This document shows positions 1-64,000 of a stretch of DNA of 64,000 bases, piece after piece (within the stretch, counting starts at the first letter, position 1; each line of letters starts with the position of its first letter). The notes under the pieces are model-generated. The model did not search any database. It saw only the letters and a list, made by a program, of their open reading frames with translations, and had not been told where the DNA came from. Source of the DNA: an uncultured Actinomycetes bacterium (GTDB lineage Bacteria > Actinomycetota > Thermoleophilia > Miltoncostaeales > Miltoncostaeaceae); the NCBI GenBank assembly GCA_903896045.1, contig CAITWD010000018.1:62001-126000 (forward strand), written 5' to 3'. The position numbers were made by a program, and so were the translations under genes.

Positions 1-1
1 C

Positions 2-1096
2 TACCTCAACACCGGTGGCACAGGGCCATTGCCGATACCGGTTGTACGCGCGATCAACGAGGCAGCTGAGCACCAGCTCGGTATTGCGCGGATGGGCCCC
101 GCAGGAGTGGGCCTGACCGATATCACGATGGCCAAACTGCGTGCCGCGACAGCGAAGCTCGTTGGTGGGTCTGCCGCGGATATGGCGATTACCAGTAACA
201 CCACGATCGGCCTTGATGTGGTGATCTGGGGAATCGATTGGACGCCCGGCGATCACATTATTACCCTTGATAGTGAGCATCCTGGCTTGAGCGTGCCCAT
301 CGCAACGGTGGCGCGTCGCTTCGGATTAGAGGTCACTCGACTGACCAACAGTCAGTCTCAAGTAGAGCTTGAGGAAGCGGTGCGTCGGGCGATGACACCA
401 CGGACGCGCCTGGTGGCGCTGTCGCATGTGACCTGGTCGGGTGGTGCGGTTTTGGACATTGCGGGCGCTGCGCGTGCGGCGCGGGACGGCGGAGCGCTCA
501 TCGTCATTGATGGTGCCCAAGCGGTGGGGTCGATCCCTGTCGATGTCCACGCGCTTGGCGTGCATGCCTATTCGTTTCCCGCGCAAAAATGGCTGTTGGG
601 CCCTGAAGGCGTTGGCGCCTTATGGATTTCTGAAGAGGCGCGTGTGCGCGTTGATTTGACCTTTTGTGCCTATGAGGCCGGAACAAATCACCAGCCCGAT
701 GGCACGGTCGATATGTACGCCGGCGCCCGACGTTATGAGATCTCGACGCCGCCACTGCTGCTGGTGCATGGTTGGCTTGCCGGGCTCGCGTGGCTTGAAT
801 CGATTGGGTGGGACGCAATCCACGCAGCGACGGCTGCCAACATGGCCCAGGCGCGTGATGGCCTTCGGGTAATTCCCGGGGTGACGATATTGACCCCCGA
901 TGGCCCGCAGGCGGGGCTTGTGGTGTTTCAAATTGATGGCAGAGAGCCGGAAGCAGCCTTTTCTGCCATTAATAAGCAGGGAGTTTGCCTGCGTTGGCTA
1001 AATCATCCTCCGGCGGTGCGCGCCTCAATGGCGTTTTTCTGCAGTCCATCCGACCATGAGCGTCTCCTGAGTGCAGTTCGGACGCAAGGGTCCTGA
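2..1096 (+). CDS. Class V aminotransferase (cysteine desulfurase / isopenicillin-N epimerase-like), 5' truncated by window edge
   Basis: Frame open from base 2 (YLNTGGTGPLP...); PLP-lysine context SFPAQKWLLGPEGVGALW. Confidence 0.85.
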   Translation, partial: YLNTGGTGPLPIPVVRAINEAAEHQLGIARMGPAGVGLTDITMAKLRAATAKLVGGSAADMAITSNTTIGLDVVIWGIDWTPGDHIITLDSEHPGLSVPIATVARRFGLEVTRLTNSQSQVELEEAVRRAMTPRTRLVALSHVTWSGGAVLDIAGAARAARDGGALIVIDGAQAVGSIPVDVHALGVHAYSFPAQKWLLGPEGVGALWISEEARVRVDLTFCAYEAGTNHQPDGTVDMYAGARRYEISTPPLLLVHGWLAGLAWLESIGWDAIHAATAANMAQARDGLRVIPGVTILTPDGPQAGLVVFQIDGREPEAAFSAINKQGVCLRWLNHPPAVRASMAFFCSPSDHERLLSAVRTQGS

Positions 1097-1110
1097 TACG
1101 GTCTGAGTCT

Positions 1111-2397
1111 GTGAATCAAAAGTTCGTCATCGAAGGCGGTCGTCCACTCGCGGGGACTGTCACTCCCGCAGGGAACAAGAACGCCGCGCTGCCGATTTTG
1201 GCCGCGTGCCTTCTGACCGATGAAGAGGTCGTTCTCGAAAATGTGCCACGGATCGTCGATGTCCACACAATGGTGGCATTGCTTGATGACATTGGCGTCT
1301 CGATTCGGGAAGAAGGTCCGAACACCCTCGTCTTGCGGGCCGACAACATTCGCCACACCCGCCTTGATGCTGCGCTGTCGGGTCGCCTTCGGGCGTCGCT
1401 CCTTGCCGCTGGACCACTGCTTGCCCGGTGCGGATCCGTTGAGACGGCACTCCCGGGTGGGGATTTCATTGGTCGCCGCCGCGTCGATACGCACATGCTC
1501 GCCTTTCGCAGTCTCGGTGCGGAAATCGATTCTGGACGCACCTATGTGATTCGCGCACCAAAGGGCTTGCACGGCGCAGACATCTTCCTCGACGAGGCCT
1601 CGGTGACCGCCACCGAGAATGTGCTCTGCGCAGCGGTGCTTGCACCCGGCCAGACAGTGATTGAGAACGCGGCATGTGAGCCGCACGTCCAAGACCTCGC
1701 GCGCTTTTTGGTGACCTTGGGCGCCAAGATCGACGGGATCGGCACCAATGTGATGCGCATTGAGGGCGTTGATCGCCTCGGGGGAGGGCGCTTTCGTATT
1801 GGCCCCGACCACATCGAGATCGCGTCCTTTATTGGGCTTGGCGCGATCACCCAGTCGGATCTGACCATCGAGGATGTGCGCCCCGAAGATCTGCGCATGA
1901 TCCTCTTGACCTTTGAACGCTTAGGGATCCGAGTTGAGCTCAATGGCACGACCTTGCGGGTTCCCCCCAATCAGGATCTGCGGGTACTCGCCGATGAGGG
2001 TGGGGCGATTCCCAAAATCGATGATGGAATCTGGCCCGCATTCCCGGCCGATTTGACGAGTATCGCGGTGGCGGTTGCCACCCAAACGCACGGCACCGTG
2101 ATGATCTTCGAGAAGATGTTTGAGAACCGACTCTTTTTCGTGGACAAGCTCGTCTCCATGGGGGCTCGAATCGTGTTGTGTGACCCGCACCGTGCTGTCG
2201 TGAGTGGCCCTGCCCAGCTCTATGGCGAGCGGGTCGAGAGCCCCGATATTCGTGCGGGTATGGCCATGTTGATCGCCGGATTGGTTGCGGGCGGTACGAC
2301 GACAATCGGCAACGTGGGCCAAATTGATCGTGGCTATGAACGTATTGATGAGCGACTGCGTGCACTCGGTGCACACATTGAACGTGTCGCAGACTGA
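1111..2397 (+). CDS. murA: UDP-N-acetylglucosamine 1-carboxyvinyltransferase
   Basis: Full-length homology: FVIEGGRPLAGTVTPAGNKNAALPILAACLL, GGCDFIGRR-like PGGDFIGRRRVDTH, DDGIWPAFPADLTS. Confidence 0.96.
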   Translation: MNQKFVIEGGRPLAGTVTPAGNKNAALPILAACLLTDEEVVLENVPRIVDVHTMVALLDDIGVSIREEGPNTLVLRADNIRHTRLDAALSGRLRASLLAAGPLLARCGSVETALPGGDFIGRRRVDTHMLAFRSLGAEIDSGRTYVIRAPKGLHGADIFLDEASVTATENVLCAAVLAPGQTVIENAACEPHVQDLARFLVTLGAKIDGIGTNVMRIEGVDRLGGGRFRIGPDHIEIASFIGLGAITQSDLTIEDVRPEDLRMILLTFERLGIRVELNGTTLRVPPNQDLRVLADEGGAIPKIDDGIWPAFPADLTSIAVAVATQTHGTVMIFEKMFENRLFFVDKLVSMGARIVLCDPHRAVVSGPAQLYGERVESPDIRAGMAMLIAGLVAGGTTTIGNVGQIDRGYERIDERLRALGAHIERVAD

Positions 2398-3637
2398 CCC
2401 CCAGATATCCGCGGTCGGGGCATTGCCGAACGGTGCCCGCGATGTGTTGCCGATTGAGGCAGCCGAATTGCGCGCGGTCGAGGACGCCCTTCGCGCTGCC
2501 TTTTCGCGGTACGGCTATCGCGAGGTGCGCACACCGGTGATTGAGTTCGCGCACCACCTCGAGCGTGCAGAAAGCGGCGGGCTCGATCGCGCCTATCGAT
2601 TGTTTGATGAATCAGGGCGCGTTCTGGTGTTGCGTCCCGATATGACGATCCCCGTATCGCGGTTGATTGCCACCCGCTTTGTCGATCATCCTGGCCCAAT
2701 TCGGGTCGCATATACCGGCCCCAGTTTCCGTGTGCCACAGCCCGGCAAGCCGGTCGCCTCAGAGGTGCGAAACGCGGGGGCAGAGCTTGTGGGCGCCGAT
2801 GGCCCTGAAGCGGACGCGGAGATCGTCTTGGTGTTGTGGGAAGCACTGCGGGATGCGGGGTTGTCACAGGCACGTATTGGACTGAGTGATGTCTCGGTGA
2901 CCGCTGCCGTGCTTGAGGGGCTCGGAGTCCCTGACCAGATTCGCGAGCGCTTGTCGCGCGCTGCTGAGGCACGGGATTTTGTTGCCTGGCGCACTGAGGC
3001 GGCGCAGTTTGTGTGCCCTGAGCCACAGGCAGAGCTTCTGGCGGGCCTTCCTGCCATGCGGGGGCATACGGATGTGCTTGCACGGATCGCAGAAGTCGTG
3101 CCCTTTGCCCGTGAAGCCTGTGCGCGAATGACGCGCCTGTTGGAGCTTCTTGCCCAAGAGGGGCTCCATGATGCGGTATTGGTCGATTTGGGGATCCTGC
3201 GCGACTGGAAGTACTACTCAGGCCTCGTGATTGAGGCATACGCGAGCGGCGCAGCCCTTCCGGTAGCCCAGGGCGGTCGCTACGACGGTCTTGCGTCCCG
3301 TTTTGGCACCTCACGTCCGGCGGTTGGGTTTTCGATCGAGGTCGAGTCGCTTCACCGTGCCATTACTGACGGCGCCCGCGCGCGCGATCTGGAATTCGGG
3401 ATCGTGTTGGTCGGGGGGCTCGATGAGCAACTGACACTCAGCGCGCGCATTCGTGCTGCGGGCATCGTCGTGATCGGACTTGCCGCAGGGGACTCTCGTG
3501 GCGAGGCGCTTGCCGAGGCCGAGGGCTGGCGGTTTGTGGGCGTCCAGGATGCTGGTGGGCTGCGCATTCTTGATCGTGCTGATGGAACGAGCTTCGTGAG
3601 TGCACGGCCGGAGGAGGATTTGTCATCGCGCCGTTAA
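2369..3637 (+). CDS. hisZ: ATP phosphoribosyltransferase regulatory subunit (HisRS-like)
   Basis: HisRS-like catalytic fold without an anticodon domain (LPNGARDVLP, RPDMTIPVSRL, YYSGLVIEAYASG, GGRYDGL) directly before a short hisG; start GTG inferred, overlaps murA. Confidence 0.88.
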   Translation: MHTLNVSQTDPQISAVGALPNGARDVLPIEAAELRAVEDALRAAFSRYGYREVRTPVIEFAHHLERAESGGLDRAYRLFDESGRVLVLRPDMTIPVSRLIATRFVDHPGPIRVAYTGPSFRVPQPGKPVASEVRNAGAELVGADGPEADAEIVLVLWEALRDAGLSQARIGLSDVSVTAAVLEGLGVPDQIRERLSRAAEARDFVAWRTEAAQFVCPEPQAELLAGLPAMRGHTDVLARIAEVVPFAREACARMTRLLELLAQEGLHDAVLVDLGILRDWKYYSGLVIEAYASGAALPVAQGGRYDGLASRFGTSRPAVGFSIEVESLHRAITDGARARDLEFGIVLVGGLDEQLTLSARIRAAGIVVIGLAAGDSRGEALAEAEGWRFVGVQDAGGLRILDRADGTSFVSARPEEDLSSRR

Positions 3638-3645
3638 GAATTTGC

Positions 3646-4275
3646 ATGCCACTCGGGGCCTTGTATCCCGACGCCATTGAACTGCTCGAGCGCGCCGGAG
3701 TCGATGTTTCACCGCTGCGCGACGGGAGTCGCAAACTGATTTTCACCGCGCCCGATGGCACCGTGTTCATTACGACTCGTCCGAGCGATGTCCCGACCTA
3801 CGTTGAGGCAGGATCGGCCGATATCGGCATCGTTGGTCGTGACGTGATCAATGAGCGTCACCCCGATGTCTACGAACTCCTCGATCTTGAATTTGGGGCA
3901 TGCCGGATGGCGTATGCGACCGCAGATGGGGTGGATCCGACCTCGGAAATCATTGCTCGGCTTGGCGTCTTGCGGGTTGCCACCAAGTATCCGGCAGTTG
4001 CAGAAGCCCACTTTCTGGCCACCGGTCGACAGGTCGAGCTCGTCAAGGTCAACGGATCTGTGGAGCTCGGGCCACTCGTCGGGCTTGCCGATGGGATCGT
4101 CGATCTGGTTGCGACCGGTCGGACCTTGCGTGAGAACGGTTTGGTCGAGCGGGAACACATCTTTGACAGTTCGGCGCGCTTGATTGCCAATCGGGTGAGT
4201 CACAAGCTTCGGGCCGAAGAGATCGATGCACTGACCGCGCGCCTTGCTCAGGCGGTTGCTGCGGAGTCGCGATGA
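3646..4275 (+). CDS. hisG: ATP phosphoribosyltransferase, short form
   Basis: 209 aa; RPSDVPTYVEAGSADIGIVGRDV, DLVATGRTLRENGL. Confidence 0.95.
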   Translation: MPLGALYPDAIELLERAGVDVSPLRDGSRKLIFTAPDGTVFITTRPSDVPTYVEAGSADIGIVGRDVINERHPDVYELLDLEFGACRMAYATADGVDPTSEIIARLGVLRVATKYPAVAEAHFLATGRQVELVKVNGSVELGPLVGLADGIVDLVATGRTLRENGLVEREHIFDSSARLIANRVSHKLRAEEIDALTARLAQAVAAESR

Positions 4276-5555
4276 GTGCTCCTGTGCGCATCCGCTGCGC
4301 ACCGGATCAGATTGCGGCGTGTGCATCAGCACTGCGTCCGCCGCACACTGCTGCCGACCCCGAGCTGTCTGCGATTGTCCAGGCGACAATTGATGATGTG
4401 CGCACCCGTGGCGATATGGCACTTGTTGCCCATGCCCGTCAATTCGGAGCACCCTCATTTACCGAGAATCAGGTCCGCGTTCCCGTGAGCACATTGCGCG
4501 CGGCGCGGGCAGCCCTTGATCCCGAGCTCGCACGTGCGATCGAGATCGCCGCAGCACAGGTGCGAGATTTTGCGACTGCGGTGCGCCCGAGTGATACCGA
4601 GGTCGAGCTCGCTCATGGGCAGCGCATCGCGATGAGGGTGGTGCCCGTGGCAGCGGCCGGCTGTTATGTGCCCGGAGGGCGTGCGGCATACCCGTCGAGT
4701 CTGGTGATGTCGGTGGTCCCCGCGCAGGTCGCCGGGGTCGAGCGCATTGCCGTGGCCAGTCCACCTGGTGAGGACGGACTCCCGCCTCACGTTATTTTGG
4801 CGACCGCCGAGATTTTGGGCATTGATGAGGTCTATGCCGTCGGTGGTGCTGCAGCGATTGCCGCACTCGCCTATGGAACCCCGTCAGTCGCACCGGTCGC
4901 AGTGATTACGGGGCCGGGAAGCTCATGGGTGCAGGAGGCCAAGCGCCAGGTCAGTGGTCAGGTGGGAATCGATGGATTTGCGGGGCCGAGCGAGGTCATG
5001 ATCATCGCCGATGCGAGCGCAGACCCCGAGGCCATGGCACTCGATCTTCTTGCGCAAGCCGAGCATGGACCCGATTCTGTTGCGGCCCTTGCCAGTCATG
5101 ATCCGACAGTTATCGATGCGGTCGCTCACGCGCTTTCGGGGTACGAGACACCCATTGGTGCGGTGACCTTGGTGGATTGTGAGAGCCTTGATGATGCTGT
5201 TGGGCTCAGTGAGGCATTTGCGGCCGAACATCTCGAGATTTGTTGCGCGGATGCAGCGAGTATTGCGAATCGTATTCGTCAGGCAGGTGCAGTGTTTATC
5301 GGGCCGAATTGTGCAACTGCCTACGGTGATTACGTGGCAGGCTCAAATCACGTCCTGCCCACCGGGGGTGCGGCGCGTTTTGCGTCGGCGCTTGGACCAT
5401 CAACGTATTTGCGTCGGATGTCGATAGTGGAGATGACCGACACGGCCGTTGCACAATTGACACCACACTTAGAAAAAATCGCTGCAGCCGAAGGGTTCCC
5501 AATTCACGGGCGCTCGGCGGCGGTGCGCAACATGAGTCGTGAGGGGGGACGTTGA
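4272..5555 (+). CDS. hisD: Histidinol dehydrogenase
   Basis: GCYVPGGRAAYPSSLVMSVVPAQVAG, GFAGPSEVMIIAD, AEHLEI. Confidence 0.97.
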   Translation: MSAPVRIRCAPDQIAACASALRPPHTAADPELSAIVQATIDDVRTRGDMALVAHARQFGAPSFTENQVRVPVSTLRAARAALDPELARAIEIAAAQVRDFATAVRPSDTEVELAHGQRIAMRVVPVAAAGCYVPGGRAAYPSSLVMSVVPAQVAGVERIAVASPPGEDGLPPHVILATAEILGIDEVYAVGGAAAIAALAYGTPSVAPVAVITGPGSSWVQEAKRQVSGQVGIDGFAGPSEVMIIADASADPEAMALDLLAQAEHGPDSVAALASHDPTVIDAVAHALSGYETPIGAVTLVDCESLDDAVGLSEAFAAEHLEICCADAASIANRIRQAGAVFIGPNCATAYGDYVAGSNHVLPTGGAARFASALGPSTYLRRMSIVEMTDTAVAQLTPHLEKIAAAEGFPIHGRSAAVRNMSREGGR

Positions 5556-6139
5556 GTCGAATTGGCGAGTCACAGCGCACCACGGGTGAGACGGATGTGC
5601 GTGTGCGCATCAACCTCGATGGCGTGGGTTCGGCGACGATCTCGACCGGCGTCGGCTTTTTCGATCACATGTTGACGCTCTTTGCGCACCACTCGCTCAT
5701 CGACCTCGAGGTTGAGGCGCGGGGTGATCTTGAGACCGGAAGCCACCACACCGTGGAAGACGTCGGGATTACGCTCGGGATGGCACTCGCGAGCGCCCTC
5801 GGCGATCGCGCGGGAATTGAGCGCTATGGACAGGCGCTTGTACCCATGGACGAATGCCTTGGCCAGGCGGCAATCGATGTCTCAGGACGACCGTTTTTGG
5901 CCTGCGAGGTGCCACTTCCCTACGCGAGCATTGGCGGATTTGAGACCGATCTGTTGGAAGAATTCTTGCGAGGGCTCGCCAATAATGCGCGGCTGACCAT
6001 TCACCTGCGCATGCTGGCCGGGTCAAATCCTCACCACGTCATCGAGTGTGGATTCAAAGCGGTTGCGCGCGCATTGCGTGCTGCGGTGACGACGAATCCG
6101 CGAATGCCAGGGGTTCCCTCCACCAAGGGGTCTTTGTGA
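5552..6139 (+). CDS. hisB: Imidazoleglycerol-phosphate dehydratase
   Basis: GVGFFDHMLTLFAHHSLIDLEV, GSHHTVEDVGITLG. Confidence 0.97.
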   Translation: MSRIGESQRTTGETDVRVRINLDGVGSATISTGVGFFDHMLTLFAHHSLIDLEVEARGDLETGSHHTVEDVGITLGMALASALGDRAGIERYGQALVPMDECLGQAAIDVSGRPFLACEVPLPYASIGGFETDLLEEFLRGLANNARLTIHLRMLAGSNPHHVIECGFKAVARALRAAVTTNPRMPGVPSTKGSL

Positions 6140-6789
6140 GCCCACACGGTCCGCGCATTGCGGTCCTGAATTACCAAATGAGTAATTTGCGCAGCGTCAC
6201 CAAGGCGCTTGAGCGCCTTGGTGCGAACGTAGTGATTGCGCATTCTGATGCCGAAGCCGATGGGGCCGACGCGTTGGTGCTTCCCGGAGTAGGAAGTTTT
6301 GGGCAGGCGATGGAGCGCATTCGGGCCCAGGGGCTTGACGAGGTGGTTCGGGGCGCGGCAGCGGACGGTCGTCCAGTGCTCGGTATTTGCCTTGGATTGC
6401 AGTTGTTTTTTGATGCAAGTGAAGAGAGCCCGGGTGCAGTCGGTCTCGGCGTGATTCCGGGGGAGGTGCGTCGCCTGGTGACCCCGCGTAAATTGCCCCA
6501 AATTGGCTGGAATCGCGTGCACTGGAGGGGTCTGAGTTCTGTGGTGCCCGAGGAGACCGATGACCGCGCCTCGACCTACTATTTTGTACATAGCTATGCA
6601 GCCGTCCCAAATGACCCCGCCCACATTCTCGGGACCGTGCACTATGGTGGCGACTTCGTTGCCGCAGCGCAGCTTGGTTCGGTGACGGGTGTGCAGTTTC
6701 ACCCGGAAAAATCGAGCCGGGCTGGACTTGGGCTTCTGTCGCGCTGGATTGCGAGTGTCTCAACCCACAAGGAGGTCGTCGGGAGATGA
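6136..6789 (+). CDS. hisH: Imidazole glycerol phosphate synthase subunit HisH
   Basis: GTG start overlapping hisB stop; LPGVGSFGQAM, LGICLGLQLFFD, GVQFHPEKSS. Confidence 0.95.
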   Translation: MSPHGPRIAVLNYQMSNLRSVTKALERLGANVVIAHSDAEADGADALVLPGVGSFGQAMERIRAQGLDEVVRGAAADGRPVLGICLGLQLFFDASEESPGAVGLGVIPGEVRRLVTPRKLPQIGWNRVHWRGLSSVVPEETDDRASTYYFVHSYAAVPNDPAHILGTVHYGGDFVAAAQLGSVTGVQFHPEKSSRAGLGLLSRWIASVSTHKEVVGR

Positions 6790-7541
6790 TGTTGTTCCCC
6801 GCGATCGATCTGCATAACGGGCGCGCGGTGCGTCTTGTGCAGGGTGATTTCGACAATGTCTTGGTGTTTAACGAGGATCCCGTTGCCCAAGCACGGCACT
6901 TTGCCGAGCAGGGTGCGACCCATCTACATGTTGTTGACCTCGACGGCGCCCGTGAGGGCGGACCCGTGCATGCGGCGATCGTTGCAAGCATTGCCGCGGC
7001 ATTTGACGGCACCGTCCACTATGGCGGCGGAATGCGCTCTCGTGCGGCCATTGAGACCGCGATTGCGACCGGAATTGATCGAGTTGTTGTGGGCACCGCA
7101 GTGCTCCAGGATGAAGAGCTCCTTCGCTGGGCCATTGACCGCTTGGGTGATCAATTGGTGGTGTCGTTGGATGCCCGCGATGGGATGGTTGCCACCCATG
7201 GGTGGACCGTGACCAGTGATCGTGACGCGATGGTTGTTGCGGCCGATTTGGTGACCACCGGCGTGCGCCATCTTCTCTACACCGACATTTCCCGCGATGG
7301 GATGCTCGAAGGGCCAAACCTGATTGCCTTGCGGCGACTGTCGGCGGCAGCACCTCCATTGGGAATCATCGCCTCAGGCGGCGTGAGTTCGCTCAATGAT
7401 TTGCGCCAACTCGCGCAACTTGACCTCGACAATATCACCGGGGTCATCGTGGGCCGTGCGCTCTATGACGAGCGGTTCACGGTTGCCCAAGCCCTTGCGG
7501 TGCTCGGCCAAGACACGCCTCGTGTGGGTGGCGATTCGTGA
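6786..7541 (+). CDS. hisA: Phosphoribosylformimino-AICAR ribotide isomerase
   Basis: [25 protein letters not shown]-barrel; overlaps hisH by 4 nt. Confidence 0.95.
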
Positions 7542-8293
7542 TTCGTGTTATTCCCTGCCTTGATGTTCATGCTGGCAGGGTGGTCAAAGGCGTCAACTTC
7601 GTCGATCTCCGCGATGCCGGTGATCCGGTCGAGCTTGCGAGTCGCTACGACGCAGAAGGCGCCGATGAGCTGGTCTTTTTAGATATCACCGCGACCCATG
7701 AGGCGCGCGGCACCATTGTGCAGCTCGCCGAGCGTACCGCTGCTGAGGTGTTTATTCCCTTCACGATCGGGGGAGGGATCCGCAGCGAGGACGACATGTA
7801 TGCCGTCTTATCTGCCGGGGCAGACAAGGTCTCGATCAACTCTGCTGCGGTGCGTGATCCTGATGTGATTACCCGGGGTGCGGCCCGCTTTGGCAGTCAG
7901 TGCATTGTGGTCGCAATCGACGCGAAGCGTCGGGCAGATGGGAGTGGCTGGGAGGTCTATCTCAGCGGTGGGCGCACCGAGACCGGTATCGAGGCGGTTG
8001 CATGGGCCAAAGAGGCGGCGGAGCGTGGGGCAGGGGAGATTCTTCTGACCAGTATGGATCGCGACGGCACCAAGGACGGATTTGATACCGATCTGTTGGC
8101 TCGGGTCTCGGCGGCGGTGCCGATTCCGGTGATTGCATCCGGCGGAGCTGGCACGCTTGCCCACTTTGCCGATGCGGTGACCACCGGTCATGCGGATGCC
8201 GTGCTTGCCGCGTCGGTCTTTCATGACGGAGTGTTCAGTATTTCCGAGGTCAAACAGGCAATGGCAACAGCTGGAGTGGAGGTTCGTCAATGA
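7538..8293 (+). CDS. hisF: Imidazole glycerol phosphate synthase subunit HisF
   Basis: [32 protein letters not shown]. Confidence 0.97.
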
Positions 8294-8700
8294 GTGCACA
8301 GTTGCGCATTATTCGTACCGAGGCGGCCCCTGCGCCGGTCGCAGGTGCGCCCTACAACCAGGCTGTTGTTGCGCCGGCCGGAGAGTTGATCTTCGTCTCT
8401 GGGCAGGTGCCCGTGGATCGTGAAACCGGTCAGATCGTGCCCGGTGATGTCACCGCGCAAAGCGAGCAGGTGCTGATCAACGTCGCCGCAGTGCTGTCTG
8501 GAGCCGGAGCGACCCTCAACGACGTCATCAAGTCAACGGTGTTCTTGATCGACATCGCCAATGACTTCCCGCTGATGAATACGGTGTATGCGAAACACTT
8601 TGGATCGCATGCCCCTGCGCGCTCCACGATCGGCGTCGCCGCGCTGCCGCTGGGTGCGCGCGTGGAGATCGAGGTCGTCGCGCGGGTGCCGAGCGCCTAG
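8290..8700 (+). CDS. ridA: RidA/YjgF family reactive intermediate deaminase
   Basis: [56 protein letters not shown]. Confidence 0.88.
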
Positions 8701-8712
8701 CTGCGTGCGATG

Positions 8713-8733
8713 CGTGCGCCCCTTTCGGGGGCG
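8713..8733. terminator. GC-rich hairpin between convergent ridA and the 8742-8996 ORF
   Basis: GCGCCCC-TTTC-GGGGGCGC immediately after the ridA stop. Confidence 0.6.
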
Positions 8734-8741
8734 CCGCCGCA

Positions 8742-8996
8742 TTACTCCCACCAGGTGCGGCGCTCGCGAAGTGAGTCGATCGCGATCCGGTCCCAGTATT
8801 GTGGGGATGACTGGATCGGGGCTCCCGTGTTGTCCGGGGCATCGACCCATTCGCGAAACGCGACATTGATCGCATCCCATGCGGTGTCGAGTTCGCTGAT
8901 GGTCAGATGCTCATACCGGGCAAACGCAGCAACTAGTTCCGGTGTGCGGAGCGGCGAATTCTCGACAAGCTTTTCGGAAAGCGGATCCCAACTCAT
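8742..8996 (-). CDS. Small conserved-looking hypothetical protein (84 aa)
   Basis: Start MSWDPLSEKLVENSP..., Trp/acidic-rich; divergent from cca. Confidence 0.55.
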   Translation of the reverse strand: MSWDPLSEKLVENSPLRTPELVAAFARYEHLTISELDTAWDAINVAFREWVDAPDNTGAPIQSSPQYWDRIAIDSLRERRTWWE

Positions 8997-10199
8997 ATGC
9001 CGGATCGTAGCGCTGATATTGGTGGGCTGCTGGCACACCCGATCATCGCCCTTGTCACCCCGCATCTTGTCGGTGAGGTGTGCGTCGTGGGGGGAATCGT
9101 GCGTGACGCGCTGCTTGGGCGCGCGCATCTGCATGACGTCGACCTTGTGGTGGAAGGTGATGCGATTGCAGTCGGTCGCACTGTCGCTCGAGAGCTCGGC
9201 TGCGGGCTCGTTACCCACGAACGTTTCGGAACGTGTGTCCTTGAGTTGCCACACCACGGCGGCCATGTTGATCTGATCTCGGCCCGATCGGAGACCTATC
9301 CCACGCCCGGTGCACTCCCGGTTGTCGGCCCTGGGAATCTTGCAGATGACCTTGGCCGTCGTGACTTTACAATCAACGCGATGGCGGTACGTGTGACAGG
9401 GCCCGAAACGGGTGCACTGATCGATCCATTCGGTGGGCAGCGTGATCTTTCGGCAGGTGTGATTCGGGCGCTTCGCGATGATGCGTTTATCGAGGATCCC
9501 AGCCGGATCGTGCGCGCGGCGCGGTATGCCGGGCGGCTCGGGTTCGCCATTTCTTTCGAGTCCGCTCAGGCGATCATTGCGGTCGCCGGTGGAATCGATT
9601 GGACCTCAACGCGGGTGGCGCGCGAATTGCAACGCTTGCTCGATGAGGAATCTCCCGCGTCGGCACTCGCACATCTCGTCGCCTTTGGGTGTCTTGGAAT
9701 CATCGACGTGTCGGCCGATGTCATCGCGCGTATCGATGCGGCGCATGATGTGTGGCGCCGCCTGACGCCGCATGCGCCGGATGTGGCCCGATGGGCATTG
9801 CGGGGTGGAGTTGCACTCACATCGGAGGTGCGCGACGTTATGGCGATTCCGGGATGGGCGCGAGGGGTTGCCCGTGAATTTGCGGATGGAGAAGCGTTGG
9901 CTGTGCAATGCGCGATGCCGTACAGCCCATCCTCGATTGACGCGCTCCTCGGTGCACGTCCGGTAGCAATGCAAATCGGTGCCCGTGCCGCAGGGGCCGA
10001 GGTGGTAGCGACGTGGTGGCGTGAGTGGCGCGATGTGCGTCCTGTGATCCGTGGCTCAGATCTTGCACGCTCTGGGGTGACCCCGGGACCTGCGATCGGT
10101 CGTGCGCTCGCAAAACTGCGTGTCGCAGTACTCGATGGTCAGGTCGAGGGGCGCGATGCGCAGCTGGAGTTCGCCGTGCGTGTTGCGCGGGATGCGTAA
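8997..10199 (+). CDS. CCA tRNA nucleotidyltransferase / poly(A) polymerase family
   Basis: VGGIVRDALLGRAHLHDVDLVVEGDA; RRDFTINAMAVRV; DPSRIVRAARYAGRLGF. Confidence 0.9.
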   Translation: MPDRSADIGGLLAHPIIALVTPHLVGEVCVVGGIVRDALLGRAHLHDVDLVVEGDAIAVGRTVARELGCGLVTHERFGTCVLELPHHGGHVDLISARSETYPTPGALPVVGPGNLADDLGRRDFTINAMAVRVTGPETGALIDPFGGQRDLSAGVIRALRDDAFIEDPSRIVRAARYAGRLGFAISFESAQAIIAVAGGIDWTSTRVARELQRLLDEESPASALAHLVAFGCLGIIDVSADVIARIDAAHDVWRRLTPHAPDVARWALRGGVALTSEVRDVMAIPGWARGVAREFADGEALAVQCAMPYSPSSIDALLGARPVAMQIGARAAGAEVVATWWREWRDVRPVIRGSDLARSGVTPGPAIGRALAKLRVAVLDGQVEGRDAQLEFAVRVARDA

Positions 10200-10948
10200 T
10201 GGCGGATCCTGAGCTTGTTGTCGTGCCGGTCGATGGTCCGGCGGGAGCGGTGTTTACGACACGCATCGGCGGCGTGAGCATCGGTCCGTATGCCCAGATG
10301 AACCTTGGTGCCCACGTCGCTGACGATCCTGACTCGGTCCGCGCGAATCGTGGAGCGCTCTGTGCGCGTCTTGGGATTGATCCTGCCCGTGTCCAGCTTG
10401 GCAGCCAGGTCCATGGGGTACATATTGGTGCGGCGATCGATCCACTGCCAGAGAGCGCATTCCTCGCGCCCGACTCTGCGTGGCCCGATCGCGATGGCAT
10501 CTGGTCCCAGACCCCAGGTGTTGCCGTCGGCGTCTTCGGTGCCGATTGCCTTCCGGTGCTGTTGTGGCGACGTGACCGCCCCAAGGTCGCCGCGGTGCAT
10601 GTCGGCTGGAAGGGCCTTATCGGCGGTATTCTTGAGGCAGCAGTCGCGATCCTCGACGCGCCGGGTCGTACCGGTGTGGCAATCGGCCCGGGGATCGGCC
10701 CCTGTTGTTATGAGGTGGGCGATGAGCTGCAGGATCAGTTCTCGCGCCGCTTCGGTGACCACGTCATTGCGGGCCGCGCAGTCAACCTTGCCGCAGCGGC
10801 GCAGTCTGCGCTGCGCACGGTGGGGATCCCCGAGGATGCGATCTGGGCACTGGAGACCTGTACGTCATGCGATGTACATCGTTGGTTTAGCTATCGACGC
10901 GATGGTGCGCCCACGGGGCGCCAAATGGGGCTTATCTGGCCCGTGTAG
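10199..10948 (+). CDS. pgeF: Peptidoglycan editing factor / multicopper polyphenol oxidase family (YfiH/PgeF)
   Basis: QVHG, ADCLPVLLW, VHVGWKGLIGGIL, GPCCYEVGDE. Confidence 0.88.
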   Translation: MADPELVVVPVDGPAGAVFTTRIGGVSIGPYAQMNLGAHVADDPDSVRANRGALCARLGIDPARVQLGSQVHGVHIGAAIDPLPESAFLAPDSAWPDRDGIWSQTPGVAVGVFGADCLPVLLWRRDRPKVAAVHVGWKGLIGGILEAAVAILDAPGRTGVAIGPGIGPCCYEVGDELQDQFSRRFGDHVIAGRAVNLAAAAQSALRTVGIPEDAIWALETCTSCDVHRWFSYRRDGAPTGRQMGLIWPV

Positions 10949-11102
10949 GCACATTTCTCTGGTCTTCGGTCTGAGAAGGTTCTCGCGCACCCAAAAAATC
11001 GATGCATGTGACGGGTGTTGTTACATTCTTTGCACACACGAAAGGATCGTGTGAGGTGCCGAATCCGGCGCAAACGTGAGTTGTGATCAGTCAGGGGTGG
11101 GG

Positions 11103-12338
11103 ATGCGATTGAGTTCTCGCAGGTTAGCTGGGGGCGCGATTGCCGGCTGCGCCGCAGTCGTTGCTGTCGGCGCTGGTGCGGTGTTGGCATCTGGTGCCAC
11201 GCAGGCCCACGTCGTCAAGATTGGTCTTGAGGCCCCGCTGACGGGCGACAATGGCCTTTTGGGACAGGGAATGCTGCATGGCGCGCAACTTGCGGCGCAA
11301 CGCATCAACGCCAATGGCGGCATCATTGGACCGAACGGGAAGCCGGGCTACCGCATTCAGATCGTGCCAATCAATGACACGGCAAGCTCCGGACCAAATG
11401 TCGGGCAGGCCGATAAGGCAACTGGTATTGCACATGCGAAAGCGGCGATTGCCCAGGGCATCAAGTTTGTCGTCGGGCCGTACAACTCAGGCGTTGGTGT
11501 CGGTACCCTGCCGATCTACCTGCAGCACGGCATTTTCCCTGTGCGCTTGACCTCGCGGAATGCCACAAGTGGGCTCGGCGCGACCTTGCAGCCAATGACC
11601 TACCAAATCGCTCCCGTGACAACGAAGGCGCTCACGACATGGCTGCACTCCAAGAGTGTTGCGGTCATCTATGACGCCACCGACCCGGCGGGCTATCCGA
11701 TCGCCGAGAAGAACGCTGTGATTGCGGGGCTGACCGCCAAGCATGTCGCGACAACACAATTCCCGATCAACACACAAACCGGCAATAAGACAACCTATGG
11801 GGCAGCTGTTGCCGCAGCCGAGGCAACGCATCCATCGTCGATCTTCGTGGTGACCTACACGCCAGAGGCAGCGATCATTGCCAAGGCCATCACCAGCAGC
11901 AGGACCTCATCAAAGTGCTTGCTTGATTTCAGTGCCTATGGCATTGACTACATCGCCAAGGCCGGGCTGCACGCAGCTGCCAAGTGCCCCGTCGTCGGTG
12001 TGCCAAGTCCAGAAGTATTTGCCGGTGCAGCCCCGTATGTCTCGGCCTACCGTGCAGCATTCCATGCTGCCCCGGGTGTCTGGTCCCCATACACCTATGA
12101 CTCGGTGGGATTGCTCGCGTACATGGTGAACCACTACGGCAAGCACGCCTACTACGTGGCCTATCTCAACAAGGCCCTTCCAACTGTGACCCGCTTCTCC
12201 GGTTGGACAAATAAGGTGAAGATCGCCCCGAAGACTCTCGATCGATCCCCTGCAACGCTTGTGGTCAATTCGCCCGCATCGCGGACATCCTTTGTGGTGA
12301 ACCCCGCATGGGCAAAAGCAGTCGGGTACGGCGGATAA
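11103..12338 (+). CDS. Branched-chain amino-acid-type ABC transporter substrate-binding protein
   Basis: Signal peptide followed by KIGLEAPLTGDNGLLGQGMLHGAQLAAQRINANGGI; no permease/ATPase genes adjacent. Confidence 0.85.
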   Translation: MRLSSRRLAGGAIAGCAAVVAVGAGAVLASGATQAHVVKIGLEAPLTGDNGLLGQGMLHGAQLAAQRINANGGIIGPNGKPGYRIQIVPINDTASSGPNVGQADKATGIAHAKAAIAQGIKFVVGPYNSGVGVGTLPIYLQHGIFPVRLTSRNATSGLGATLQPMTYQIAPVTTKALTTWLHSKSVAVIYDATDPAGYPIAEKNAVIAGLTAKHVATTQFPINTQTGNKTTYGAAVAAAEATHPSSIFVVTYTPEAAIIAKAITSSRTSSKCLLDFSAYGIDYIAKAGLHAAAKCPVVGVPSPEVFAGAAPYVSAYRAAFHAAPGVWSPYTYDSVGLLAYMVNHYGKHAYYVAYLNKALPTVTRFSGWTNKVKIAPKTLDRSPATLVVNSPASRTSFVVNPAWAKAVGYGG

Positions 12339-12351
12339 CTGATGAACCTCG

Positions 12352-12385
12352 TGGTCGGGCGATCGCTCAATCGATCGCCCGACCA
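12352..12385 (+). terminator. Strong hairpin after the LivK-like gene
   Basis: TGGTCGGGCGATCG-CTCAAT-CGATCGCCCGACCA, perfect 14-bp stem. Confidence 0.7.
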
Positions 12386-12439
12386 TTGGTGTTCGGTTCG
12401 ACGGCATGTGATGTCGCCGAGATCTGCAAGCATTGCGGG

Positions 12440-13150
12440 GTGAGCGATTCCCTTTCTCTCGACACGGACGCCCTCCGGGACGCAGTCACATCAACGACTG
12501 CCGAGATTGCCGCAGCCGCGGTGCGCTCTGGCCGGGGTCCAGACGCTGTCGAGTTGCTGGTGGCGGGGAAGTATGTGTCACCGGCAGAGGCCGCGCTGTT
12601 CCCGGACGCGGGAATCCATCTGATTGGCGAAAACCGCCTTCAGCAGCTCCAAGAAAAGCAGGACCTTTTGGGGCAGGCGTTGACGTTTGACTTCATCGGG
12701 CATCTCCAGCGCCGCAAGGTCCGCGAGGTGCTTGGCAGGGTTCGGCTCATCCATAGTGTTGATTCAGTTGCACTCGCGACAGAAATCGCGGCACGGGCGG
12801 AAGGTCCCACGCGGGTGCTTGTCGAAGTCAACGCCGATGAGGAACCCAGTAAATCCGGAATTTTTCCGTCACAGGTTGACGCGTTCGTCGCACAGATCTC
12901 CGATTTGGAGCACATCGTGATCGGCGGGCTCATGGCAATGCCGGCGTCCACTGCGGATCCAGAAGGAAGTCGGGCAGCTTTTTCACGCGTGCGCGAATTG
13001 GGCGAACGACTTGCAGTTGCGTGGGATGGACGTCACGATTTTCGTGACTTCTCAATGGGAACCAGTCAGGATTACGTGGTTGCAGTCGAAGAGGGTGCAA
13101 CCATCGTGCGTCTCGGGCGTGGACTAATCGAGCGGGGAAAGGTCGAATAG
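12440..13150 (+). CDS. YggS family pyridoxal phosphate homeostasis protein
   Basis: LVAGKYVSPAEA, LIGENRLQQLQEK, FIGHLQRRKV, FSMGTSQDYVVAVEEGATIVRLGRGL. Confidence 0.9.
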   Translation: MSDSLSLDTDALRDAVTSTTAEIAAAAVRSGRGPDAVELLVAGKYVSPAEAALFPDAGIHLIGENRLQQLQEKQDLLGQALTFDFIGHLQRRKVREVLGRVRLIHSVDSVALATEIAARAEGPTRVLVEVNADEEPSKSGIFPSQVDAFVAQISDLEHIVIGGLMAMPASTADPEGSRAAFSRVRELGERLAVAWDGRHDFRDFSMGTSQDYVVAVEEGATIVRLGRGLIERGKVE

Positions 13151-13719
13151 TGGCAATCGGCGATATGTGGCACAAGACACTCGTGTATTTCGGCATGGCC
13201 GATGGCCACGACGATTTTCATGATGATGAATACGAAGACGTCGAACCCACCCGGACCTCGTCGTCCTCTCGTAGTACCTACGCCGAGGAGGACCTCGAAC
13301 GTAGCTACCGTGATCGTCCGAATGTGCGACGCCTCTCGACGCGTCGGCGTGATGACTTTGATGACATCTACTCAGACTCTGGCTCATCGCGCTCAGCTGC
13401 GCGCCACACGGTCGTGCGTGCGGTCGAACCACGCTCCTCGCGCTCGGAGGTGCACCTGATCATGCCGAAGAACTTCAATGACGCCCAGCAGATTGCCGAC
13501 AAGTTCAAGGCAAGCGTGCCGGTGATATTAAACCTCCAGGCGGCAGAAACCGATCTCTCAAAGCGATTGATCGATTTTGCAAGTGGTCTGACCTACGCTC
13601 TTGACGGGGGCATGCAGCGCGTCGCCGACAAGGTCTTCATGCTGACGCCGCGCAATGTGGAGTTGTCTGCCGAAGAGCGTGCGCGCCTTCTTGAGAAGGG
13701 CTTTTTCAACCAGTATTGA
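13150..13719 (+). CDS. sepF: Cell division protein SepF
   Basis: Charged linker then PKNFNDAQQIADKFKASVPVILNLQ...RLIDFASGLTYALDGGMQRVADKVFMLTP. Confidence 0.94.
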   Translation: MAIGDMWHKTLVYFGMADGHDDFHDDEYEDVEPTRTSSSSRSTYAEEDLERSYRDRPNVRRLSTRRRDDFDDIYSDSGSSRSAARHTVVRAVEPRSSRSEVHLIMPKNFNDAQQIADKFKASVPVILNLQAAETDLSKRLIDFASGLTYALDGGMQRVADKVFMLTPRNVELSAEERARLLEKGFFNQY

Positions 13720-14531
13720 GCACGACCTCTGATCCGCAGCAGGTGTGGCCCACCTCGATCGGCCTGGTTGGCGCGGGGGCGATGGGTCGCGCCATGTTGG
13801 CGGGATTGGTACGCGCCCGTCCAGATCTTGGGTCTGCGTGTGTGATCGCCGATCAAATTCCTGCGGCAGCAGCTGCCTGCGCCGACGAGATCGGTGGGTC
13901 GGTTGGGCAAATTTCCGACGCCGCCGCCTGTGAACTTGTGGTGTGTGCGGTCAAGCCCAAGGATGCCGAGGCCGCATTGACGGCGATTGCTGGTCATGTG
14001 GGCCCGAAAACGGTGGTGATCTCTGTTATCGCAGGATGGGATCTTGCGCGTCTCGCTGCCGCTGCACCCGGCGTGTGTTTCGTGCGCACGATGCCAAATC
14101 TTGCCGTGCGTCATGGCGCCGGCGTGATTGCGGTTGCCGATGACGGGGGCGCGGCCATGGCCGACAATGTCGCGGTCACGATCCTGGAGGGGCTCGGCGA
14201 GGTCGTGGTGCTTGCGGAATCGCTCTTTCCGGCTGCAACCGCACTTGCCGGGAGCGGCCCTGGGCTGCTTGCACTGATCGTCGAGGCGTTTGAAGAGGGC
14301 GCGGTGGCGAGCGGATTGTCACGCGATCAGGCGCGCGCGATGGCGCGCGGTGTGGTTGCCGGAACTGCGGCGCTCTTGAGCGATGATCCAGATCCTGCCG
14401 AGTTGCGCCAGCGCGTGAGCTCTCCTGCGGGTACGACGATCGCCGGACTGCTCGTGCTCGAGCGCGGTAGCGTGCGTGCGCATGTCGCGGATGCCATTGT
14501 CGCGGCCGCACAGCGCGCCGCGGAACTTTAG
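13716..14531 (+). CDS. proC: Pyrroline-5-carboxylate reductase
   Basis: VGAGAMGRAMLAGLV, CFVRTMPNLAVRHGAGV, LAGSGPGLLALIVEAFEEGAV, SSPAGTTIAGL. Confidence 0.93.
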   Translation: MSTTSDPQQVWPTSIGLVGAGAMGRAMLAGLVRARPDLGSACVIADQIPAAAAACADEIGGSVGQISDAAACELVVCAVKPKDAEAALTAIAGHVGPKTVVISVIAGWDLARLAAAAPGVCFVRTMPNLAVRHGAGVIAVADDGGAAMADNVAVTILEGLGEVVVLAESLFPAATALAGSGPGLLALIVEAFEEGAVASGLSRDQARAMARGVVAGTAALLSDDPDPAELRQRVSSPAGTTIAGLLVLERGSVRAHVADAIVAAAQRAAEL

Positions 14532-14541
14532 GCCTAGCCAG

Positions 14542-14814
14542 ATGAGTGCCGTTGCCGCGTATGTCGACGCCGTGTTTATGGTGTTTTTCCTGGTGCTTCT
14601 GATCCGGATTGCGCTGTCGTATTTCACCTTTGTGCCCTCCCGGCGAAGCACCCAGGCGGCGCGGGATTTCGTCGTGGATTCAACCGATTGGTATCTGCGC
14701 CCGTTTCGTCGAGTGATTCCGCCGCTGGGGATGTTTGATCTCTCGCCGATCGTTGCGTTTATCGTGCTGGGAATCGTGCAGCAGCTCGTGGTGTCGCTAC
14801 TGAATGGGTTCTAA
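14542..14814 (+). CDS. YggT family membrane protein
   Basis: Short protein with two TM segments; DWYLRPFRRVIPPLGMFDLSPIVAFIVL. Confidence 0.85.
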   Translation: MSAVAAYVDAVFMVFFLVLLIRIALSYFTFVPSRRSTQAARDFVVDSTDWYLRPFRRVIPPLGMFDLSPIVAFIVLGIVQQLVVSLLNGF

Positions 14815-15133
14815 TTCGGTTCCTGAGTGGTTGCGGGTGCGCGAGGGTGGCGTGGTGATGAGTGTCAAAGCGGTGCCCCGTGCCAGGCGGACACAGGTCG
14901 TGGGCATGCAAGATGGTGCGGTACGCATTCAAATTGCCGCTGCGCCCCATAAGGGGCAGTCAAATGCGGCGCTGTGTGCATATCTTGCGGCATCGGCAGG
15001 GGTCCGTCCGAGTGCGGTGCGGGTCGGCCGTGGTTCATCAGGAGCGCGAAAGCTGGTAGAGATAGATGGCGCAAGCGACGCACTCATTGCGGCCCTAGTG
15101 CAATCGATCACCCCTCTGATTGAGGTTGCATGA
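14804..15133 (+). CDS. DUF167 (YggU) family protein
   Basis: KAVPRARRTQVVGMQDGAVRIQIAAAPHKGQSNAALCAYLA. Confidence 0.85.
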   Translation: MGSNSVPEWLRVREGGVVMSVKAVPRARRTQVVGMQDGAVRIQIAAAPHKGQSNAALCAYLAASAGVRPSAVRVGRGSSGARKLVEIDGASDALIAALVQSITPLIEVA

Positions 15134-15678
15134 CCCGTACTCGCGGTGCGCTCCATGCGCGTGATGTCGATATGGCCACCGAACGCCGACTCCGTCGCGA
15201 GTCGCGGGATCGGTGGGTGCGGCTGATTGTGGTTGCCGCGATCGCGTTGGTGCTCGATCAGATCATCAAAGCCATTATTCGGCATCAGTTGGCCGTCGGG
15301 GAGGGGTGGTCGATTACCGCGCATGTCGCAATCACCCGCGTGACCAATCACGGCATCGCATTTGGAATGTTTCCTGGCCAGCAGGCCATCATTGGTGTGA
15401 TTACGGTGTTGGCGTTGTGTGGGATTGCGATTGCGCTGTCGCGCTTGGTGCGACGCAATGCGATTGCGGGAATTGGGGCCGGGCTGCTTGTTGGTGGAAG
15501 TCTGGGCAATTTGATCGATCGCCTCGTGCACGGTGGCGTCACCGATTACATTGATTTCTCGTTTTGGCCGACCTTCAACATCGCGGATTGCTGCATCACG
15601 ATTGGCGCGGCGATGATTGTGCTGGGGTTGCTGCAAGGAGATGGTCAAGAGGATCTCGCTGAGGGTGCCACGTCGTGA
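15130..15678 (+). CDS. lspA: Lipoprotein signal peptidase
   Basis: LDQIIKAIIR, NHGIAFGMF, GNLIDRLVHGGVTDYIDF, FNIADCCITIG. Confidence 0.93.
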   Translation: MTRTRGALHARDVDMATERRLRRESRDRWVRLIVVAAIALVLDQIIKAIIRHQLAVGEGWSITAHVAITRVTNHGIAFGMFPGQQAIIGVITVLALCGIAIALSRLVRRNAIAGIGAGLLVGGSLGNLIDRLVHGGVTDYIDFSFWPTFNIADCCITIGAAMIVLGLLQGDGQEDLAEGATS

Positions 15679-15706
15679 TCGGCGGTTCAGCCACCGATGT
15701 GCGTCG

Positions 15707-16651
15707 ATGAGCGATGCGCCAGACGCGCATGTTCGGCTTGTCGTGGAACCCGCGGCCGTTGGAGCTCGCATTGATGTCTTTCTGGGCGCCCGCGATGAGG
15801 TCGGAAGCCGAGCAGAAGCACAACGCTTGATTCTCGACGGACGCGTGCTGGTCGATGGCGCCGTCCCGCGCAAACGCGATGTGGTGACAGAAGGTGCCGT
15901 TATCGAGGTGCGCTTGCGTGCGGAGGAGACAAGCGAGCTGGTCCCCGACGCAAGCATCGCTTTTCGAGTTGCCTATGAGGACCCGCATCTGCTTGTCGTC
16001 GATAAGCCTGCCGGGTTGGTCGTGCATCCTGCGCGCGGTCATGCGACCGGCACCCTGGTGCATGGCTTGCTTGGGCTCGCCGCCGCGGGCGGGGACGACC
16101 CGACGCGGCCGGGCATCGTGCATCGACTTGATCGCGATACCAGCGGATTGATGGTTGTCGCACGATCCGATACCGCGCATCGCCGTTTGCAGCAGATGTT
16201 GCGCGACCGGGATATCGACCGCAGATATTTGGTGCTGGTCCATGGCGAGCCACCGCCTGCATTCAGCATTGACCGGCCGATCGCCCGGCATGCGCGCGAT
16301 CGCCTGCGCATGGCAGTTGTCAATACCGGGACCGGACGCGAGGCAATCACCCATCTTCGGGTCATTGAACGATTTACTGGCGTGGCCTTGTGTGAGGCGC
16401 GTCTTGAGACCGGGCGTACCCACCAGATTCGCGTCCACCTCGAATCGGCGGGTTTTCCCGTCGTCGGTGATCCGGTCTATGGCCGCCGCGCCGATCGACG
16501 AGGGCTTGATCGGCAGTTTTTGCATGCCTACAAGCTCTCCTTTACGCACCCTATTGCAGGGTGTGAACCGGTCGCATGCGAGAGCCCGTTGCCGCATGAG
16601 CTGGAATTGAGTCTCAACCGCGAACGTGCACGGGTCCCGCGGCGCGCATAA
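15707..16651 (+). CDS. rluD: RluD family 23S rRNA pseudouridine synthase
   Basis: S4-like N-terminus; VVDKPAGLVVHPARGH, RPGIVHRLDRDTSGLMVVARSD, ETGRTHQIRVHLESAGFPVVGDPVYG. Confidence 0.92.
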   Translation: MSDAPDAHVRLVVEPAAVGARIDVFLGARDEVGSRAEAQRLILDGRVLVDGAVPRKRDVVTEGAVIEVRLRAEETSELVPDASIAFRVAYEDPHLLVVDKPAGLVVHPARGHATGTLVHGLLGLAAAGGDDPTRPGIVHRLDRDTSGLMVVARSDTAHRRLQQMLRDRDIDRRYLVLVHGEPPPAFSIDRPIARHARDRLRMAVVNTGTGREAITHLRVIERFTGVALCEARLETGRTHQIRVHLESAGFPVVGDPVYGRRADRRGLDRQFLHAYKLSFTHPIAGCEPVACESPLPHELELSLNRERARVPRRA

Positions 16652-16742
16652 ATCTCCCGCAGGCGGCCCATACGCGCTAAGATCCCGCGCTGAAGGTTTC
16701 TCGTACTCCATCTACCCGTCGCGAGAACCCCCGGTGGTGGTG

Positions 16743-16786
16743 CCGTCAGTGCAGTCTGCACGCTCGGTCCATCGGGAACGTGACGG
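16743..16786 (+). promoter_or_regulatory. Structured leader upstream of rpsB (possible S2 autoregulatory leader)
   Basis: Outer pairing CCGTCA/TGACGG encloses perfect hairpin GTGCAG-T-CTGCAC (16749-16761). Confidence 0.35.
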
Positions 16787-16820
16787 TCATCTATGAACAA
16801 CCATTATGTGAGGAGCTGTC

Positions 16821-17684
16821 GTGTCCAAGGTCACGATGAGGCAACTGCTGGAATCTGGCGTGCACTTTGGCCACCAGACCCGCCGCTGGAATCCCAAGAT
16901 GAAGCGTTACATCTTCGGTGAGCGCGGGGGGATTTACATCATTGACCTCCAGCAGACGATTACGTTGCTGGAGCGCTCGCAGGACATCTGCCGGGCAATT
17001 GCGGAGCGTGGCGGTACCGTCATGTTCGTCGGCACCAAGAAGCAGACCTCAGACGCGGTGCGCGCACAGGCATTGCGTTGCGGTATGCCGTTCGTCTCGC
17101 ACCGTTGGCTCGGTGGTCTGTTGACCAACTGGGGCACGATGGCCTTGCGGGTCAAGCAACTGCACCAATTGCGTGTGCAACAGCGTGAGGGCCAGCTTGA
17201 GCTGCTCCCGACCCGTGAGCGTCTGACCAAGACCGCGGAGCTCGTCAAGCTCGAAACGAACCTGGGTGGAGTTGCAGAGATGCAGCGCCGTCCGGATGCC
17301 ATCGTGATCGTGGACTTGAAAAAGGAAATGATCGCTGTCGCGGAAGCCAACCGCTTGGGTATTCCGATCATCGGTCTCGTGGACACCAACTGTGATCCTG
17401 ATGAGGCGACCTATGTGATTCCCGGCAACGATGATGCGATTCGTTCGTGCAACCTGATTTTGGGTGCACTTGCTGACGCGATCTTGGAGGGGAAGGGCCT
17501 CGACCCATCGACGGTCGGTCTGCCCGCATCAGCGACACAGGGCGAGGCGCCCGCTGTTGCAGCCGTTGAGGCTCCTGCCGCAGTCGCAGAAGCTCCTGCC
17601 GTTGAGGCTCCTGCCGCAGTCGCAGAAGCTCCTGCCGCGGACGCTCCCGCCACTGAAGAGACTGCTGCGCCTGCCGCAGAGTGA
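16821..17684 (+). CDS. rpsB: 30S ribosomal protein S2 with Ala/Glu/Pro-rich C-terminal tail
   Basis: [46 protein letters not shown]. Confidence 0.98.
17565..17636 (+). repeat. Perfect 36-bp tandem repeat x2 in the rpsB tail
   Basis: (GTTGAGGCTCCTGCCGCAGTCGCAGAAGCTCCTGCC)x2, encoding ([12 protein letters not shown])x2. Confidence 0.95.
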
Positions 17685-17725
17685 TCGCTGTCGTCTGACC
17701 GGATTCGATTCAAGGAGCACACCAA

Positions 17726-18334
17726 TTGAGCACCGCCATTACCGCGCAGCAGGTGAAGGATCTTCGTGAGAAGACCGGCGTAGGCATGATGGATTGCAAG
17801 AAGGCGCTTGAGGAGACCGCGGGCGATGTTGAGGCCGCGGTCACCTTGTTGCGCAAGAAGGGTGTCGCCGCCGCTGAAAAGCGGGCGGGACGCGCCGCAA
17901 ACGAGGGCATTTGTGACAGCTACATCCACCAGAGCGGCCGCGTTGGCGTGCTCGTCGAAGTCAACTGTGAGACCGACTTCGTTGCGCGCAGTGAGCCATT
18001 CACGGCCTTCGTGCACGACATTGCGATTCAAATCGCTGCAATGAACCCGCTGTTTGTCTCGTCCGAAGAGGTCCCCGAGGCGTGGCTTGCAAACGAGCGT
18101 GACATCGCCGCAGATCAGTCCAAGGACATTCCTGAGCAGGCGCGCGAGCGGGCCGTCGAGGGTCGTATTTCCAAGCGGCTCAAGGAGATCTGCCTTCTCG
18201 ATCAGGAATTCGTTCGTGATCTTGGCGAGAAGAAGCAGCCGACGATCGATGAGCTGCGCGCACGCCTCTCTGCTGAAGTCGGTGAGAACATCACCATCCG
18301 TCGATTTGTTCGATTTGAGCTCGGTGGACAGTAA
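17726..18334 (+). CDS. tsf: Elongation factor Ts
   Basis: [42 protein letters not shown]. Confidence 0.97.
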
Positions 18335-19091
18335 GCAACACCCGCAGCACTCTGGCACTGAGGCTGGCGCGCCAGCCTCAGTGTTTGGGCGCATCGTCCT
18401 GAAGTTGTCGGGCGAGGCCCTGATGGGGACCAATGACTACGGCATTGACCCCGATCGGGTCACCGCGGTCGCGCGGCAGGTGCGCGAAGCGACCGATATG
18501 GGCGTCGAAGTTGCAATTGTGGTCGGCGCGGGCAACATCTTCCGTGGCGTCAGCGGCACCGCTGCCGGTATGGATCGATCGACCGCCGACTATATGGGCA
18601 TGATCGCCACGATGCTCAATGCACTCGCGATCCAGGATGCGCTTGAAAAGGTGGGATTGGTCACCCGCGTGCAGTCGGCAATTGCCATGCAAGAGGTGGC
18701 AGAGCCCTACATTCGCAGGCGGGCCATGCGCCACCTGGAAAAGAAGCGCGTGGTGATTTTTGCCGGCGGGACGGGAAACCCGTTCTTTACGACCGACACG
18801 ACGGCGGCACTTCGTGCGCTGGAAATCGGCGCCGAATGCATTTTGATGGCCAAAAACAATGTCGAAGGTGTCCTCGATGCGGATCCCCGCGTGGTGCCGA
18901 CCGCAACCTTGATTCCCAAGCTCAGCCACATGGAAGCGATTGAGCGGGGGCTGAAAGTGATGGACACCACTGCATTGACGCTGTGTATGGACAATCGCCT
19001 GCCGATTTTGGTCTTCAACATGGCCGACGAAGCAAACATTGGACGAATTTTGCGCGGTGACCATGTCGGAACCCGAGTGACGACGGACTAA
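18324..19091 (+). CDS. pyrH: Uridylate kinase
   Basis: [48 protein letters not shown]; start uncertain (GTG 18324 or GTG 18381). Confidence 0.95.
18356..18383. repeat. Perfect 28-bp palindrome at the tsf-pyrH junction
   Basis: CACTGAGGCTGGCG|CGCCAGCCTCAGTG followed by TTT. Confidence 0.9.
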
Positions 19092-19101
19092 GGAGCAACC
19101 C

Positions 19102-19656
19102 ATGAGAGAACGACTCGACGACGCAAAGCGACGTATGGAGGGTGCCACCAAGGCGTTCGTCAACGAGATTGGATCTGTGCGCACTGGGCGTGCATCCACC
19201 GCATTGCTCGACCGCATCACCGTTGATGCCTATGGGGTCAAAACCCCCATCAACCAGCTTGCCCAAATTTCCGCTCCCGAGGCACGGCTGTTGACCGTCT
19301 CGCCATACGACCGGGGATTGTTTGCCAGCATCGAGAAGGCGATTCAAGAATCCGATCTGGGATTGACCCCCAACAATGACGGTCAGGTCATTCGCATTGG
19401 GATCCCGCAGTTGTCGGAGGAGCGCCGCAAGGAGTTTGTGAAGCTCATCGGCAAGATGGCCGAAGAGGCCCGCGTTGCTGTACGGAATGTTCGCCGCGAT
19501 GTCCTCAATGAGATCAAGCGCGCGGAAAAAGACGGTGATGTCTCAAAGAATGACGTCAGCCGGGTGCAGGATGACGTCCAAAAGCTGACCGATGCAGAGA
19601 TCAAGCAGATCGACGAGCACCTGCGCCGCAAAGAAGCCGAGATTCTCGAGGTGTAA
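19102..19656 (+). CDS. frr: Ribosome recycling factor
   Basis: EIGSVRTGRASTALLDRITVDAYG, ISAPEARLLTVSPYD. Confidence 0.97.
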   Translation: MRERLDDAKRRMEGATKAFVNEIGSVRTGRASTALLDRITVDAYGVKTPINQLAQISAPEARLLTVSPYDRGLFASIEKAIQESDLGLTPNNDGQVIRIGIPQLSEERRKEFVKLIGKMAEEARVAVRNVRRDVLNEIKRAEKDGDVSKNDVSRVQDDVQKLTDAEIKQIDEHLRRKEAEILEV

Positions 19657-19692
19657 GGCAGCGCTCCCGTCGGGAGCCGCTGTGGCCAGACT

Positions 19693-20457
19693 ATGACCTT
19701 TTCATCACGCATCTCGGCGGCTCGTTCCGCATTGCGATTAGGGCGTTCCGCGCGATCGCAACCGCGTGTTCCGCTGGGGCGGGTGCCGAAGTCGGTGGCG
19801 ATCATCATGGATGGGAATGGTCGATGGGCGCGGTCGCATAATGTGCCGATTGCCGCGGGGCATCGCGCCGGGGCTCGCGCCCTCAAAGAGGTGGTCCGTC
19901 GCGCCGGTGATATCGGGGTGTCTGATCTGACGGTATTTTCGTTCTCCACCGAGAACTGGAACCGCCCGAAGGATGAGGTCGATGACTTGATGACACTCTT
20001 TTCGGAAATGATCGACCGCGAGGTCCCCGAGCTCGATGCCGAAGGTGTGCAAATGCGGTTTATCGGGCGCCGAGATGATCTTGCACCGGCACTTCGTGCC
20101 CGCATTGAGGACGCCGAACGCCGAACGGGTGAGAACACTCGCCTGCGGCTCTTTATCGCCATGAACTACGGTGGTCGCCAGGAAATCCTCGACGCCGTCT
20201 CGCGCCTCGCGAGCGTGCCGGAGGATGGGGTCACTGAGGATGCATTTCGCGCAGCTCTCTATGGCCCTGATTTGATCGATCCGGAGCTGGTCATCCGGAC
20301 CAGCGGTGAACAACGTCTCTCGAATTTCTTGTTGTGGCAGTCCGCCTATGCCGAGCTCTATTTCTCGGACAAATTGTGGCCAGATTTCACGGCCGACGAT
20401 CTTGAATTGGCTGTTGCGCACTACGGTACTCGCGAGCGTCGGTTTGGTGGACGATGA
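19693..20457 (+). CDS. uppS: Isoprenyl (undecaprenyl) diphosphate synthase
   Basis: SVAIIMDGNGRWARSHNVPIAAGHRAG, TVFSFSTENWNRP, DLVIRTSGEQRLSNFLLWQ-type motif. Confidence 0.95.
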   Translation: MTFSSRISAARSALRLGRSARSQPRVPLGRVPKSVAIIMDGNGRWARSHNVPIAAGHRAGARALKEVVRRAGDIGVSDLTVFSFSTENWNRPKDEVDDLMTLFSEMIDREVPELDAEGVQMRFIGRRDDLAPALRARIEDAERRTGENTRLRLFIAMNYGGRQEILDAVSRLASVPEDGVTEDAFRAALYGPDLIDPELVIRTSGEQRLSNFLLWQSAYAELYFSDKLWPDFTADDLELAVAHYGTRERRFGGR

Positions 20458-21545
20458 GCCCGCGCTTTCCATCTTTTGGCCGTCGCGGCCGCGACGAGGC
20501 CGATCCTCTTTTGGATGTCGACGACCTCTTCGACAACGAGTCGACGCGCGATCACCCGATCATTGATGCATCTGCGCATTCGTTGGAGCCTGACGCCATC
20601 GATGATGATCCCGCTGTCGGGCGCGTCGAGCTGCCCGACGACAACGACGACGTCAATGACGACAACGATTTCGACGACGAGGATACGTTCCTCGACGACC
20701 GCGAGGATCACCGACGTCAGGGCCGGGGTCTTGGGGCACGCCTTGCCGCGGGGAGTGCATTTGGGTCGCGGATCGCAATCGCCATACCCGGTGTGATTCT
20801 GGGGATCATCGTGGTAGTGGTAGGCGGCGGAATTTTCGCAGCCGTGGTTGGCCTGATCGCGATTTTGGCGATGTATGAGTTCTATTCGCTCACCGCCGCG
20901 TGGCGCCCATTGCGATGGGCGGGATACCTCGCAGTCATCGCATCGATTCTTGGTGCGTGGGGGTACTCCTCGGGCGACCGGGGGGTGGTCCTGGGGGTTG
21001 GGGTGGGTCTTGGGTGTACGGCGCTTGCGGGACTTCTTGTTGCGCGCCGAGATGACATCACCGGGCGCATGGCAACCACGGTCTTTGGAGTGTTTTATGT
21101 TGCGGTGCCCTTTGGACTCTTAGTTGCCATGCGGCAGTTGCCGCATGGTGGGGGAGCAGTCGCCAATGTGCTGGTGGGGACCTGGGTGTTTGACACCGCA
21201 TCCTTTGTGGGCGGCAAGCTCTGGGGGAGGCGTCGTATTGCCCCATTCGTGTCGCCCGGAAAGACCCTTGAGGGCCTGATGACCGGGCTTGTGGTCGGGA
21301 CAGCCGCCGTGTGGGTTGCGGGGCTCTATATGGATTGGATATCCGGGTGGGATTCACTGATTTTGGGTGTCGTGATTTGCGTCGCAGGATTTATCGGGGA
21401 CCTGTTTGAATCGATGCTCAAGCGCGATATCGGTGTCAAGGATTCGGGCCGCGTCCTGTTGGGGCATGGCGGAATTCTTGATCGCTTTGACGCCTTGATG
21501 TTCGCCACCGTGGCGGCGTACTTCGTGACCGTCGCGCTGACGTAA
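20454..21545 (+). CDS. cdsA: Phosphatidate cytidylyltransferase with acidic N-terminal extension
   Basis: SPGKTLEGLMTGLV...GDLFESMLKRDIGVKDSGRVLLGHGGILDRFDALMF. Confidence 0.94.
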   Translation: MSPRFPSFGRRGRDEADPLLDVDDLFDNESTRDHPIIDASAHSLEPDAIDDDPAVGRVELPDDNDDVNDDNDFDDEDTFLDDREDHRRQGRGLGARLAAGSAFGSRIAIAIPGVILGIIVVVVGGGIFAAVVGLIAILAMYEFYSLTAAWRPLRWAGYLAVIASILGAWGYSSGDRGVVLGVGVGLGCTALAGLLVARRDDITGRMATTVFGVFYVAVPFGLLVAMRQLPHGGGAVANVLVGTWVFDTASFVGGKLWGRRRIAPFVSPGKTLEGLMTGLVVGTAAVWVAGLYMDWISGWDSLILGVVICVAGFIGDLFESMLKRDIGVKDSGRVLLGHGGILDRFDALMFATVAAYFVTVALT

Positions 21546-21547
21546 AA

Positions 21548-22027
21548 CTAGGTCGCGCGATTCGACTCGTGGAGCTCGCCGGTTTCCGGCAGTGCATCCA
21601 AGAGACGCCCGAGGAGCTCGGCAAGTGTTGCGCGCTCACTGGTATCGAGCGCCGCAAAGGCGCCAGACTCGAGATCGGCGACCGCCTCGCGTCCGGCGGC
21701 TGCGACGTTGCGTCCCTCATCGGTAATGCGCACTTTGATGATGCGTTTGTCGGTGACATCGCGGGTGCGTTCGACAAGGCCATCGCGTTCAAGCCGGTCG
21801 ATCATTCGACACATGCTTGGTGCTTCCACCCGTTGCCGGCGTGCAAGCTCAGCTTGGGAGATGTCGTCGTGATCTGCCAGACGCAGGAGGGCCCCGAGTG
21901 CCGGTGCCCCTCCGGCTTGGGTATCGATCTTGGTGTCGGCCATCGTGCGAATCAGGCGCCCGGCAACAACAAGCCGCCAACTCAGTAGCTCATCAATGCC
22001 CTGCGGGGATGTCGATGCATCAGTCAT
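21548..22027 (-). CDS. MarR family transcriptional regulator
   Basis: ISQAELARRQRVEAPSMCRMIDRLERDGLVERTRDVTDKRIIKVRITDEGR. Confidence 0.88.
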   Translation of the reverse strand: MTDASTSPQGIDELLSWRLVVAGRLIRTMADTKIDTQAGGAPALGALLRLADHDDISQAELARRQRVEAPSMCRMIDRLERDGLVERTRDVTDKRIIKVRITDEGRNVAAAGREAVADLESGAFAALDTSERATLAELLGRLLDALPETGELHESNRAT

Positions 22028-22084
22028 ATGCGGATTCGTGTCGTGCGATCCTGCCTACGGACAGCATACAAACGAATTTTTTAA

Positions 22085-22109
22085 CGTACACCGTTGTGTA
22101 GCGTGTACG
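22085..22109. promoter_or_regulatory. Candidate operator between divergent marR and M42 peptidase genes
   Basis: Perfect inverted repeat CGTACAC-N11-GTGTACG ending 2 nt before the ATG at 22112. Confidence 0.5.
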
Positions 22110-22111
22110 AC

Positions 22112-23161
22112 ATGAACTTTGCGCTGTTATCTGAGCTGTGCCGCACACCGGGAGCACCCGGCCATGAAGAGCAGATCCGCGCGGTTGTGGATCGCGAGTT
22201 GCGCCCGTTGGTCGATGAGGTCTGGGTTGACCCACTTGGCAGCCTGGTGGCTCACAAGCGTGGAGATGGGCCGCGATTGATGCTGTGCGCCCATATGGAT
22301 GAGATCTCATTCATGGTGCAGCACATTGAGGACTCCGGATACTTGCGCGTGATCCCCTTAGGAGGGTTTGATCCAAAGACCCTGACCGCACAGCGGGTCA
22401 TCGTCCACGGGCGTGAGGACCTGTTGGGGGTCATGGGCACGACGGCAGTTCATTTGATGAGCGAGGAGGACCGAAAACGTCCCCCGAAGCTTGAGGATTA
22501 CTACATCGATATCGGGCTTCCCGTCGATCGCGTGCGCGATCTGGTGCGCCCGGGTGACGTGGTGACCCGTGAACGCGACCTGTCACAACTCGGCGATCTT
22601 GTCACCAGCAAAAGTCTCGATAACCGGGCCGGCTTATACGTCATGATCGAGGCAATTCGGGCCCTCGGGGCGCATGAGTGTGATGTGTACGCAGTTGCTG
22701 CCGTCCAAGAAGAGGTGGGGCTTCGTGGCGCACGGGTAGCGGCGTCGCGCATTACGCCGCACATTGGGCTGGCAATCGACATCACCCTTGCAAATGATGG
22801 ACCGGGAATTCCATCTCATCAGCACGTCAGCCAGGTCGGTGGTGGCGCGGCCATCAAGGTCTATGACACCAGCGTGATTGTCCCGACCGAGGTCGTGGAG
22901 CATTTGGTCAGCATCGCGGAGCGCCGCGATATCGCGCACCAGCTTGAGGTGATGCCACGCGGCGGCACAGATACCCGTGAATTGCAGTTATCAGGAGTGG
23001 GATCAATCGCGGGCTGCGTCTCGATTCCCACCCGGTATGTGCATCAGTCGGTTGAGACGCTCGACCCGCGCGATCTTGATTCGGCAGTTGCCCTTGTCGC
23101 AGCGTTTTGTGAAACCGCCCATGAGCTCCCCAATCTTCACCTGGGGCCAACGAGCGCATAA
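22112..23161 (+). CDS. M42 family glutamyl aminopeptidase / endoglucanase-like
   Basis: CAHMDEISFMVQHIEDSGYLRVIPLGGFDP, SKSLDNRAGLYVMIEAIR, VAAVQEEVGLRGARV. Confidence 0.9.
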   Translation: MNFALLSELCRTPGAPGHEEQIRAVVDRELRPLVDEVWVDPLGSLVAHKRGDGPRLMLCAHMDEISFMVQHIEDSGYLRVIPLGGFDPKTLTAQRVIVHGREDLLGVMGTTAVHLMSEEDRKRPPKLEDYYIDIGLPVDRVRDLVRPGDVVTRERDLSQLGDLVTSKSLDNRAGLYVMIEAIRALGAHECDVYAVAAVQEEVGLRGARVAASRITPHIGLAIDITLANDGPGIPSHQHVSQVGGGAAIKVYDTSVIVPTEVVEHLVSIAERRDIAHQLEVMPRGGTDTRELQLSGVGSIAGCVSIPTRYVHQSVETLDPRDLDSAVALVAAFCETAHELPNLHLGPTSA

Positions 23162-23208
23162 CCGCATCCGGGAGGGTGGAGGCCAACCCCCCGCTAGACT
23201 CTTGGATT

Positions 23209-24315
23209 GTGCGACGCATCTTGGTGTTAGGTTCGACGGGATCGATCGGCGTTCAGGCGCTCGATGTGATTTCGCGATCCCCGGATCTTTCCGTCTGCGG
23301 GCTCGCCTGCGGGACGCAAATCGAGGTGCTGCGCGCCCAAGCCGTCGCACACGGGGTTGTGCACACCACATGCGCTGCCGGGGGTGGCACGCTCACCGCG
23401 AGCCAGGATCTTGGGGAACTCATTGACGCCACACAGCCTGACGTGGTGCTGAATGGATTTGTGGGTGCCGCAGGATTGGCCCCAACCCTTGCCGCACTCG
23501 AGCGTGGGATTGGCGTGGCGCTTGCCAACAAAGAGAGCCTTGTCGTCGGTGGAGAGATTGTCGCCAAGGTGCGTGCGTCAACCGGGGCGATGCTTGTCCC
23601 GGTGGATTCTGAGCACTCGGCCATCTTTCAGCTCCTGGCGGATATTCCACCCGCCCGCGTGCGGACAATTGTCTTGACCGCCTCCGGCGGGCCATTTCGA
23701 GGACGCGATACTGCCGCACTTCGTGACGTGCGGGTGGCAGAAGCCCTTGCGCATCCCACATGGAGCATGGGGGCAAAGATCACCATTGATTCGGCGACCA
23801 TGATGAATAAGGGCTTGGAGATCATCGAGGCGCATCACCTATTTGGTGTCGGGTATGACCAGATTCAAGTTGTGGTGCATCCCCAGTCGCTCGTGCATGG
23901 GATGGTGCGCTTGGATGACGGATCGGTGATGTCGCATCTCGGGCCCCCAGATATGCGGGTGCCGATCGGGTATGCATTGCGCTGGCCCGACCCACCACCC
24001 GAAAACACACCGCTGCCCCTTGCAGGAATGACCTTGGAGTTTTTGGAACCCGATCCAACGACCTTTCGATGCCTCGCCCTTGCCGTCGAGGCGGGGCGCG
24101 CGGGAGGAACCGCACCTGCGGTGCTCAATGGCGCAAACGAGGTCGCAGTCGCCGCATTTCTCAACGACGAGATCGGATTTCTCGATATCGCGGCCGTGGT
24201 TGCGGCGGCGCTTGACGAGATTCCTGTCGGACCCGGCGATGAGCTCGAATCGGTACTCGAGGCCGACAGAATGAGTCGCGATGTCGCGCTGTCGCAGATG
24301 CGGAGCCTTGCCTGA
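23209..24315 (+). CDS. dxr: 1-deoxy-D-xylulose 5-phosphate reductoisomerase
   Basis: LVLGSTGSIGVQALDVI, LANKESLVVGGEI, PVDSEHSAIFQ, TIDSATMMNKGLEIIEAHHLFGVGYDQI. Confidence 0.96.
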   Translation: MRRILVLGSTGSIGVQALDVISRSPDLSVCGLACGTQIEVLRAQAVAHGVVHTTCAAGGGTLTASQDLGELIDATQPDVVLNGFVGAAGLAPTLAALERGIGVALANKESLVVGGEIVAKVRASTGAMLVPVDSEHSAIFQLLADIPPARVRTIVLTASGGPFRGRDTAALRDVRVAEALAHPTWSMGAKITIDSATMMNKGLEIIEAHHLFGVGYDQIQVVVHPQSLVHGMVRLDDGSVMSHLGPPDMRVPIGYALRWPDPPPENTPLPLAGMTLEFLEPDPTTFRCLALAVEAGRAGGTAPAVLNGANEVAVAAFLNDEIGFLDIAAVVAAALDEIPVGPGDELESVLEADRMSRDVALSQMRSLA

Positions 24316-25400
24316 TGACGACCGCCAATTACATCGCACAGTTCATTGGCATCTTGATCTTTTTGGTGATCATCCATGAGGCGGGCCACATGGTTGTTGC
24401 CAAATGGTGCGGGATGCGTGTGGAGCGTTTCTCGATATTCATGGGCCGCGAATTGTTCGGATTTACCCGCGGCGAGACCCGCTATGGGCTTGGGTGGCTG
24501 CCAATTGGCGGCTACGTAAAGATCAGCGGGATGAACCGCGATGAGCAGATCCCCGAGGAGTTGGTGCCGCGGGCCTATTACGCAGCGAGCCTGCCACGCA
24601 AGGTGGCGACGATCGCCGCGGGCCCGCTTGTCAATTTGTTGTTTGCCGTTCTTGCATTCAGCGCGATGTATTGGGTAGGCATTCCCAACAATGGTGCCCC
24701 GACCACCCGATTGGCACAGATCGAGGTGGCCTCGCCGGCGGCGCACATCGGAATACGGCCCGGCGATCACCTGCTTGCGATCAACGGGGTAAAAAGCTCC
24801 GACCCTGCAGTCTTTCGCCAGCAGCTCAGCACGCACCCCGATCAGCGCGTGATTGTGACCTATGAGCACGCCGGAACCCCGGTCACCCGTGCGGTCACAT
24901 TGCAGTCGGTGAACGCGAATGGTGCCGCCTGTGATCCGCATACGAGTACCAAATGCGTGGGGCATCTTGGAGTTGGCTTTGGGTATGCAACCGAGAGGGC
25001 CGGATTCGCTGACGGAATTCATAAGGGCGGGACATATACCTGGTATGTCATGCATGAAACCGTGACCCGGACGGTGCAGACCCCAAATCAGGTGCAAAGT
25101 GTTGTCGGGGTCGGCGCCTTCTACACCGAGGTCGCCTCACAAGGGTTCGCCACGATCTTGGCCTTTGCCGGATTGCTGAGTCTGGCGCTTGCGATTTTTA
25201 ATCTCATTCCCATCCCGCCGCTTGATGGGGGGCACATTCTCTTTGCGGTCATGGAGCGCATCCGAGGCCGTGCCTTTGCCGCCGCCACGTACGAGCGTGC
25301 GGCAGTGGTGGGAATCACACTGATGGTGATTTTGTTTGTGGTGGTGCTCCAAAAGGATGTCTTGAATATCGTCCATGGCACCGTCCTTCCCGGAAAGTAG
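24315..25400 (+). CDS. M50 (site-2 protease, RseP-like) metalloprotease
   Basis: VIIHEAGHMVVAKWCGMRVERFSI, PDZ-like domain, FNLIPIPPLDGGHILF. Confidence 0.92.
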   Translation: MTTANYIAQFIGILIFLVIIHEAGHMVVAKWCGMRVERFSIFMGRELFGFTRGETRYGLGWLPIGGYVKISGMNRDEQIPEELVPRAYYAASLPRKVATIAAGPLVNLLFAVLAFSAMYWVGIPNNGAPTTRLAQIEVASPAAHIGIRPGDHLLAINGVKSSDPAVFRQQLSTHPDQRVIVTYEHAGTPVTRAVTLQSVNANGAACDPHTSTKCVGHLGVGFGYATERAGFADGIHKGGTYTWYVMHETVTRTVQTPNQVQSVVGVGAFYTEVASQGFATILAFAGLLSLALAIFNLIPIPPLDGGHILFAVMERIRGRAFAAATYERAAVVGITLMVILFVVVLQKDVLNIVHGTVLPGK

Positions 25401-25412
25401 ATTTCACCCGGT

Positions 25413-26636
25413 ATGAGTCATCGACGCACCTCTGTTCGTTGCCAGATCGGCCCGGTGAGTGTTGGCGGGGATGCACCCGTCGTCGTGCAGTCGATGACCA
25501 ATACCGATACCGCTGATGCGCGTGCGACCGCCGATCAAGTGGCGGCCCTTGCTGCTGCCGGCTCAGAGATCGTGCGGATCACCGTCAATAACCGTGCCAG
25601 CGCAGCGCGGGTGGCAGAAATTCGGGCTCGCTTGGATGAGGTCCACGGGATCGATGTCCCGCTCGTCGGTGACTTTCACTACAACGGCCACACCCTGCTC
25701 AATGAATTCCCTGATGCCGCGCGAGCGTTGTCGAAGTACCGGATCAATCCCGGAAATGTTGGCCGTGGCGCACGCCACGATGCCAATTTCGCCGCGATCG
25801 TTCAGGCCGCAATTGATTATGAGCGCCCGGTGCGAATCGGCGTGAACTTCGGTTCGCTTGATCCAGAACTGCTCGATGGCCTCATGGAAGAAAATGCGCG
25901 CCGGCCGGAACCGGACTCCGCAGGCGCCGTCGTGCGTGAGGCAATGATTATGAGCGCATTGAGCTCAGCGGAGGCCGCAGAAGAGATTGGGCTTGCCCAT
26001 GACCAGATCGTGCTTTCATGCAAGACCAGCCGACTGCAGGAGATGGTCGAGGTCTATCAGCAGCTTGCCGCGCGCTGTGATTACCCGTTGCACCTTGGCC
26101 TGACTGAAGCCGGGATGTCGAGTAAGGGCATCGTCGCCAGTTCTGCAGCCCTTGCGATCCTGTTACAGCAGGGCATCGGTGACACGATTCGCGCGAGTTT
26201 GACGCCTGAACCTGGCGCAGATCGCACGCTTGAGGCCCGGGTGTGTTGTGAGCTCTTGCAGTCGTTGGGGCTGCGTCAGTTTCGCCCACAGGTGACCGCG
26301 TGTCCGGGATGTGGTCGGACCACCAGCACGGTGTTTCAACAGCTCGCACAACAGATCGAGCAGCATCTCGCCGAGCGCATGGCAATCTGGCGCACCGAGC
26401 GGCCATCGGTTGCCCAATTGCAGGTGGCGGTGATGGGCTGCATCGTCAATGGCCCAGGGGAGAGCCGCGCGGCACACATTGGCATCAGTCTTCCTGGTAC
26501 CGGTGAATCGCCGAAGGCGCCTGTGTATGTCGATGGGCAAAAGGTTGCAACCCTCGAGGGCGACCGCGTGGCCGAGGAGTTCATCGGCATGGTGGATCAA
26601 TATGTGGATGCCAATTATCCACGGGTCGCGGGCTGA
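25413..26636 (+). CDS. ispG: 4-hydroxy-3-methylbut-2-en-1-yl diphosphate synthase
   Basis: [48 protein letters not shown]. Confidence 0.95.
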
Positions 26637-26689
26637 GTCCAGCGCGGCGCGCGTGATGTGTTCCGCCGCACACGGTAGGGTCCGATCCC

Positions 26690-28441
26690 ATGGGAAATGA
26701 TCCAGCCGTTCACTGGCGCCTTCCGAGCGCCCCACGTGGCAGCTCAGTACGACTTTCTGGGCGATTTTGGCCAACACTTCGTGATGCACCCGCAGACGCG
26801 GAGGCGATCAGCCACAAGTTGATGGTGCGGGCAGGCCTCGTGCGCCAGTTGGCGTCAGGCCTCTATAGCTTCCTGCCCTTCGGCCTGCGCTCATTGCAGC
26901 GGGTGACCGCGATCATTCGCGAAGAGATGGATCACATCGGTGCCCAGGAAGTGCAACTGCCGGTGATGCACCCGGCAGAGATCTGGGAAGCCACCGGACG
27001 TTATGGCCTGGATGAGCAGTTTGCGCTCAAGGATCGCGGTGGGCGCGAGATGGTCCTGGGGATGACCCATGAGGAAATCATCACCTGGCATGCCGCACGC
27101 GAGATTCGGTCCTACCGTGACCTTCCGCAGAGTTGGTATCAGTTCCAAACAAAGCTCCGTGATGAGCCGCGTCCAAAGAGCGGAATCTTGCGTGTGCGCG
27201 AATTCACGATGAAGGACTCTTATTCGCTCGATGTCGATGAGGCCGGGCTCGATAAGTCCTATGACGCCCACGCTGCCGCCTACGCACGGATCTTCGATCG
27301 ATGCGGTTTGGTCTGGTACATGGTCGAATCAGATGTGGGAATGATGGGCGGCATGGGTGCGCATGAGTACATGGCACCGAGCACCGCGGGAGAGGACACC
27401 ATTGCGCGGGCCCCATCCGGGAGCTATTCAGCAAATGTTGAACTTGCGGTCTCGATCGCACGTGAGCCGGATTTTGGCGCCACCCCGGCGGCATATGAGG
27501 CCTTTGCGACCCCGGGGATTGGATCGATTGATGATTTGTCTGCCTTCACCGGGCTTGCGGCTGCGCGACTCGCAAAGAGTGTCGTGCTTGTCGGTGATGA
27601 TGGACCGGTGCTTGCGATCGTCCGCGGTGAGCATGATGTGCACGAGAAGAAAATTGCGCATCTGATTGGGCGCCATCGCCCTGCACAGCCGGATGAGATT
27701 CAGGAGTGGTTCGGCGCAGCGCCGGGATCACTCGGCCCGATTGGTGTCTCAAGGGTCAGGATCATCGTTGATCAGACCATTATCACTGGTCACTACGTCA
27801 CCGGGGCCAACCGCGATGGCGAGCATCTGCGGGGTGTGGTGTTTGGTCGCGATTTCACCGGCGAGGTTGCCGACATTCGGACCGTACTCGAGGGTGAAGG
27901 GGCCCCGGAGACCGGTGAGCCGCTCATTTTGGAGCCGGTGATCGAGATCGGAAACATCTTTAAGCTTGGCACCAAGTACTCAATTCCCCTGGATGCGAAG
28001 TACCTCAGCGCCGACGGTCACGAGCAACCAATCGTCATGGGCTCCTATGGAATTGGGCCTGCGCGGGTTCTTGCTGCAGCAATTGAGCAATCCAATGACG
28101 AGGCCGGCATCGTCTGGCCAAAGGCGCTTGCGCCGTTTGATGTGCACATGGTGCTCGTTGGAGATGCGGAGAGTCCGCAGGCCCAATTCGCAGACACCCT
28201 TTTCAATGAGCTCAGCGATATGGGATTTGCCGTGTTGCTCGATGATCGCCCAGGCACCAAGCCGGGTGAAAAGTTTGTCGAAGCAGAACTTCTGGGATGT
28301 CCCATCAGGGTCACGATCGGGAAGCGCACCCTGCCCGATGGTCCGCTTGAGGTGCAGGTACGTCGTGACCGCCAGGCCCATGACATCCCGCTTGAGGGTG
28401 CCGCCCAGGCGCTCCACGCCCTGTGGCAGGGGCTTCGATGA
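26690..28441 (+). CDS. proS: Prolyl-tRNA synthetase
   Basis: HKLMVRAGLVRQLASGLYSFLPFGLRSLQRV, REFTMKDSYSLD, MGSYGIGPARVLAAAIEQ. Confidence 0.96.
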   Translation: MGNDPAVHWRLPSAPRGSSVRLSGRFWPTLRDAPADAEAISHKLMVRAGLVRQLASGLYSFLPFGLRSLQRVTAIIREEMDHIGAQEVQLPVMHPAEIWEATGRYGLDEQFALKDRGGREMVLGMTHEEIITWHAAREIRSYRDLPQSWYQFQTKLRDEPRPKSGILRVREFTMKDSYSLDVDEAGLDKSYDAHAAAYARIFDRCGLVWYMVESDVGMMGGMGAHEYMAPSTAGEDTIARAPSGSYSANVELAVSIAREPDFGATPAAYEAFATPGIGSIDDLSAFTGLAAARLAKSVVLVGDDGPVLAIVRGEHDVHEKKIAHLIGRHRPAQPDEIQEWFGAAPGSLGPIGVSRVRIIVDQTIITGHYVTGANRDGEHLRGVVFGRDFTGEVADIRTVLEGEGAPETGEPLILEPVIEIGNIFKLGTKYSIPLDAKYLSADGHEQPIVMGSYGIGPARVLAAAIEQSNDEAGIVWPKALAPFDVHMVLVGDAESPQAQFADTLFNELSDMGFAVLLDDRPGTKPGEKFVEAELLGCPIRVTIGKRTLPDGPLEVQVRRDRQAHDIPLEGAAQALHALWQGLR

Positions 28442-28519
28442 GCACACAAGCGTTCCTTCGGGCTCACGGTGTGAGCTGTGGGGCAGAGCTGTCCCCTGTG
28501 GTAGCCTGAGCATGCATTT

Positions 28520-28593
28520 CGGGGCGTGGCGCAGCCTGGTAGCGCACCCGGCTGGGGGCCGGGCGGTCGGAGGTTCAAATCCTCTCGCCCCGA
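28520..28593 (+). tRNA. tRNA-Pro (anticodon GGG)
   Basis: Cloverleaf CGGGGCG...CGCCCCG-A, D-loop GCAGCCTGGTAGCGC, anticodon stem CCCGG/CCGGG with loop CTGGGGG, T-arm GGAGGTTCAAATCCTC; CCA not encoded. Confidence 0.93.
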
Positions 28594-28600
28594 TGAAGGT

Positions 28601-29170
28601 ATGTCGGTAAGTCCCGACATTGCGCGGCGTCTGCGGTGGGTGCCCAATGCACTGACCATCGGGCGCCTTATTGCGCTTCCCGTGTTGGTGTGGATGCTCA
28701 CCCGTGTGCATGGAACGACCGATGCGGTTGTGGCGTGGACATTTGCCGCGGTCGCCATTACCGATCTGATTGACGGCTTTCTTGCACGGTTGCTGGGCGC
28801 TGAAACTGCATTTGGCCGCCTTGCTGATCCATTTGCCGATCGGATGCTCGTGGCGGTGGGGTTGATCGGGTTGATTGCAATTGACCGGTTGCCACCGGTC
28901 GGACCACTGATTGTCTTTGGGCGCGATGTGATCGTTGTGGGGGCAGTGATTGCCTTGCGCCACAGTGGGCTCGATGTGCGCGTGAATCTTTTGGGCAAGT
29001 TGTCGTCACTGTTGGTCATGGCATCGATTTCGCTGGCACTTTTGAGCACGGCGCAATGGATTGATGTGCTGTTTTGGGGTGCGGTGGTGCTCTCGATCGT
29101 CACCTTTGTGCAGTACGCCTGGACCGCAATTGTCGCGGCGCGGGGGAGGGGTATCTCAACCCATACTTGA
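28601..29170 (+). CDS. CDP-alcohol phosphatidyltransferase family (PgsA-like)
   Basis: Signature ALTIGRLIALP..., DLIDGFLARLLGAETAFGRLADPFADR. Confidence 0.9.
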   Translation: MSVSPDIARRLRWVPNALTIGRLIALPVLVWMLTRVHGTTDAVVAWTFAAVAITDLIDGFLARLLGAETAFGRLADPFADRMLVAVGLIGLIAIDRLPPVGPLIVFGRDVIVVGAVIALRHSGLDVRVNLLGKLSSLLVMASISLALLSTAQWIDVLFWGAVVLSIVTFVQYAWTAIVAARGRGISTHT

Positions 29171-29226
29171 GGGTTCGGGTTGAAGCGCGCTATGCTATCG
29201 AGTAGCAACCGCGAAGGAGCCCCCAG

Positions 29227-29502
29227 ATGGAGTTGGAACCGCTTCCCGATCTCGCTGCAGTTCCCGATGCAGAGCTCAAACAGCTGATCGAGGATCTCAC
29301 TCAAGCTGAACGTGAGGTTTCGATGCAGCGCCGTGTCCTGCATGGGCGCATCGACATGCTGCGCCAGGAACTGGTGCACCGTTTGACGGCCAAAGACGAG
29401 GGCGCGCTGTCGGTGGTTGATGTGGATGCCCTGGCCCGCATTTTGGCCGGACGTCTTCCTGATGTGGACCGCCTGCAAGACCCACCGAAAAGCGCGGGAT
29501 AG
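29227..29502 (+). CDS. RsiG-like helical protein (putative c-di-GMP-responsive anti-sigma factor)
   Basis: 91 aa; helix LKQLIEDLTQAEREVSMQRRVLHGRIDMLRQELVHRL with spacing E28-x3-S32-x2-R35-x3-H39-x3-D43. Confidence 0.6.
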   Translation: MELEPLPDLAAVPDAELKQLIEDLTQAEREVSMQRRVLHGRIDMLRQELVHRLTAKDEGALSVVDVDALARILAGRLPDVDRLQDPPKSAG

Positions 29503-29507
29503 CCCAC

Positions 29508-29963
29508 GTGCGTTGTCCTGAATGCGATCAACCCCAAAGTCCCGCGCATCGCTTTTGCAGCAATTGCGGATCCCCGCTGCATCCCGATGGCGTGACGATT
29601 GAATCGACGGGGCCATTTGCGCTGCATGATGGCTCCAGCTCGGGGTATGGCGATGCATCCAGGAGTGATGGACCCGTGCTGGCGATTCGGGGTGGTGGGC
29701 CGGCAGGGGTGGTCTTTGCGATCCCGCGCACGGGTGCAATAACGATCGGTCGTTCGCCAAAATCCGACATCTTTCTCGACGATGTCACGGTGAGTCGCAA
29801 TCACTCCACGATTGAGCGCGGACCCGATGGGGTCACGCTGCACGATCTGGGCAGCCTGAATGGCACCTATGTCAATCGGCGTCGCATTCGTGAGTACGAG
29901 GTACTCCAGCACGGCGATGAGCTGCAAATCGGCAAGTTCCGACTGGTGTTTCTGGATCAATGA
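29508..29963 (+). CDS. FHA domain protein with N-terminal zinc ribbon (GarA-like position)
   Basis: CPECDQPQSPAHRFCSNCG; FHA core TIGRSPKSDIFLDDVTVSRNHSTIERGPDGVTLHDLGSLNGTYVN. Confidence 0.92.
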   Translation: MRCPECDQPQSPAHRFCSNCGSPLHPDGVTIESTGPFALHDGSSSGYGDASRSDGPVLAIRGGGPAGVVFAIPRTGAITIGRSPKSDIFLDDVTVSRNHSTIERGPDGVTLHDLGSLNGTYVNRRRIREYEVLQHGDELQIGKFRLVFLDQ

Positions 29964-30679
29964 CGACCGTTTCTGAAAACCCAGTGGTGCGCGAACAGGA
30001 TGGCCCGACGCTGTCGATCGGCGCCATCTGCGATGCGCTCAAAGTCGACTTTCCGACTATCTCGATCTCGAAAATCCGCTACCTCGAAGATCAAAAATTG
30101 GTGTCGCCAAAGCGCACCCCAGGCGGCTATCGACTCTTTTCCTCGAACGATCTTGAGCGGCTGCGCACCATTCTGCGCTTGCAGCGTGATGAGTTTCTCC
30201 CCTTGCGGGTCATTCGTGCCGAACTCGATGCCCAACCCGCGGGGACCTTCCCGGCGACGCCGGCACAAAAGCATGCGACGCGTCCCCAATTCGGCGAACC
30301 ATTGCCATCGCGGACCTATGGGATTGATGAAGTCTTGGAGCGCACTGGGGCATCGGCAGCACTCGTGCGGGATCTCGAGGAATATGGCCTGATTTCTGGC
30401 GCCAATGGCCTCGATGAGGTCTCCTTGCAGGTCATTCAGGCCGCTGCAGAGCTTGCGCAATTCGGAGTGCAGCCGCGTCATCTTCGCCAATTTCACACCG
30501 CTGCTGAGCGCGAGGCCGGATTGCTGGAGCAGCTGCTCACGACAGGCCTTCGGTCGCGAAACCCTGATCGTCGGGCCGAGGCGATGACGGCACTCGAGGA
30601 GCTCACCGGTCTTGTCGGCAATATGCGCCAGCTCTTGTTGGTCGCCGAATTGCGGGCAATCGCCGATAAGGCCAGTTAA
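29960..30679 (+). CDS. MerR family regulator (FtsR-like)
   Basis: LSIGAICDALKVDFPTISISKIRYLEDQKLVSPKRTPGGYRLFSSNDLERLRTILRLQRDEFLPL; overlaps FHA gene by 4 nt. Confidence 0.88.
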   Translation: MTTVSENPVVREQDGPTLSIGAICDALKVDFPTISISKIRYLEDQKLVSPKRTPGGYRLFSSNDLERLRTILRLQRDEFLPLRVIRAELDAQPAGTFPATPAQKHATRPQFGEPLPSRTYGIDEVLERTGASAALVRDLEEYGLISGANGLDEVSLQVIQAAAELAQFGVQPRHLRQFHTAAEREAGLLEQLLTTGLRSRNPDRRAEAMTALEELTGLVGNMRQLLLVAELRAIADKAS

Positions 30680-31212
30680 TGGACTTTGATCAGGTCATTG
30701 GCAAGGTTCCGAACCATCCAAAGCCCGGGATCTTGTTCTTTGATGTGATGCCCATGTTTCGCGACCCCGCTGCGCTTGACGCGGCGATCTCGCGCATCGT
30801 GGAGTGGGCACGTCCACGTAAGGTGGATGTGGTGATTGGGGCAGAGTCACGCGGATTCATTCTTGGCGGTGCAGTCGCCCAGCACTTGGGTGCAGGTTTT
30901 GTCACTGCACGCAAGCCGGGAAAGCTCCCAGGGGCCACCGTGAGCCGTGAGTACGCACTCGAATACGGCACCGATCGGCTCGAGGTACAAGCAGACGCGA
31001 TTCGGCCGGGCCAACGCGTGCTGATTCACGACGACCTTCTTGCCACCGGTGGCACAGGTGCGGCCAAGATCGAGCTTGTTGAGTCGCTTGGCGGAATTGT
31101 TGTCGGTACGGCGTTCGTCGTTGAATTGACCTTTCTTGGGGGCCGAGAGCGGCTCACCCCACACGAGGTGTTCTCGCTGGTCAAGTACCACAGCGATGCT
31201 GTCCCAGCGTGA
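30679..31212 (+). CDS. apt: Adenine phosphoribosyltransferase
   Basis: VPNHPKPGILFFDVMPMFRDP, GAESRGFILGGAVAQHLGAGFV, VLIHDDLLATGGTGAA. Confidence 0.93.
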   Translation: MDFDQVIGKVPNHPKPGILFFDVMPMFRDPAALDAAISRIVEWARPRKVDVVIGAESRGFILGGAVAQHLGAGFVTARKPGKLPGATVSREYALEYGTDRLEVQADAIRPGQRVLIHDDLLATGGTGAAKIELVESLGGIVVGTAFVVELTFLGGRERLTPHEVFSLVKYHSDAVPA

Positions 31213-31955
31213 TCGCGATCGGCGTTGATATCGGCGGAACGGCGGTCAAGGCTGGATGTGTCGACACCCGTACCGGTGCACTCATCGGAGAGCGGCTCCG
31301 TGTTGATACTCCGCATCGCGGTGGACCCGATGCCGTGGGTGAGGTGATTGCGGGAGTCGTTGCGCAGCTGGCAACCCCTGGACCGGTGGGAATCGGCTTC
31401 CCTGGACCAATTTTTCATGGCCAGATCATGACCGCCCCGCATCTGGCCCAATCATGGGTCGGGCGCGATGCGCCGGCTCTGTTTTCTGAGCGGCTTGGCC
31501 GCGAGTGCACGGTGATCAACGATGCAGACGCTGCCGGGTATGCAGAGATGCAATTTGGGGCGGGGCAGGGGCATTCGGGGAGCGTCTTGATGCTCACCCT
31601 TGGCACCGGGATTGGTTCTGCACTCTTTGTCGATGGCATGCTGGTACCGAACTTGGAATTCGGTCACATCGAGATTGACGGGGCCGATGCGGAGATCGCA
31701 GCCGCTGCCAGAGCGCGCGTCACCGAAGACCTTGCGTGGGAGGTGTGGGCTCGGCGGCTGTCGCGGTATATCGCAACCGTGGATCGGCTGTTATGGGTGG
31801 ATTTGGTGATCTTGGGTGGCGAGATCACCTCGGAGAGTGATCGGTTTCTGGGTGTCCTCGATGTGCGGCCCCCCGTCGAGATCGCACAGCTGCGCAATGC
31901 CGCGGGTGTGATCGGTGCAGCGACGTGGGCGGCAGAACAGGGAGGAAAGGGCTAG
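31209..31955 (+). CDS. ppgK: Polyphosphate glucokinase (ROK family)
   Basis: GVDIGGTAVKAGCVD, NDADAAGYAEMQFGAG, LTLGTGIGSALFVDGMLVPNLEFGH. Confidence 0.9.
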   Translation: MIAIGVDIGGTAVKAGCVDTRTGALIGERLRVDTPHRGGPDAVGEVIAGVVAQLATPGPVGIGFPGPIFHGQIMTAPHLAQSWVGRDAPALFSERLGRECTVINDADAAGYAEMQFGAGQGHSGSVLMLTLGTGIGSALFVDGMLVPNLEFGHIEIDGADAEIAAAARARVTEDLAWEVWARRLSRYIATVDRLLWVDLVILGGEITSESDRFLGVLDVRPPVEIAQLRNAAGVIGAATWAAEQGGKG

Positions 31956-32001
31956 TATCTCACCCTCAAGTTGAGGCTGAGATATACAGATTTGGCGCCC
32001 T

Positions 32002-33495
32002 TCATACGTGCGGCGAGATCGCTCTGTGCACCCGTGTGGCGAGATGTGCGATCAGTGGATCTGCAGATAGCGGCGCCCCGTTTGCCCGGATCATGAGCTC
32101 GGCTGTCGGATACAGCGATCCATGCTGGTGGACCCGTGTGCGCAGCGCGCCAAGAATGGCGGCGAAATCTCCAGCGGCGATTCGCGTCTCGAGTCCGCCG
32201 AATTCGGTATCGAGCGTGGAGGCAAGTTGTGCCGCGTAGAGATTCCCCAAGGTGTAGGTCGGGAAGTATCCAAACATCCCGTCGGGCCAATGGACATCCT
32301 GCATCACGCCGTCTTTTGGGGACGTGGGGCGAATACCCAGCAATTCGACCATCCGGGTATCCCAGATCTCAGGCAGATCGTCGACCGAGATGCGGCCACT
32401 GATGAGCCCCACCTCAAGCTCAAACCGCAGCACGACATGCAAGTTGTAGGTCACCTCATCGGCGTTGACCCGAATGAGTGACGGCTGCACGCCGATGGTT
32501 GCGTTGTAGAGATCATCAACGCGAATTCCCTGCATCGCGGTCGGGAAGAGGGCCTCCATCCTGGGTGCAACCAGCTCCCAGAATGCCCGAGTGCCACCGA
32601 TGTGGTTTTCCCAGAATCTCGATTGTGATTCGTGTGCCCCGAGCGAGGGCGCGTCGTGAAGGAGTGTTCGCGCGTAGTCCGGTGAAAAACCCTGCTCGTA
32701 TGTGGCGTGACCCACCTCATGAAGCACGGTCAGGATGTTGCTGATGGGGTCGCGCTCGTCAATGCGCGTGGTGAAACGGACATCCCCGGCACCAAATGCG
32801 GTGGAGAACGGGTGGGCCGATTCGGCCAGGCGCCCGCGGGTGTGATCGAACCCCACCATTTCGGCGATCTCGTGGGCGAGCACCATCTGCGCGTCGTGCG
32901 GCCAATGGCGTGCCGGCAATGGGCGTGGGGTCGTTGCCTGCGCCTCGAGAATCATCGGGGTAAGGCGACTCGCGAGATCTGCAAAGAGGGGTGTGAGCGC
33001 GTCGGTGGTTGCGCCGGGTTCATAGCCATCGAGTAATGCGTCGTAGATGTGCGCCGAGTGCGAGAGCGCTTCTGCTTCACGGGTTTTGAGTCCCACCAGG
33101 TGGGCGAGAGGCCGACGTAAGGCATCCCAATCACCTCGTGGGTGCGCATCGATCCACGCAGCCACACAACGCGACTCCGCTTCACTGATCTCGCGTACCA
33201 GCGATTCGGGAAGTCGGGTTGCTCGGGCCCGCTCATGAGTGAGGAGCGCAACCTCGCGCGCGGCGACTGGATCGTTTGCGGCGGCGTTGCGCTGTGCATC
33301 GAGTACGTCATCGAGTTCGGGCCGAATGAGTTCGCGATGCAAGAGGGCTGCAAGTGTCGACATCTGATGAGTTCGGGTGTCGGTGCCCGATGCGGGCATC
33401 GCGGTGTCGCGGTCCCAATTGAGCAGCGCCATCGTGCCGCTCACGTCGGCGATCGTCGATGCCCATTCGCGAAATCGATCCGTGTCTGTGGCCAT
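32002..33495 (-). CDS. M32 family thermostable carboxypeptidase (Taq)
   Basis: [60 protein letters not shown]. Confidence 0.94.
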
Positions 33496-33543
33496 CGTGC
33501 AACGCTACCGGCTTACGTGCGCTCACGCCGCTATTGTGGGGAT

Positions 33544-33825
33544 ATGACCTCTGCACCAAAGCCGCGTCCCAAGATCTTGATCTGGTGGGAAGACTTAAGT
33601 GTGTTGGTGCAGATTGGCGTGGTCGGGCCGATCTCGATCGTGATCATTTCTTGGCTGCACATCATTTTGTTTGTGCCCAATATTTCCGTCGGACGTGCCA
33701 TTGGCTACGGGATTTTCTGGGGCGCGATGGCCACATTCGCGCTCGTTGGGGCAACGCGGGCCGAACGTGCGCGGCGTTTGGCGGGTCAGCGCGCAGCTGC
33801 TCGGGACGATCGCAACGATTCATAG
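33544..33825 (+). CDS. Small membrane protein of unknown function
   Basis: Two predicted TM segments (VQIGVVGPISIVIISWLHIILFV; AIGYGIFWGAMATFALVGA). Confidence 0.55.
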   Translation: MTSAPKPRPKILIWWEDLSVLVQIGVVGPISIVIISWLHIILFVPNISVGRAIGYGIFWGAMATFALVGATRAERARRLAGQRAAARDDRNDS

Positions 33826-33914
33826 GTGCATTCGACGGGTGCCCTGATCCGGCGTGCGGGTCGGTGGGATCGGTATCGTGAAGATGATCACTCGAATCAG
33901 ACCCAAGGAGTTTG

Positions 33915-34745
33915 ATGCGCCGGTCGACCGCTCGTCGCACAACGGAAGATCTCCCAATCTCGAGCGGATGGCCGCTTGCTCGCAGCCTTGGCCTTGGCGT
34001 GGTGCGCCCTGGGGGCCTCGCGGCGACACGACGCCTGTTTGAGGGCGTGGAACTTGGTCCTGGCGATCGAGTGATTGACCTGTTTCCCGGCGCAGGTGGA
34101 ACGGGCCTCTTGGCGACTGAGCACAACTTGTATTCGTGGACCGGAATCTGTCGCGATGAGGCAGAGGCGCGGAGCGTGAACAAGGCAATCCCCGGGCCCG
34201 CGGTCGCGACCGTGATTGGTGCGCCTGATCACACCGGCCTCGCGGACGGTGAGGCGTCGGTGGTCTATGCGGAAGGTCTTTTGACGGGAATCCCGGTCGA
34301 TGTCCAATCTGCGGTGCTTCGTGAAACAGCACGGCTGTTGCGCCCCAACGGATTGGTCGGATTTCATGAACTCGCCATCACGCTTGGGGGGCCTGGAAGC
34401 ATCTCGCCGGCAGTCCTCGGCGCAGAGTTCGCCGCAGCAGATCGCGGTGGCCTCTATCCACATACCGAAGACGAATGGCGTCAGTTGATGAGTGATGCCG
34501 GTCTAGAATTTGTCGGCGCGAACCATTTTGCAGTTGTGATTCCGTCGGCCAAAGATGTGATTCGTGATGAGGGGCCACGACGGGGCCTTGAGATTCTGGG
34601 CAAGGTTGCCCGCCCTGGCGCGACCTCAAGTCAACTCAAAAACGCCATTAATGGGATTGCCCGAGCCCAGGATCGCCTGACGGGCGTGGTGTTGATCGCT
34701 CGTCGCCCATATGTGGGCCCGTTGCGGTCACGCGCCGCTCGCTGA
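33915..34745 (+). CDS. Class I SAM-dependent methyltransferase
   Basis: DRVIDLFPGAGGTGLLA; LRETARLLRPNGLVGFHEL. Confidence 0.8.
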   Translation: MRRSTARRTTEDLPISSGWPLARSLGLGVVRPGGLAATRRLFEGVELGPGDRVIDLFPGAGGTGLLATEHNLYSWTGICRDEAEARSVNKAIPGPAVATVIGAPDHTGLADGEASVVYAEGLLTGIPVDVQSAVLRETARLLRPNGLVGFHELAITLGGPGSISPAVLGAEFAAADRGGLYPHTEDEWRQLMSDAGLEFVGANHFAVVIPSAKDVIRDEGPRRGLEILGKVARPGATSSQLKNAINGIARAQDRLTGVVLIARRPYVGPLRSRAAR

Positions 34746-34776
34746 AAGCCCTCCGCTCGTAAACGGGGGGGGCTTT
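34745..34776 (+). terminator. Terminator-like hairpin after the methyltransferase gene
   Basis: AAAGCCCTCCG-N-CGGGGGGGGCTTT at the stop codon. Confidence 0.55.
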
Positions 34777-34835
34777 GAGCCCCTGTCAGGGTAGTTATCG
34801 ATTGACTGTATTTCGGGTTACAAACAGGAGGTCCG

Positions 34836-35015
34836 ATGCAATCGCTTTCAGGTCGTGATGATGATTGCCTGACATTCGATCCTTGGAAAGATGGGATGGA
34901 TGGGCAAGTGGCCGCGAGGGGGGCGAGAATCCAGGGAAAGAATTTGGAAGAGAAAGAGGAAGGGCTCCCGATGGGAGCCCTTCGCGGTGCTGGCGGGGAA
35001 AGGTTCTCCCGATAA
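34836..35015 (+). CDS. Candidate small ORF (59 aa), not in the supplied ORF track
   Basis: ATG at 34836 with AGGAGGT 3 nt upstream; MQSLSGRDDDCLTFDPWKDGMDGQVAARG...ERFSR*. Confidence 0.3.
   Translation: MQSLSGRDDDCLTFDPWKDGMDGQVAARGARIQGKNLEEKEEGLPMGALRGAGGERFSR
34959..34983. repeat. Perfect hairpin GAAGGGCTCCC-GAT-GGGAGCCCTTC
   Basis: 11-bp stem, 3-nt loop; the 14-mer GGGCTCCCGATGGG recurs at 35057-35070. Confidence 0.9.
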
Positions 35016-35104
35016 CGACTTCAGAACTTGTGTTGGTCTGAACGCGAAAGACAACGGGGCTCCCGATGGGCGTCCTTTGGAGGTCTAGTTGAAGATTGCC
35101 CGGC

Positions 35105-37183
35105 CTATTTGCCCGTCACGGTGACGTGCTGGATGTAGGTCTTGCCATGTTTGATGGCAATCTTTGCGATGGCATTCAAGGAGTGGTGCTTTGCCTTCCT
35201 TAAGAGGGCCTTCCCCTTTGCGTTCAAGACAATCAGCCATTGACCTGAATGGGTGAAGCGCACTGAACCAATGACAATCTTCTTTGTGGTGGTCAGGGTC
35301 CAGGTTCCGCTACAGGTTCTCGAACAGGAAATTTGTCCCGATGCTTTGCCATGCGAGGAGATGATGGATGTTGAGATGTTTACCCCCTGGATCACATCGG
35401 CAACCGCTCCTGCCTGCGCTCCGTAGTTGCCTGTACCGGTGAAGCTCCACGGGTCCTGGTAGGTACCCGCATTTATGTGGCTGGTGCTCGAGACATCAAT
35501 CGTTCCCACCGTCGAGCCCGTTTCGCCATTGACACCAGCGATGGTGTAAGTGGCGATGTGGGGGTTACCGTTATAGCTCGCCGAGTATGGGTTGACGGTG
35601 ACATTTGCGGATGCGCGAGTAATCGTGCCGGTCCCATCCACGTAGGAGATCGAGTAGTTACTCGATACATCTGCTCCGCTTGATCCGGTTCCTGCACCAT
35701 TGCGAATCACACATGTGGCAACTGTTGAGGTTGCAGTCAAGACATTTGCACTGTTGAACGCTTGGGTGCAGTCAAGATGGTCAGTGTTCTGGCCATCGCT
35801 TTGGAGCAACGCGCCACTTGTCAGCGTTGGGACACCATTCGATGAGGTTGTGCCATCGTAGGTTTTTGTGTCGCTTGCTGCGGTGATGGTGAGTGCGGCA
35901 GGGGTGTATTGCGAGCCTTGGGTTTGGACAGCACCAATGTCACACGGACTTGGGGACGAGACGCTGTATCCCCGTTGATCAGGAAGACCGCATATCTGAA
36001 TAGAGCCGACTGTCGTGCCGAAAGGGATCGCACCGATAGCTGGGCTTCCTAAGGCCGGGAGGATGGTCTGAGTCGGGCCGCCGTTTTTGGCAAGAGTTCC
36101 TAGGGAGGCATCGAGCGTGGGGCTTGAGTTGACAGACCCAGTTGCTGTAAAGCCGCATGTGCTGTCATCGGAGATGTTGTAGCCGAGGTCGGTCATGGTG
36201 CCCTGGCAATTACCCGAGAGGGCACTACTGCCGGCCACTATGTCACCTAAAAGGCTAATCGTGCCGCCGGTTTTTTTGATCCCACCGCCACCTGTGCCAG
36301 TTGTTGAGTTATTTAAAACGGTTGATGAGGTAATGCTGACTGACCCACCTGAACTCAAGATTGCGGCCCCAGTAGTAGCTGTGTTCTGCCAGAACGTCGA
36401 CGAGTAGATGACCAATTGACCTTGGTTGTAGATTGCTCCGCCGTTGTTCGAGGTGGAATTGCTTGAGAACGTTGAGCGGTCTATGGACATGTATCCGTTG
36501 CTCGAGTTCTGAAGATTCCCCAAGCAGCAGGTGCTGTTCCCATTGAAGGTTGAGTTGACGAGTTCCACCCGACCGTCATTGAAGATGACCGAGCCCGCTC
36601 TGCCCCTTGTACTATTACTCGAGACACTTGAACTCTGAAGATTCAAAGTGCCGGAATTGACGATCGCTGCACCAGAAGAGCTGCTCGCCTGTTGAGTGAT
36701 AGCTGAGCTGACAACAGATACTGATGCTCCGACGCCAACGGTGATTGAGGACCCAACGGTCGTGCTAGTGGTAAGTCCGTGCTGTATCCCCAATCCAACA
36801 AGTGTGACTGAAACACCATTCCCCGACAGTGAAAAGATCGTGGTCGCGCCGTTGCCGTCAATCACCGTATTTGCTTGCCCATTTCCGGTGATGGTGTAGG
36901 TGCCCGGGTTGCTGATCACCATTGGAGTGCTTGATGCAGGCAGAATTGGTGTGCTTGAGGTGCAGTTCACCGAGAAAGTGATGTCACCACCACCATTGGC
37001 ATTCGCCTGACTCACTGCATAGGGGAGTGAACCTGTATCGATGACGCTGCCACTACAGTTTGTGACCACATAGCTCGTTGCGGCAGATGCGATGCCAGAA
37101 AACACAACACATCCGGAAATAACTGCGGCAAACGCGATCAGACTGATCCACCAACGATGCAGCATAGTAAGCCCTTTGGTCAT
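35105..37183 (-). CDS. Secreted surface/adhesin-like protein: right-handed beta-helix (choice-of-anchor/polymorphic-OMP-like) plus MBG/YDG-type repeats
   Basis: Signal peptide MLHRWWISLIAFAAVISGCVVFSGIASAA; repeats NNGGAIYNQGQLVIYSSTFWQNTATTGAAILSS; NGGPTQTILPALGSPAIGAIP; ITAASDTKTYDGTTS; true start 37183 or 37165. Confidence 0.82.
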   Translation of the reverse strand: MTKGLTMLHRWWISLIAFAAVISGCVVFSGIASAATSYVVTNCSGSVIDTGSLPYAVSQANANGGGDITFSVNCTSSTPILPASSTPMVISNPGTYTITGNGQANTVIDGNGATTIFSLSGNGVSVTLVGLGIQHGLTTSTTVGSSITVGVGASVSVVSSAITQQASSSSGAAIVNSGTLNLQSSSVSSNSTRGRAGSVIFNDGRVELVNSTFNGNSTCCLGNLQNSSNGYMSIDRSTFSSNSTSNNGGAIYNQGQLVIYSSTFWQNTATTGAAILSSGGSVSITSSTVLNNSTTGTGGGGIKKTGGTISLLGDIVAGSSALSGNCQGTMTDLGYNISDDSTCGFTATGSVNSSPTLDASLGTLAKNGGPTQTILPALGSPAIGAIPFGTTVGSIQICGLPDQRGYSVSSPSPCDIGAVQTQGSQYTPAALTITAASDTKTYDGTTSSNGVPTLTSGALLQSDGQNTDHLDCTQAFNSANVLTATSTVATCVIRNGAGTGSSGADVSSNYSISYVDGTGTITRASANVTVNPYSASYNGNPHIATYTIAGVNGETGSTVGTIDVSSTSHINAGTYQDPWSFTGTGNYGAQAGAVADVIQGVNISTSIISSHGKASGQISCSRTCSGTWTLTTTKKIVIGSVRFTHSGQWLIVLNAKGKALLRKAKHHSLNAIAKIAIKHGKTYIQHVTVTGK

Positions 37184-37215
37184 AGACGGGGCGTATGACC
37201 AGTGGTCACAGTGCC

Positions 37216-37226
37216 GGGGGGGGGGG
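37216..37226. repeat. Homopolymer tract G11 (C11 on the adhesin-sense strand)
   Basis: ggtcacagtgcc-GGGGGGGGGGG-tggtgg, between exonuclease stop and adhesin-like start. Confidence 0.9.
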
Positions 37227-37236
37227 TGGTGGAAAT

Positions 37237-38160
37237 CTACTGATATTTGGGTCGCGGTGTCAATCCAATTGAGTGCCTTTCCGGTATCTCGGGCGCGCCG
37301 ATTCGATTGCAATGGTCGTCAATTTCTGCACCTGGACTAGCCCAACGAAGAGCGTCGATATTCGGACCGACCAGGTCAAGGTCGTCCCGCAGCACTGCCA
37401 GAGTGCGAAAGAGCCGGGCGAGCTCGCGTTGGCCGCGGAGCGTCTCTGCCAGACGCGCTGCACCGCGCACTGAGACGTCCCAGCGCTCCGGATCATCGGG
37501 GATAGCGTCTATCGCCCCGAAGCGATCGAGGACGACAGCTGCAGAGCGAGCGCCCCACCCTGGTAATCCAGAGAATCCGTCTGCCGCGTCCCCCACCAGT
37601 GCAAGCCAATCGGGAATTTGCTCGGGAGCAACCCCAAAGTGTTCACGCACGCCGTCTGCATCGCGGATGGTGTCCTTACGCCTGTCCCATTGGACCACGC
37701 GTGTTCCCCGGACGCATTGTGCGAGGTCTTTGTCGGGGGAGCAGATGATGACGCGACTGACGCGCGGGTCGCGTGCTGCCTGGGCGGCCACACTTGCGAG
37801 CGCGTCATCTGCCTCGTATTCGACCATTGGCCACACGCTGAATCCACACGCGACGAGGGCCTGCTCAAGGAGTTCGAACTGGGCAAAGAGGGCCGGCTCG
37901 ATCCCGTCACCGGTTTTGTAACCTGGCCAGATCGTATTGCGAAACGATTCGACCACATGGTCGGTCGCGATCCCGATGTGTGTCGCGCCCGATTCGAGAA
38001 GGCCCACCATCGAGCGGACAACAGCGCGCACGGCGGCGTTGGGGCGCGCACGCACCGCACTTGGCATGCCGTAATGATGGCGACTCAGCTCCCAGGTCCC
38101 ATCGACGAGGTGCACCTCGAATTGCTGCGTGTCAGGGGGGGTAGGGGAGGTGTCAGCCAT
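37237..38160 (-). CDS. 5'-3' exonuclease (Pol I N-terminal/flap nuclease family)
   Basis: FEVHLVDGTWELSRHHYG, VEYEADDALASVAAQA, VIICSPDKDLAQCV, IPDWLALVGDAADGFSGLPGWGARSAAVVL. Confidence 0.88.
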   Translation of the reverse strand: MADTSPTPPDTQQFEVHLVDGTWELSRHHYGMPSAVRARPNAAVRAVVRSMVGLLESGATHIGIATDHVVESFRNTIWPGYKTGDGIEPALFAQFELLEQALVACGFSVWPMVEYEADDALASVAAQAARDPRVSRVIICSPDKDLAQCVRGTRVVQWDRRKDTIRDADGVREHFGVAPEQIPDWLALVGDAADGFSGLPGWGARSAAVVLDRFGAIDAIPDDPERWDVSVRGAARLAETLRGQRELARLFRTLAVLRDDLDLVGPNIDALRWASPGAEIDDHCNRIGAPEIPERHSIGLTPRPKYQ

Positions 38161-38270
38161 TGCTGTCCAGACACTATCGCGCAGGCCACTTTCGGCGGTT
38201 GTGATGTCGATTCTGAGTGAGTTCAGATAGCGTGCACACGACGCACCTGTCATACCCGGAGGCTTGGCGC

Positions 38271-38957
38271 ATGACCCAGATTGATGTCGACCACATACTT
38301 TCGACCACTCGGTCCGTTCGAAAGCGGCTCGATCTTGAGCGTCCCGTTCCGCGGTCTGTGATCGAGGAATGCCTCGCGCTCGCCCAACAAGCGCCAACGG
38401 GTGGCAATAAGCAGTCCTGGTCGTTTCTGGTGGTAACTGATCCTGCAAAGCGACTGGCACTTGCCGAGATCTATCGCAAAGGCTGGGATCAGTACATCAC
38501 TAAAGGCCTCGTTGAGCCACCGGCCCCTCCGGCGCAGGACCCGAAGGCGCGTGAGCGCCAGAAGCGGATCGGCAATTCCGCCAAATATCTCGCCGATAAT
38601 CTCGAACGAGTACCGGCATTGGTGGTCCCGGTCATCCGCCACCGGATCGAAGGCCGCGACAACGTCGTGATGGCATCCCAGTTCGGCTCGGTGCTGCCTG
38701 CGGTCTGGAGCTTCATGCTTGCTGCCCGTGCCCGGGGTCTTGGCACCGCGTGGACGTCGATCCATCTCTTCTATGAACGTGAAGCCGCCCAGATCCTGGG
38801 GATCCCCTATGACGAGGTGACCCAAGTCGCCCTTGTTCCAGTCGCGTACACCATTGGGGATGATTTCAAGCCTGGCAATCGCGCCGCGTTTGAGACCTTC
38901 GTGCACTGGGATGAGTGGGGAAATCACACACCACCCGAAGATGGCGCGGCCGCCTAG
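38271..38957 (+). CDS. Nitroreductase family protein
   Basis: TTRSVRKRLDLERPVPRSVIEECLALAQQAPTGGNKQSWSFLVVTD. Confidence 0.9.
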   Translation: MTQIDVDHILSTTRSVRKRLDLERPVPRSVIEECLALAQQAPTGGNKQSWSFLVVTDPAKRLALAEIYRKGWDQYITKGLVEPPAPPAQDPKARERQKRIGNSAKYLADNLERVPALVVPVIRHRIEGRDNVVMASQFGSVLPAVWSFMLAARARGLGTAWTSIHLFYEREAAQILGIPYDEVTQVALVPVAYTIGDDFKPGNRAAFETFVHWDEWGNHTPPEDGAAA

Positions 38958-39928
38958 GAGTGTGCCTGTGCCGCGCGCTCCAGGCGATCGCGGACCGCAG
39001 CGGCAATGCCATCACCCTGTGGCGGGAGCACGATGAGCGCGGTGGTGCCTGCGTCATCGGCGGCACGCATGAGTAGATAGAGATCGTGCGCAAAGTCACT
39101 GGCTGACGTACCACGTGGGGTGAGGGAGAGAACCCCGCTGGGGAGTGCAACCGCATCTGGTGTGCCAAGCACGGCGACGCGTGCGGTTGAGAGGTCGTAT
39201 TCAGAGATCACCGATGCGAGGGTCTGCATCGTGGCGATGCGCAGGGTTGCTCGTGGGGCATAGTGCGCTGCAAGCATCCCCGGTGCTCGGGCAGGCCCCG
39301 TGGGGGTGCCATTCACATCTTTGCCCAGCACCGCAGCGAGTGTTTCGGCCGATATTCCGCCGAGTCGAAGCACAGTGGGCGTCTCCCCGGTGAGATCAAT
39401 GATGGTTGACTCCACTCCAACCTCACTCGCTCCGCCGTCCAGGATGAGGGGGATCGCGCCCGCGAGGTCGTGTGCGACATGCGCCGCAGTCGTCGGGCTG
39501 ATGCGCCCAAAGAGGTTTGCTGACGGGGCAGCGACGCCGGCGTTGACGGCGAGAAGCATTTCGCGCGCCAAGATGTGATCGGGAACCCGCAATCCAACGG
39601 TTGGTTGCCCGCCGGTGACGACATCGGGCACCTCGCGACTCCGCTCCACGATAATCGTCAGTGGGCCTGGCCAAAAGCTTTCGGCAAGCAGGTAGGCGTC
39701 GTTGCTGACATGCGATCCGTAGCGGTCGAGAAGTCGTGCATCGGCGCCGTGGACGATCAATGGGTGATGTTGGGGCCGCCCTTTGATCGAGAAGATGCGA
39801 GCAACCGCATCCGGATGACCGATGTGCGCACCGAGCCCATAGACGGTCTCTGTGGGAAACGCGACCACATCTCCGCGCGTGAGCGCATCAGCGGCGTCAA
39901 TGGGATCAAAGGTGATGCGCGGCGTCAT
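38954..39928 (-). CDS. L-threonylcarbamoyladenylate synthase (Sua5/YrdC/YciO)
   Basis: GDVVAFPTETVYGLGAH, SIKGRPQHHPLIVH, APSANLFGRISPTTAAHV, Sua5 C-terminal domain. Confidence 0.93.
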   Translation of the reverse strand: MTPRITFDPIDAADALTRGDVVAFPTETVYGLGAHIGHPDAVARIFSIKGRPQHHPLIVHGADARLLDRYGSHVSNDAYLLAESFWPGPLTIIVERSREVPDVVTGGQPTVGLRVPDHILAREMLLAVNAGVAAPSANLFGRISPTTAAHVAHDLAGAIPLILDGGASEVGVESTIIDLTGETPTVLRLGGISAETLAAVLGKDVNGTPTGPARAPGMLAAHYAPRATLRIATMQTLASVISEYDLSTARVAVLGTPDAVALPSGVLSLTPRGTSASDFAHDLYLLMRAADDAGTTALIVLPPQGDGIAAAVRDRLERAAQAHS

Positions 39929-40003
39929 GAGGGGTAATCGGGGCCTTCTGTGGGTGTCGGCAGCACCTACCGATGCACATCGTATGCGCGATGGTGCCAT
40001 GAG

Positions 40004-40387
40004 ATGAATGTGGCGGGTAGGCTAGCGGCCAGAATGAATGCAATTGCCGCCCTTGCGATCTGTGTGTTTTTGCTTGCGATTGCTCTGTGGGCATCCGTGA
40101 GCGCGATTCGCGGTGTGGCACCGAGTCGCGGCATGCTGATGTTCGCGGCGATCTGTGAACTCGAGCTCATCCTGCAGGCGCTCATCGCGCTCCTGGTGAT
40201 TGCAAAGGGCCATCATCCTCCGTCGATGGGGGAGTACCTCGGGTATCTGTTTGTCACGGTAGTGCTTGTTCCGTACGGGATTGTTCGCGCTCGGGGGCAG
40301 GAACCGGGGCGGTGGGATTCCGCGGCTCTGGCTGCGATTGCCGTGGCGGTAGCTATTGCCGTGTTACGACTCTTGTATCTCTGGTAA
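40004..40387 (+). CDS. Small membrane protein (4 TM-like)
   Basis: Hydrophobic segments ALAICVFLLAIALWASV, LFVTVVLVPYGIVRA. Confidence 0.6.
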   Translation: MNVAGRLAARMNAIAALAICVFLLAIALWASVSAIRGVAPSRGMLMFAAICELELILQALIALLVIAKGHHPPSMGEYLGYLFVTVVLVPYGIVRARGQEPGRWDSAALAAIAVAVAIAVLRLLYLW

Positions 40388-40397
40388 ACACCAGTAA

Positions 40398-40826
40398 ATG
40401 GCGACAACACACACAGGACGTGGTCCAGGCCGGCTTCTCGCTGCGGTCTACACCATCTTTGCCATCTCGGCAGGGGCGAGGGCGATTTTTCAGATCGTCA
40501 CCAAATTCTCCCACGCACCGGTTGCCTACCTGTTGTCCGCGGCAGCAGCCGTAATCTATCTCTTGGCAGCTGTGTGCTTCACGCGTCCGTCGGCGCAATC
40601 GTGGCGGACCGCAGTCATCGCGCTGTGCGTGGAATTTGCCGGTGTGGTGATTGTCGGCGCACTGAGTGTCGCGCAGCCGCATCTTTTCCACGACGCAAGC
40701 GTCTGGTCCAACTTTGGGAGCGGCTACGGATTCATTCCGGTGATCCTGCCGCTGATCGGGCTCGTCTGGCTCCGGAGGCCACAGACCCGCGATGCATTCG
40801 GGGCACCAGGACCTGCCCAGCGCTAG
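40398..40826 (+). CDS. Small integral membrane protein
   Basis: Multiple hydrophobic segments; 10 bp after the preceding membrane gene. Confidence 0.65.
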   Translation: MATTHTGRGPGRLLAAVYTIFAISAGARAIFQIVTKFSHAPVAYLLSAAAAVIYLLAAVCFTRPSAQSWRTAVIALCVEFAGVVIVGALSVAQPHLFHDASVWSNFGSGYGFIPVILPLIGLVWLRRPQTRDAFGAPGPAQR

Positions 40827-40832
40827 CGGGGG

Positions 40833-41177
40833 CTACGACGCTCCGGATGCAGCAGACGGGGAGTTGTATGAGTAGGTCGGCGCCTGTGCGTTTTGGGATT
40901 GATCGTCTTGGGATGCAATCCCGCCAGAGGGATTGACGGCAGCCTGTTGCGCTGCGGCAATCGCTGCTGGGCTGCCCTGGACTGATCCGGATCCAGAGTG
41001 GCGCACGGGAATCGAGCTTGCGACAGCTGAAGTGATTGCGGCGAGTACTGCTGCACCGGCGACACAGATAATCGTTGCGGCCTTCAGCCGCGCGTGACCG
41101 ACCTCACGACGCCGTGCTGCCGCGCGCAGAGGATCTTGCGGCGCGGGCATTTTTTGTGCGGTTGGGCGACGGGCCAT
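40833..41177 (-). CDS. Hypothetical single-TM protein with Ala/Gln/Ser-rich extracytoplasmic tail
   Basis: TIICVAGAAVLAAITSAVASSI then low-complexity SYNSPSAASGAS. Confidence 0.5.
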   Translation of the reverse strand: MARRPTAQKMPAPQDPLRAAARRREVGHARLKAATIICVAGAAVLAAITSAVASSIPVRHSGSGSVQGSPAAIAAAQQAAVNPSGGIASQDDQSQNAQAPTYSYNSPSAASGAS

Positions 41178-41838
41178 GCTGTGGGTTCTCCGATGATCTG
41201 CCAGATGATGCCTCTGCACGCAAATTGTGCAGTAACTCTGCAACTGACACTACCGTCAAAGGTTTAGGACAGCATTAAGACCTTGCATCGGCGTGCGTCA
41301 AAATGAGTGACCGCAATCCCGGTGTACGTGCACATCGAATTGCACACCTGACTCGAGACGAGGCGCACGCCGATCATCAATTGACCCAATGATGATCTGC
41401 ACAGGACACGCCACACAACGCGCTGGCCAACCATCGCTCAGCAAGACATGCCCCTGGGTACCGCCGCACGCCGTGTTAGGCGAGCGGGGTCTCGAATGAA
41501 GTTTTGATTGCACGCATTTCACTCATGATCCGGCGAAGCCGAAACATGCTTGGTGAGAATGTGCCAGAAGGAATCGTGAACATGGCATGAGATTAGGTGC
41601 ACGGGGTACCCCGGCTCATTGGCCATCCGGCCGAAATCGTGCGGCCGTGGCGCGGCCCTGTGGCCCGTTGCGCCAGTTGAGGGGGATACATTGGAAGAGG
41701 GGCCCCACAAACCTTCACATCACAGAACATTACTTCTCGTGCGTGTAAGCAGATTGTGGTGCTGGGACCAGAAGGGGCGCTGCAGCGACGCCGCGCGCCG
41801 TGAGAGGATCGGTGTGGCCCATCCCTTAAGGAGCACAC

Positions 41839-42288
41839 ATGGCGGAGTACATCGCACAGATCACGACGGACCGTTCAACCGATGATGTCTTTGCGTATTT
41901 GGCATCGTTCGACAACACTCGGCATTGGGATCCGAGCGTGATTTCTGCGACCGCCGAGACCGTCGGTCCGCCGGCAATGGGTTCTGTCTATGAACTCACC
42001 CTCCAACTTGGTCGTGGTACCGAAACGCTGCGCTATGAAATCGTGGAGATTTCCGCCCCCCATCGAGTTGTCCTGGAGGCGAATGGATCTCGATTTTTTT
42101 CACGCGATGAAATTGAGGTTGACACCGATGCGACAGGCACGATTGTTCGGTACACGGCCGAATTGCGCTTTAAGGGGCTCTGGAAGGTAGCCGGCCCATT
42201 CGCTTCTCGGGCACTCAACGCTGCAGGAGATGCGGCGATTAATGGCCTGATCCGCGAGTTGGATGGTCGCCCGAGTCATGCGATCTAA
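41839..42288 (+). CDS. SRPBCC / polyketide cyclase-like protein
   Basis: AQITTDRSTDDVFAYLASFDNTRHWDPSV...GTIVRYTAELRFKG. Confidence 0.85.
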   Translation: MAEYIAQITTDRSTDDVFAYLASFDNTRHWDPSVISATAETVGPPAMGSVYELTLQLGRGTETLRYEIVEISAPHRVVLEANGSRFFSRDEIEVDTDATGTIVRYTAELRFKGLWKVAGPFASRALNAAGDAAINGLIRELDGRPSHAI

Positions 42289-42386
42289 GCATCGGTTTGC
42301 GGCGTTGCGATCTACTCCGTGGTGATGCTGTGAGGATGGCCCTGACGGGCCGACGATGCGCGTTCCCAGTAGCGTTTTTCCGCTTG

Positions 42387-42427
42387 TAGTGTGATTTTTG
42401 TCCTAAAATTTTGGACAAATGTCACTA
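42387..42427. promoter_or_regulatory. 41-bp imperfect inverted repeat upstream of the Rpf-like gene
   Basis: TAGTGtgatTTTTGTCC-taaaatttt-GGACAAAtgtCACTA. Confidence 0.6.
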
Positions 42428-42620
42428 CGCTTCCGTCTAGGTCGCTCTCGGGACGGATTACGTGTTTTTGCAGGGGGAACTCCGTATTTTTCCCGACGAC
42501 TTGACCGCTGAGCGTTCCGGTTTTCCCATTTTCATGGGGTCATGACGCCTGTTCCGCTCATGGACTTCCGTGATACCGTCGCCGTCGTCGCGTTTCGTTA
42601 TCGGAACTGACCTTTTCGCT

Positions 42621-43670
42621 ATGGCACCTCGTTGTGATCCATACGCGCGTTTGGGGAAGCAGTCGTTCCTCGCCGTCGCCTTAACTTTTTCTTGCGTGGC
42701 TGTCGCCGCGTCTGTTGGGCTGCCGATGTTGGCCGCGCAGTCCGGAGGTCATGCCCCGGCGCAAGCGCCGCAGTCCACCGTAGCGGTTGCTCGTCAGAGG
42801 GTCCGTGACCTCGAGCAGCAGCTCGTGAATGTCCAAAACGCTGCGTCGGCAAGCGCGAGTGTCTATTCGACCGCAAACGCGCGCGTCGCCTTATTGACCG
42901 AAGAGATTCGCACCAATCGATCCCAGCTTGCCCGTACCAAGATCGATATCGCCTCGGCGCGCGCTGCGTTGCGTCAACGGATACTGACGCTGTATGCGGA
43001 TCCACCTCCCTCGGTCATGGAAGTGCTGTTGATGTCCGGCAGTATTCCTTCTGCAATCGATAGTTATGACCTGATGCAACACATCGCCGGCCAAGATTCG
43101 GCGATCGTAAACCAGTTCACATCCGACCGCGATCGTTTGACCGCGTTGGGGCAGTCATTGCAGACCGACGCGCAGTCGGCGATCGCAGATCGTGCAATAG
43201 CGGCGCAGAACCTCTCACAGCTGCGCGGCCTGGCGCAGCAACGCAGCACGTTGCTTGATGCGGCCACCGGTGTGCTCAATCACGCAGAGGCATCTGCTGC
43301 GCAAGTTGCTGCCGTTGCCGCAGAAAGCGCTCGTGCCAAGGCTGCGGCCTCAGCGCATGCCAGCTCCCATCAGATCGTCGGAAGCCTTCCTCATCCGCGC
43401 GGACATGTGTCCTCGCCCGGTTCGGTGTCATTTCCGACCGGTCTGACTGGAGCTCTCGCCCGGATCGCTGCGTGCGAGTCCGGTGGGAATCCCGCCGCAA
43501 TCTCACCGAGCGGTTTGTACCGCGGCATGTACCAGTTCACCTATTCCACATGGGCGTCTGTCGGGGGTACCGGCGACCCCGCTGCAGCCTCTGCTACCGA
43601 ACAAACAATGCGTGCTGGGATCTTGTACCAGCGGTCTGGTCCCGGCCAATGGCCGGTCTGCGGGGCCTAG
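42621..43670 (+). CDS. Secreted cell-wall protein: coiled-coil (PcsB/RipA-like) N-terminus plus transglycosylase (Rpf-like) domain
   Basis: Signal peptide, heptad-rich region, LARIAACESGGNPAAISPSGLYRGMYQFTYSTWASVGG; alternative GTG start at 42570. Confidence 0.85.
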   Translation: MAPRCDPYARLGKQSFLAVALTFSCVAVAASVGLPMLAAQSGGHAPAQAPQSTVAVARQRVRDLEQQLVNVQNAASASASVYSTANARVALLTEEIRTNRSQLARTKIDIASARAALRQRILTLYADPPPSVMEVLLMSGSIPSAIDSYDLMQHIAGQDSAIVNQFTSDRDRLTALGQSLQTDAQSAIADRAIAAQNLSQLRGLAQQRSTLLDAATGVLNHAEASAAQVAAVAAESARAKAAASAHASSHQIVGSLPHPRGHVSSPGSVSFPTGLTGALARIAACESGGNPAAISPSGLYRGMYQFTYSTWASVGGTGDPAAASATEQTMRAGILYQRSGPGQWPVCGA

Positions 43671-43885
43671 TACAAAAAAAGATTTACGGTTCGGGGCATT
43701 CGAGCCTTGACGAAATCGTCGAAAGCGCCGATAGTTGGTCAGATGCTGATACGCACCCCTCAGTACAGAGGTTGCGGAGAGATCGTGTGCGAAACACAGC
43801 AGCATGTGGCAAGGCCCCGCGCAGCGGTGGTCACGAGAAGTTGTCAAGCGAAGTCGTTGATTCGCCGATAGGTGAGTTAGTGGCG

Positions 43886-43912
43886 CGGGGATCGATCACG
43901 GTCGAATCCCCG
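43886..43912 (+). promoter_or_regulatory. Hairpin just 5' of the rpoD Shine-Dalgarno
   Basis: CGGGGATCGA-TCACGG-TCGAATCCCCG, 10 bp with one bulge. Confidence 0.4.
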
Positions 43913-43929
43913 GATTGAAACGGAGGCGG

Positions 43930-45012
43930 ATGTCTACGCAGCAGCTGGGCGTACTCAAGAATGATGGTGAACTGCGCGCGTTGATCGTGCGCGGCCAAGA
44001 GATGGGTTTTCTTGGTCTTGAAGAGGTTGCTGAGGTACTCGATGGACTTGGCTTAGATGCCGATGCCGCTGAGCTTGTCTACCAACAGCTTGAAGAGGCC
44101 GGGATTGAGCTCCTCGAGCAATCAGAGGCCCTGGCCCGTGCCGCCGAGATCGTTGATGAATCAGAACGACCCCGTCGTCCTACGGCGGCAGTCGAACAGA
44201 CCACCGATGCCCTCCAGTTGTTTCTCAAAGACATTGGACGTGTTCCGCTTCTGACCGCTGCAGACGAGGTGCGCTTGGCCAAGCGCATTGAGGCTGGTGA
44301 CCAAGAAGCGAAGCGTCAGATGGTCGAAGCCAACCTTCGTCTGGTCGTCTCGATTGCCAAGGGCTATCGTGGACGTGGTCTCCCCTTCCTCGATTTGATT
44401 CAGGAAGGCACCTTGGGTCTGGTGCGTGCCGTCGAGAAGTTCGACTGGCGGCGCGGATTCAAATTTTCGACCTACGCCACATGGTGGATTCGCCAGGCAG
44501 TGACACGTGCACTCGCCGATAAGGGGCGCACCATTCGTATTCCGGTGCACGTCGTCGAGAAGCTGAACCAGATCAGCCGCGCCGAGCGCGTGCTTATTGG
44601 CCAGCTTGGTCGTGAACCTACCGTTGAGGAAATCGGCGAAGCCGCTGGTCTCCCGCCGGAAGAGGTCGAAGAGATTTTGCGTTCGGCGCAGCCAACGGTG
44701 TCGCTGGAGAAGCCTGTCGGAGAAGAAGAAGAGTCGGAACTTGGACGCTTCCTCGCCGATGAGACCTCTGTTGCCCCAGAGCTGTCCGCTGAGGTGTCGC
44801 TGCGCGAGCAGGCCCTTCGCGAGCTTCTGGACCAGCTGAGCTACCGGGAACGTCGCGTACTCGAGCTTCGATACGGTCTGCGCGGCGAGAAGCCCCGCAC
44901 CCTCGACGAACTCGGTCGGATGTTCAATGTGACCCGTGAGCGGATTCGTCAGGTCGAGAGCCAGTCGCTCCAGAAGCTCTCGTCGCTTCCTGATTCAGCC
45001 CGCCTGTCCTAG
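43930..45012 (+). CDS. rpoD: Primary-type RNA polymerase sigma factor (sigma70, short N-terminus)
   Basis: [91 protein letters not shown]; start ATG with CGGAGG SD. Confidence 0.95.
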
Positions 45013-45023
45013 GCGCCATTCGT

Positions 45024-45056
45024 GGGGGGTGTGCTTCGGCACACCCCCTTTTTTTT
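45024..45056 (+). terminator. Rho-independent terminator after rpoD
   Basis: GGGGGTGTGC-TTCG-GCACACCCCC followed by TTTTTTTT. Confidence 0.93.
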
Positions 45057-45060
45057 GTGC

Positions 45061-45630
45061 TTAATTGAGCGACGGATCCTCAGGAGCGCGTCCGAAGATC
45101 GCGTATTCGGGGCCTTTTCGTGCGAGTACGTCGCTCCAGAGGGTGTCGGGGGCCTCGTTGAAGATATCCAGCCGGGTTGCGGCGATATCGATCCAGGCGC
45201 CCTCGCCGAATTCTGCTTCGAGTTGCCCTGGCCCCCACCCTGCATATCCGCCAAAGACGCGCAGTTCAGAGACATGTTCGGTGATGTCGTCTGCAGCGGA
45301 GTCGGGTTGCAGGACACCGATTGCGTCAAAGATCAGACCTGCAGCTCGGGTTGGGTCGGAGAACGCGCCCACGATGATGACGGCGTTTGGCTGCACAGGG
45401 CCACCGCAGTGCACATATTCGGTCGCAGGAATGAGCTCAGATAAAGGCGCCGGGAGAGCGTCGGTGGCGAGGATTTCTGTCGGTTGATTCAAGACCACCC
45501 CAAGGGCCCCTTCATCGGTGTGCTCAATGATGATGATGACTGCCCGCTGAAAGTGCGGATCAAGGAGAAGCGGCGAGGCGGCAAGGAGTCGCCCGTTGCG
45601 AAAGAGAGGGCGCTCCATCTGCTGACTCAT
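45061..45630 (-). CDS. YqgE/AlgH family protein
   Basis: GRLLAASPLLLDPHFQRAVIIIIEHTDEGALGVVLNQPTEI, VFGGYAGWGPGQLEAEFGEGAW. Confidence 0.93.
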   Translation of the reverse strand: MSQQMERPLFRNGRLLAASPLLLDPHFQRAVIIIIEHTDEGALGVVLNQPTEILATDALPAPLSELIPATEYVHCGGPVQPNAVIIVGAFSDPTRAAGLIFDAIGVLQPDSAADDITEHVSELRVFGGYAGWGPGQLEAEFGEGAWIDIAATRLDIFNEAPDTLWSDVLARKGPEYAIFGRAPEDPSLN

Positions 45631-46034
45631 TGGGTCATCGTCTCGAGAGCCGCCTGATCATCGCCGAAGAGCTCACGGATAAGGTCTGCATGATCTTCGA
45701 GCTCGTCGGTGTCGTGGGCCCGTGCGGCCAAGGACAGCCCCTCAAATGCAACTCCGGCAACCCCGTGGAGCTGCTTTCGCGTGCGCATGAAGTAATCGGC
45801 CAGGAATGCGGCGTGATCGCGCGCACACACCCATTCGTCGCGGGCCGCGTAGTACTCGACCACATCGAGCCCGGTGCGCGCAAGATTCCCCCACGTCGGG
45901 CTCCCAAAATCGGGATGCGGGTTGATCCCAGCCGCACGCACGTAGTCGCGCCACTCGAACTCACCTAAGGACTCAACGAGTCCCGCCAGCCGAGCCACCG
46001 CGTCGGTGGTCTCGACGCTGGGCTCAGCAGTCAT
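45627..46034 (-). CDS. Conserved hypothetical protein (135 aa)
   Basis: Overlaps the algH start by 4 nt on the same strand; helical/acidic composition. Confidence 0.6.
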   Translation of the reverse strand: MTAEPSVETTDAVARLAGLVESLGEFEWRDYVRAAGINPHPDFGSPTWGNLARTGLDVVEYYAARDEWVCARDHAAFLADYFMRTRKQLHGVAGVAFEGLSLAARAHDTDELEDHADLIRELFGDDQAALETMTQ

Positions 46035-46040
46035 TGCTGA

Positions 46041-46298
46041 CTAGTGCTCCAGCTGTGAGAGGCGTTTGCGCTCGCGGTAGTAATTCAACACACCACCGAA
46101 GATCACCAATGCGATGGTGAGGTAGATCGCGTCCCAGAAGATCGGCATGTGGTTCGGCAAGGTGTGACCATTGTCTTGACCCTGGATCATCCATCCCAGG
46201 CAAAACCAAATGGTGGCGAAGATCATGACTGTTGCCGCAGCCCGAAAAGGCCATGTGACCGGCAATAACTCATCTTCTTGGTGCTGCCCCGAGGCCAT
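46041..46298 (-). CDS. Small membrane protein (85 aa)
   Basis: Two TM segments; same-strand cluster. Confidence 0.6.
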   Translation of the reverse strand: MASGQHQEDELLPVTWPFRAAATVMIFATIWFCLGWMIQGQDNGHTLPNHMPIFWDAIYLTIALVIFGGVLNYYRERKRLSQLEH

Positions 46299-46429
46299 AC
46301 CTATCCTTTCGCACGACCGACGTGTGAGACGCTAGCACGCCGAGCCCGTTGGACGCTACGCGATGCACAGAATCGCGATTGCTTCGGACATCATAAAGAT
46401 TCATTTGACGTTGATTGCAGGGCGCAACG

Positions 46430-47104
46430 TCATTCGGTGTGTTGGGTCGGCACATCGAGACGCGAAATTCTCTCCGCAGGGCCGCGTTCTTGGGCGATGA
46501 CGGCAAATTCGCTGCCACGCGAGCGATAGAGCCGTGCGGGGCGCCCCGGGCCCGAACGCCGTTCGGTACCGACCTCTTCAACGACTCCGGCTGCAAGCAC
46601 GTCGCGTCGAAAGTTGCGGGCATCGAGTTGGGCGTCGAGGATGACCTCATAGACCTCGTGGAGCTCACCCAACGTGAAGGTCTCCGGCAGCAATTGCACC
46701 GCGATCGGTGCATATGCCGTTTTTGCTCGCAATCGCTCGTGGCCATAGGCGATTGCTCCCGCATGGCCTGGAGGAAGTGACGGAAGGTCATCCAGCGGAC
46801 ACCAGCGGACTTCGACAATGTCGTCTCCCGGGGCGAGTGGATAGCGATCTGCCGCAATCAACGCCAGATATGTCACTGCCACTTGAGTGGTGCCGTCGCG
46901 GTCGAAACTAAAGAGCTGTTCGAGGCGAATGCCGGATATGCCTGTTTGGGTGTTGAGGACCTCACTTGCGCGGGTTGCAAGATGCTCGCCGCGTACCCGC
47001 CCACTCGGAAGCGCCCATTCGTTCCCAGGGCGACGCACCAACAGGACTTCAAGATCCCGTTGGCGGACCGTCATGACGATGAGCTCAACACCGACTTGAG
47101 TCAT
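46430..47104 (-). CDS. NUDIX domain protein with C-terminal winged helix (NrtR-like)
   Basis: VELIVMTVRQRDLEVLLVRRPGNEWALPSGRV; C-terminal NFRRDVLAAGVVEEVGTERRSGPGRPARLYR. Confidence 0.85.
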   Translation of the reverse strand: MTQVGVELIVMTVRQRDLEVLLVRRPGNEWALPSGRVRGEHLATRASEVLNTQTGISGIRLEQLFSFDRDGTTQVAVTYLALIAADRYPLAPGDDIVEVRWCPLDDLPSLPPGHAGAIAYGHERLRAKTAYAPIAVQLLPETFTLGELHEVYEVILDAQLDARNFRRDVLAAGVVEEVGTERRSGPGRPARLYRSRGSEFAVIAQERGPAERISRLDVPTQHTE

Positions 47105-48021
47105 TGTGTGGTCTGTCCATTCTCGGCCTGGCGCTGGGCCCAGATTTCCAACCCAAGAACATTGTTGGTGTCCCAGCCGAGCCATTGCCACAACTCGACT
47201 GCGGGTGCGTGGCTGATCGTCGCGGCAAATGGCAGAACGCGCTCGAGTTCCTCAGCGATCCCCGCCCGCCCTCCACGCGCATAGCCCGTACGCGCCGCCT
47301 CCCCTGCCTGGGCGAAGCCCTCATCGGCGATCGCAAGGGTGATCTCGGGATCCGCGGTTGGACCGAAGTGGGACAACGTAATGAGTTCTGGCGCGCGCTC
47401 GCGCAGGCGTCGCAGGCTGTCACGACCGCCCTCGATATCGACATCGGCAGGTGGCAGGTTGACGTACAAGTTGCTGTCCGGCAGTCCGGTGCCTGCAGCA
47501 TCTCCGATGATGAGTGCCCCGGTGCGGTCATGGAGCACCGACATGTGATGGCGCGCATGGCCAGGGGTCGCAATCATCTCGAGGACTCCCCCACTTCCCA
47601 GATCCACGCGAAAACCATCGGGCGCCACGGTGATGCGATCTGCAGGGGTTGCCGAAAGCCCGCCGTAAATTGGCGCGGTGTGGGCATAGACATCATGTGA
47701 TGCGGCAACGAGGCGCTCGGGCTCTGCGAGATGCCGTGCGCCCCTTTCGTGCACGATCACCTGTGCGCGTGGGAACGCTGCCGCAAGCGCTCCAGTGCCT
47801 CCGCAGTGGTCAAGATGAATATGGGTGAGCACAATCCAGGCCAGATCGTCTGCCCGAAGGCCGCGTCGATGGAGATCGGCGATGAGCAGGTCTGCGGAGG
47901 TCTCTGCCCCGGGATCAATGAGTGCTGGCTGAGCGCCTTCCACCAGATAGGCGCTCGTTAAGCCTTTTTTGCCACCGAGTTCGGTGTCAATGAGGTGTAT
48001 GCCCTGTGCAATTTCGGTCAT
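47101..48021 (-). CDS. MBL-fold metallo-hydrolase
   Basis: LTHIHLDHCGGTGALA, TPGHARHHMSVLHDRTGALIIGDAAG; ATGA overlap with NUDIX gene. Confidence 0.9.
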   Translation of the reverse strand: MTEIAQGIHLIDTELGGKKGLTSAYLVEGAQPALIDPGAETSADLLIADLHRRGLRADDLAWIVLTHIHLDHCGGTGALAAAFPRAQVIVHERGARHLAEPERLVAASHDVYAHTAPIYGGLSATPADRITVAPDGFRVDLGSGGVLEMIATPGHARHHMSVLHDRTGALIIGDAAGTGLPDSNLYVNLPPADVDIEGGRDSLRRLRERAPELITLSHFGPTADPEITLAIADEGFAQAGEAARTGYARGGRAGIAEELERVLPFAATISHAPAVELWQWLGWDTNNVLGLEIWAQRQAENGQTTQ

Positions 48022-48050
48022 CGTCTGCTCACTCGCATAGCCTTACGGGT

Positions 48051-48740
48051 ATGGGAACACATGATGACGTACGGGCGCATGCCTGGGAAGCCGCGGGGCG
48101 TTACGCCGCCGCATTTGTGAACGATGGTGACCGGGTTGGTTTAGGGACCGGTCGGGCCGCCGCAGCAGGCATTCGCGCGCTCGCTGGCCGCGTTGCAGAG
48201 GGCCTTATGTGCGTGGGAGTCCCGACCTCGCGCGCGAGCGCTGCGCTTGCACGTGAATTGGGGATTTCTCTTGCTCGGATGCGCGGACCGGTACAGGTTG
48301 CATTTGACGGAGCCGATTTGGTCACCCCGAGTGGGCTGATCATTAAGGGCGCAGGCGGCGCTTTGGTGCGCGAGCGCATCGTGGATGACACCGCCGGCCG
48401 CTTCCTGGTGCTCGTTGATGGACCAAAGGTCGCCGACAGCTGTGATGCCTGGGGAGTACTCCCAATTGCGGTGGTGCCATTTGCTGCTGCCTATGTTGCC
48501 AAGACGCTTGCTGAATTCTCCCCTTCTCGCAGATCTGGACGCTCAGATGATGAGCTGGTGATCATTGACCTCACAATACCTGCGGGTGCCGATTGGCAGG
48601 CGGTTGACGCAGAGGTGCGCGCAACGCACGGAGTCGTCGATACGGGGCTCTTTCGCGCGATGCCGGCGGACATCGTGGTCGGATACCCCGATGGCACTGT
48701 GCGGACGCTCGATCGTCTGCCTGACGGCGCCAAGGGGTAA
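48051..48740 (+). CDS. rpiA: Ribose-5-phosphate isomerase A
   Basis: VGLGTGRAAAAGIRALA, AFDGADLVTPSGLIIKGAGGALVRERIVDDTA. Confidence 0.88.
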   Translation: MGTHDDVRAHAWEAAGRYAAAFVNDGDRVGLGTGRAAAAGIRALAGRVAEGLMCVGVPTSRASAALARELGISLARMRGPVQVAFDGADLVTPSGLIIKGAGGALVRERIVDDTAGRFLVLVDGPKVADSCDAWGVLPIAVVPFAAAYVAKTLAEFSPSRRSGRSDDELVIIDLTIPAGADWQAVDAEVRATHGVVDTGLFRAMPADIVVGYPDGTVRTLDRLPDGAKG

Positions 48741-48741
48741 C

Positions 48742-50127
48742 GTGGCGCGTTTGCCGCTTGCGTTCGCGGTTGCCTGTGCGCGCGCCGTGGGCACGCTTTC
48801 TCGCCGCCTTGGCAAAGGTGGCGGCACCAGCGCCCCGGGCAGGGTGCTCTTGGGAGTGCGCCCGGGTGCCGTGGGCGAACTTGCCGCCAGACTCCCCGAC
48901 GGGACGGTCATGGTGTCGGCGACCAATGGCAAAACCACAACCTCGCGGCTCCTTGGGAGTTGCATCACCGCAAAAGGATGGTCGACCGTCGCCAACAGCG
49001 CGGGTGCCAATCTCTTTTTTGGGGTGGCGACAGCGCTGCTTGACCCAGGCATCATCAGTGGCACAACGACATTCGGTGTCTTTGAGGTCGATGAGTTCGC
49101 ATTGCCCTCCGTTGTGGATCAGGTCGCGCCACGCGTGTTGCTGTTGATGAACGTCTTTCGTGATCAGCTCGACCGTTACGGAGAACTTGAATCGATCCTG
49201 GATTCCTGGGCACAGATGATCTCGCGGCTGCCCACGACGACGACGCTTGTCTTAAATGCAGATGATCCGGCGATTGCCGCGCTCGATGATGGCCGCCACC
49301 CTGTGGTGTGGTTCGGACTCGATGACCCGTCGGTCGCAAGCGCGCAAATGGCGCATGCTGCGGACTCCACCCGCTGCCGGAGATGTGCCCATGATCTTGG
49401 CTATGCCTGGAGTACGGTTGGTCATATGGGTGAATGGGCATGTCCGCAGTGCGGTGCGCATCGCCCAAGCAGAGATGTCAGTGCAACGCGCGTTGAGCTC
49501 CTCGGTGTCGGCGCAGTGCGGCTTGAAATGCGTACCCCGCAGGGGTCAATCTCCACTCAAGTTGCACTTCCTGGTCTGCACAATGCCTACAACGTCGTTG
49601 CCGCAACCGCTGCTGCCCTTGCGCTTGGTGTGGAGCCCGAGATCATCGGTGCGGCACTTGCCCAGGCGGATGCCGCATTCGGACGTGCCGAGCGGGTCGA
49701 GATCGACGGCAAATCCCTGGTGCTGTTGCTGGCCAAAAATCCCGCAGGCGCAAATGTGACGATCCAAACGGTGCAGCTTGACCCTGCCCCGTTGCATCTT
49801 CTGGTGTCGCTGAATGACCGTACTGCCGACGGACGCGATGTCTCGTGGATTTGGGATGTCGACTACGAGATGCTCTTGCCACGCATCGCACACCTGACCG
49901 TCACCGGCGACCGTGCATATGAACTCGCACTGCGGTTTGTCTATGCGGGGTTTCCGCGCGAGCGAATCCAGATCGAGTTAGGCGCAGAGGCGGCGCTTGA
50001 TTCGGCGCTCGACGCACTCGAAGGCGATGGGGTGCTGTATGTCCTGCCCACCTATACCGCGATGCTTGAATTACGCAGCATTCTGGTGAACCGAGGCGCA
50101 CTTCGCGCATACTGGGAACATGTCTGA
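48742..50127 (+). CDS. murT: Lipid II isoglutaminyl synthase subunit MurT
   Basis: Mur ligase ATP motif VSATNGKTTTSRLL; Cys4 ribbon CRRCAHDLGY...WACPQCGAHRP; C-terminal DUF1727-like domain. Confidence 0.93.
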   Translation: MARLPLAFAVACARAVGTLSRRLGKGGGTSAPGRVLLGVRPGAVGELAARLPDGTVMVSATNGKTTTSRLLGSCITAKGWSTVANSAGANLFFGVATALLDPGIISGTTTFGVFEVDEFALPSVVDQVAPRVLLLMNVFRDQLDRYGELESILDSWAQMISRLPTTTTLVLNADDPAIAALDDGRHPVVWFGLDDPSVASAQMAHAADSTRCRRCAHDLGYAWSTVGHMGEWACPQCGAHRPSRDVSATRVELLGVGAVRLEMRTPQGSISTQVALPGLHNAYNVVAATAAALALGVEPEIIGAALAQADAAFGRAERVEIDGKSLVLLLAKNPAGANVTIQTVQLDPAPLHLLVSLNDRTADGRDVSWIWDVDYEMLLPRIAHLTVTGDRAYELALRFVYAGFPRERIQIELGAEAALDSALDALEGDGVLYVLPTYTAMLELRSILVNRGALRAYWEHV

Positions 50128-50884
50128 CATCACTGAATCAGCGCGCTACCTTCTTGAGCACGCCCACTACACCGAAGACCTGGCGCTCTGGACGGCAATC
50201 GGCGCCCAAGCCTCTGGACCGATCCTCGATCTCGGATGTGCAGCCGGACGGCTTGCGATCGCGCTTGCCGATGTCGGATGTGAGGTCATTGCGCTTGATG
50301 CTGACCCCAGAATGCTGGATGCACTCGCGATCAATGCCGCAGCCGCCGGTGTTGCGGCGCGGATTCATCCGGTGTGTGATGACATGCGAAAATTCGTGTT
50401 GGGAATACCCGTTGCGCTGGCAATCGCATCAATGAACACCCTTCAGGTGCTCCTTCGGCCCGAGGACCAGCTTGAGTGTCTTGGCCAAGTGCACACCGCA
50501 TTGGTACCTGATGGCGAATTCTGGTTTGACCTCGCGGTCCCGGACATCGGCGATGTCATGAACTCGCTCGGCACCGTGCGCGCGGGGGATGTCTATGAGG
50601 ACCCGGCGACGGGTGTGCGGTTGGTGCATTCCTTTTGGTACGACTGGGTCGACCCCATCAGTCAAAACGCACAATTCACCCATCGTGTAGATGAAATCGC
50701 CGTGGACGGAGCGAGCTCATCGTATTTTCGCGAGCACCAGGTGCACCTCTTTGCTCCGGTGGAGCTTGGGCATCTCCTCGCGCGGTCAGGGTTTGAGGTC
50801 GTGCAGTCGTGGGGCGACTTTGCCGGTGCGCCGCTCGAAGCAGGGGCTGATCGCCAGGTCTATCGCTGCAGGGTGCAGGCATGA
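50120..50884 (+). CDS. Class I SAM-dependent methyltransferase
   Basis: GPILDLGCAAGRLAIALADVGCEVIALDADPRML; overlaps murT by 8 nt and gatD by 4 nt. Confidence 0.87.
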   Translation: MSDITESARYLLEHAHYTEDLALWTAIGAQASGPILDLGCAAGRLAIALADVGCEVIALDADPRMLDALAINAAAAGVAARIHPVCDDMRKFVLGIPVALAIASMNTLQVLLRPEDQLECLGQVHTALVPDGEFWFDLAVPDIGDVMNSLGTVRAGDVYEDPATGVRLVHSFWYDWVDPISQNAQFTHRVDEIAVDGASSSYFREHQVHLFAPVELGHLLARSGFEVVQSWGDFAGAPLEAGADRQVYRCRVQA

Positions 50885-51624
50885 GTCGTGTTCGGGTATG
50901 TCACCTCTACCCGAAAGAGCTCAATATCTATGCCGATCGCGGCAACATCGCGGTACTCAAACGGCGGCTTGAATGGCGCGGCCATCACATCGAAGTACAC
51001 GAATGTGGGCTCGGTGAGTCGTTGCCGCTCGACGCCGACTTTTACTACCTCGGTGGTGGTCAAGACCGCGACCAATTGCTGGTTGCAGCGGATCTTGCCA
51101 CCGTCAAGGGTGATCATCTGCGATCAGTCGTGGCAGACGGCGCCGTGATGCTGGCGGTGTGCGGTGGCTATCAACTCGCCGGACACGGATATACGGGTGT
51201 GAATGGGGTGCGGATGCCCGGTATCGGCATCCTTGATGCCGATACGGTCGCTGGGTCGACTCGCCTGATCGGCGATGTCGCGATTGACATCGATATTGAG
51301 GGTCGCCAGCTGACTGTCGTCGGCTTTGAAAATCATGCTGGTCGTACCCATGTCGGTTCAGGGAGTGTCCCCTTGGGGACGGTTCGGTACGGGCACGGAA
51401 ACAATGATTCCGATCACACAGAAGGCGCACGAACCGGTCGTGCGATTGGGACCTATTTGCATGGTCCGCTGCTGCCAAAAAATCCCGACTTTGCCGATCT
51501 TCTCCTCGAATGGGCGCTTGCGCACGCGACAGGGATAACCTGCGAGCTGGCGCCTCTTGATGACGAGATCGAAACCAGCGCACATGATGCCGCGCTTGCG
51601 CGTCGCGGAAGCCGTCCCTCGTAG
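50881..51624 (+). CDS. gatD: Lipid II isoglutaminyl synthase glutaminase subunit GatD (CobB/CobQ-like)
   Basis: HLYPKELNIYADRGNIAVLKRRLEWRG, FYYLGGGQDRDQ, AVCGGYQLAGHGY, YLHGPLLPKNPDFAD. Confidence 0.94.
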   Translation: MSRVRVCHLYPKELNIYADRGNIAVLKRRLEWRGHHIEVHECGLGESLPLDADFYYLGGGQDRDQLLVAADLATVKGDHLRSVVADGAVMLAVCGGYQLAGHGYTGVNGVRMPGIGILDADTVAGSTRLIGDVAIDIDIEGRQLTVVGFENHAGRTHVGSGSVPLGTVRYGHGNNDSDHTEGARTGRAIGTYLHGPLLPKNPDFADLLLEWALAHATGITCELAPLDDEIETSAHDAALARRGSRPS

Positions 51625-51850
51625 CACCCCGGAGTCATGAGACTCGCGTCGGTACGTGATGTGCCCCGAGATCGACCTTTCACCGAGGTGAATCACGCGA
51701 CATGGGAACTTGTGAGTGCCATGCATGAGGGGAATTCCCTGCGGTGTGCTTTGGGGTACCCGCAGTGCCCCAAAACTCAAGATGTATGACACCTCGCCGA
51801 TGGCTGTCTAGGACTTCCCCTATTCGCCACCACTTCACGAGGTGGCTCCG

Positions 51851-52225
51851 ATGGCAACAACATTCCCGAAACAGCGTACGACACGCACGATTGGGGACGC
51901 CGATCCAGATTTTGCGCAGCTGGAAACCGCGGCCACGCTTGCGTCGACGTACTCTCCAATGGTCTTTGATTCCGAGACGTACGGCTTCAATGAGAGGCTT
52001 TCGTCGACACGTACTCCTACTCGCGTGGCAATCGTGATCGGTATCGGGATGCTCCCATTCTTGGGTGTCGCTGCCACATATCTGATGCGGCCGGGTCCTC
52101 GGGGCACCAACGAGATCAATGACGTGCAAAACGCATTCGATTATGGCGTTGGAGCATTGGCCGCCATCGTTGGGGGTGTCTGCATCGTGATTCGTGTTGT
52201 CCGTGGTTTGGGAGAGCGGGCATGA
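51851..52225 (+). CDS. Small two-TM membrane protein coupled to the GT2 gene
   Basis: VAIVIGIGMLPFLGVAATYLM; VGALAAIVGGVCIVIRVV; overlaps next gene by 4 nt. Confidence 0.6.
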   Translation: MATTFPKQRTTRTIGDADPDFAQLETAATLASTYSPMVFDSETYGFNERLSSTRTPTRVAIVIGIGMLPFLGVAATYLMRPGPRGTNEINDVQNAFDYGVGALAAIVGGVCIVIRVVRGLGERA

Positions 52226-53532
52226 ACCGCGGCAATTCGAAGCAATGGCGTCAAGTTCAACGCATCGGCGGCATCGTGGGCCAGCAGATTCCATGGTTGG
52301 TGCTTCTTGGAGTTCTCGGGACGTCGCTTATTGCCACGCGCGCAGTCATGGAGCAAACCCCTGATCCGCTTGCGCGGTCATATTGGATTTTCGGGGCAAT
52401 GGTCATCGGGGGATGCCTGACGTCGTTTGTCGTCGGTAACCGCTACACCCATCTGCCTCCCGCGCCGGGTCGCGTGTTGTGCATTGTCCCGACGTACAAC
52501 GAGCCCCCGGACGTCCTTCAGGCGACGGTGGAATCTCTTCTTGCCCAGACTGTTCCCGTTGATGTTGTCGTCATTGATGACGGGTCGTCGGTCCCGGTTA
52601 TTCCGAGCATCACGCATCCGCGCCTCCAATGGATTCGCCAGGAAAACACAGGAAAACGAGGCGCCCAGGTCGCGGTGCTTCGGTCGATCCCACAGGAGCG
52701 GTACGACTTTATTTTGACCGTTGATTCGGATTCACAGCCATACCCCGATGCATGTGAGCACTTGTGTCGGGCAATGTCCGACCCGTCGGTCGAGGCGTGC
52801 ACCGGAATGATCTACGTGCGCAATCACCGTGAGAGTTGGATCAGCATGGCGGCAGATCTCGATATCGGTAGCTCATGCGTCATGATGCGGGCATCTCGCT
52901 CCTTGCTTGGTGCGCTTGAGACAACGTCAGGCGCCCTTGCGATGTACCGAAGTGCATTGATTTACGACCACCTCGAAGCGTACGCGGTCGAATGCGGTAC
53001 CGGCGATGATCGTTGGCTTGCCCTTCGCGCACTCCAGCGCGGCAAGGTTGTCGCGGTTGCTGAAGCTGGTGTCGAGACGCAAATGCCGACGTCCTTAAAA
53101 GGCACATATCGTCAGCGACTCCGGTGGGCGCGATCGTGGTACTGGATGCTCCCTTTCGTGGCGCGCAACCTGTCATTTCGTCAGATGATCAGCCCGGTGT
53201 ACGGACTTATTCAGTTGTGCATCACTCCTCTGTGTTTCGTATTTATGGCTGCACAAGTCGTGTCGTTGCTGCGTCATCCTGGATCCGAGAATGTCGGGGT
53301 ACTCGGAATATTTATCGCGAGCTATGCGGTCGTCCGATTCGGACTCGGGGCGCTCTATATCTATCGTCGGCCCAATGTCACGCGAGCAGACCAAGCGCGC
53401 CTTCTGCTGCTTGGAGTTCCCGTTGCTGTCGGGTTGAACCTCATTCTGCTTTTGCCAACGCGATACTGGGCGATTGCCCGATTGCGCGATAATCGTTGGC
53501 GATCACGAGTCGTGTCTCCGGGGTCCGCATAG
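52222..53532 (+). CDS. Processive family 2 glycosyltransferase (hyaluronan/cellulose synthase-like)
   Basis: VPTYNEPPDVLQATVESLLAQ, TVDSDSQP, GTGDDRWLALRAL (D,D), RQRLRW (QxxRW), flanking TM helices. Confidence 0.9.
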   Translation: MNRGNSKQWRQVQRIGGIVGQQIPWLVLLGVLGTSLIATRAVMEQTPDPLARSYWIFGAMVIGGCLTSFVVGNRYTHLPPAPGRVLCIVPTYNEPPDVLQATVESLLAQTVPVDVVVIDDGSSVPVIPSITHPRLQWIRQENTGKRGAQVAVLRSIPQERYDFILTVDSDSQPYPDACEHLCRAMSDPSVEACTGMIYVRNHRESWISMAADLDIGSSCVMMRASRSLLGALETTSGALAMYRSALIYDHLEAYAVECGTGDDRWLALRALQRGKVVAVAEAGVETQMPTSLKGTYRQRLRWARSWYWMLPFVARNLSFRQMISPVYGLIQLCITPLCFVFMAAQVVSLLRHPGSENVGVLGIFIASYAVVRFGLGALYIYRRPNVTRADQARLLLLGVPVAVGLNLILLLPTRYWAIARLRDNRWRSRVVSPGSA

Positions 53533-53575
53533 CCTTCAGCCTTTGGAAGGCCCGTTCCCCGGGGTGCACGCCGTG

Positions 53576-54022
53576 TTATTTACCGCTTGAGCCAAATCCG
53601 CCGCCTGCACGTCCATCGGACTCGGGTAACTGTGTGGACTCGACGACCGACATCATCCCAACCGGGACAAGCACCAGTTGTGCGATTCGCTCCCCTGCGC
53701 TGAGCGTCTGTGGCACGGAATCGTGATTGATCACCAGAATCTGCACCTCGCCGCGGTATCCGGCATCGATGAGTCCAGGGCTGTTGGTGAGCGTAATGCC
53801 TTGGCGGCGGGCGAGTCCCGAGCGGGGCACCACAAATCCACCCCACCCCGGAGGGATCGCGACTGCGATTCCCGTACCGACGACACCCCTCTCTCCTGGT
53901 GCAAGGGTGATTGATTCCACGGCGACCAGATCAAGTCCGGCATCCCAATCGTGCGCGCGGTTCGGTGCCACCGCATTGGGATGCAGACGGGTAAAAAGAA
54001 GGTCTTCAGTAGGCTCAGCCAT
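53576..54022 (-). CDS. dut: dUTP diphosphatase
   Basis: DAGLDLVAVE, PRSGLARRQGITLTNSPGLIDAGYRGEVQILVINHD, GRAGGGFGSSG. Confidence 0.95.
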   Translation of the reverse strand: MAEPTEDLLFTRLHPNAVAPNRAHDWDAGLDLVAVESITLAPGERGVVGTGIAVAIPPGWGGFVVPRSGLARRQGITLTNSPGLIDAGYRGEVQILVINHDSVPQTLSAGERIAQLVLVPVGMMSVVESTQLPESDGRAGGGFGSSGK

Positions 54023-54057
54023 GCAGGAGCCGATCATGACATCTACGATGCAGTGTC

Positions 54058-55146
54058 GTGAGCTCTATCTCCCCTATTGTCGCGTCCCTTGGCGCACGCA
54101 CACTCGCCCTCGTGAATATCTCATCGGTATCACGAGATGAGGCGCGCATCATGGAATATGTCCGCACAGAAATTCCTTCAGGATTTGACGAATGGTATGC
54201 CGACGGCCAGGTGCTGGTTGTCGGCCCCCCGCGACGCGCGGGGGTGCCATTGATTCTCCTTGCCGGGCATGTCGATACTGTCCCGGCGCAGAACAACTTT
54301 CCTGGGCGTCTCACTGCTGATGAGGTGATTGGCCTCGGGGCGTCCGATATGAAGGGCGGCGTCGCCGTCATGCTTGAGGTCGCCGCCCAGTTCCACACGG
54401 TGTCGGCTACCCGGTACGACCTGGCGCTCGTGATCTTTACCCGTGAGGAAATCGCGGTTGCAGAAAGCCCGCTTCCTGCCGCGTTCGATGCCCTTCCCGA
54501 ATTACGCGAGGCCGCCCTTGCGATCGTGCTGGAGCCCACCGATAACACCGTGCAGGCGGGCTGTGTGGGCAATTTGAACGCCACCTTGAGATTCCATGGC
54601 AAAAGTGCCCATTCCGCCCGTCCCTGGACCGGAGACAACGCCATCACACATGCGGTTGCCGGCCTGCGTGATCTCGTGGAGATTGCGCCGCGCGCCGTGA
54701 CAATCGAGGGGCTCGAGTTCATGGAGGTGATCAGTGTCACCCGTATTGCGGGTGGGATCGCCGACAACGTGATCCCCGATCTTGTGGAGTGCCACATCAA
54801 TTACCGCTTCACCCCCGATCGGACCCCTGATGAGGCGGTGCGATTCTTGCAAGACGCGGTCGCAGGCCATGGTGAGCTTGAGATCGTGAGCGTGAGTCCG
54901 TCAGGGAAGGTTGCGTCCTCGAACGAGCATTTTGCACGGCTTGTATCTGCAGGCAATTTTGCGGTCGCTCCCAAACAGGCCTGGACCCCGGTCGCCCAAT
55001 TCACCGAAATCGGCATTGATGCGGTAAATCTCGGTCCCGGGGCAACCAGCCTCGCGCACACACGCGATGAAGCGATTTCACTTTTGCAGATGGAACGGAC
55101 CTATGACGCACTCATGACGTTTCTCAGCGATGAGGCGGGTGCGTGA
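54058..55146 (+). CDS. dapE: Succinyl-diaminopimelate desuccinylase
   Basis: LLAGHVDTVPAQ, GLGASDMKGGVAVMLE, GKSAHSARPWTGDNAI; next to dapC/dapD. Confidence 0.92.
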   Translation: MSSISPIVASLGARTLALVNISSVSRDEARIMEYVRTEIPSGFDEWYADGQVLVVGPPRRAGVPLILLAGHVDTVPAQNNFPGRLTADEVIGLGASDMKGGVAVMLEVAAQFHTVSATRYDLALVIFTREEIAVAESPLPAAFDALPELREAALAIVLEPTDNTVQAGCVGNLNATLRFHGKSAHSARPWTGDNAITHAVAGLRDLVEIAPRAVTIEGLEFMEVISVTRIAGGIADNVIPDLVECHINYRFTPDRTPDEAVRFLQDAVAGHGELEIVSVSPSGKVASSNEHFARLVSAGNFAVAPKQAWTPVAQFTEIGIDAVNLGPGATSLAHTRDEAISLLQMERTYDALMTFLSDEAGA

Positions 55147-56312
55147 GCGAGGGCATTGCAGGACCCATCTCTCCGATCGTTGGCGAAGTGGGGACCTACC
55201 CCTTTGCGCGTCTTGATGAGGCCAAACGCGTTGCGCGCGAGCGAGGAATTGCACTGATTGATTTTGGCGTCGGTGATCCGCGTGAGCCGACCGCCCCCCA
55301 GATCCGCGATGCCTTGATTGCGGGTGTCAAAGAAACGCTTGAGTACCCCAAAGCGGTCGGGCTGCCTGCGTTGCGCACGGCGATTGCCGAGTGGATCGGT
55401 CGTCGGTTTGGTGTCGCACTTGATCCCGATCGCGAAATCCTTCCGACCCTGGGCTCAAAGGAAGCGGTGTTTTCGCTCGCGCAGGTCGTCGTTGATCTTC
55501 CGGGCGGCAAGGACCTCGTCGTGGTGACTGAGCCCGGCTATCCCGTACCGGCGCGCGGTGCGCGATTTGCGGGAGCCGAGGTCATAAGCTTGCCGTTGCG
55601 TGAAGCGCGTGGGTTTTTACCTGATCTGGATGCGGTGAGTGAGATTCAGTGGAATCGGGTTGCCGTCGTATGGGTCAATTACCCAAACAACCCCACCGGT
55701 GCCCGCGCGCCGTTGTCCTTTTATGAGGAGTTATCTGCGCGCGCGGCCCGTCATGGGTTCTGGATTGCCTCGGATGAGGCCTATTCGGAATTGAGCTTTG
55801 ATGACCAGATGCCGGTCTCGGCCCTGCAGGTGCGCGATCGCTCCCATGTTGTCGTGATCAACACCTTGAGTAAGCGTTCGTCCATGACCGGATACCGCTC
55901 AGGATTTATTGCCGCGCCAGAGCGGCTCATTGCGGCCCTCAAGTCCTATCGGCCCACAGTGGGTACTGCGCCCCAAGAATTCGTGCAGATGGCCGCATGT
56001 GTCGCCTGGGGGAATGAAACCCATGTTGAAGAGGCGCGGGCGCGCTATCGGGTGAAGCGTGAGATCCTCGAGTCGGTGCTCGTCAGCAAAGGGCTCCGTG
56101 TCGCCGGCAGCGAGGCGGGCATGTATTTGTGGATGGCGCTGCCTGCGGGGGTGGGGTCACTTGCGTATGCCGAGCAGCTGCTTGACCACGGTATTGTGGT
56201 GGCGCCCGGGGTGTTTCTTGGCCCGTCTGGCGAAGGTTTTGTGCGATTTGCACTTGTTCCCACGATCGATGATTGCCGGCGTGCCGCCGCGATTCTCCAG
56301 GAGGCTTTGTGA
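55143..56312 (+). CDS. dapC: Aminotransferase class I, probable succinyldiaminopimelate aminotransferase
   Basis: NYPNNPTGARAPLSFYEEL, NTLSKRSSMTGYRSGFIA; operon context. Confidence 0.87.
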   Translation: MSEGIAGPISPIVGEVGTYPFARLDEAKRVARERGIALIDFGVGDPREPTAPQIRDALIAGVKETLEYPKAVGLPALRTAIAEWIGRRFGVALDPDREILPTLGSKEAVFSLAQVVVDLPGGKDLVVVTEPGYPVPARGARFAGAEVISLPLREARGFLPDLDAVSEIQWNRVAVVWVNYPNNPTGARAPLSFYEELSARAARHGFWIASDEAYSELSFDDQMPVSALQVRDRSHVVVINTLSKRSSMTGYRSGFIAAPERLIAALKSYRPTVGTAPQEFVQMAACVAWGNETHVEEARARYRVKREILESVLVSKGLRVAGSEAGMYLWMALPAGVGSLAYAEQLLDHGIVVAPGVFLGPSGEGFVRFALVPTIDDCRRAAAILQEAL

Positions 56313-57130
56313 CCAGCAGTGACGCCCTCGCACGAGAGATCGAGCGTTTGTATGAGCTATCCGCCGAGGAGGCGGCTCAGAACGTCGATATTGTCAATGA
56401 CGCAATCGCACGCCTCGATGCCGGCCAGATTCGTGTGGTGGAGCCCAGCGCAGGCGGTTGGGTCGTCAACGAGTGGGTCAAAAAGGCCATCCTGGTGTAT
56501 TTTCGTATTACGGTCAGCGCTCCGATTGAAATTGGGCCGTTCACCTACTTCGACAAGGTGCCGCTCAAGCGCGTAGGGCCAGAAGACGGGGTGCGTATCG
56601 TGCCGCCGGCGGTTGCCCGGTATGGCAGCTACCTCGCCCCTGGCGCGGTCATGATGCCGAGCTATGTGAATATTGGTGCATGGGTTGGCTCGGGCACAAT
56701 GGTCGATACGTGGGCCACAGTGGGTTCATGCGCGCATATTGGCGCCGATGTTCACCTCTCGGGTGGGGTTGGCATTGGTGGGGTGCTCGAGCCCCCGCAA
56801 GCCGCACCAGTGATTGTGGAAGACGGTGCCTTTCTTGGGTCGCGGGCGATTGTTGTCGAGGGTGTGCACATCGGCGCAGAAGCGGTCCTCGGCGCAAATG
56901 TGGTGATTACCGCCTCGACCCCGATTATTGATGTCACGGGCGCATCACCGGTCGAGACTCGCGGGTATGTCCCGCCGCGCTCGGTCGTGGTGCCGGGAAC
57001 GCGTGAAAAAGACTTCCCTGCAGGCACATTCCATCTTCCCTGTGCCCTGATTATTGGTCAGCGAACTGAATCAACCGACCGTAAGACGACGCTCAACGAC
57101 GCGCTGCGCAGCTACGGGGTCGCGGTGTAG
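56309..57130 (+). CDS. dapD: Tetrahydrodipicolinate N-succinyltransferase
   Basis: MMPSYVNIGAWVGSGTMVDTWATVGSCAHIGADVHLSGGVGIGGVLEPPQA. Confidence 0.96.
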   Translation: MTSSDALAREIERLYELSAEEAAQNVDIVNDAIARLDAGQIRVVEPSAGGWVVNEWVKKAILVYFRITVSAPIEIGPFTYFDKVPLKRVGPEDGVRIVPPAVARYGSYLAPGAVMMPSYVNIGAWVGSGTMVDTWATVGSCAHIGADVHLSGGVGIGGVLEPPQAAPVIVEDGAFLGSRAIVVEGVHIGAEAVLGANVVITASTPIIDVTGASPVETRGYVPPRSVVVPGTREKDFPAGTFHLPCALIIGQRTESTDRKTTLNDALRSYGVAV

Positions 57131-57951
57131 CGGGTCCCGAGCTCTGCAGTCAGGGCAGCACTCACTTCGCCTGCGTAGATGAATGTGGCGGGCCCGGTCA
57201 TGGTGACGCTCAGCTCATCGTCAACATCAATCACGAGCGTCCCCCCGGCGAGGTGCACGGTCACGGGGCTTTGGTGATGGCCATGTACCACCGCGCTCAC
57301 GGCCGCGGCACATGCCCCCGTTCCGCAACTCAGCGTCTGCCCCACCCCGCGCTCCCAGACGCGCATGGTGATCTGTGATGGCCCGTCGGTTCGCACAAAT
57401 TCCACATTGGTGCGATCTGGAAAGTGTTCGTGGGTTTCAATCTCGGGTCCAAGCGTCGTCACTCGCGCGTCGGGATCCGGATCCTGGATCACCACATGAG
57501 GATTGCCCATCGAGACCTCAAAGAGATCAATTTCGCCGGCAGTTGTCTGGAGTGAATACACGTAATCCCCGGCGGTGAGAACCGCGGGTCCCATCTTCAC
57601 CTCGATGCGCCCATCATCGATCACGCGTACGTAGGTGCGCTGTGTGCCGGTGAGGATCACCCCATCCGCGGCCAGGCGTCCATCTCGGTCGAGGTACGCC
57701 GCGACAATCCGAATTCCGTTGCCGCAGTTCTCGGCAATGCTGCCATCCGCATTCCAGACGGTCATGCGTGGCGTGGCGTCCTCAAAGCTGATCTCGAGGA
57801 CCCCTTCTGCGCCAATGCCAAATGCAGGGTCGCACAGCGCGATTGCCCGCTCGGGGCGCATTGGCCAGGGAAGCTCGTCGCGCTCTACGACGATGTGGTG
57901 GTTTCCGGTACCGTGCCATTTCTCAAAACGCATGGTTACAGGGTACTTCAC
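57112..57951 (-). CDS. dapF: Diaminopimelate epimerase
   Basis: WNADGSIAENCGNGIRI, MGNPHVVI, ERGVGQTLSCGTGACAAAV. Confidence 0.96.
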   Translation of the reverse strand: MKYPVTMRFEKWHGTGNHHIVVERDELPWPMRPERAIALCDPAFGIGAEGVLEISFEDATPRMTVWNADGSIAENCGNGIRIVAAYLDRDGRLAADGVILTGTQRTYVRVIDDGRIEVKMGPAVLTAGDYVYSLQTTAGEIDLFEVSMGNPHVVIQDPDPDARVTTLGPEIETHEHFPDRTNVEFVRTDGPSQITMRVWERGVGQTLSCGTGACAAAVSAVVHGHHQSPVTVHLAGGTLVIDVDDELSVTMTGPATFIYAGEVSAALTAELGTRYTATP

Positions 57952-58908
57952 TCACGCAGGATCTGGCGCTCGCCCAATCAGCCGGAGGATGTCGTCTGCG
58001 ATATCGGTCGCTGGCTCATCGGCGAGGTCGATGATGTGCGCATGCGGCCAATTGCGGATCCAGCCGAGCTGGCGACGTGAGAGCTGACGGGTCCGGGCCT
58101 CGAGGGCGCGCACAAGTTCGTCGTAGATCATCGTGCCTGCGTGGAACGCGGCGACCTCTTTCCCACCGATGATCTGGAGTGCCTCGCGGCTGGTGGTCGG
58201 TGCATCCAGCGCCCGTGTGAGCTCTGCGACAAGCCCGTCGTCGAGCTCGCGCTGCACACGTGTGGCAATGCGCTGATCGAGATATTCGCGCGCGCGCGTG
58301 ATGGCGATGAGCGCCGTCGGATGGCGCGTGGATTCGGTCCACAGCCGATCAATTGGTCGATCCCGATGTGCGGGCCCCAGTGCTGCGACTTCAAGTGCCC
58401 GCGCGACGCGCCGCGGATTTGCCTGATCGACCCGGTGGGCGGCATCCGGATCACGAGCGGTGAGCTCCTGTACCGCAGTCCCAAGATCTACGGTAACGAG
58501 GTCTTCCGCCCATTGTCGTATCTCTGGTGGAACTGGTGGCGGAAACCCTAAATCAGTCAGGGCGCCGCGCAGATAGAGCGCCGTACCGCCGGTGACGATC
58601 GCAAGTCGCCCCCTGGCGATGATGTCATCGATGACCAAATGGGCGGCGGATGCGAATGATCCGGCAGAGGAGGATTCCCAAAGATCGAGATCCCCGATGA
58701 AGTGATAGGGCACCTCGGCCCGCTCGTCGGCCGAGGGTGCGTCTGCCGCAATCTCAAGGCCTCGGTAGCGCTGAAACGGATCGGTGACGACAATCTCCGC
58801 ATCGAGTACACGCGCAATATGGTGCGCGAGTGCACTTTTCCCACTGGCGGTGGGCCCAAATAGTGCAAGGACCTTCGGTTGCTCCACCGATACCGCACCG
58901 GTGGCCAT
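57952..58908 (-). CDS. miaA: tRNA dimethylallyltransferase
   Basis: ALFGPTASGKSALAHHIA, PFQRYRGLEIAADAPSADE, VTGGTALYLRGAL. Confidence 0.93.
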   Translation of the reverse strand: MATGAVSVEQPKVLALFGPTASGKSALAHHIARVLDAEIVVTDPFQRYRGLEIAADAPSADERAEVPYHFIGDLDLWESSSAGSFASAAHLVIDDIIARGRLAIVTGGTALYLRGALTDLGFPPPVPPEIRQWAEDLVTVDLGTAVQELTARDPDAAHRVDQANPRRVARALEVAALGPAHRDRPIDRLWTESTRHPTALIAITRAREYLDQRIATRVQRELDDGLVAELTRALDAPTTSREALQIIGGKEVAAFHAGTMIYDELVRALEARTRQLSRRQLGWIRNWPHAHIIDLADEPATDIADDILRLIGRAPDPA

Positions 58909-58915
58909 GCGCAGG

Positions 58916-60238
58916 CTAGGCCGTGACCGGCACGCCGAGCTGGGTGCCAGCAAGCGTCGTTGAGCTCGCCCCGGAGATCTCCACCATCACCAGGGATCCT
59001 GGTGCGGCGTCGCCCGTGAAATTTGCCGCGATGTTTTGACGCAGACGACCGCGCAGCTTTGTCGGATCGGTCCGCGAAGGCCCTTCGACCAATACCTCAT
59101 GGGTCTCGCCGATAAACCGTGTCGCACGGGCCCGTGAAACCTGGTGGACGGTATCGACAAGGGCTTGGATGCGCTCGCTCTTGAGTGCGGGTGAAATGTC
59201 GTCATCCATCGACTCCCCCGCCTCTGTGCCTGGTCGTGGCGAATAGACAAAGGTGTACGCCCCGTCATATTCGGCGTCGCGCACAAGACTCAACGTGTCC
59301 TGGAAGTCTTCATCGGTTTCTCCGGGAAAACCGACGATCAGGTCCGTAGTGATCGACACATTCGGAATACCCTCGCGGATACGCATGAGGAGTTCCATAT
59401 ACCGCTCACGGGTGTAGGTACGACGCATGCGCTTGAGCACCCGTGAGGAACCCGATTGGGCCGGAAGATGCACGTGCTCGCACAATGCGGGTGTTTCCGC
59501 CATCGCCGCGATCACATCTTCCCTCATATCTTTGGGGTGCGGGCTCGTGTAGCGGACGCGCCAGATCCCGGGCACCGATCCGACTGCCCGCAGCAGCTCT
59601 GCAAAAGTCAGCCGCTCGCCGAGGGGAATATCGCGGCCATATGAGTTGACGTTCTGCCCCAAGAGGGTGACCTCGCGTACCCCTTGCGCGGCCAGGTCCT
59701 GAATCTCGCGGAGAATTTCCTCGGGGTGACGGGAGCGTTCGCGGCCTCGCACCGACGGGACGATGCAGTAGGAACAGACAGAGTTGCATCCAACAGAAAT
59801 CTGCACCCAAGCGTGAAATGGGCGTTCGCGTTTTGCGGGAAGCGTTCCGGAGAAGGCGCCGTCGAAACTAAATGCGCCAACCGCCTCAATTCGCTCGCGT
59901 GCGATGAGCTCGCCCAAACGCGATAACTCTCCCGGCCCAAAAGCGATATCGACAAATGGAAACTCGGTGAATACAAGTTCTTTTTGCGACTGCGCCCAGC
60001 AACCGCCAACCGCGACAACGACATCGGGGTTTTCTCGCTTGATTCGCTTTGCCTCACCGAGGTTGCCAAGGAAACGGTCATCGGCGCTGCCGCGAATGGT
60101 GCAGGTGTTGAACAGAATTAAATCGGCGTCATCACGGACCGGTGCTTCGTTATACCCCAGCGACTCGAGGAGCCCCTTCATGCGCTCCGAGTCGTGGTCG
60201 TTCATTTGGCAGCCGAACGATGTCAGGTGATAACGCAC
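58916..60238 (-). CDS. miaB: tRNA-2-methylthio-N6-dimethylallyladenosine synthase
   Basis: TSFGCQMNDHDSERMKGLLESLGY, VGCNSVCSYCIVPSVRGRERSR, TRAM domain. Confidence 0.96.
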   Translation of the reverse strand: MRYHLTSFGCQMNDHDSERMKGLLESLGYNEAPVRDDADLILFNTCTIRGSADDRFLGNLGEAKRIKRENPDVVVAVGGCWAQSQKELVFTEFPFVDIAFGPGELSRLGELIARERIEAVGAFSFDGAFSGTLPAKRERPFHAWVQISVGCNSVCSYCIVPSVRGRERSRHPEEILREIQDLAAQGVREVTLLGQNVNSYGRDIPLGERLTFAELLRAVGSVPGIWRVRYTSPHPKDMREDVIAAMAETPALCEHVHLPAQSGSSRVLKRMRRTYTRERYMELLMRIREGIPNVSITTDLIVGFPGETDEDFQDTLSLVRDAEYDGAYTFVYSPRPGTEAGESMDDDISPALKSERIQALVDTVHQVSRARATRFIGETHEVLVEGPSRTDPTKLRGRLRQNIAANFTGDAAPGSLVMVEISGASSTTLAGTQLGVPVTA

Positions 60239-60281
60239 AAGCTGGATGATACCCCGCTCGGGGGCTGGCGTGGGAACACGT

Positions 60282-60319
60282 CATTTGGCGCCGAGAACTG
60301 ATGTTCCCGGCGCCAAATG
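60282..60319. terminator. Long hairpin after recA (minus-strand gene)
   Basis: CATTTGGCGCCG-a-GAAC-TGAT-GTTC-c-CGGCGCCAAATG: 12-bp plus 4-bp stems; no T-tract. Confidence 0.55.
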
Positions 60320-60324
60320 AGGTG

Positions 60325-61431
<1,107 letters not shown>

Positions 61432-61530
61432 GGTAGATCTCCTCGGTGTGGTGGTTCATGAACGACCGTGCAGACGCACGGGAATGATCAGACCTGTGTC
61501 CACCAGCATAATGTGGACCGCGGTCGAAAG

Positions 61531-61544
61531 CGAACATCTGTTCG
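61531..61544. promoter_or_regulatory. LexA/SOS (Cheo-type) box upstream of recA
   Basis: CGAAC-ATCT-GTTCG palindrome ~100 bp upstream of recA start; matches GAACN4GTTC. Confidence 0.8.
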
Positions 61545-61582
61545 AGAGAGTATCTCGCGGCTCGGACGACGTGCGCCAGGTG

Positions 61583-62920
61583 TTAGGAATCCGGGCGATC
61601 TGCCTTTGGCGCGAAATCGGTCGTCCCTGCGGCCAGAATCTCGCGCCGAAGGACATGCAGCGCTTGTGTGGCGGCGCGCTCGCGAATGAGGGTCCGGTCG
61701 CCAGTGAACAGATACTGCGCCGTCGTGGTGTGTGTCGGGCTGCTGCAGCCGATGTGCACTGTTCCCACAGGCTTTTCGGCGGTCCCTCCCCCGGGACCCG
61801 CAATTCCCGTGATCGAGATTCCCCAGTCTGCATCGGTGCGGATCCGAATTCCGCGGGCCATTGCCTCCGCAGCTTCCGCCGAAACTGCCCCGTGGCGCTC
61901 AATGAGCGCTGCAGGCACCCCCAGGAGCTGTTCCTTGAGGCTATTGGCGTAGGAGATAACCCCTCCCAAAAACCAGTCTGAACTCCCTGGTAATGAGGTG
62001 AGGCGTGTGCCGACGCGGCCGCCGGTGCACGATTCGGCAACTGCCATGCGCGCCTTGCGTGACATTAAGAGCTCGGCGATGACCTCGTCAATCGTTGCGC
62101 CAGTATCCGTAAACACCGCATCAGGGAAACGCCCGGTAATTTCACTCGCCAAAGCGGTCGCGCCGTCGGGGACGATGTCGGTCATGGTGATTTCTACCTC
62201 ACCGACTTTCGCGCAGATGCCAAGACGTACTGCCACGATTTTCTCGGCAGCAATCGCCTCGAGCGCCGCCACGATCTCTGGCTCGGCGACGCCGTGGAGG
62301 CGGAGGATCACGCGGGTGCGTTGTGGACTGCGATCGATGAAATCGGCGAAAGCCGGGTGTGCCACTGCGCTCGCCCACATCTGTTGCATCTCAAATGGTG
62401 GACCTGGCAGCACAACGATTCTGGTGTGTGTGACCTCGACAATGGCGCCCGGAGCAGTGCCAATCGGCGCCAGCAGATGTGCGTGCTCCGGGAGCATCGC
62501 TTGCTTGCGAATCGTGGCGGCCCGCACCTCGGCCGGCACGATACTTGTGGTTGTCAGGCGCGCGGTCGCAGCAGCGACACGCGCATGGGCTTCCTCGTGC
62601 AACACGAGTGATTGATCAACTGCGTCGGCAACGGCCGCCATGGTCAGATCGTCATGGGTGACCCCAAGCCCGCCGGTGGTGACAATGCAGTCTGCTCCGA
62701 GCGCGAGCCCTGCCCGGACCGCATCACGAATGCGCACGCGATCATCGCCAACGATGTGCATCTCGTTCAGGTCCCATCCATGGGCATCGAACCAGTGCGC
62801 CAAGAACAGACCGTTGCGATCAGTGATGTGCCCTCGGAGCACTTCATCGCCGGTAATGATGATGTGTGCGCGCGGAACGGGCAATGACGCCTCAGCTATG
62901 CGGTGCGGGCTGTGGGCCAT
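61583..62920 (-). CDS. cinA: CinA family competence/damage protein (nicotinamide-nucleotide amidase)
   Basis: AHIIITGDEVLRGHITDRNG, TTGGLGVTHDDLT, MAVAESCTGGRVGTRLTSLPGSSDWFLGGVISYAN. Confidence 0.94.
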   Translation of the reverse strand: MAHSPHRIAEASLPVPRAHIIITGDEVLRGHITDRNGLFLAHWFDAHGWDLNEMHIVGDDRVRIRDAVRAGLALGADCIVTTGGLGVTHDDLTMAAVADAVDQSLVLHEEAHARVAAATARLTTTSIVPAEVRAATIRKQAMLPEHAHLLAPIGTAPGAIVEVTHTRIVVLPGPPFEMQQMWASAVAHPAFADFIDRSPQRTRVILRLHGVAEPEIVAALEAIAAEKIVAVRLGICAKVGEVEITMTDIVPDGATALASEITGRFPDAVFTDTGATIDEVIAELLMSRKARMAVAESCTGGRVGTRLTSLPGSSDWFLGGVISYANSLKEQLLGVPAALIERHGAVSAEAAEAMARGIRIRTDADWGISITGIAGPGGGTAEKPVGTVHIGCSSPTHTTTAQYLFTGDRTLIRERAATQALHVLRREILAAGTTDFAPKADRPDS

Positions 62921-63668
62921 TCTTGGTGATGACGAACGTTGTCGTGCTCGCGGGGAGGACACGTGTCTTCCCGTCGACGACAACCCGTAATCCCGTGGGA
63001 TTGGCACTGAGTAGCCAAATTGACGACATGGTGGAAAATGTCTCTGATCCCGTCGGTGAGATGAGCCCGGTAAAAAGCTGAGTACCAGTCGCGCTGTCTT
63101 GACGGACATCCACGTAGGAGCCATATGGGCCGGTGCCGATCAGCTGCACCTTGATTGGCTGGGAGACCTCCGGCGTGGCCAGATGCGGATCCTGGGTCGT
63201 TGGAGTGACGGGTCCTGGTGGGAGCCCGTTCGAGATCTGTGGCGCAGGCGTACTCGCCTTCCCCGCGCCAAGCCAGACCAACAGCGCAATGCCCATGACA
63301 CCTCCGAGGGCCAGCCACAACAGCTGTCCTTCGGTACGCCGGTTGGCTGCTTTACCGCGTTTGCCGTTACGGGCGCGAGGTGACGATGCACGTCGTGACG
63401 GAGTCGTCCGGATGTCGCGCGTCAGTCGCGCAGGTTGCGCGTTGCGCGATTCATATTCATCGACGAGAAGTTGGCCATCCACGCCGAGAAAATCTCCATA
63501 GGTCTTAAGAAACCCACGGACATACGTCGGAGACGGCAATACGTCGAATTGCTCCTCCTCCATCGCGCGCAGGTACTTGGCGCGGATTTTGGTGCCCGCT
63601 TCGCACGACGGAATGTCGAGCTGCTGGCGGGCTCTGGCTTCGAGGAGTGTTGTTCCGATTTCAAACAT
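62892..63668 (-). CDS. RodZ-like protein: N-terminal HTH, one TM, C-terminal DUF4115-like domain
   Basis: IGTTLLEARARQQLDIPSCEAGTKIRAKYLRAMEEEQFDVLPSPTYVRGFLKTYGDFLGVD; TM LWLALGGVMGIALLVWLGAG. Confidence 0.88.
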   Translation of the reverse strand: MFEIGTTLLEARARQQLDIPSCEAGTKIRAKYLRAMEEEQFDVLPSPTYVRGFLKTYGDFLGVDGQLLVDEYESRNAQPARLTRDIRTTPSRRASSPRARNGKRGKAANRRTEGQLLWLALGGVMGIALLVWLGAGKASTPAPQISNGLPPGPVTPTTQDPHLATPEVSQPIKVQLIGTGPYGSYVDVRQDSATGTQLFTGLISPTGSETFSTMSSIWLLSANPTGLRVVVDGKTRVLPASTTTFVITKNGPQPAPHS

Positions 63669-63770
63669 AGTCGTGCCCGCACGCCAAAGGTGCGCAGGGA
63701 CGAGCATGCTACTCGATTTGCGATGAGCCGGGGAAGGCGCGGTACCATCCACACCGCCCGTTCCGGGTCT

Positions 63771-64000
63771 CTAGTGCTCGATTACGAGCTCCGCGTCGAG
63801 TTCATCGATCTCAGCTTCGTCAGGAGTGTCGTTGCGATTGAAGAGCCTGCCAAGGTCGGCTTCGCCAATGAGTACGGATCGCGGTTTGGACCCCTCATGA
63901 CCTGAGACCACCCCCAGCCGTTCCATTTGGTCGACGAGTCGTCCTGCGCGTGCGTAGCCAACGCCAAGACGACGCTGCAAAAGCGATACCGACGCGGTGC
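63771..64000 (-). CDS. ftsK: FtsK/SpoIIIE DNA translocase, C-terminal gamma (winged-helix) domain; truncated by window edge
   Basis: [38 protein letters not shown]. Confidence 0.92.

What the first reader, a model, noticed from the sequence alone, without database searches (positions are those of the whole stretch)
29227..29502. 91-aa RsiG-like protein with one c-di-GMP-type signature next to FHA and MerR genes
The helix contains E28-x3-S32-x2-R35-x3-H39-x3-D43 (nt 29308-29355). This matches the spacing of the RsiG signature E(X)3S(X)2R(X)3Q(X)3D, with His instead of Gln. RsiG is the Streptomyces c-di-GMP-binding anti-sigma factor for WhiG and carries two motif copies; a deep-branching actinobacterial (Rubrobacter) version is described as a one-motif protein acting as a homodimer. 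This protein is short, helical and has a single motif. It sits 5 bp upstream of a zinc-ribbon FHA gene and the MerR (FtsR-like) gene. If it is an anti-sigma factor, c-di-GMP may gate a WhiG/FliA-like sigma factor encoded outside this window.
Basis: partly seen in the sequence, partly recalled or inferred. Interest (0 to 1): 0.72.

Follow-up and report, generated by a model that had tools for sequence, protein, structure and literature searches.

The report
Single-motif RsiG anti-sigma factor
The gene encodes a small, already-described type of bacterial switch protein (RsiG) that is expected to hold back a specialised RNA-polymerase sigma factor (WhiG) when the signal molecule c-di-GMP is plentiful; the one surprise is that this bacterium has lost the pili that the switch is linked to in relatives yet keeps both halves of the switch in good order.

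Summary
Window 29227-29502 encodes a 91-aa protein with one E-x3-S-x2-R-x3-H-x3-D motif. It matches Pfam RsiG (PF22802, 64.2 bits, cut-off 27) and the Rubrobacter RsiG crystal structures. The genome has one WhiG-type sigma factor (281 bits, cut-off 190) with the residues that contact c-di-GMP, plus two GGEEF cyclases and an HD-GYP protein.

Single-motif RsiGs, including His-motif ones that bind c-di-GMP, are published from this class (Thermoleophilia). H is the norm there. rsiG sits directly upstream of the FHA (garA/odhI position) and ftsR genes across the class.

New here: (1) in the family, RsiG and WhiG are largely present or absent together; (2) three same-genus genomes carry a perfect TAAT-N16-GCCGATCA promoter at pilB; (3) this genome has no type IV pilus assembly ATPase or platform protein and no flagellar export gate, yet rsiG and whiG remain under strong purifying selection. 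The output of the switch here is therefore unknown. c-di-GMP binding, dimerisation and sigma binding are inferred, not shown.

In passing: four related genomes encode an RsbW-like ATPase fused to an RsiG-like helix.

The parts
29227..29502 (+). rsiG, 91-aa single-motif RsiG anti-sigma factor
   Evidence: ORF; PF22802 64.2 bits, cut-off 27; PDB 7lq2/7lq3/7lq4
29308..29355 (+). c-di-GMP motif E28-x3-S32-x2-R35-x3-H39-x3-D43
   Evidence: read directly; E, S, R, H invariant in 25 aligned relatives, last position D or E
29266..29388 (+). long helix (residues 14-54) expected to pair antiparallel with a second subunit
   Evidence: AlphaFold2 monomer, pLDDT about 95 over most of this part; aligned to the Rubrobacter coiled-coil helix
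29214..29219 (+). ribosome-binding site AAGGAG, 7 nt before the ATG
   Evidence: read directly
28526..29170 (+). pgsA-like CDP-alcohol phosphatidyltransferase, conserved upstream neighbour in part of the class
   Evidence: PF01066 E 5.7e-27; adjacent in 45 of 74 named loci by homology to this copy
29508..29963 (+). zinc-ribbon FHA protein at the position of garA/odhI
   Evidence: PF00498 E 7e-22; best NCBIfam hit OdhI, below its cut-off; next to rsiG in 78 of 79 named loci
29960..30679 (+). ftsR, MerR-type regulator
   Evidence: NF050798 224 bits, cut-off 150; downstream of rsiG in 77 of 77 named loci with room
30679..31212 (+). phosphoribosyltransferase (apt-like), next gene of the cluster
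   Evidence: overlapping ORF; found next in most loci; name from the reading of the sequence, no family search run

Best explanation
The gene is rsiG of the single-motif type. Two copies of the 91-aa protein pair as an antiparallel two-helix coiled coil (inferred). Each helix offers one E-S-R-H-D motif, and together they hold a c-di-GMP dimer (inferred). The loaded dimer grips the sigma2 and sigma4 domains of the genome's one WhiG-type sigma factor and keeps it off RNA polymerase; when c-di-GMP falls, WhiG is released (inferred from the solved Rubrobacter complex). In the same genus WhiG very probably transcribes the type IV pilus operon pilB-pilT-pilC. This genome has lost the pilus but keeps the switch under selection, so here WhiG must serve other promoters, perhaps including c-di-GMP enzymes.
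For: Family match far above cut-off and match to Rubrobacter RsiG structures over residues 8-79. Motif invariant in relatives. With own position + 31 = Rubrobacter number, the WhiG-contacting residues D39, R72 and R77 named in PMC8325347 are conserved as D8, R41 and R46, and K60 is R29. One WhiG in the genome, 281 bits, nearest solved relative S. venezuelae WhiG E 1.6e-76, with c-di-GMP contacts K57/G61/R62 conserved as K47/G51/R52 and Rubrobacter R43 as R37. Signal supply: two GGEEF cyclases and one degenerate-GGDEF-HD-GYP protein. RsiG and WhiG occur together: 17 of 42 family genomes have both, 21 neither (one of these has a WhiG fragment), 2 and 2 only one, all in genomes 87% complete or less. 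Perfect TAAT-N16-GCCGATCA ahead of pilB in three same-genus genomes, with the boxes conserved while the spacer diverges. rsiG dN/dS 0.06-0.10 and whiG 0.04 against same-genus genomes.
Against: No binding, dimerisation or transcription data exist for this protein. Fold search with the monomer found nothing significant, which is uninformative for a single helix. The protein lacks about 30 N-terminal residues present in Rubrobacter RsiG and lacks the glycine-rich N-terminal linker described for single-motif RsiGs. The N47 contact in WhiG is T41 here. In this genome flagellar-type promoters with N15 spacing are no more common than a reversed control (91 against 81), and none with at most 1 mismatch and any spacing of 12-20 lies upstream of a gene in the 412 kb scanned. 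So WhiG targets here are not identified.
Confidence: 0.88

Rival explanations
1. It is an RsiG homologue that still binds WhiG but has lost c-di-GMP control, acting as a constitutive anti-sigma factor or a relic after pilus loss.
For: The pilus output is gone from this genome: no T2SSE, no T2SSF. No WhiG-type promoter was recognised in the part scanned.
Against: All five c-di-GMP-contact positions and the WhiG contacts are intact. rsiG is the best-conserved protein of its operon (92% to the nearest same-genus copy against 66-71% for pgsA, FHA and ftsR). Cyclases with intact GGEEF are present.
Confidence: 0.07
2. The protein works with the FHA protein or FtsR (cell division, 2-oxoglutarate node) rather than with WhiG, given its fixed place in their operon.
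For: rsiG is next to FHA in 78 of 79 loci and upstream of ftsR in 77 of 77. The garA/odhI-ftsR pair is conserved across Actinobacteria (PMC6683498).
Against: Across the family RsiG goes with WhiG, and all 20 genomes of one genus lack both. The residues kept are those that touch c-di-GMP and WhiG.
Confidence: 0.04
3. It is an unrelated coiled-coil protein with a chance motif.
For: Short helical proteins often give weak coiled-coil hits (lower hits).
Against: PF22802 E 9e-18; the same gene at the same place across the class.
Confidence: 0.01

Closest known systems
Single-motif RsiG of Rubrobacter radiotolerans (PDB 7lq2, 7lq3, 7lq4) and of Conexibacter woesei (PMC8325347)
   Same: One E-S-R-[Q/H]-D motif in one long helix; WhiG-contacting D, R, R conserved; genome has a cognate WhiG; H at the fourth position as in C. 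woesei, whose protein binds c-di-GMP
   Different: About 30 residues shorter at the N-terminus than the Rubrobacter protein, no glycine-rich N-terminal linker; organism has no type IV pilus, the output proposed for Rubrobacter
Twin-motif RsiG of Streptomyces venezuelae (PDB 6pfj, 6pfv)
   Same: Same motif and same kind of sigma partner
   Different: Half the length, one motif, expected to work as a homodimer; no spore development known here
FliA/WhiG sigma factors (TIGR02479)
   Same: The genome's WhiG scores 281 bits and keeps K-x3-G-R in sigma2
   Different: Neither flagellar export gate nor type IV pilus genes in this genome

Membership tests
single-motif RsiG | Match to the RsiG family profile | tested here: met
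   PF22802 64.2 bits, cut-off 27, residues 4-73 of 91; 14 control genomes silent
single-motif RsiG | E(X)3S(X)2R(X)3[Q/H](X)3D motif | tested here: met
   E28 S32 R35 H39 D43; invariant in relatives apart from D/E at the last position
single-motif RsiG | Only one motif copy in a small protein | tested here: met
   One copy in 91 aa; no upstream start in the 98-codon open frame
single-motif RsiG | Cognate WhiG in the same genome with c-di-GMP-contact residues | tested here: met
   G000 C17 WhiG, 281 bits; K47, G51, R52
single-motif RsiG | Residues that contact WhiG (D39, K60, R72, R77 of Rubrobacter) | tested here: met
   D8, R29, R41, R46 by the alignment with residue numbers from PMC8325347; K60 is replaced by R
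single-motif RsiG | WhiG sigma4 contacts (T237, R239, K243, K218, E240 of Rubrobacter) | not tested
single-motif RsiG | Glycine-rich regions linking the helix to both extensions | tested here: not met
   No glycine before residue 40; single glycines at 59 and 75. A descriptive feature of the five published members, not known to be needed
single-motif RsiG | Antiparallel homodimer | not testable with these tools
   Only monomers can be predicted; the monomer has helix 14-54
single-motif RsiG | Binds c-di-GMP and, with it, WhiG | not testable with these tools
   Needs biochemistry
twin-motif RsiG | Two motif copies on two helices of one chain | tested here: not met
   One motif only
FliA/WhiG sigma factor (the partner) | TIGR02479 above its cut-off | tested here: met
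   281.2 bits, cut-off 189.6; the other sigmas in the genome score at most 115

The most novel reading that the evidence does not exclude
The RsiG-WhiG switch has outlived its pilus output and now controls something that is neither type IV pili nor flagella, possibly the c-di-GMP enzymes themselves. Two of three of them have GCCGAT with a partial -35 at 16 bp just upstream (TAAC-N16-GCCGATTG and TTGA-N16-GCCGATCT), a weak signal found after the fact. The organism would be a natural case of a c-di-GMP switch being re-used.
Probability: 0.55. Interest if true: 0.5.

Novelty: new member of a known kind. Interest (0 to 1): 0.33.

Why it matters
The protein itself adds one more member to a described family, in a class where it was already known. 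It matters a little more because this genome separates the switch from its documented output: same-genus genomes have pilB-pilT-pilC under a WhiG-type promoter, and this one has no pilus but a well-kept rsiG and whiG. It also shows that single-motif RsiG is a core, fixed-position gene in Thermoleophilia (235 of 299 genomes), much broader than the five proteins in the published set.

Tried and rejected
Fold search of the predicted monomer against the PDB: nothing below E 2.5, uninformative for one helix. N12-N20 scan of 412 kb of this genome: no site with at most 1 mismatch upstream of a gene. Sites upstream of the c-di-GMP genes: two have GCCGAT with a poor -35, reported only as a hint, because about 9% of genes have GCCGAT upstream. 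Search for the pilus deletion site (alaS-ruvX-mltG-aroE neighbourhood): not in the stretches fetched. NCBIfam has no RsiG model that matched.

Full report
What is there. Window 29227-29502 (+) is a 91-aa ORF with a good ribosome-binding site and no other in-frame start upstream. The family test is clear: Pfam RsiG (PF22802) 64.2 bits against a cut-off of 27, and the Rubrobacter RsiG chains 7lq2, 7lq3 and 7lq4 are the best sequence matches in the PDB, followed by Streptomyces RsiG 6pfj. It is the only RsiG in this 1.67 Mb, 99.85% complete genome.

Which organism. The nearest named relatives are Thermoleophilia MAGs Chersky_126 and Chersky_388 (RsiG 90-92% identical), then Miltoncostaeaceae and Miltoncostaea MAGs. 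RsiG sequences of Chersky_126 and Chersky_388 agree with those of the same-genus genomes G173 and G140, and the Miltoncostaea sp. and Miltoncostaeaceae records agree with same-family genomes G164 and G055. The window therefore belongs to class Thermoleophilia, most likely family Miltoncostaeaceae (inference).

Partner and signal. The genome has one FliA/WhiG sigma on another contig (281 bits, cut-off 189.6). Its closest solved relative is S. venezuelae WhiG. The three WhiG residues that touch c-di-GMP in the solved complexes (K57, G61, R62 in Streptomyces; K53, G57, R58 in Rubrobacter) are K47, G51 and R52 here. On the RsiG side, own numbering plus 31 gives Rubrobacter numbering: motif residues E59, S63, R66, Q70, D74 are E28, S32, R35, H39, D43, and the WhiG contacts D39, R72, R77 are D8, R41, R46, with K60 as R29. 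Three GGDEF proteins are present: a PAS-GAF-GGDEF and a TPR-GGDEF protein with intact GGEEF, and a degenerate GGDEF joined to HD-GYP.

His for Gln is not an oddity. PMC8325347 reports that H is frequent at this position, and that the H-type RsiG of Conexibacter woesei, also Thermoleophilia, binds c-di-GMP with Kd 25 uM, tightening about 15-fold with WhiG. In loci found here with the Pfam profile, 44 of 46 carry H.

Distribution and neighbourhood. RsiG is in 235 of 299 sampled genomes of the class. The cluster rsiG-FHA-ftsR is fixed: FHA directly after rsiG in 78 of 79 named loci with room, ftsR in 77 of 77. The garA/odhI-ftsR pair is known to be conserved in Actinobacteria with a variable upstream gene (PMC6683498). 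In Thermoleophilia that upstream gene is rsiG, which the RsiG paper does not mention. In the family of 42 genomes, 17 have both RsiG and WhiG above cut-off, 21 have neither (20 of them one genus, so one loss event; the 21st has a WhiG fragment at a contig end), and 4 incomplete genomes have one of the two.

Output. In Rubrobacter the switch is proposed to control type IV pili. In the three other genomes of this genus, a perfect TAAT-N16-GCCGATCA lies just ahead of pilB of the pilB-pilT-pilC operon; the two boxes are conserved while the spacer diverges, although TAA also forms the stop codon of the upstream aroE-like gene. Weaker sites with the same spacing precede pilB in two other genera of the family. 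This genome, however, has no T2SSE and no T2SSF, where the three same-genus genomes have 3-4 and 2 hits respectively, the T2SSE hits at several places; assembly gaps are an unlikely cause. It also lacks FlhA, as does the rest of the genus. Yet rsiG (dN/dS 0.06-0.10) and whiG (0.04) show strong purifying selection, and rsiG is 92% identical to the nearest same-genus copy while its neighbours are 66-71%. So the switch is kept for something else. I could not name it: no site with at most 1 mismatch was found upstream of genes in 412 kb, and the weak sites ahead of two c-di-GMP genes are a hint only.

Mechanism. By homology to the solved (RsiG)2-(c-di-GMP)2-WhiG complex: homodimer, one motif per subunit, c-di-GMP dimer at the interface, WhiG sigma2 and sigma4 held away from RNA polymerase. 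Shown here: the family, the motif, the partner and the contact residues. Inferred: binding, dimer, sequestration. The AlphaFold2 monomer (mean pLDDT 85) gives helix 14-54 followed by short C-terminal helices, which fits but does not test the dimer. Differences from Rubrobacter RsiG: about 30 fewer N-terminal residues and no glycine-rich N-terminal linker.

Verdict. A correct and well-argued reading by the first stage; an ordinary member of a published family, with one point of real interest, the loss of the pilus output while the switch is kept.

Noticed in passing
L066 (G119; reverse-strand frame at about 1408-2130), L070:455-1069 (-), L069:916-1665 (+), L068:1474-2379 (-): Four genomes of the family encode an RsbW-like ATPase (HATPase_c_2) fused at its C-terminus to an RsiG-like helix. 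The copy in L066 has an intact E-S-R-H-D motif; in L070 the last D is A. PF22802 is above cut-off only in L066 (33 bits) and just below it in the others. A c-di-GMP-sensing anti-sigma kinase would be a new architecture; no paper in the library holds both RsiG and RsbW.
   Followed up: partly
L063:1204-1746 (-) and L064:705-1259 (+): One genus of the family (G078, G122) has, besides the usual single-motif RsiG, a 180-184 aa RsiG-like protein with two RsiG helices whose motifs are both degenerate; in L063 it lies next to a PspA-like gene. Twin-helix forms were not reported from Thermoleophilia in PMC8325347.
   Followed up: partly
all loci L017-L062 and L119-L198: rsiG occupies the slot directly upstream of the garA/odhI-type FHA gene and ftsR throughout Thermoleophilia, so a c-di-GMP anti-sigma factor is probably co-transcribed with a cell-division regulator.
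   Followed up: yes
G000 whole genome: Type IV pilus assembly ATPase and platform protein are absent here although the three same-genus genomes have them; the deletion site was not found in the stretches read.
   Followed up: partly
L013:9442-16473 (-): A predicted 2343-aa secreted protein is encoded convergently next to the PAS-GAF-GGDEF cyclase gene; a possible surface protein under c-di-GMP control.
   Followed up: no
window 35105-37183 (-): A 692-aa protein with a signal-like N-terminus and only a weak, below-cut-off match to a Chlamydia outer-membrane repeat.
   Followed up: no
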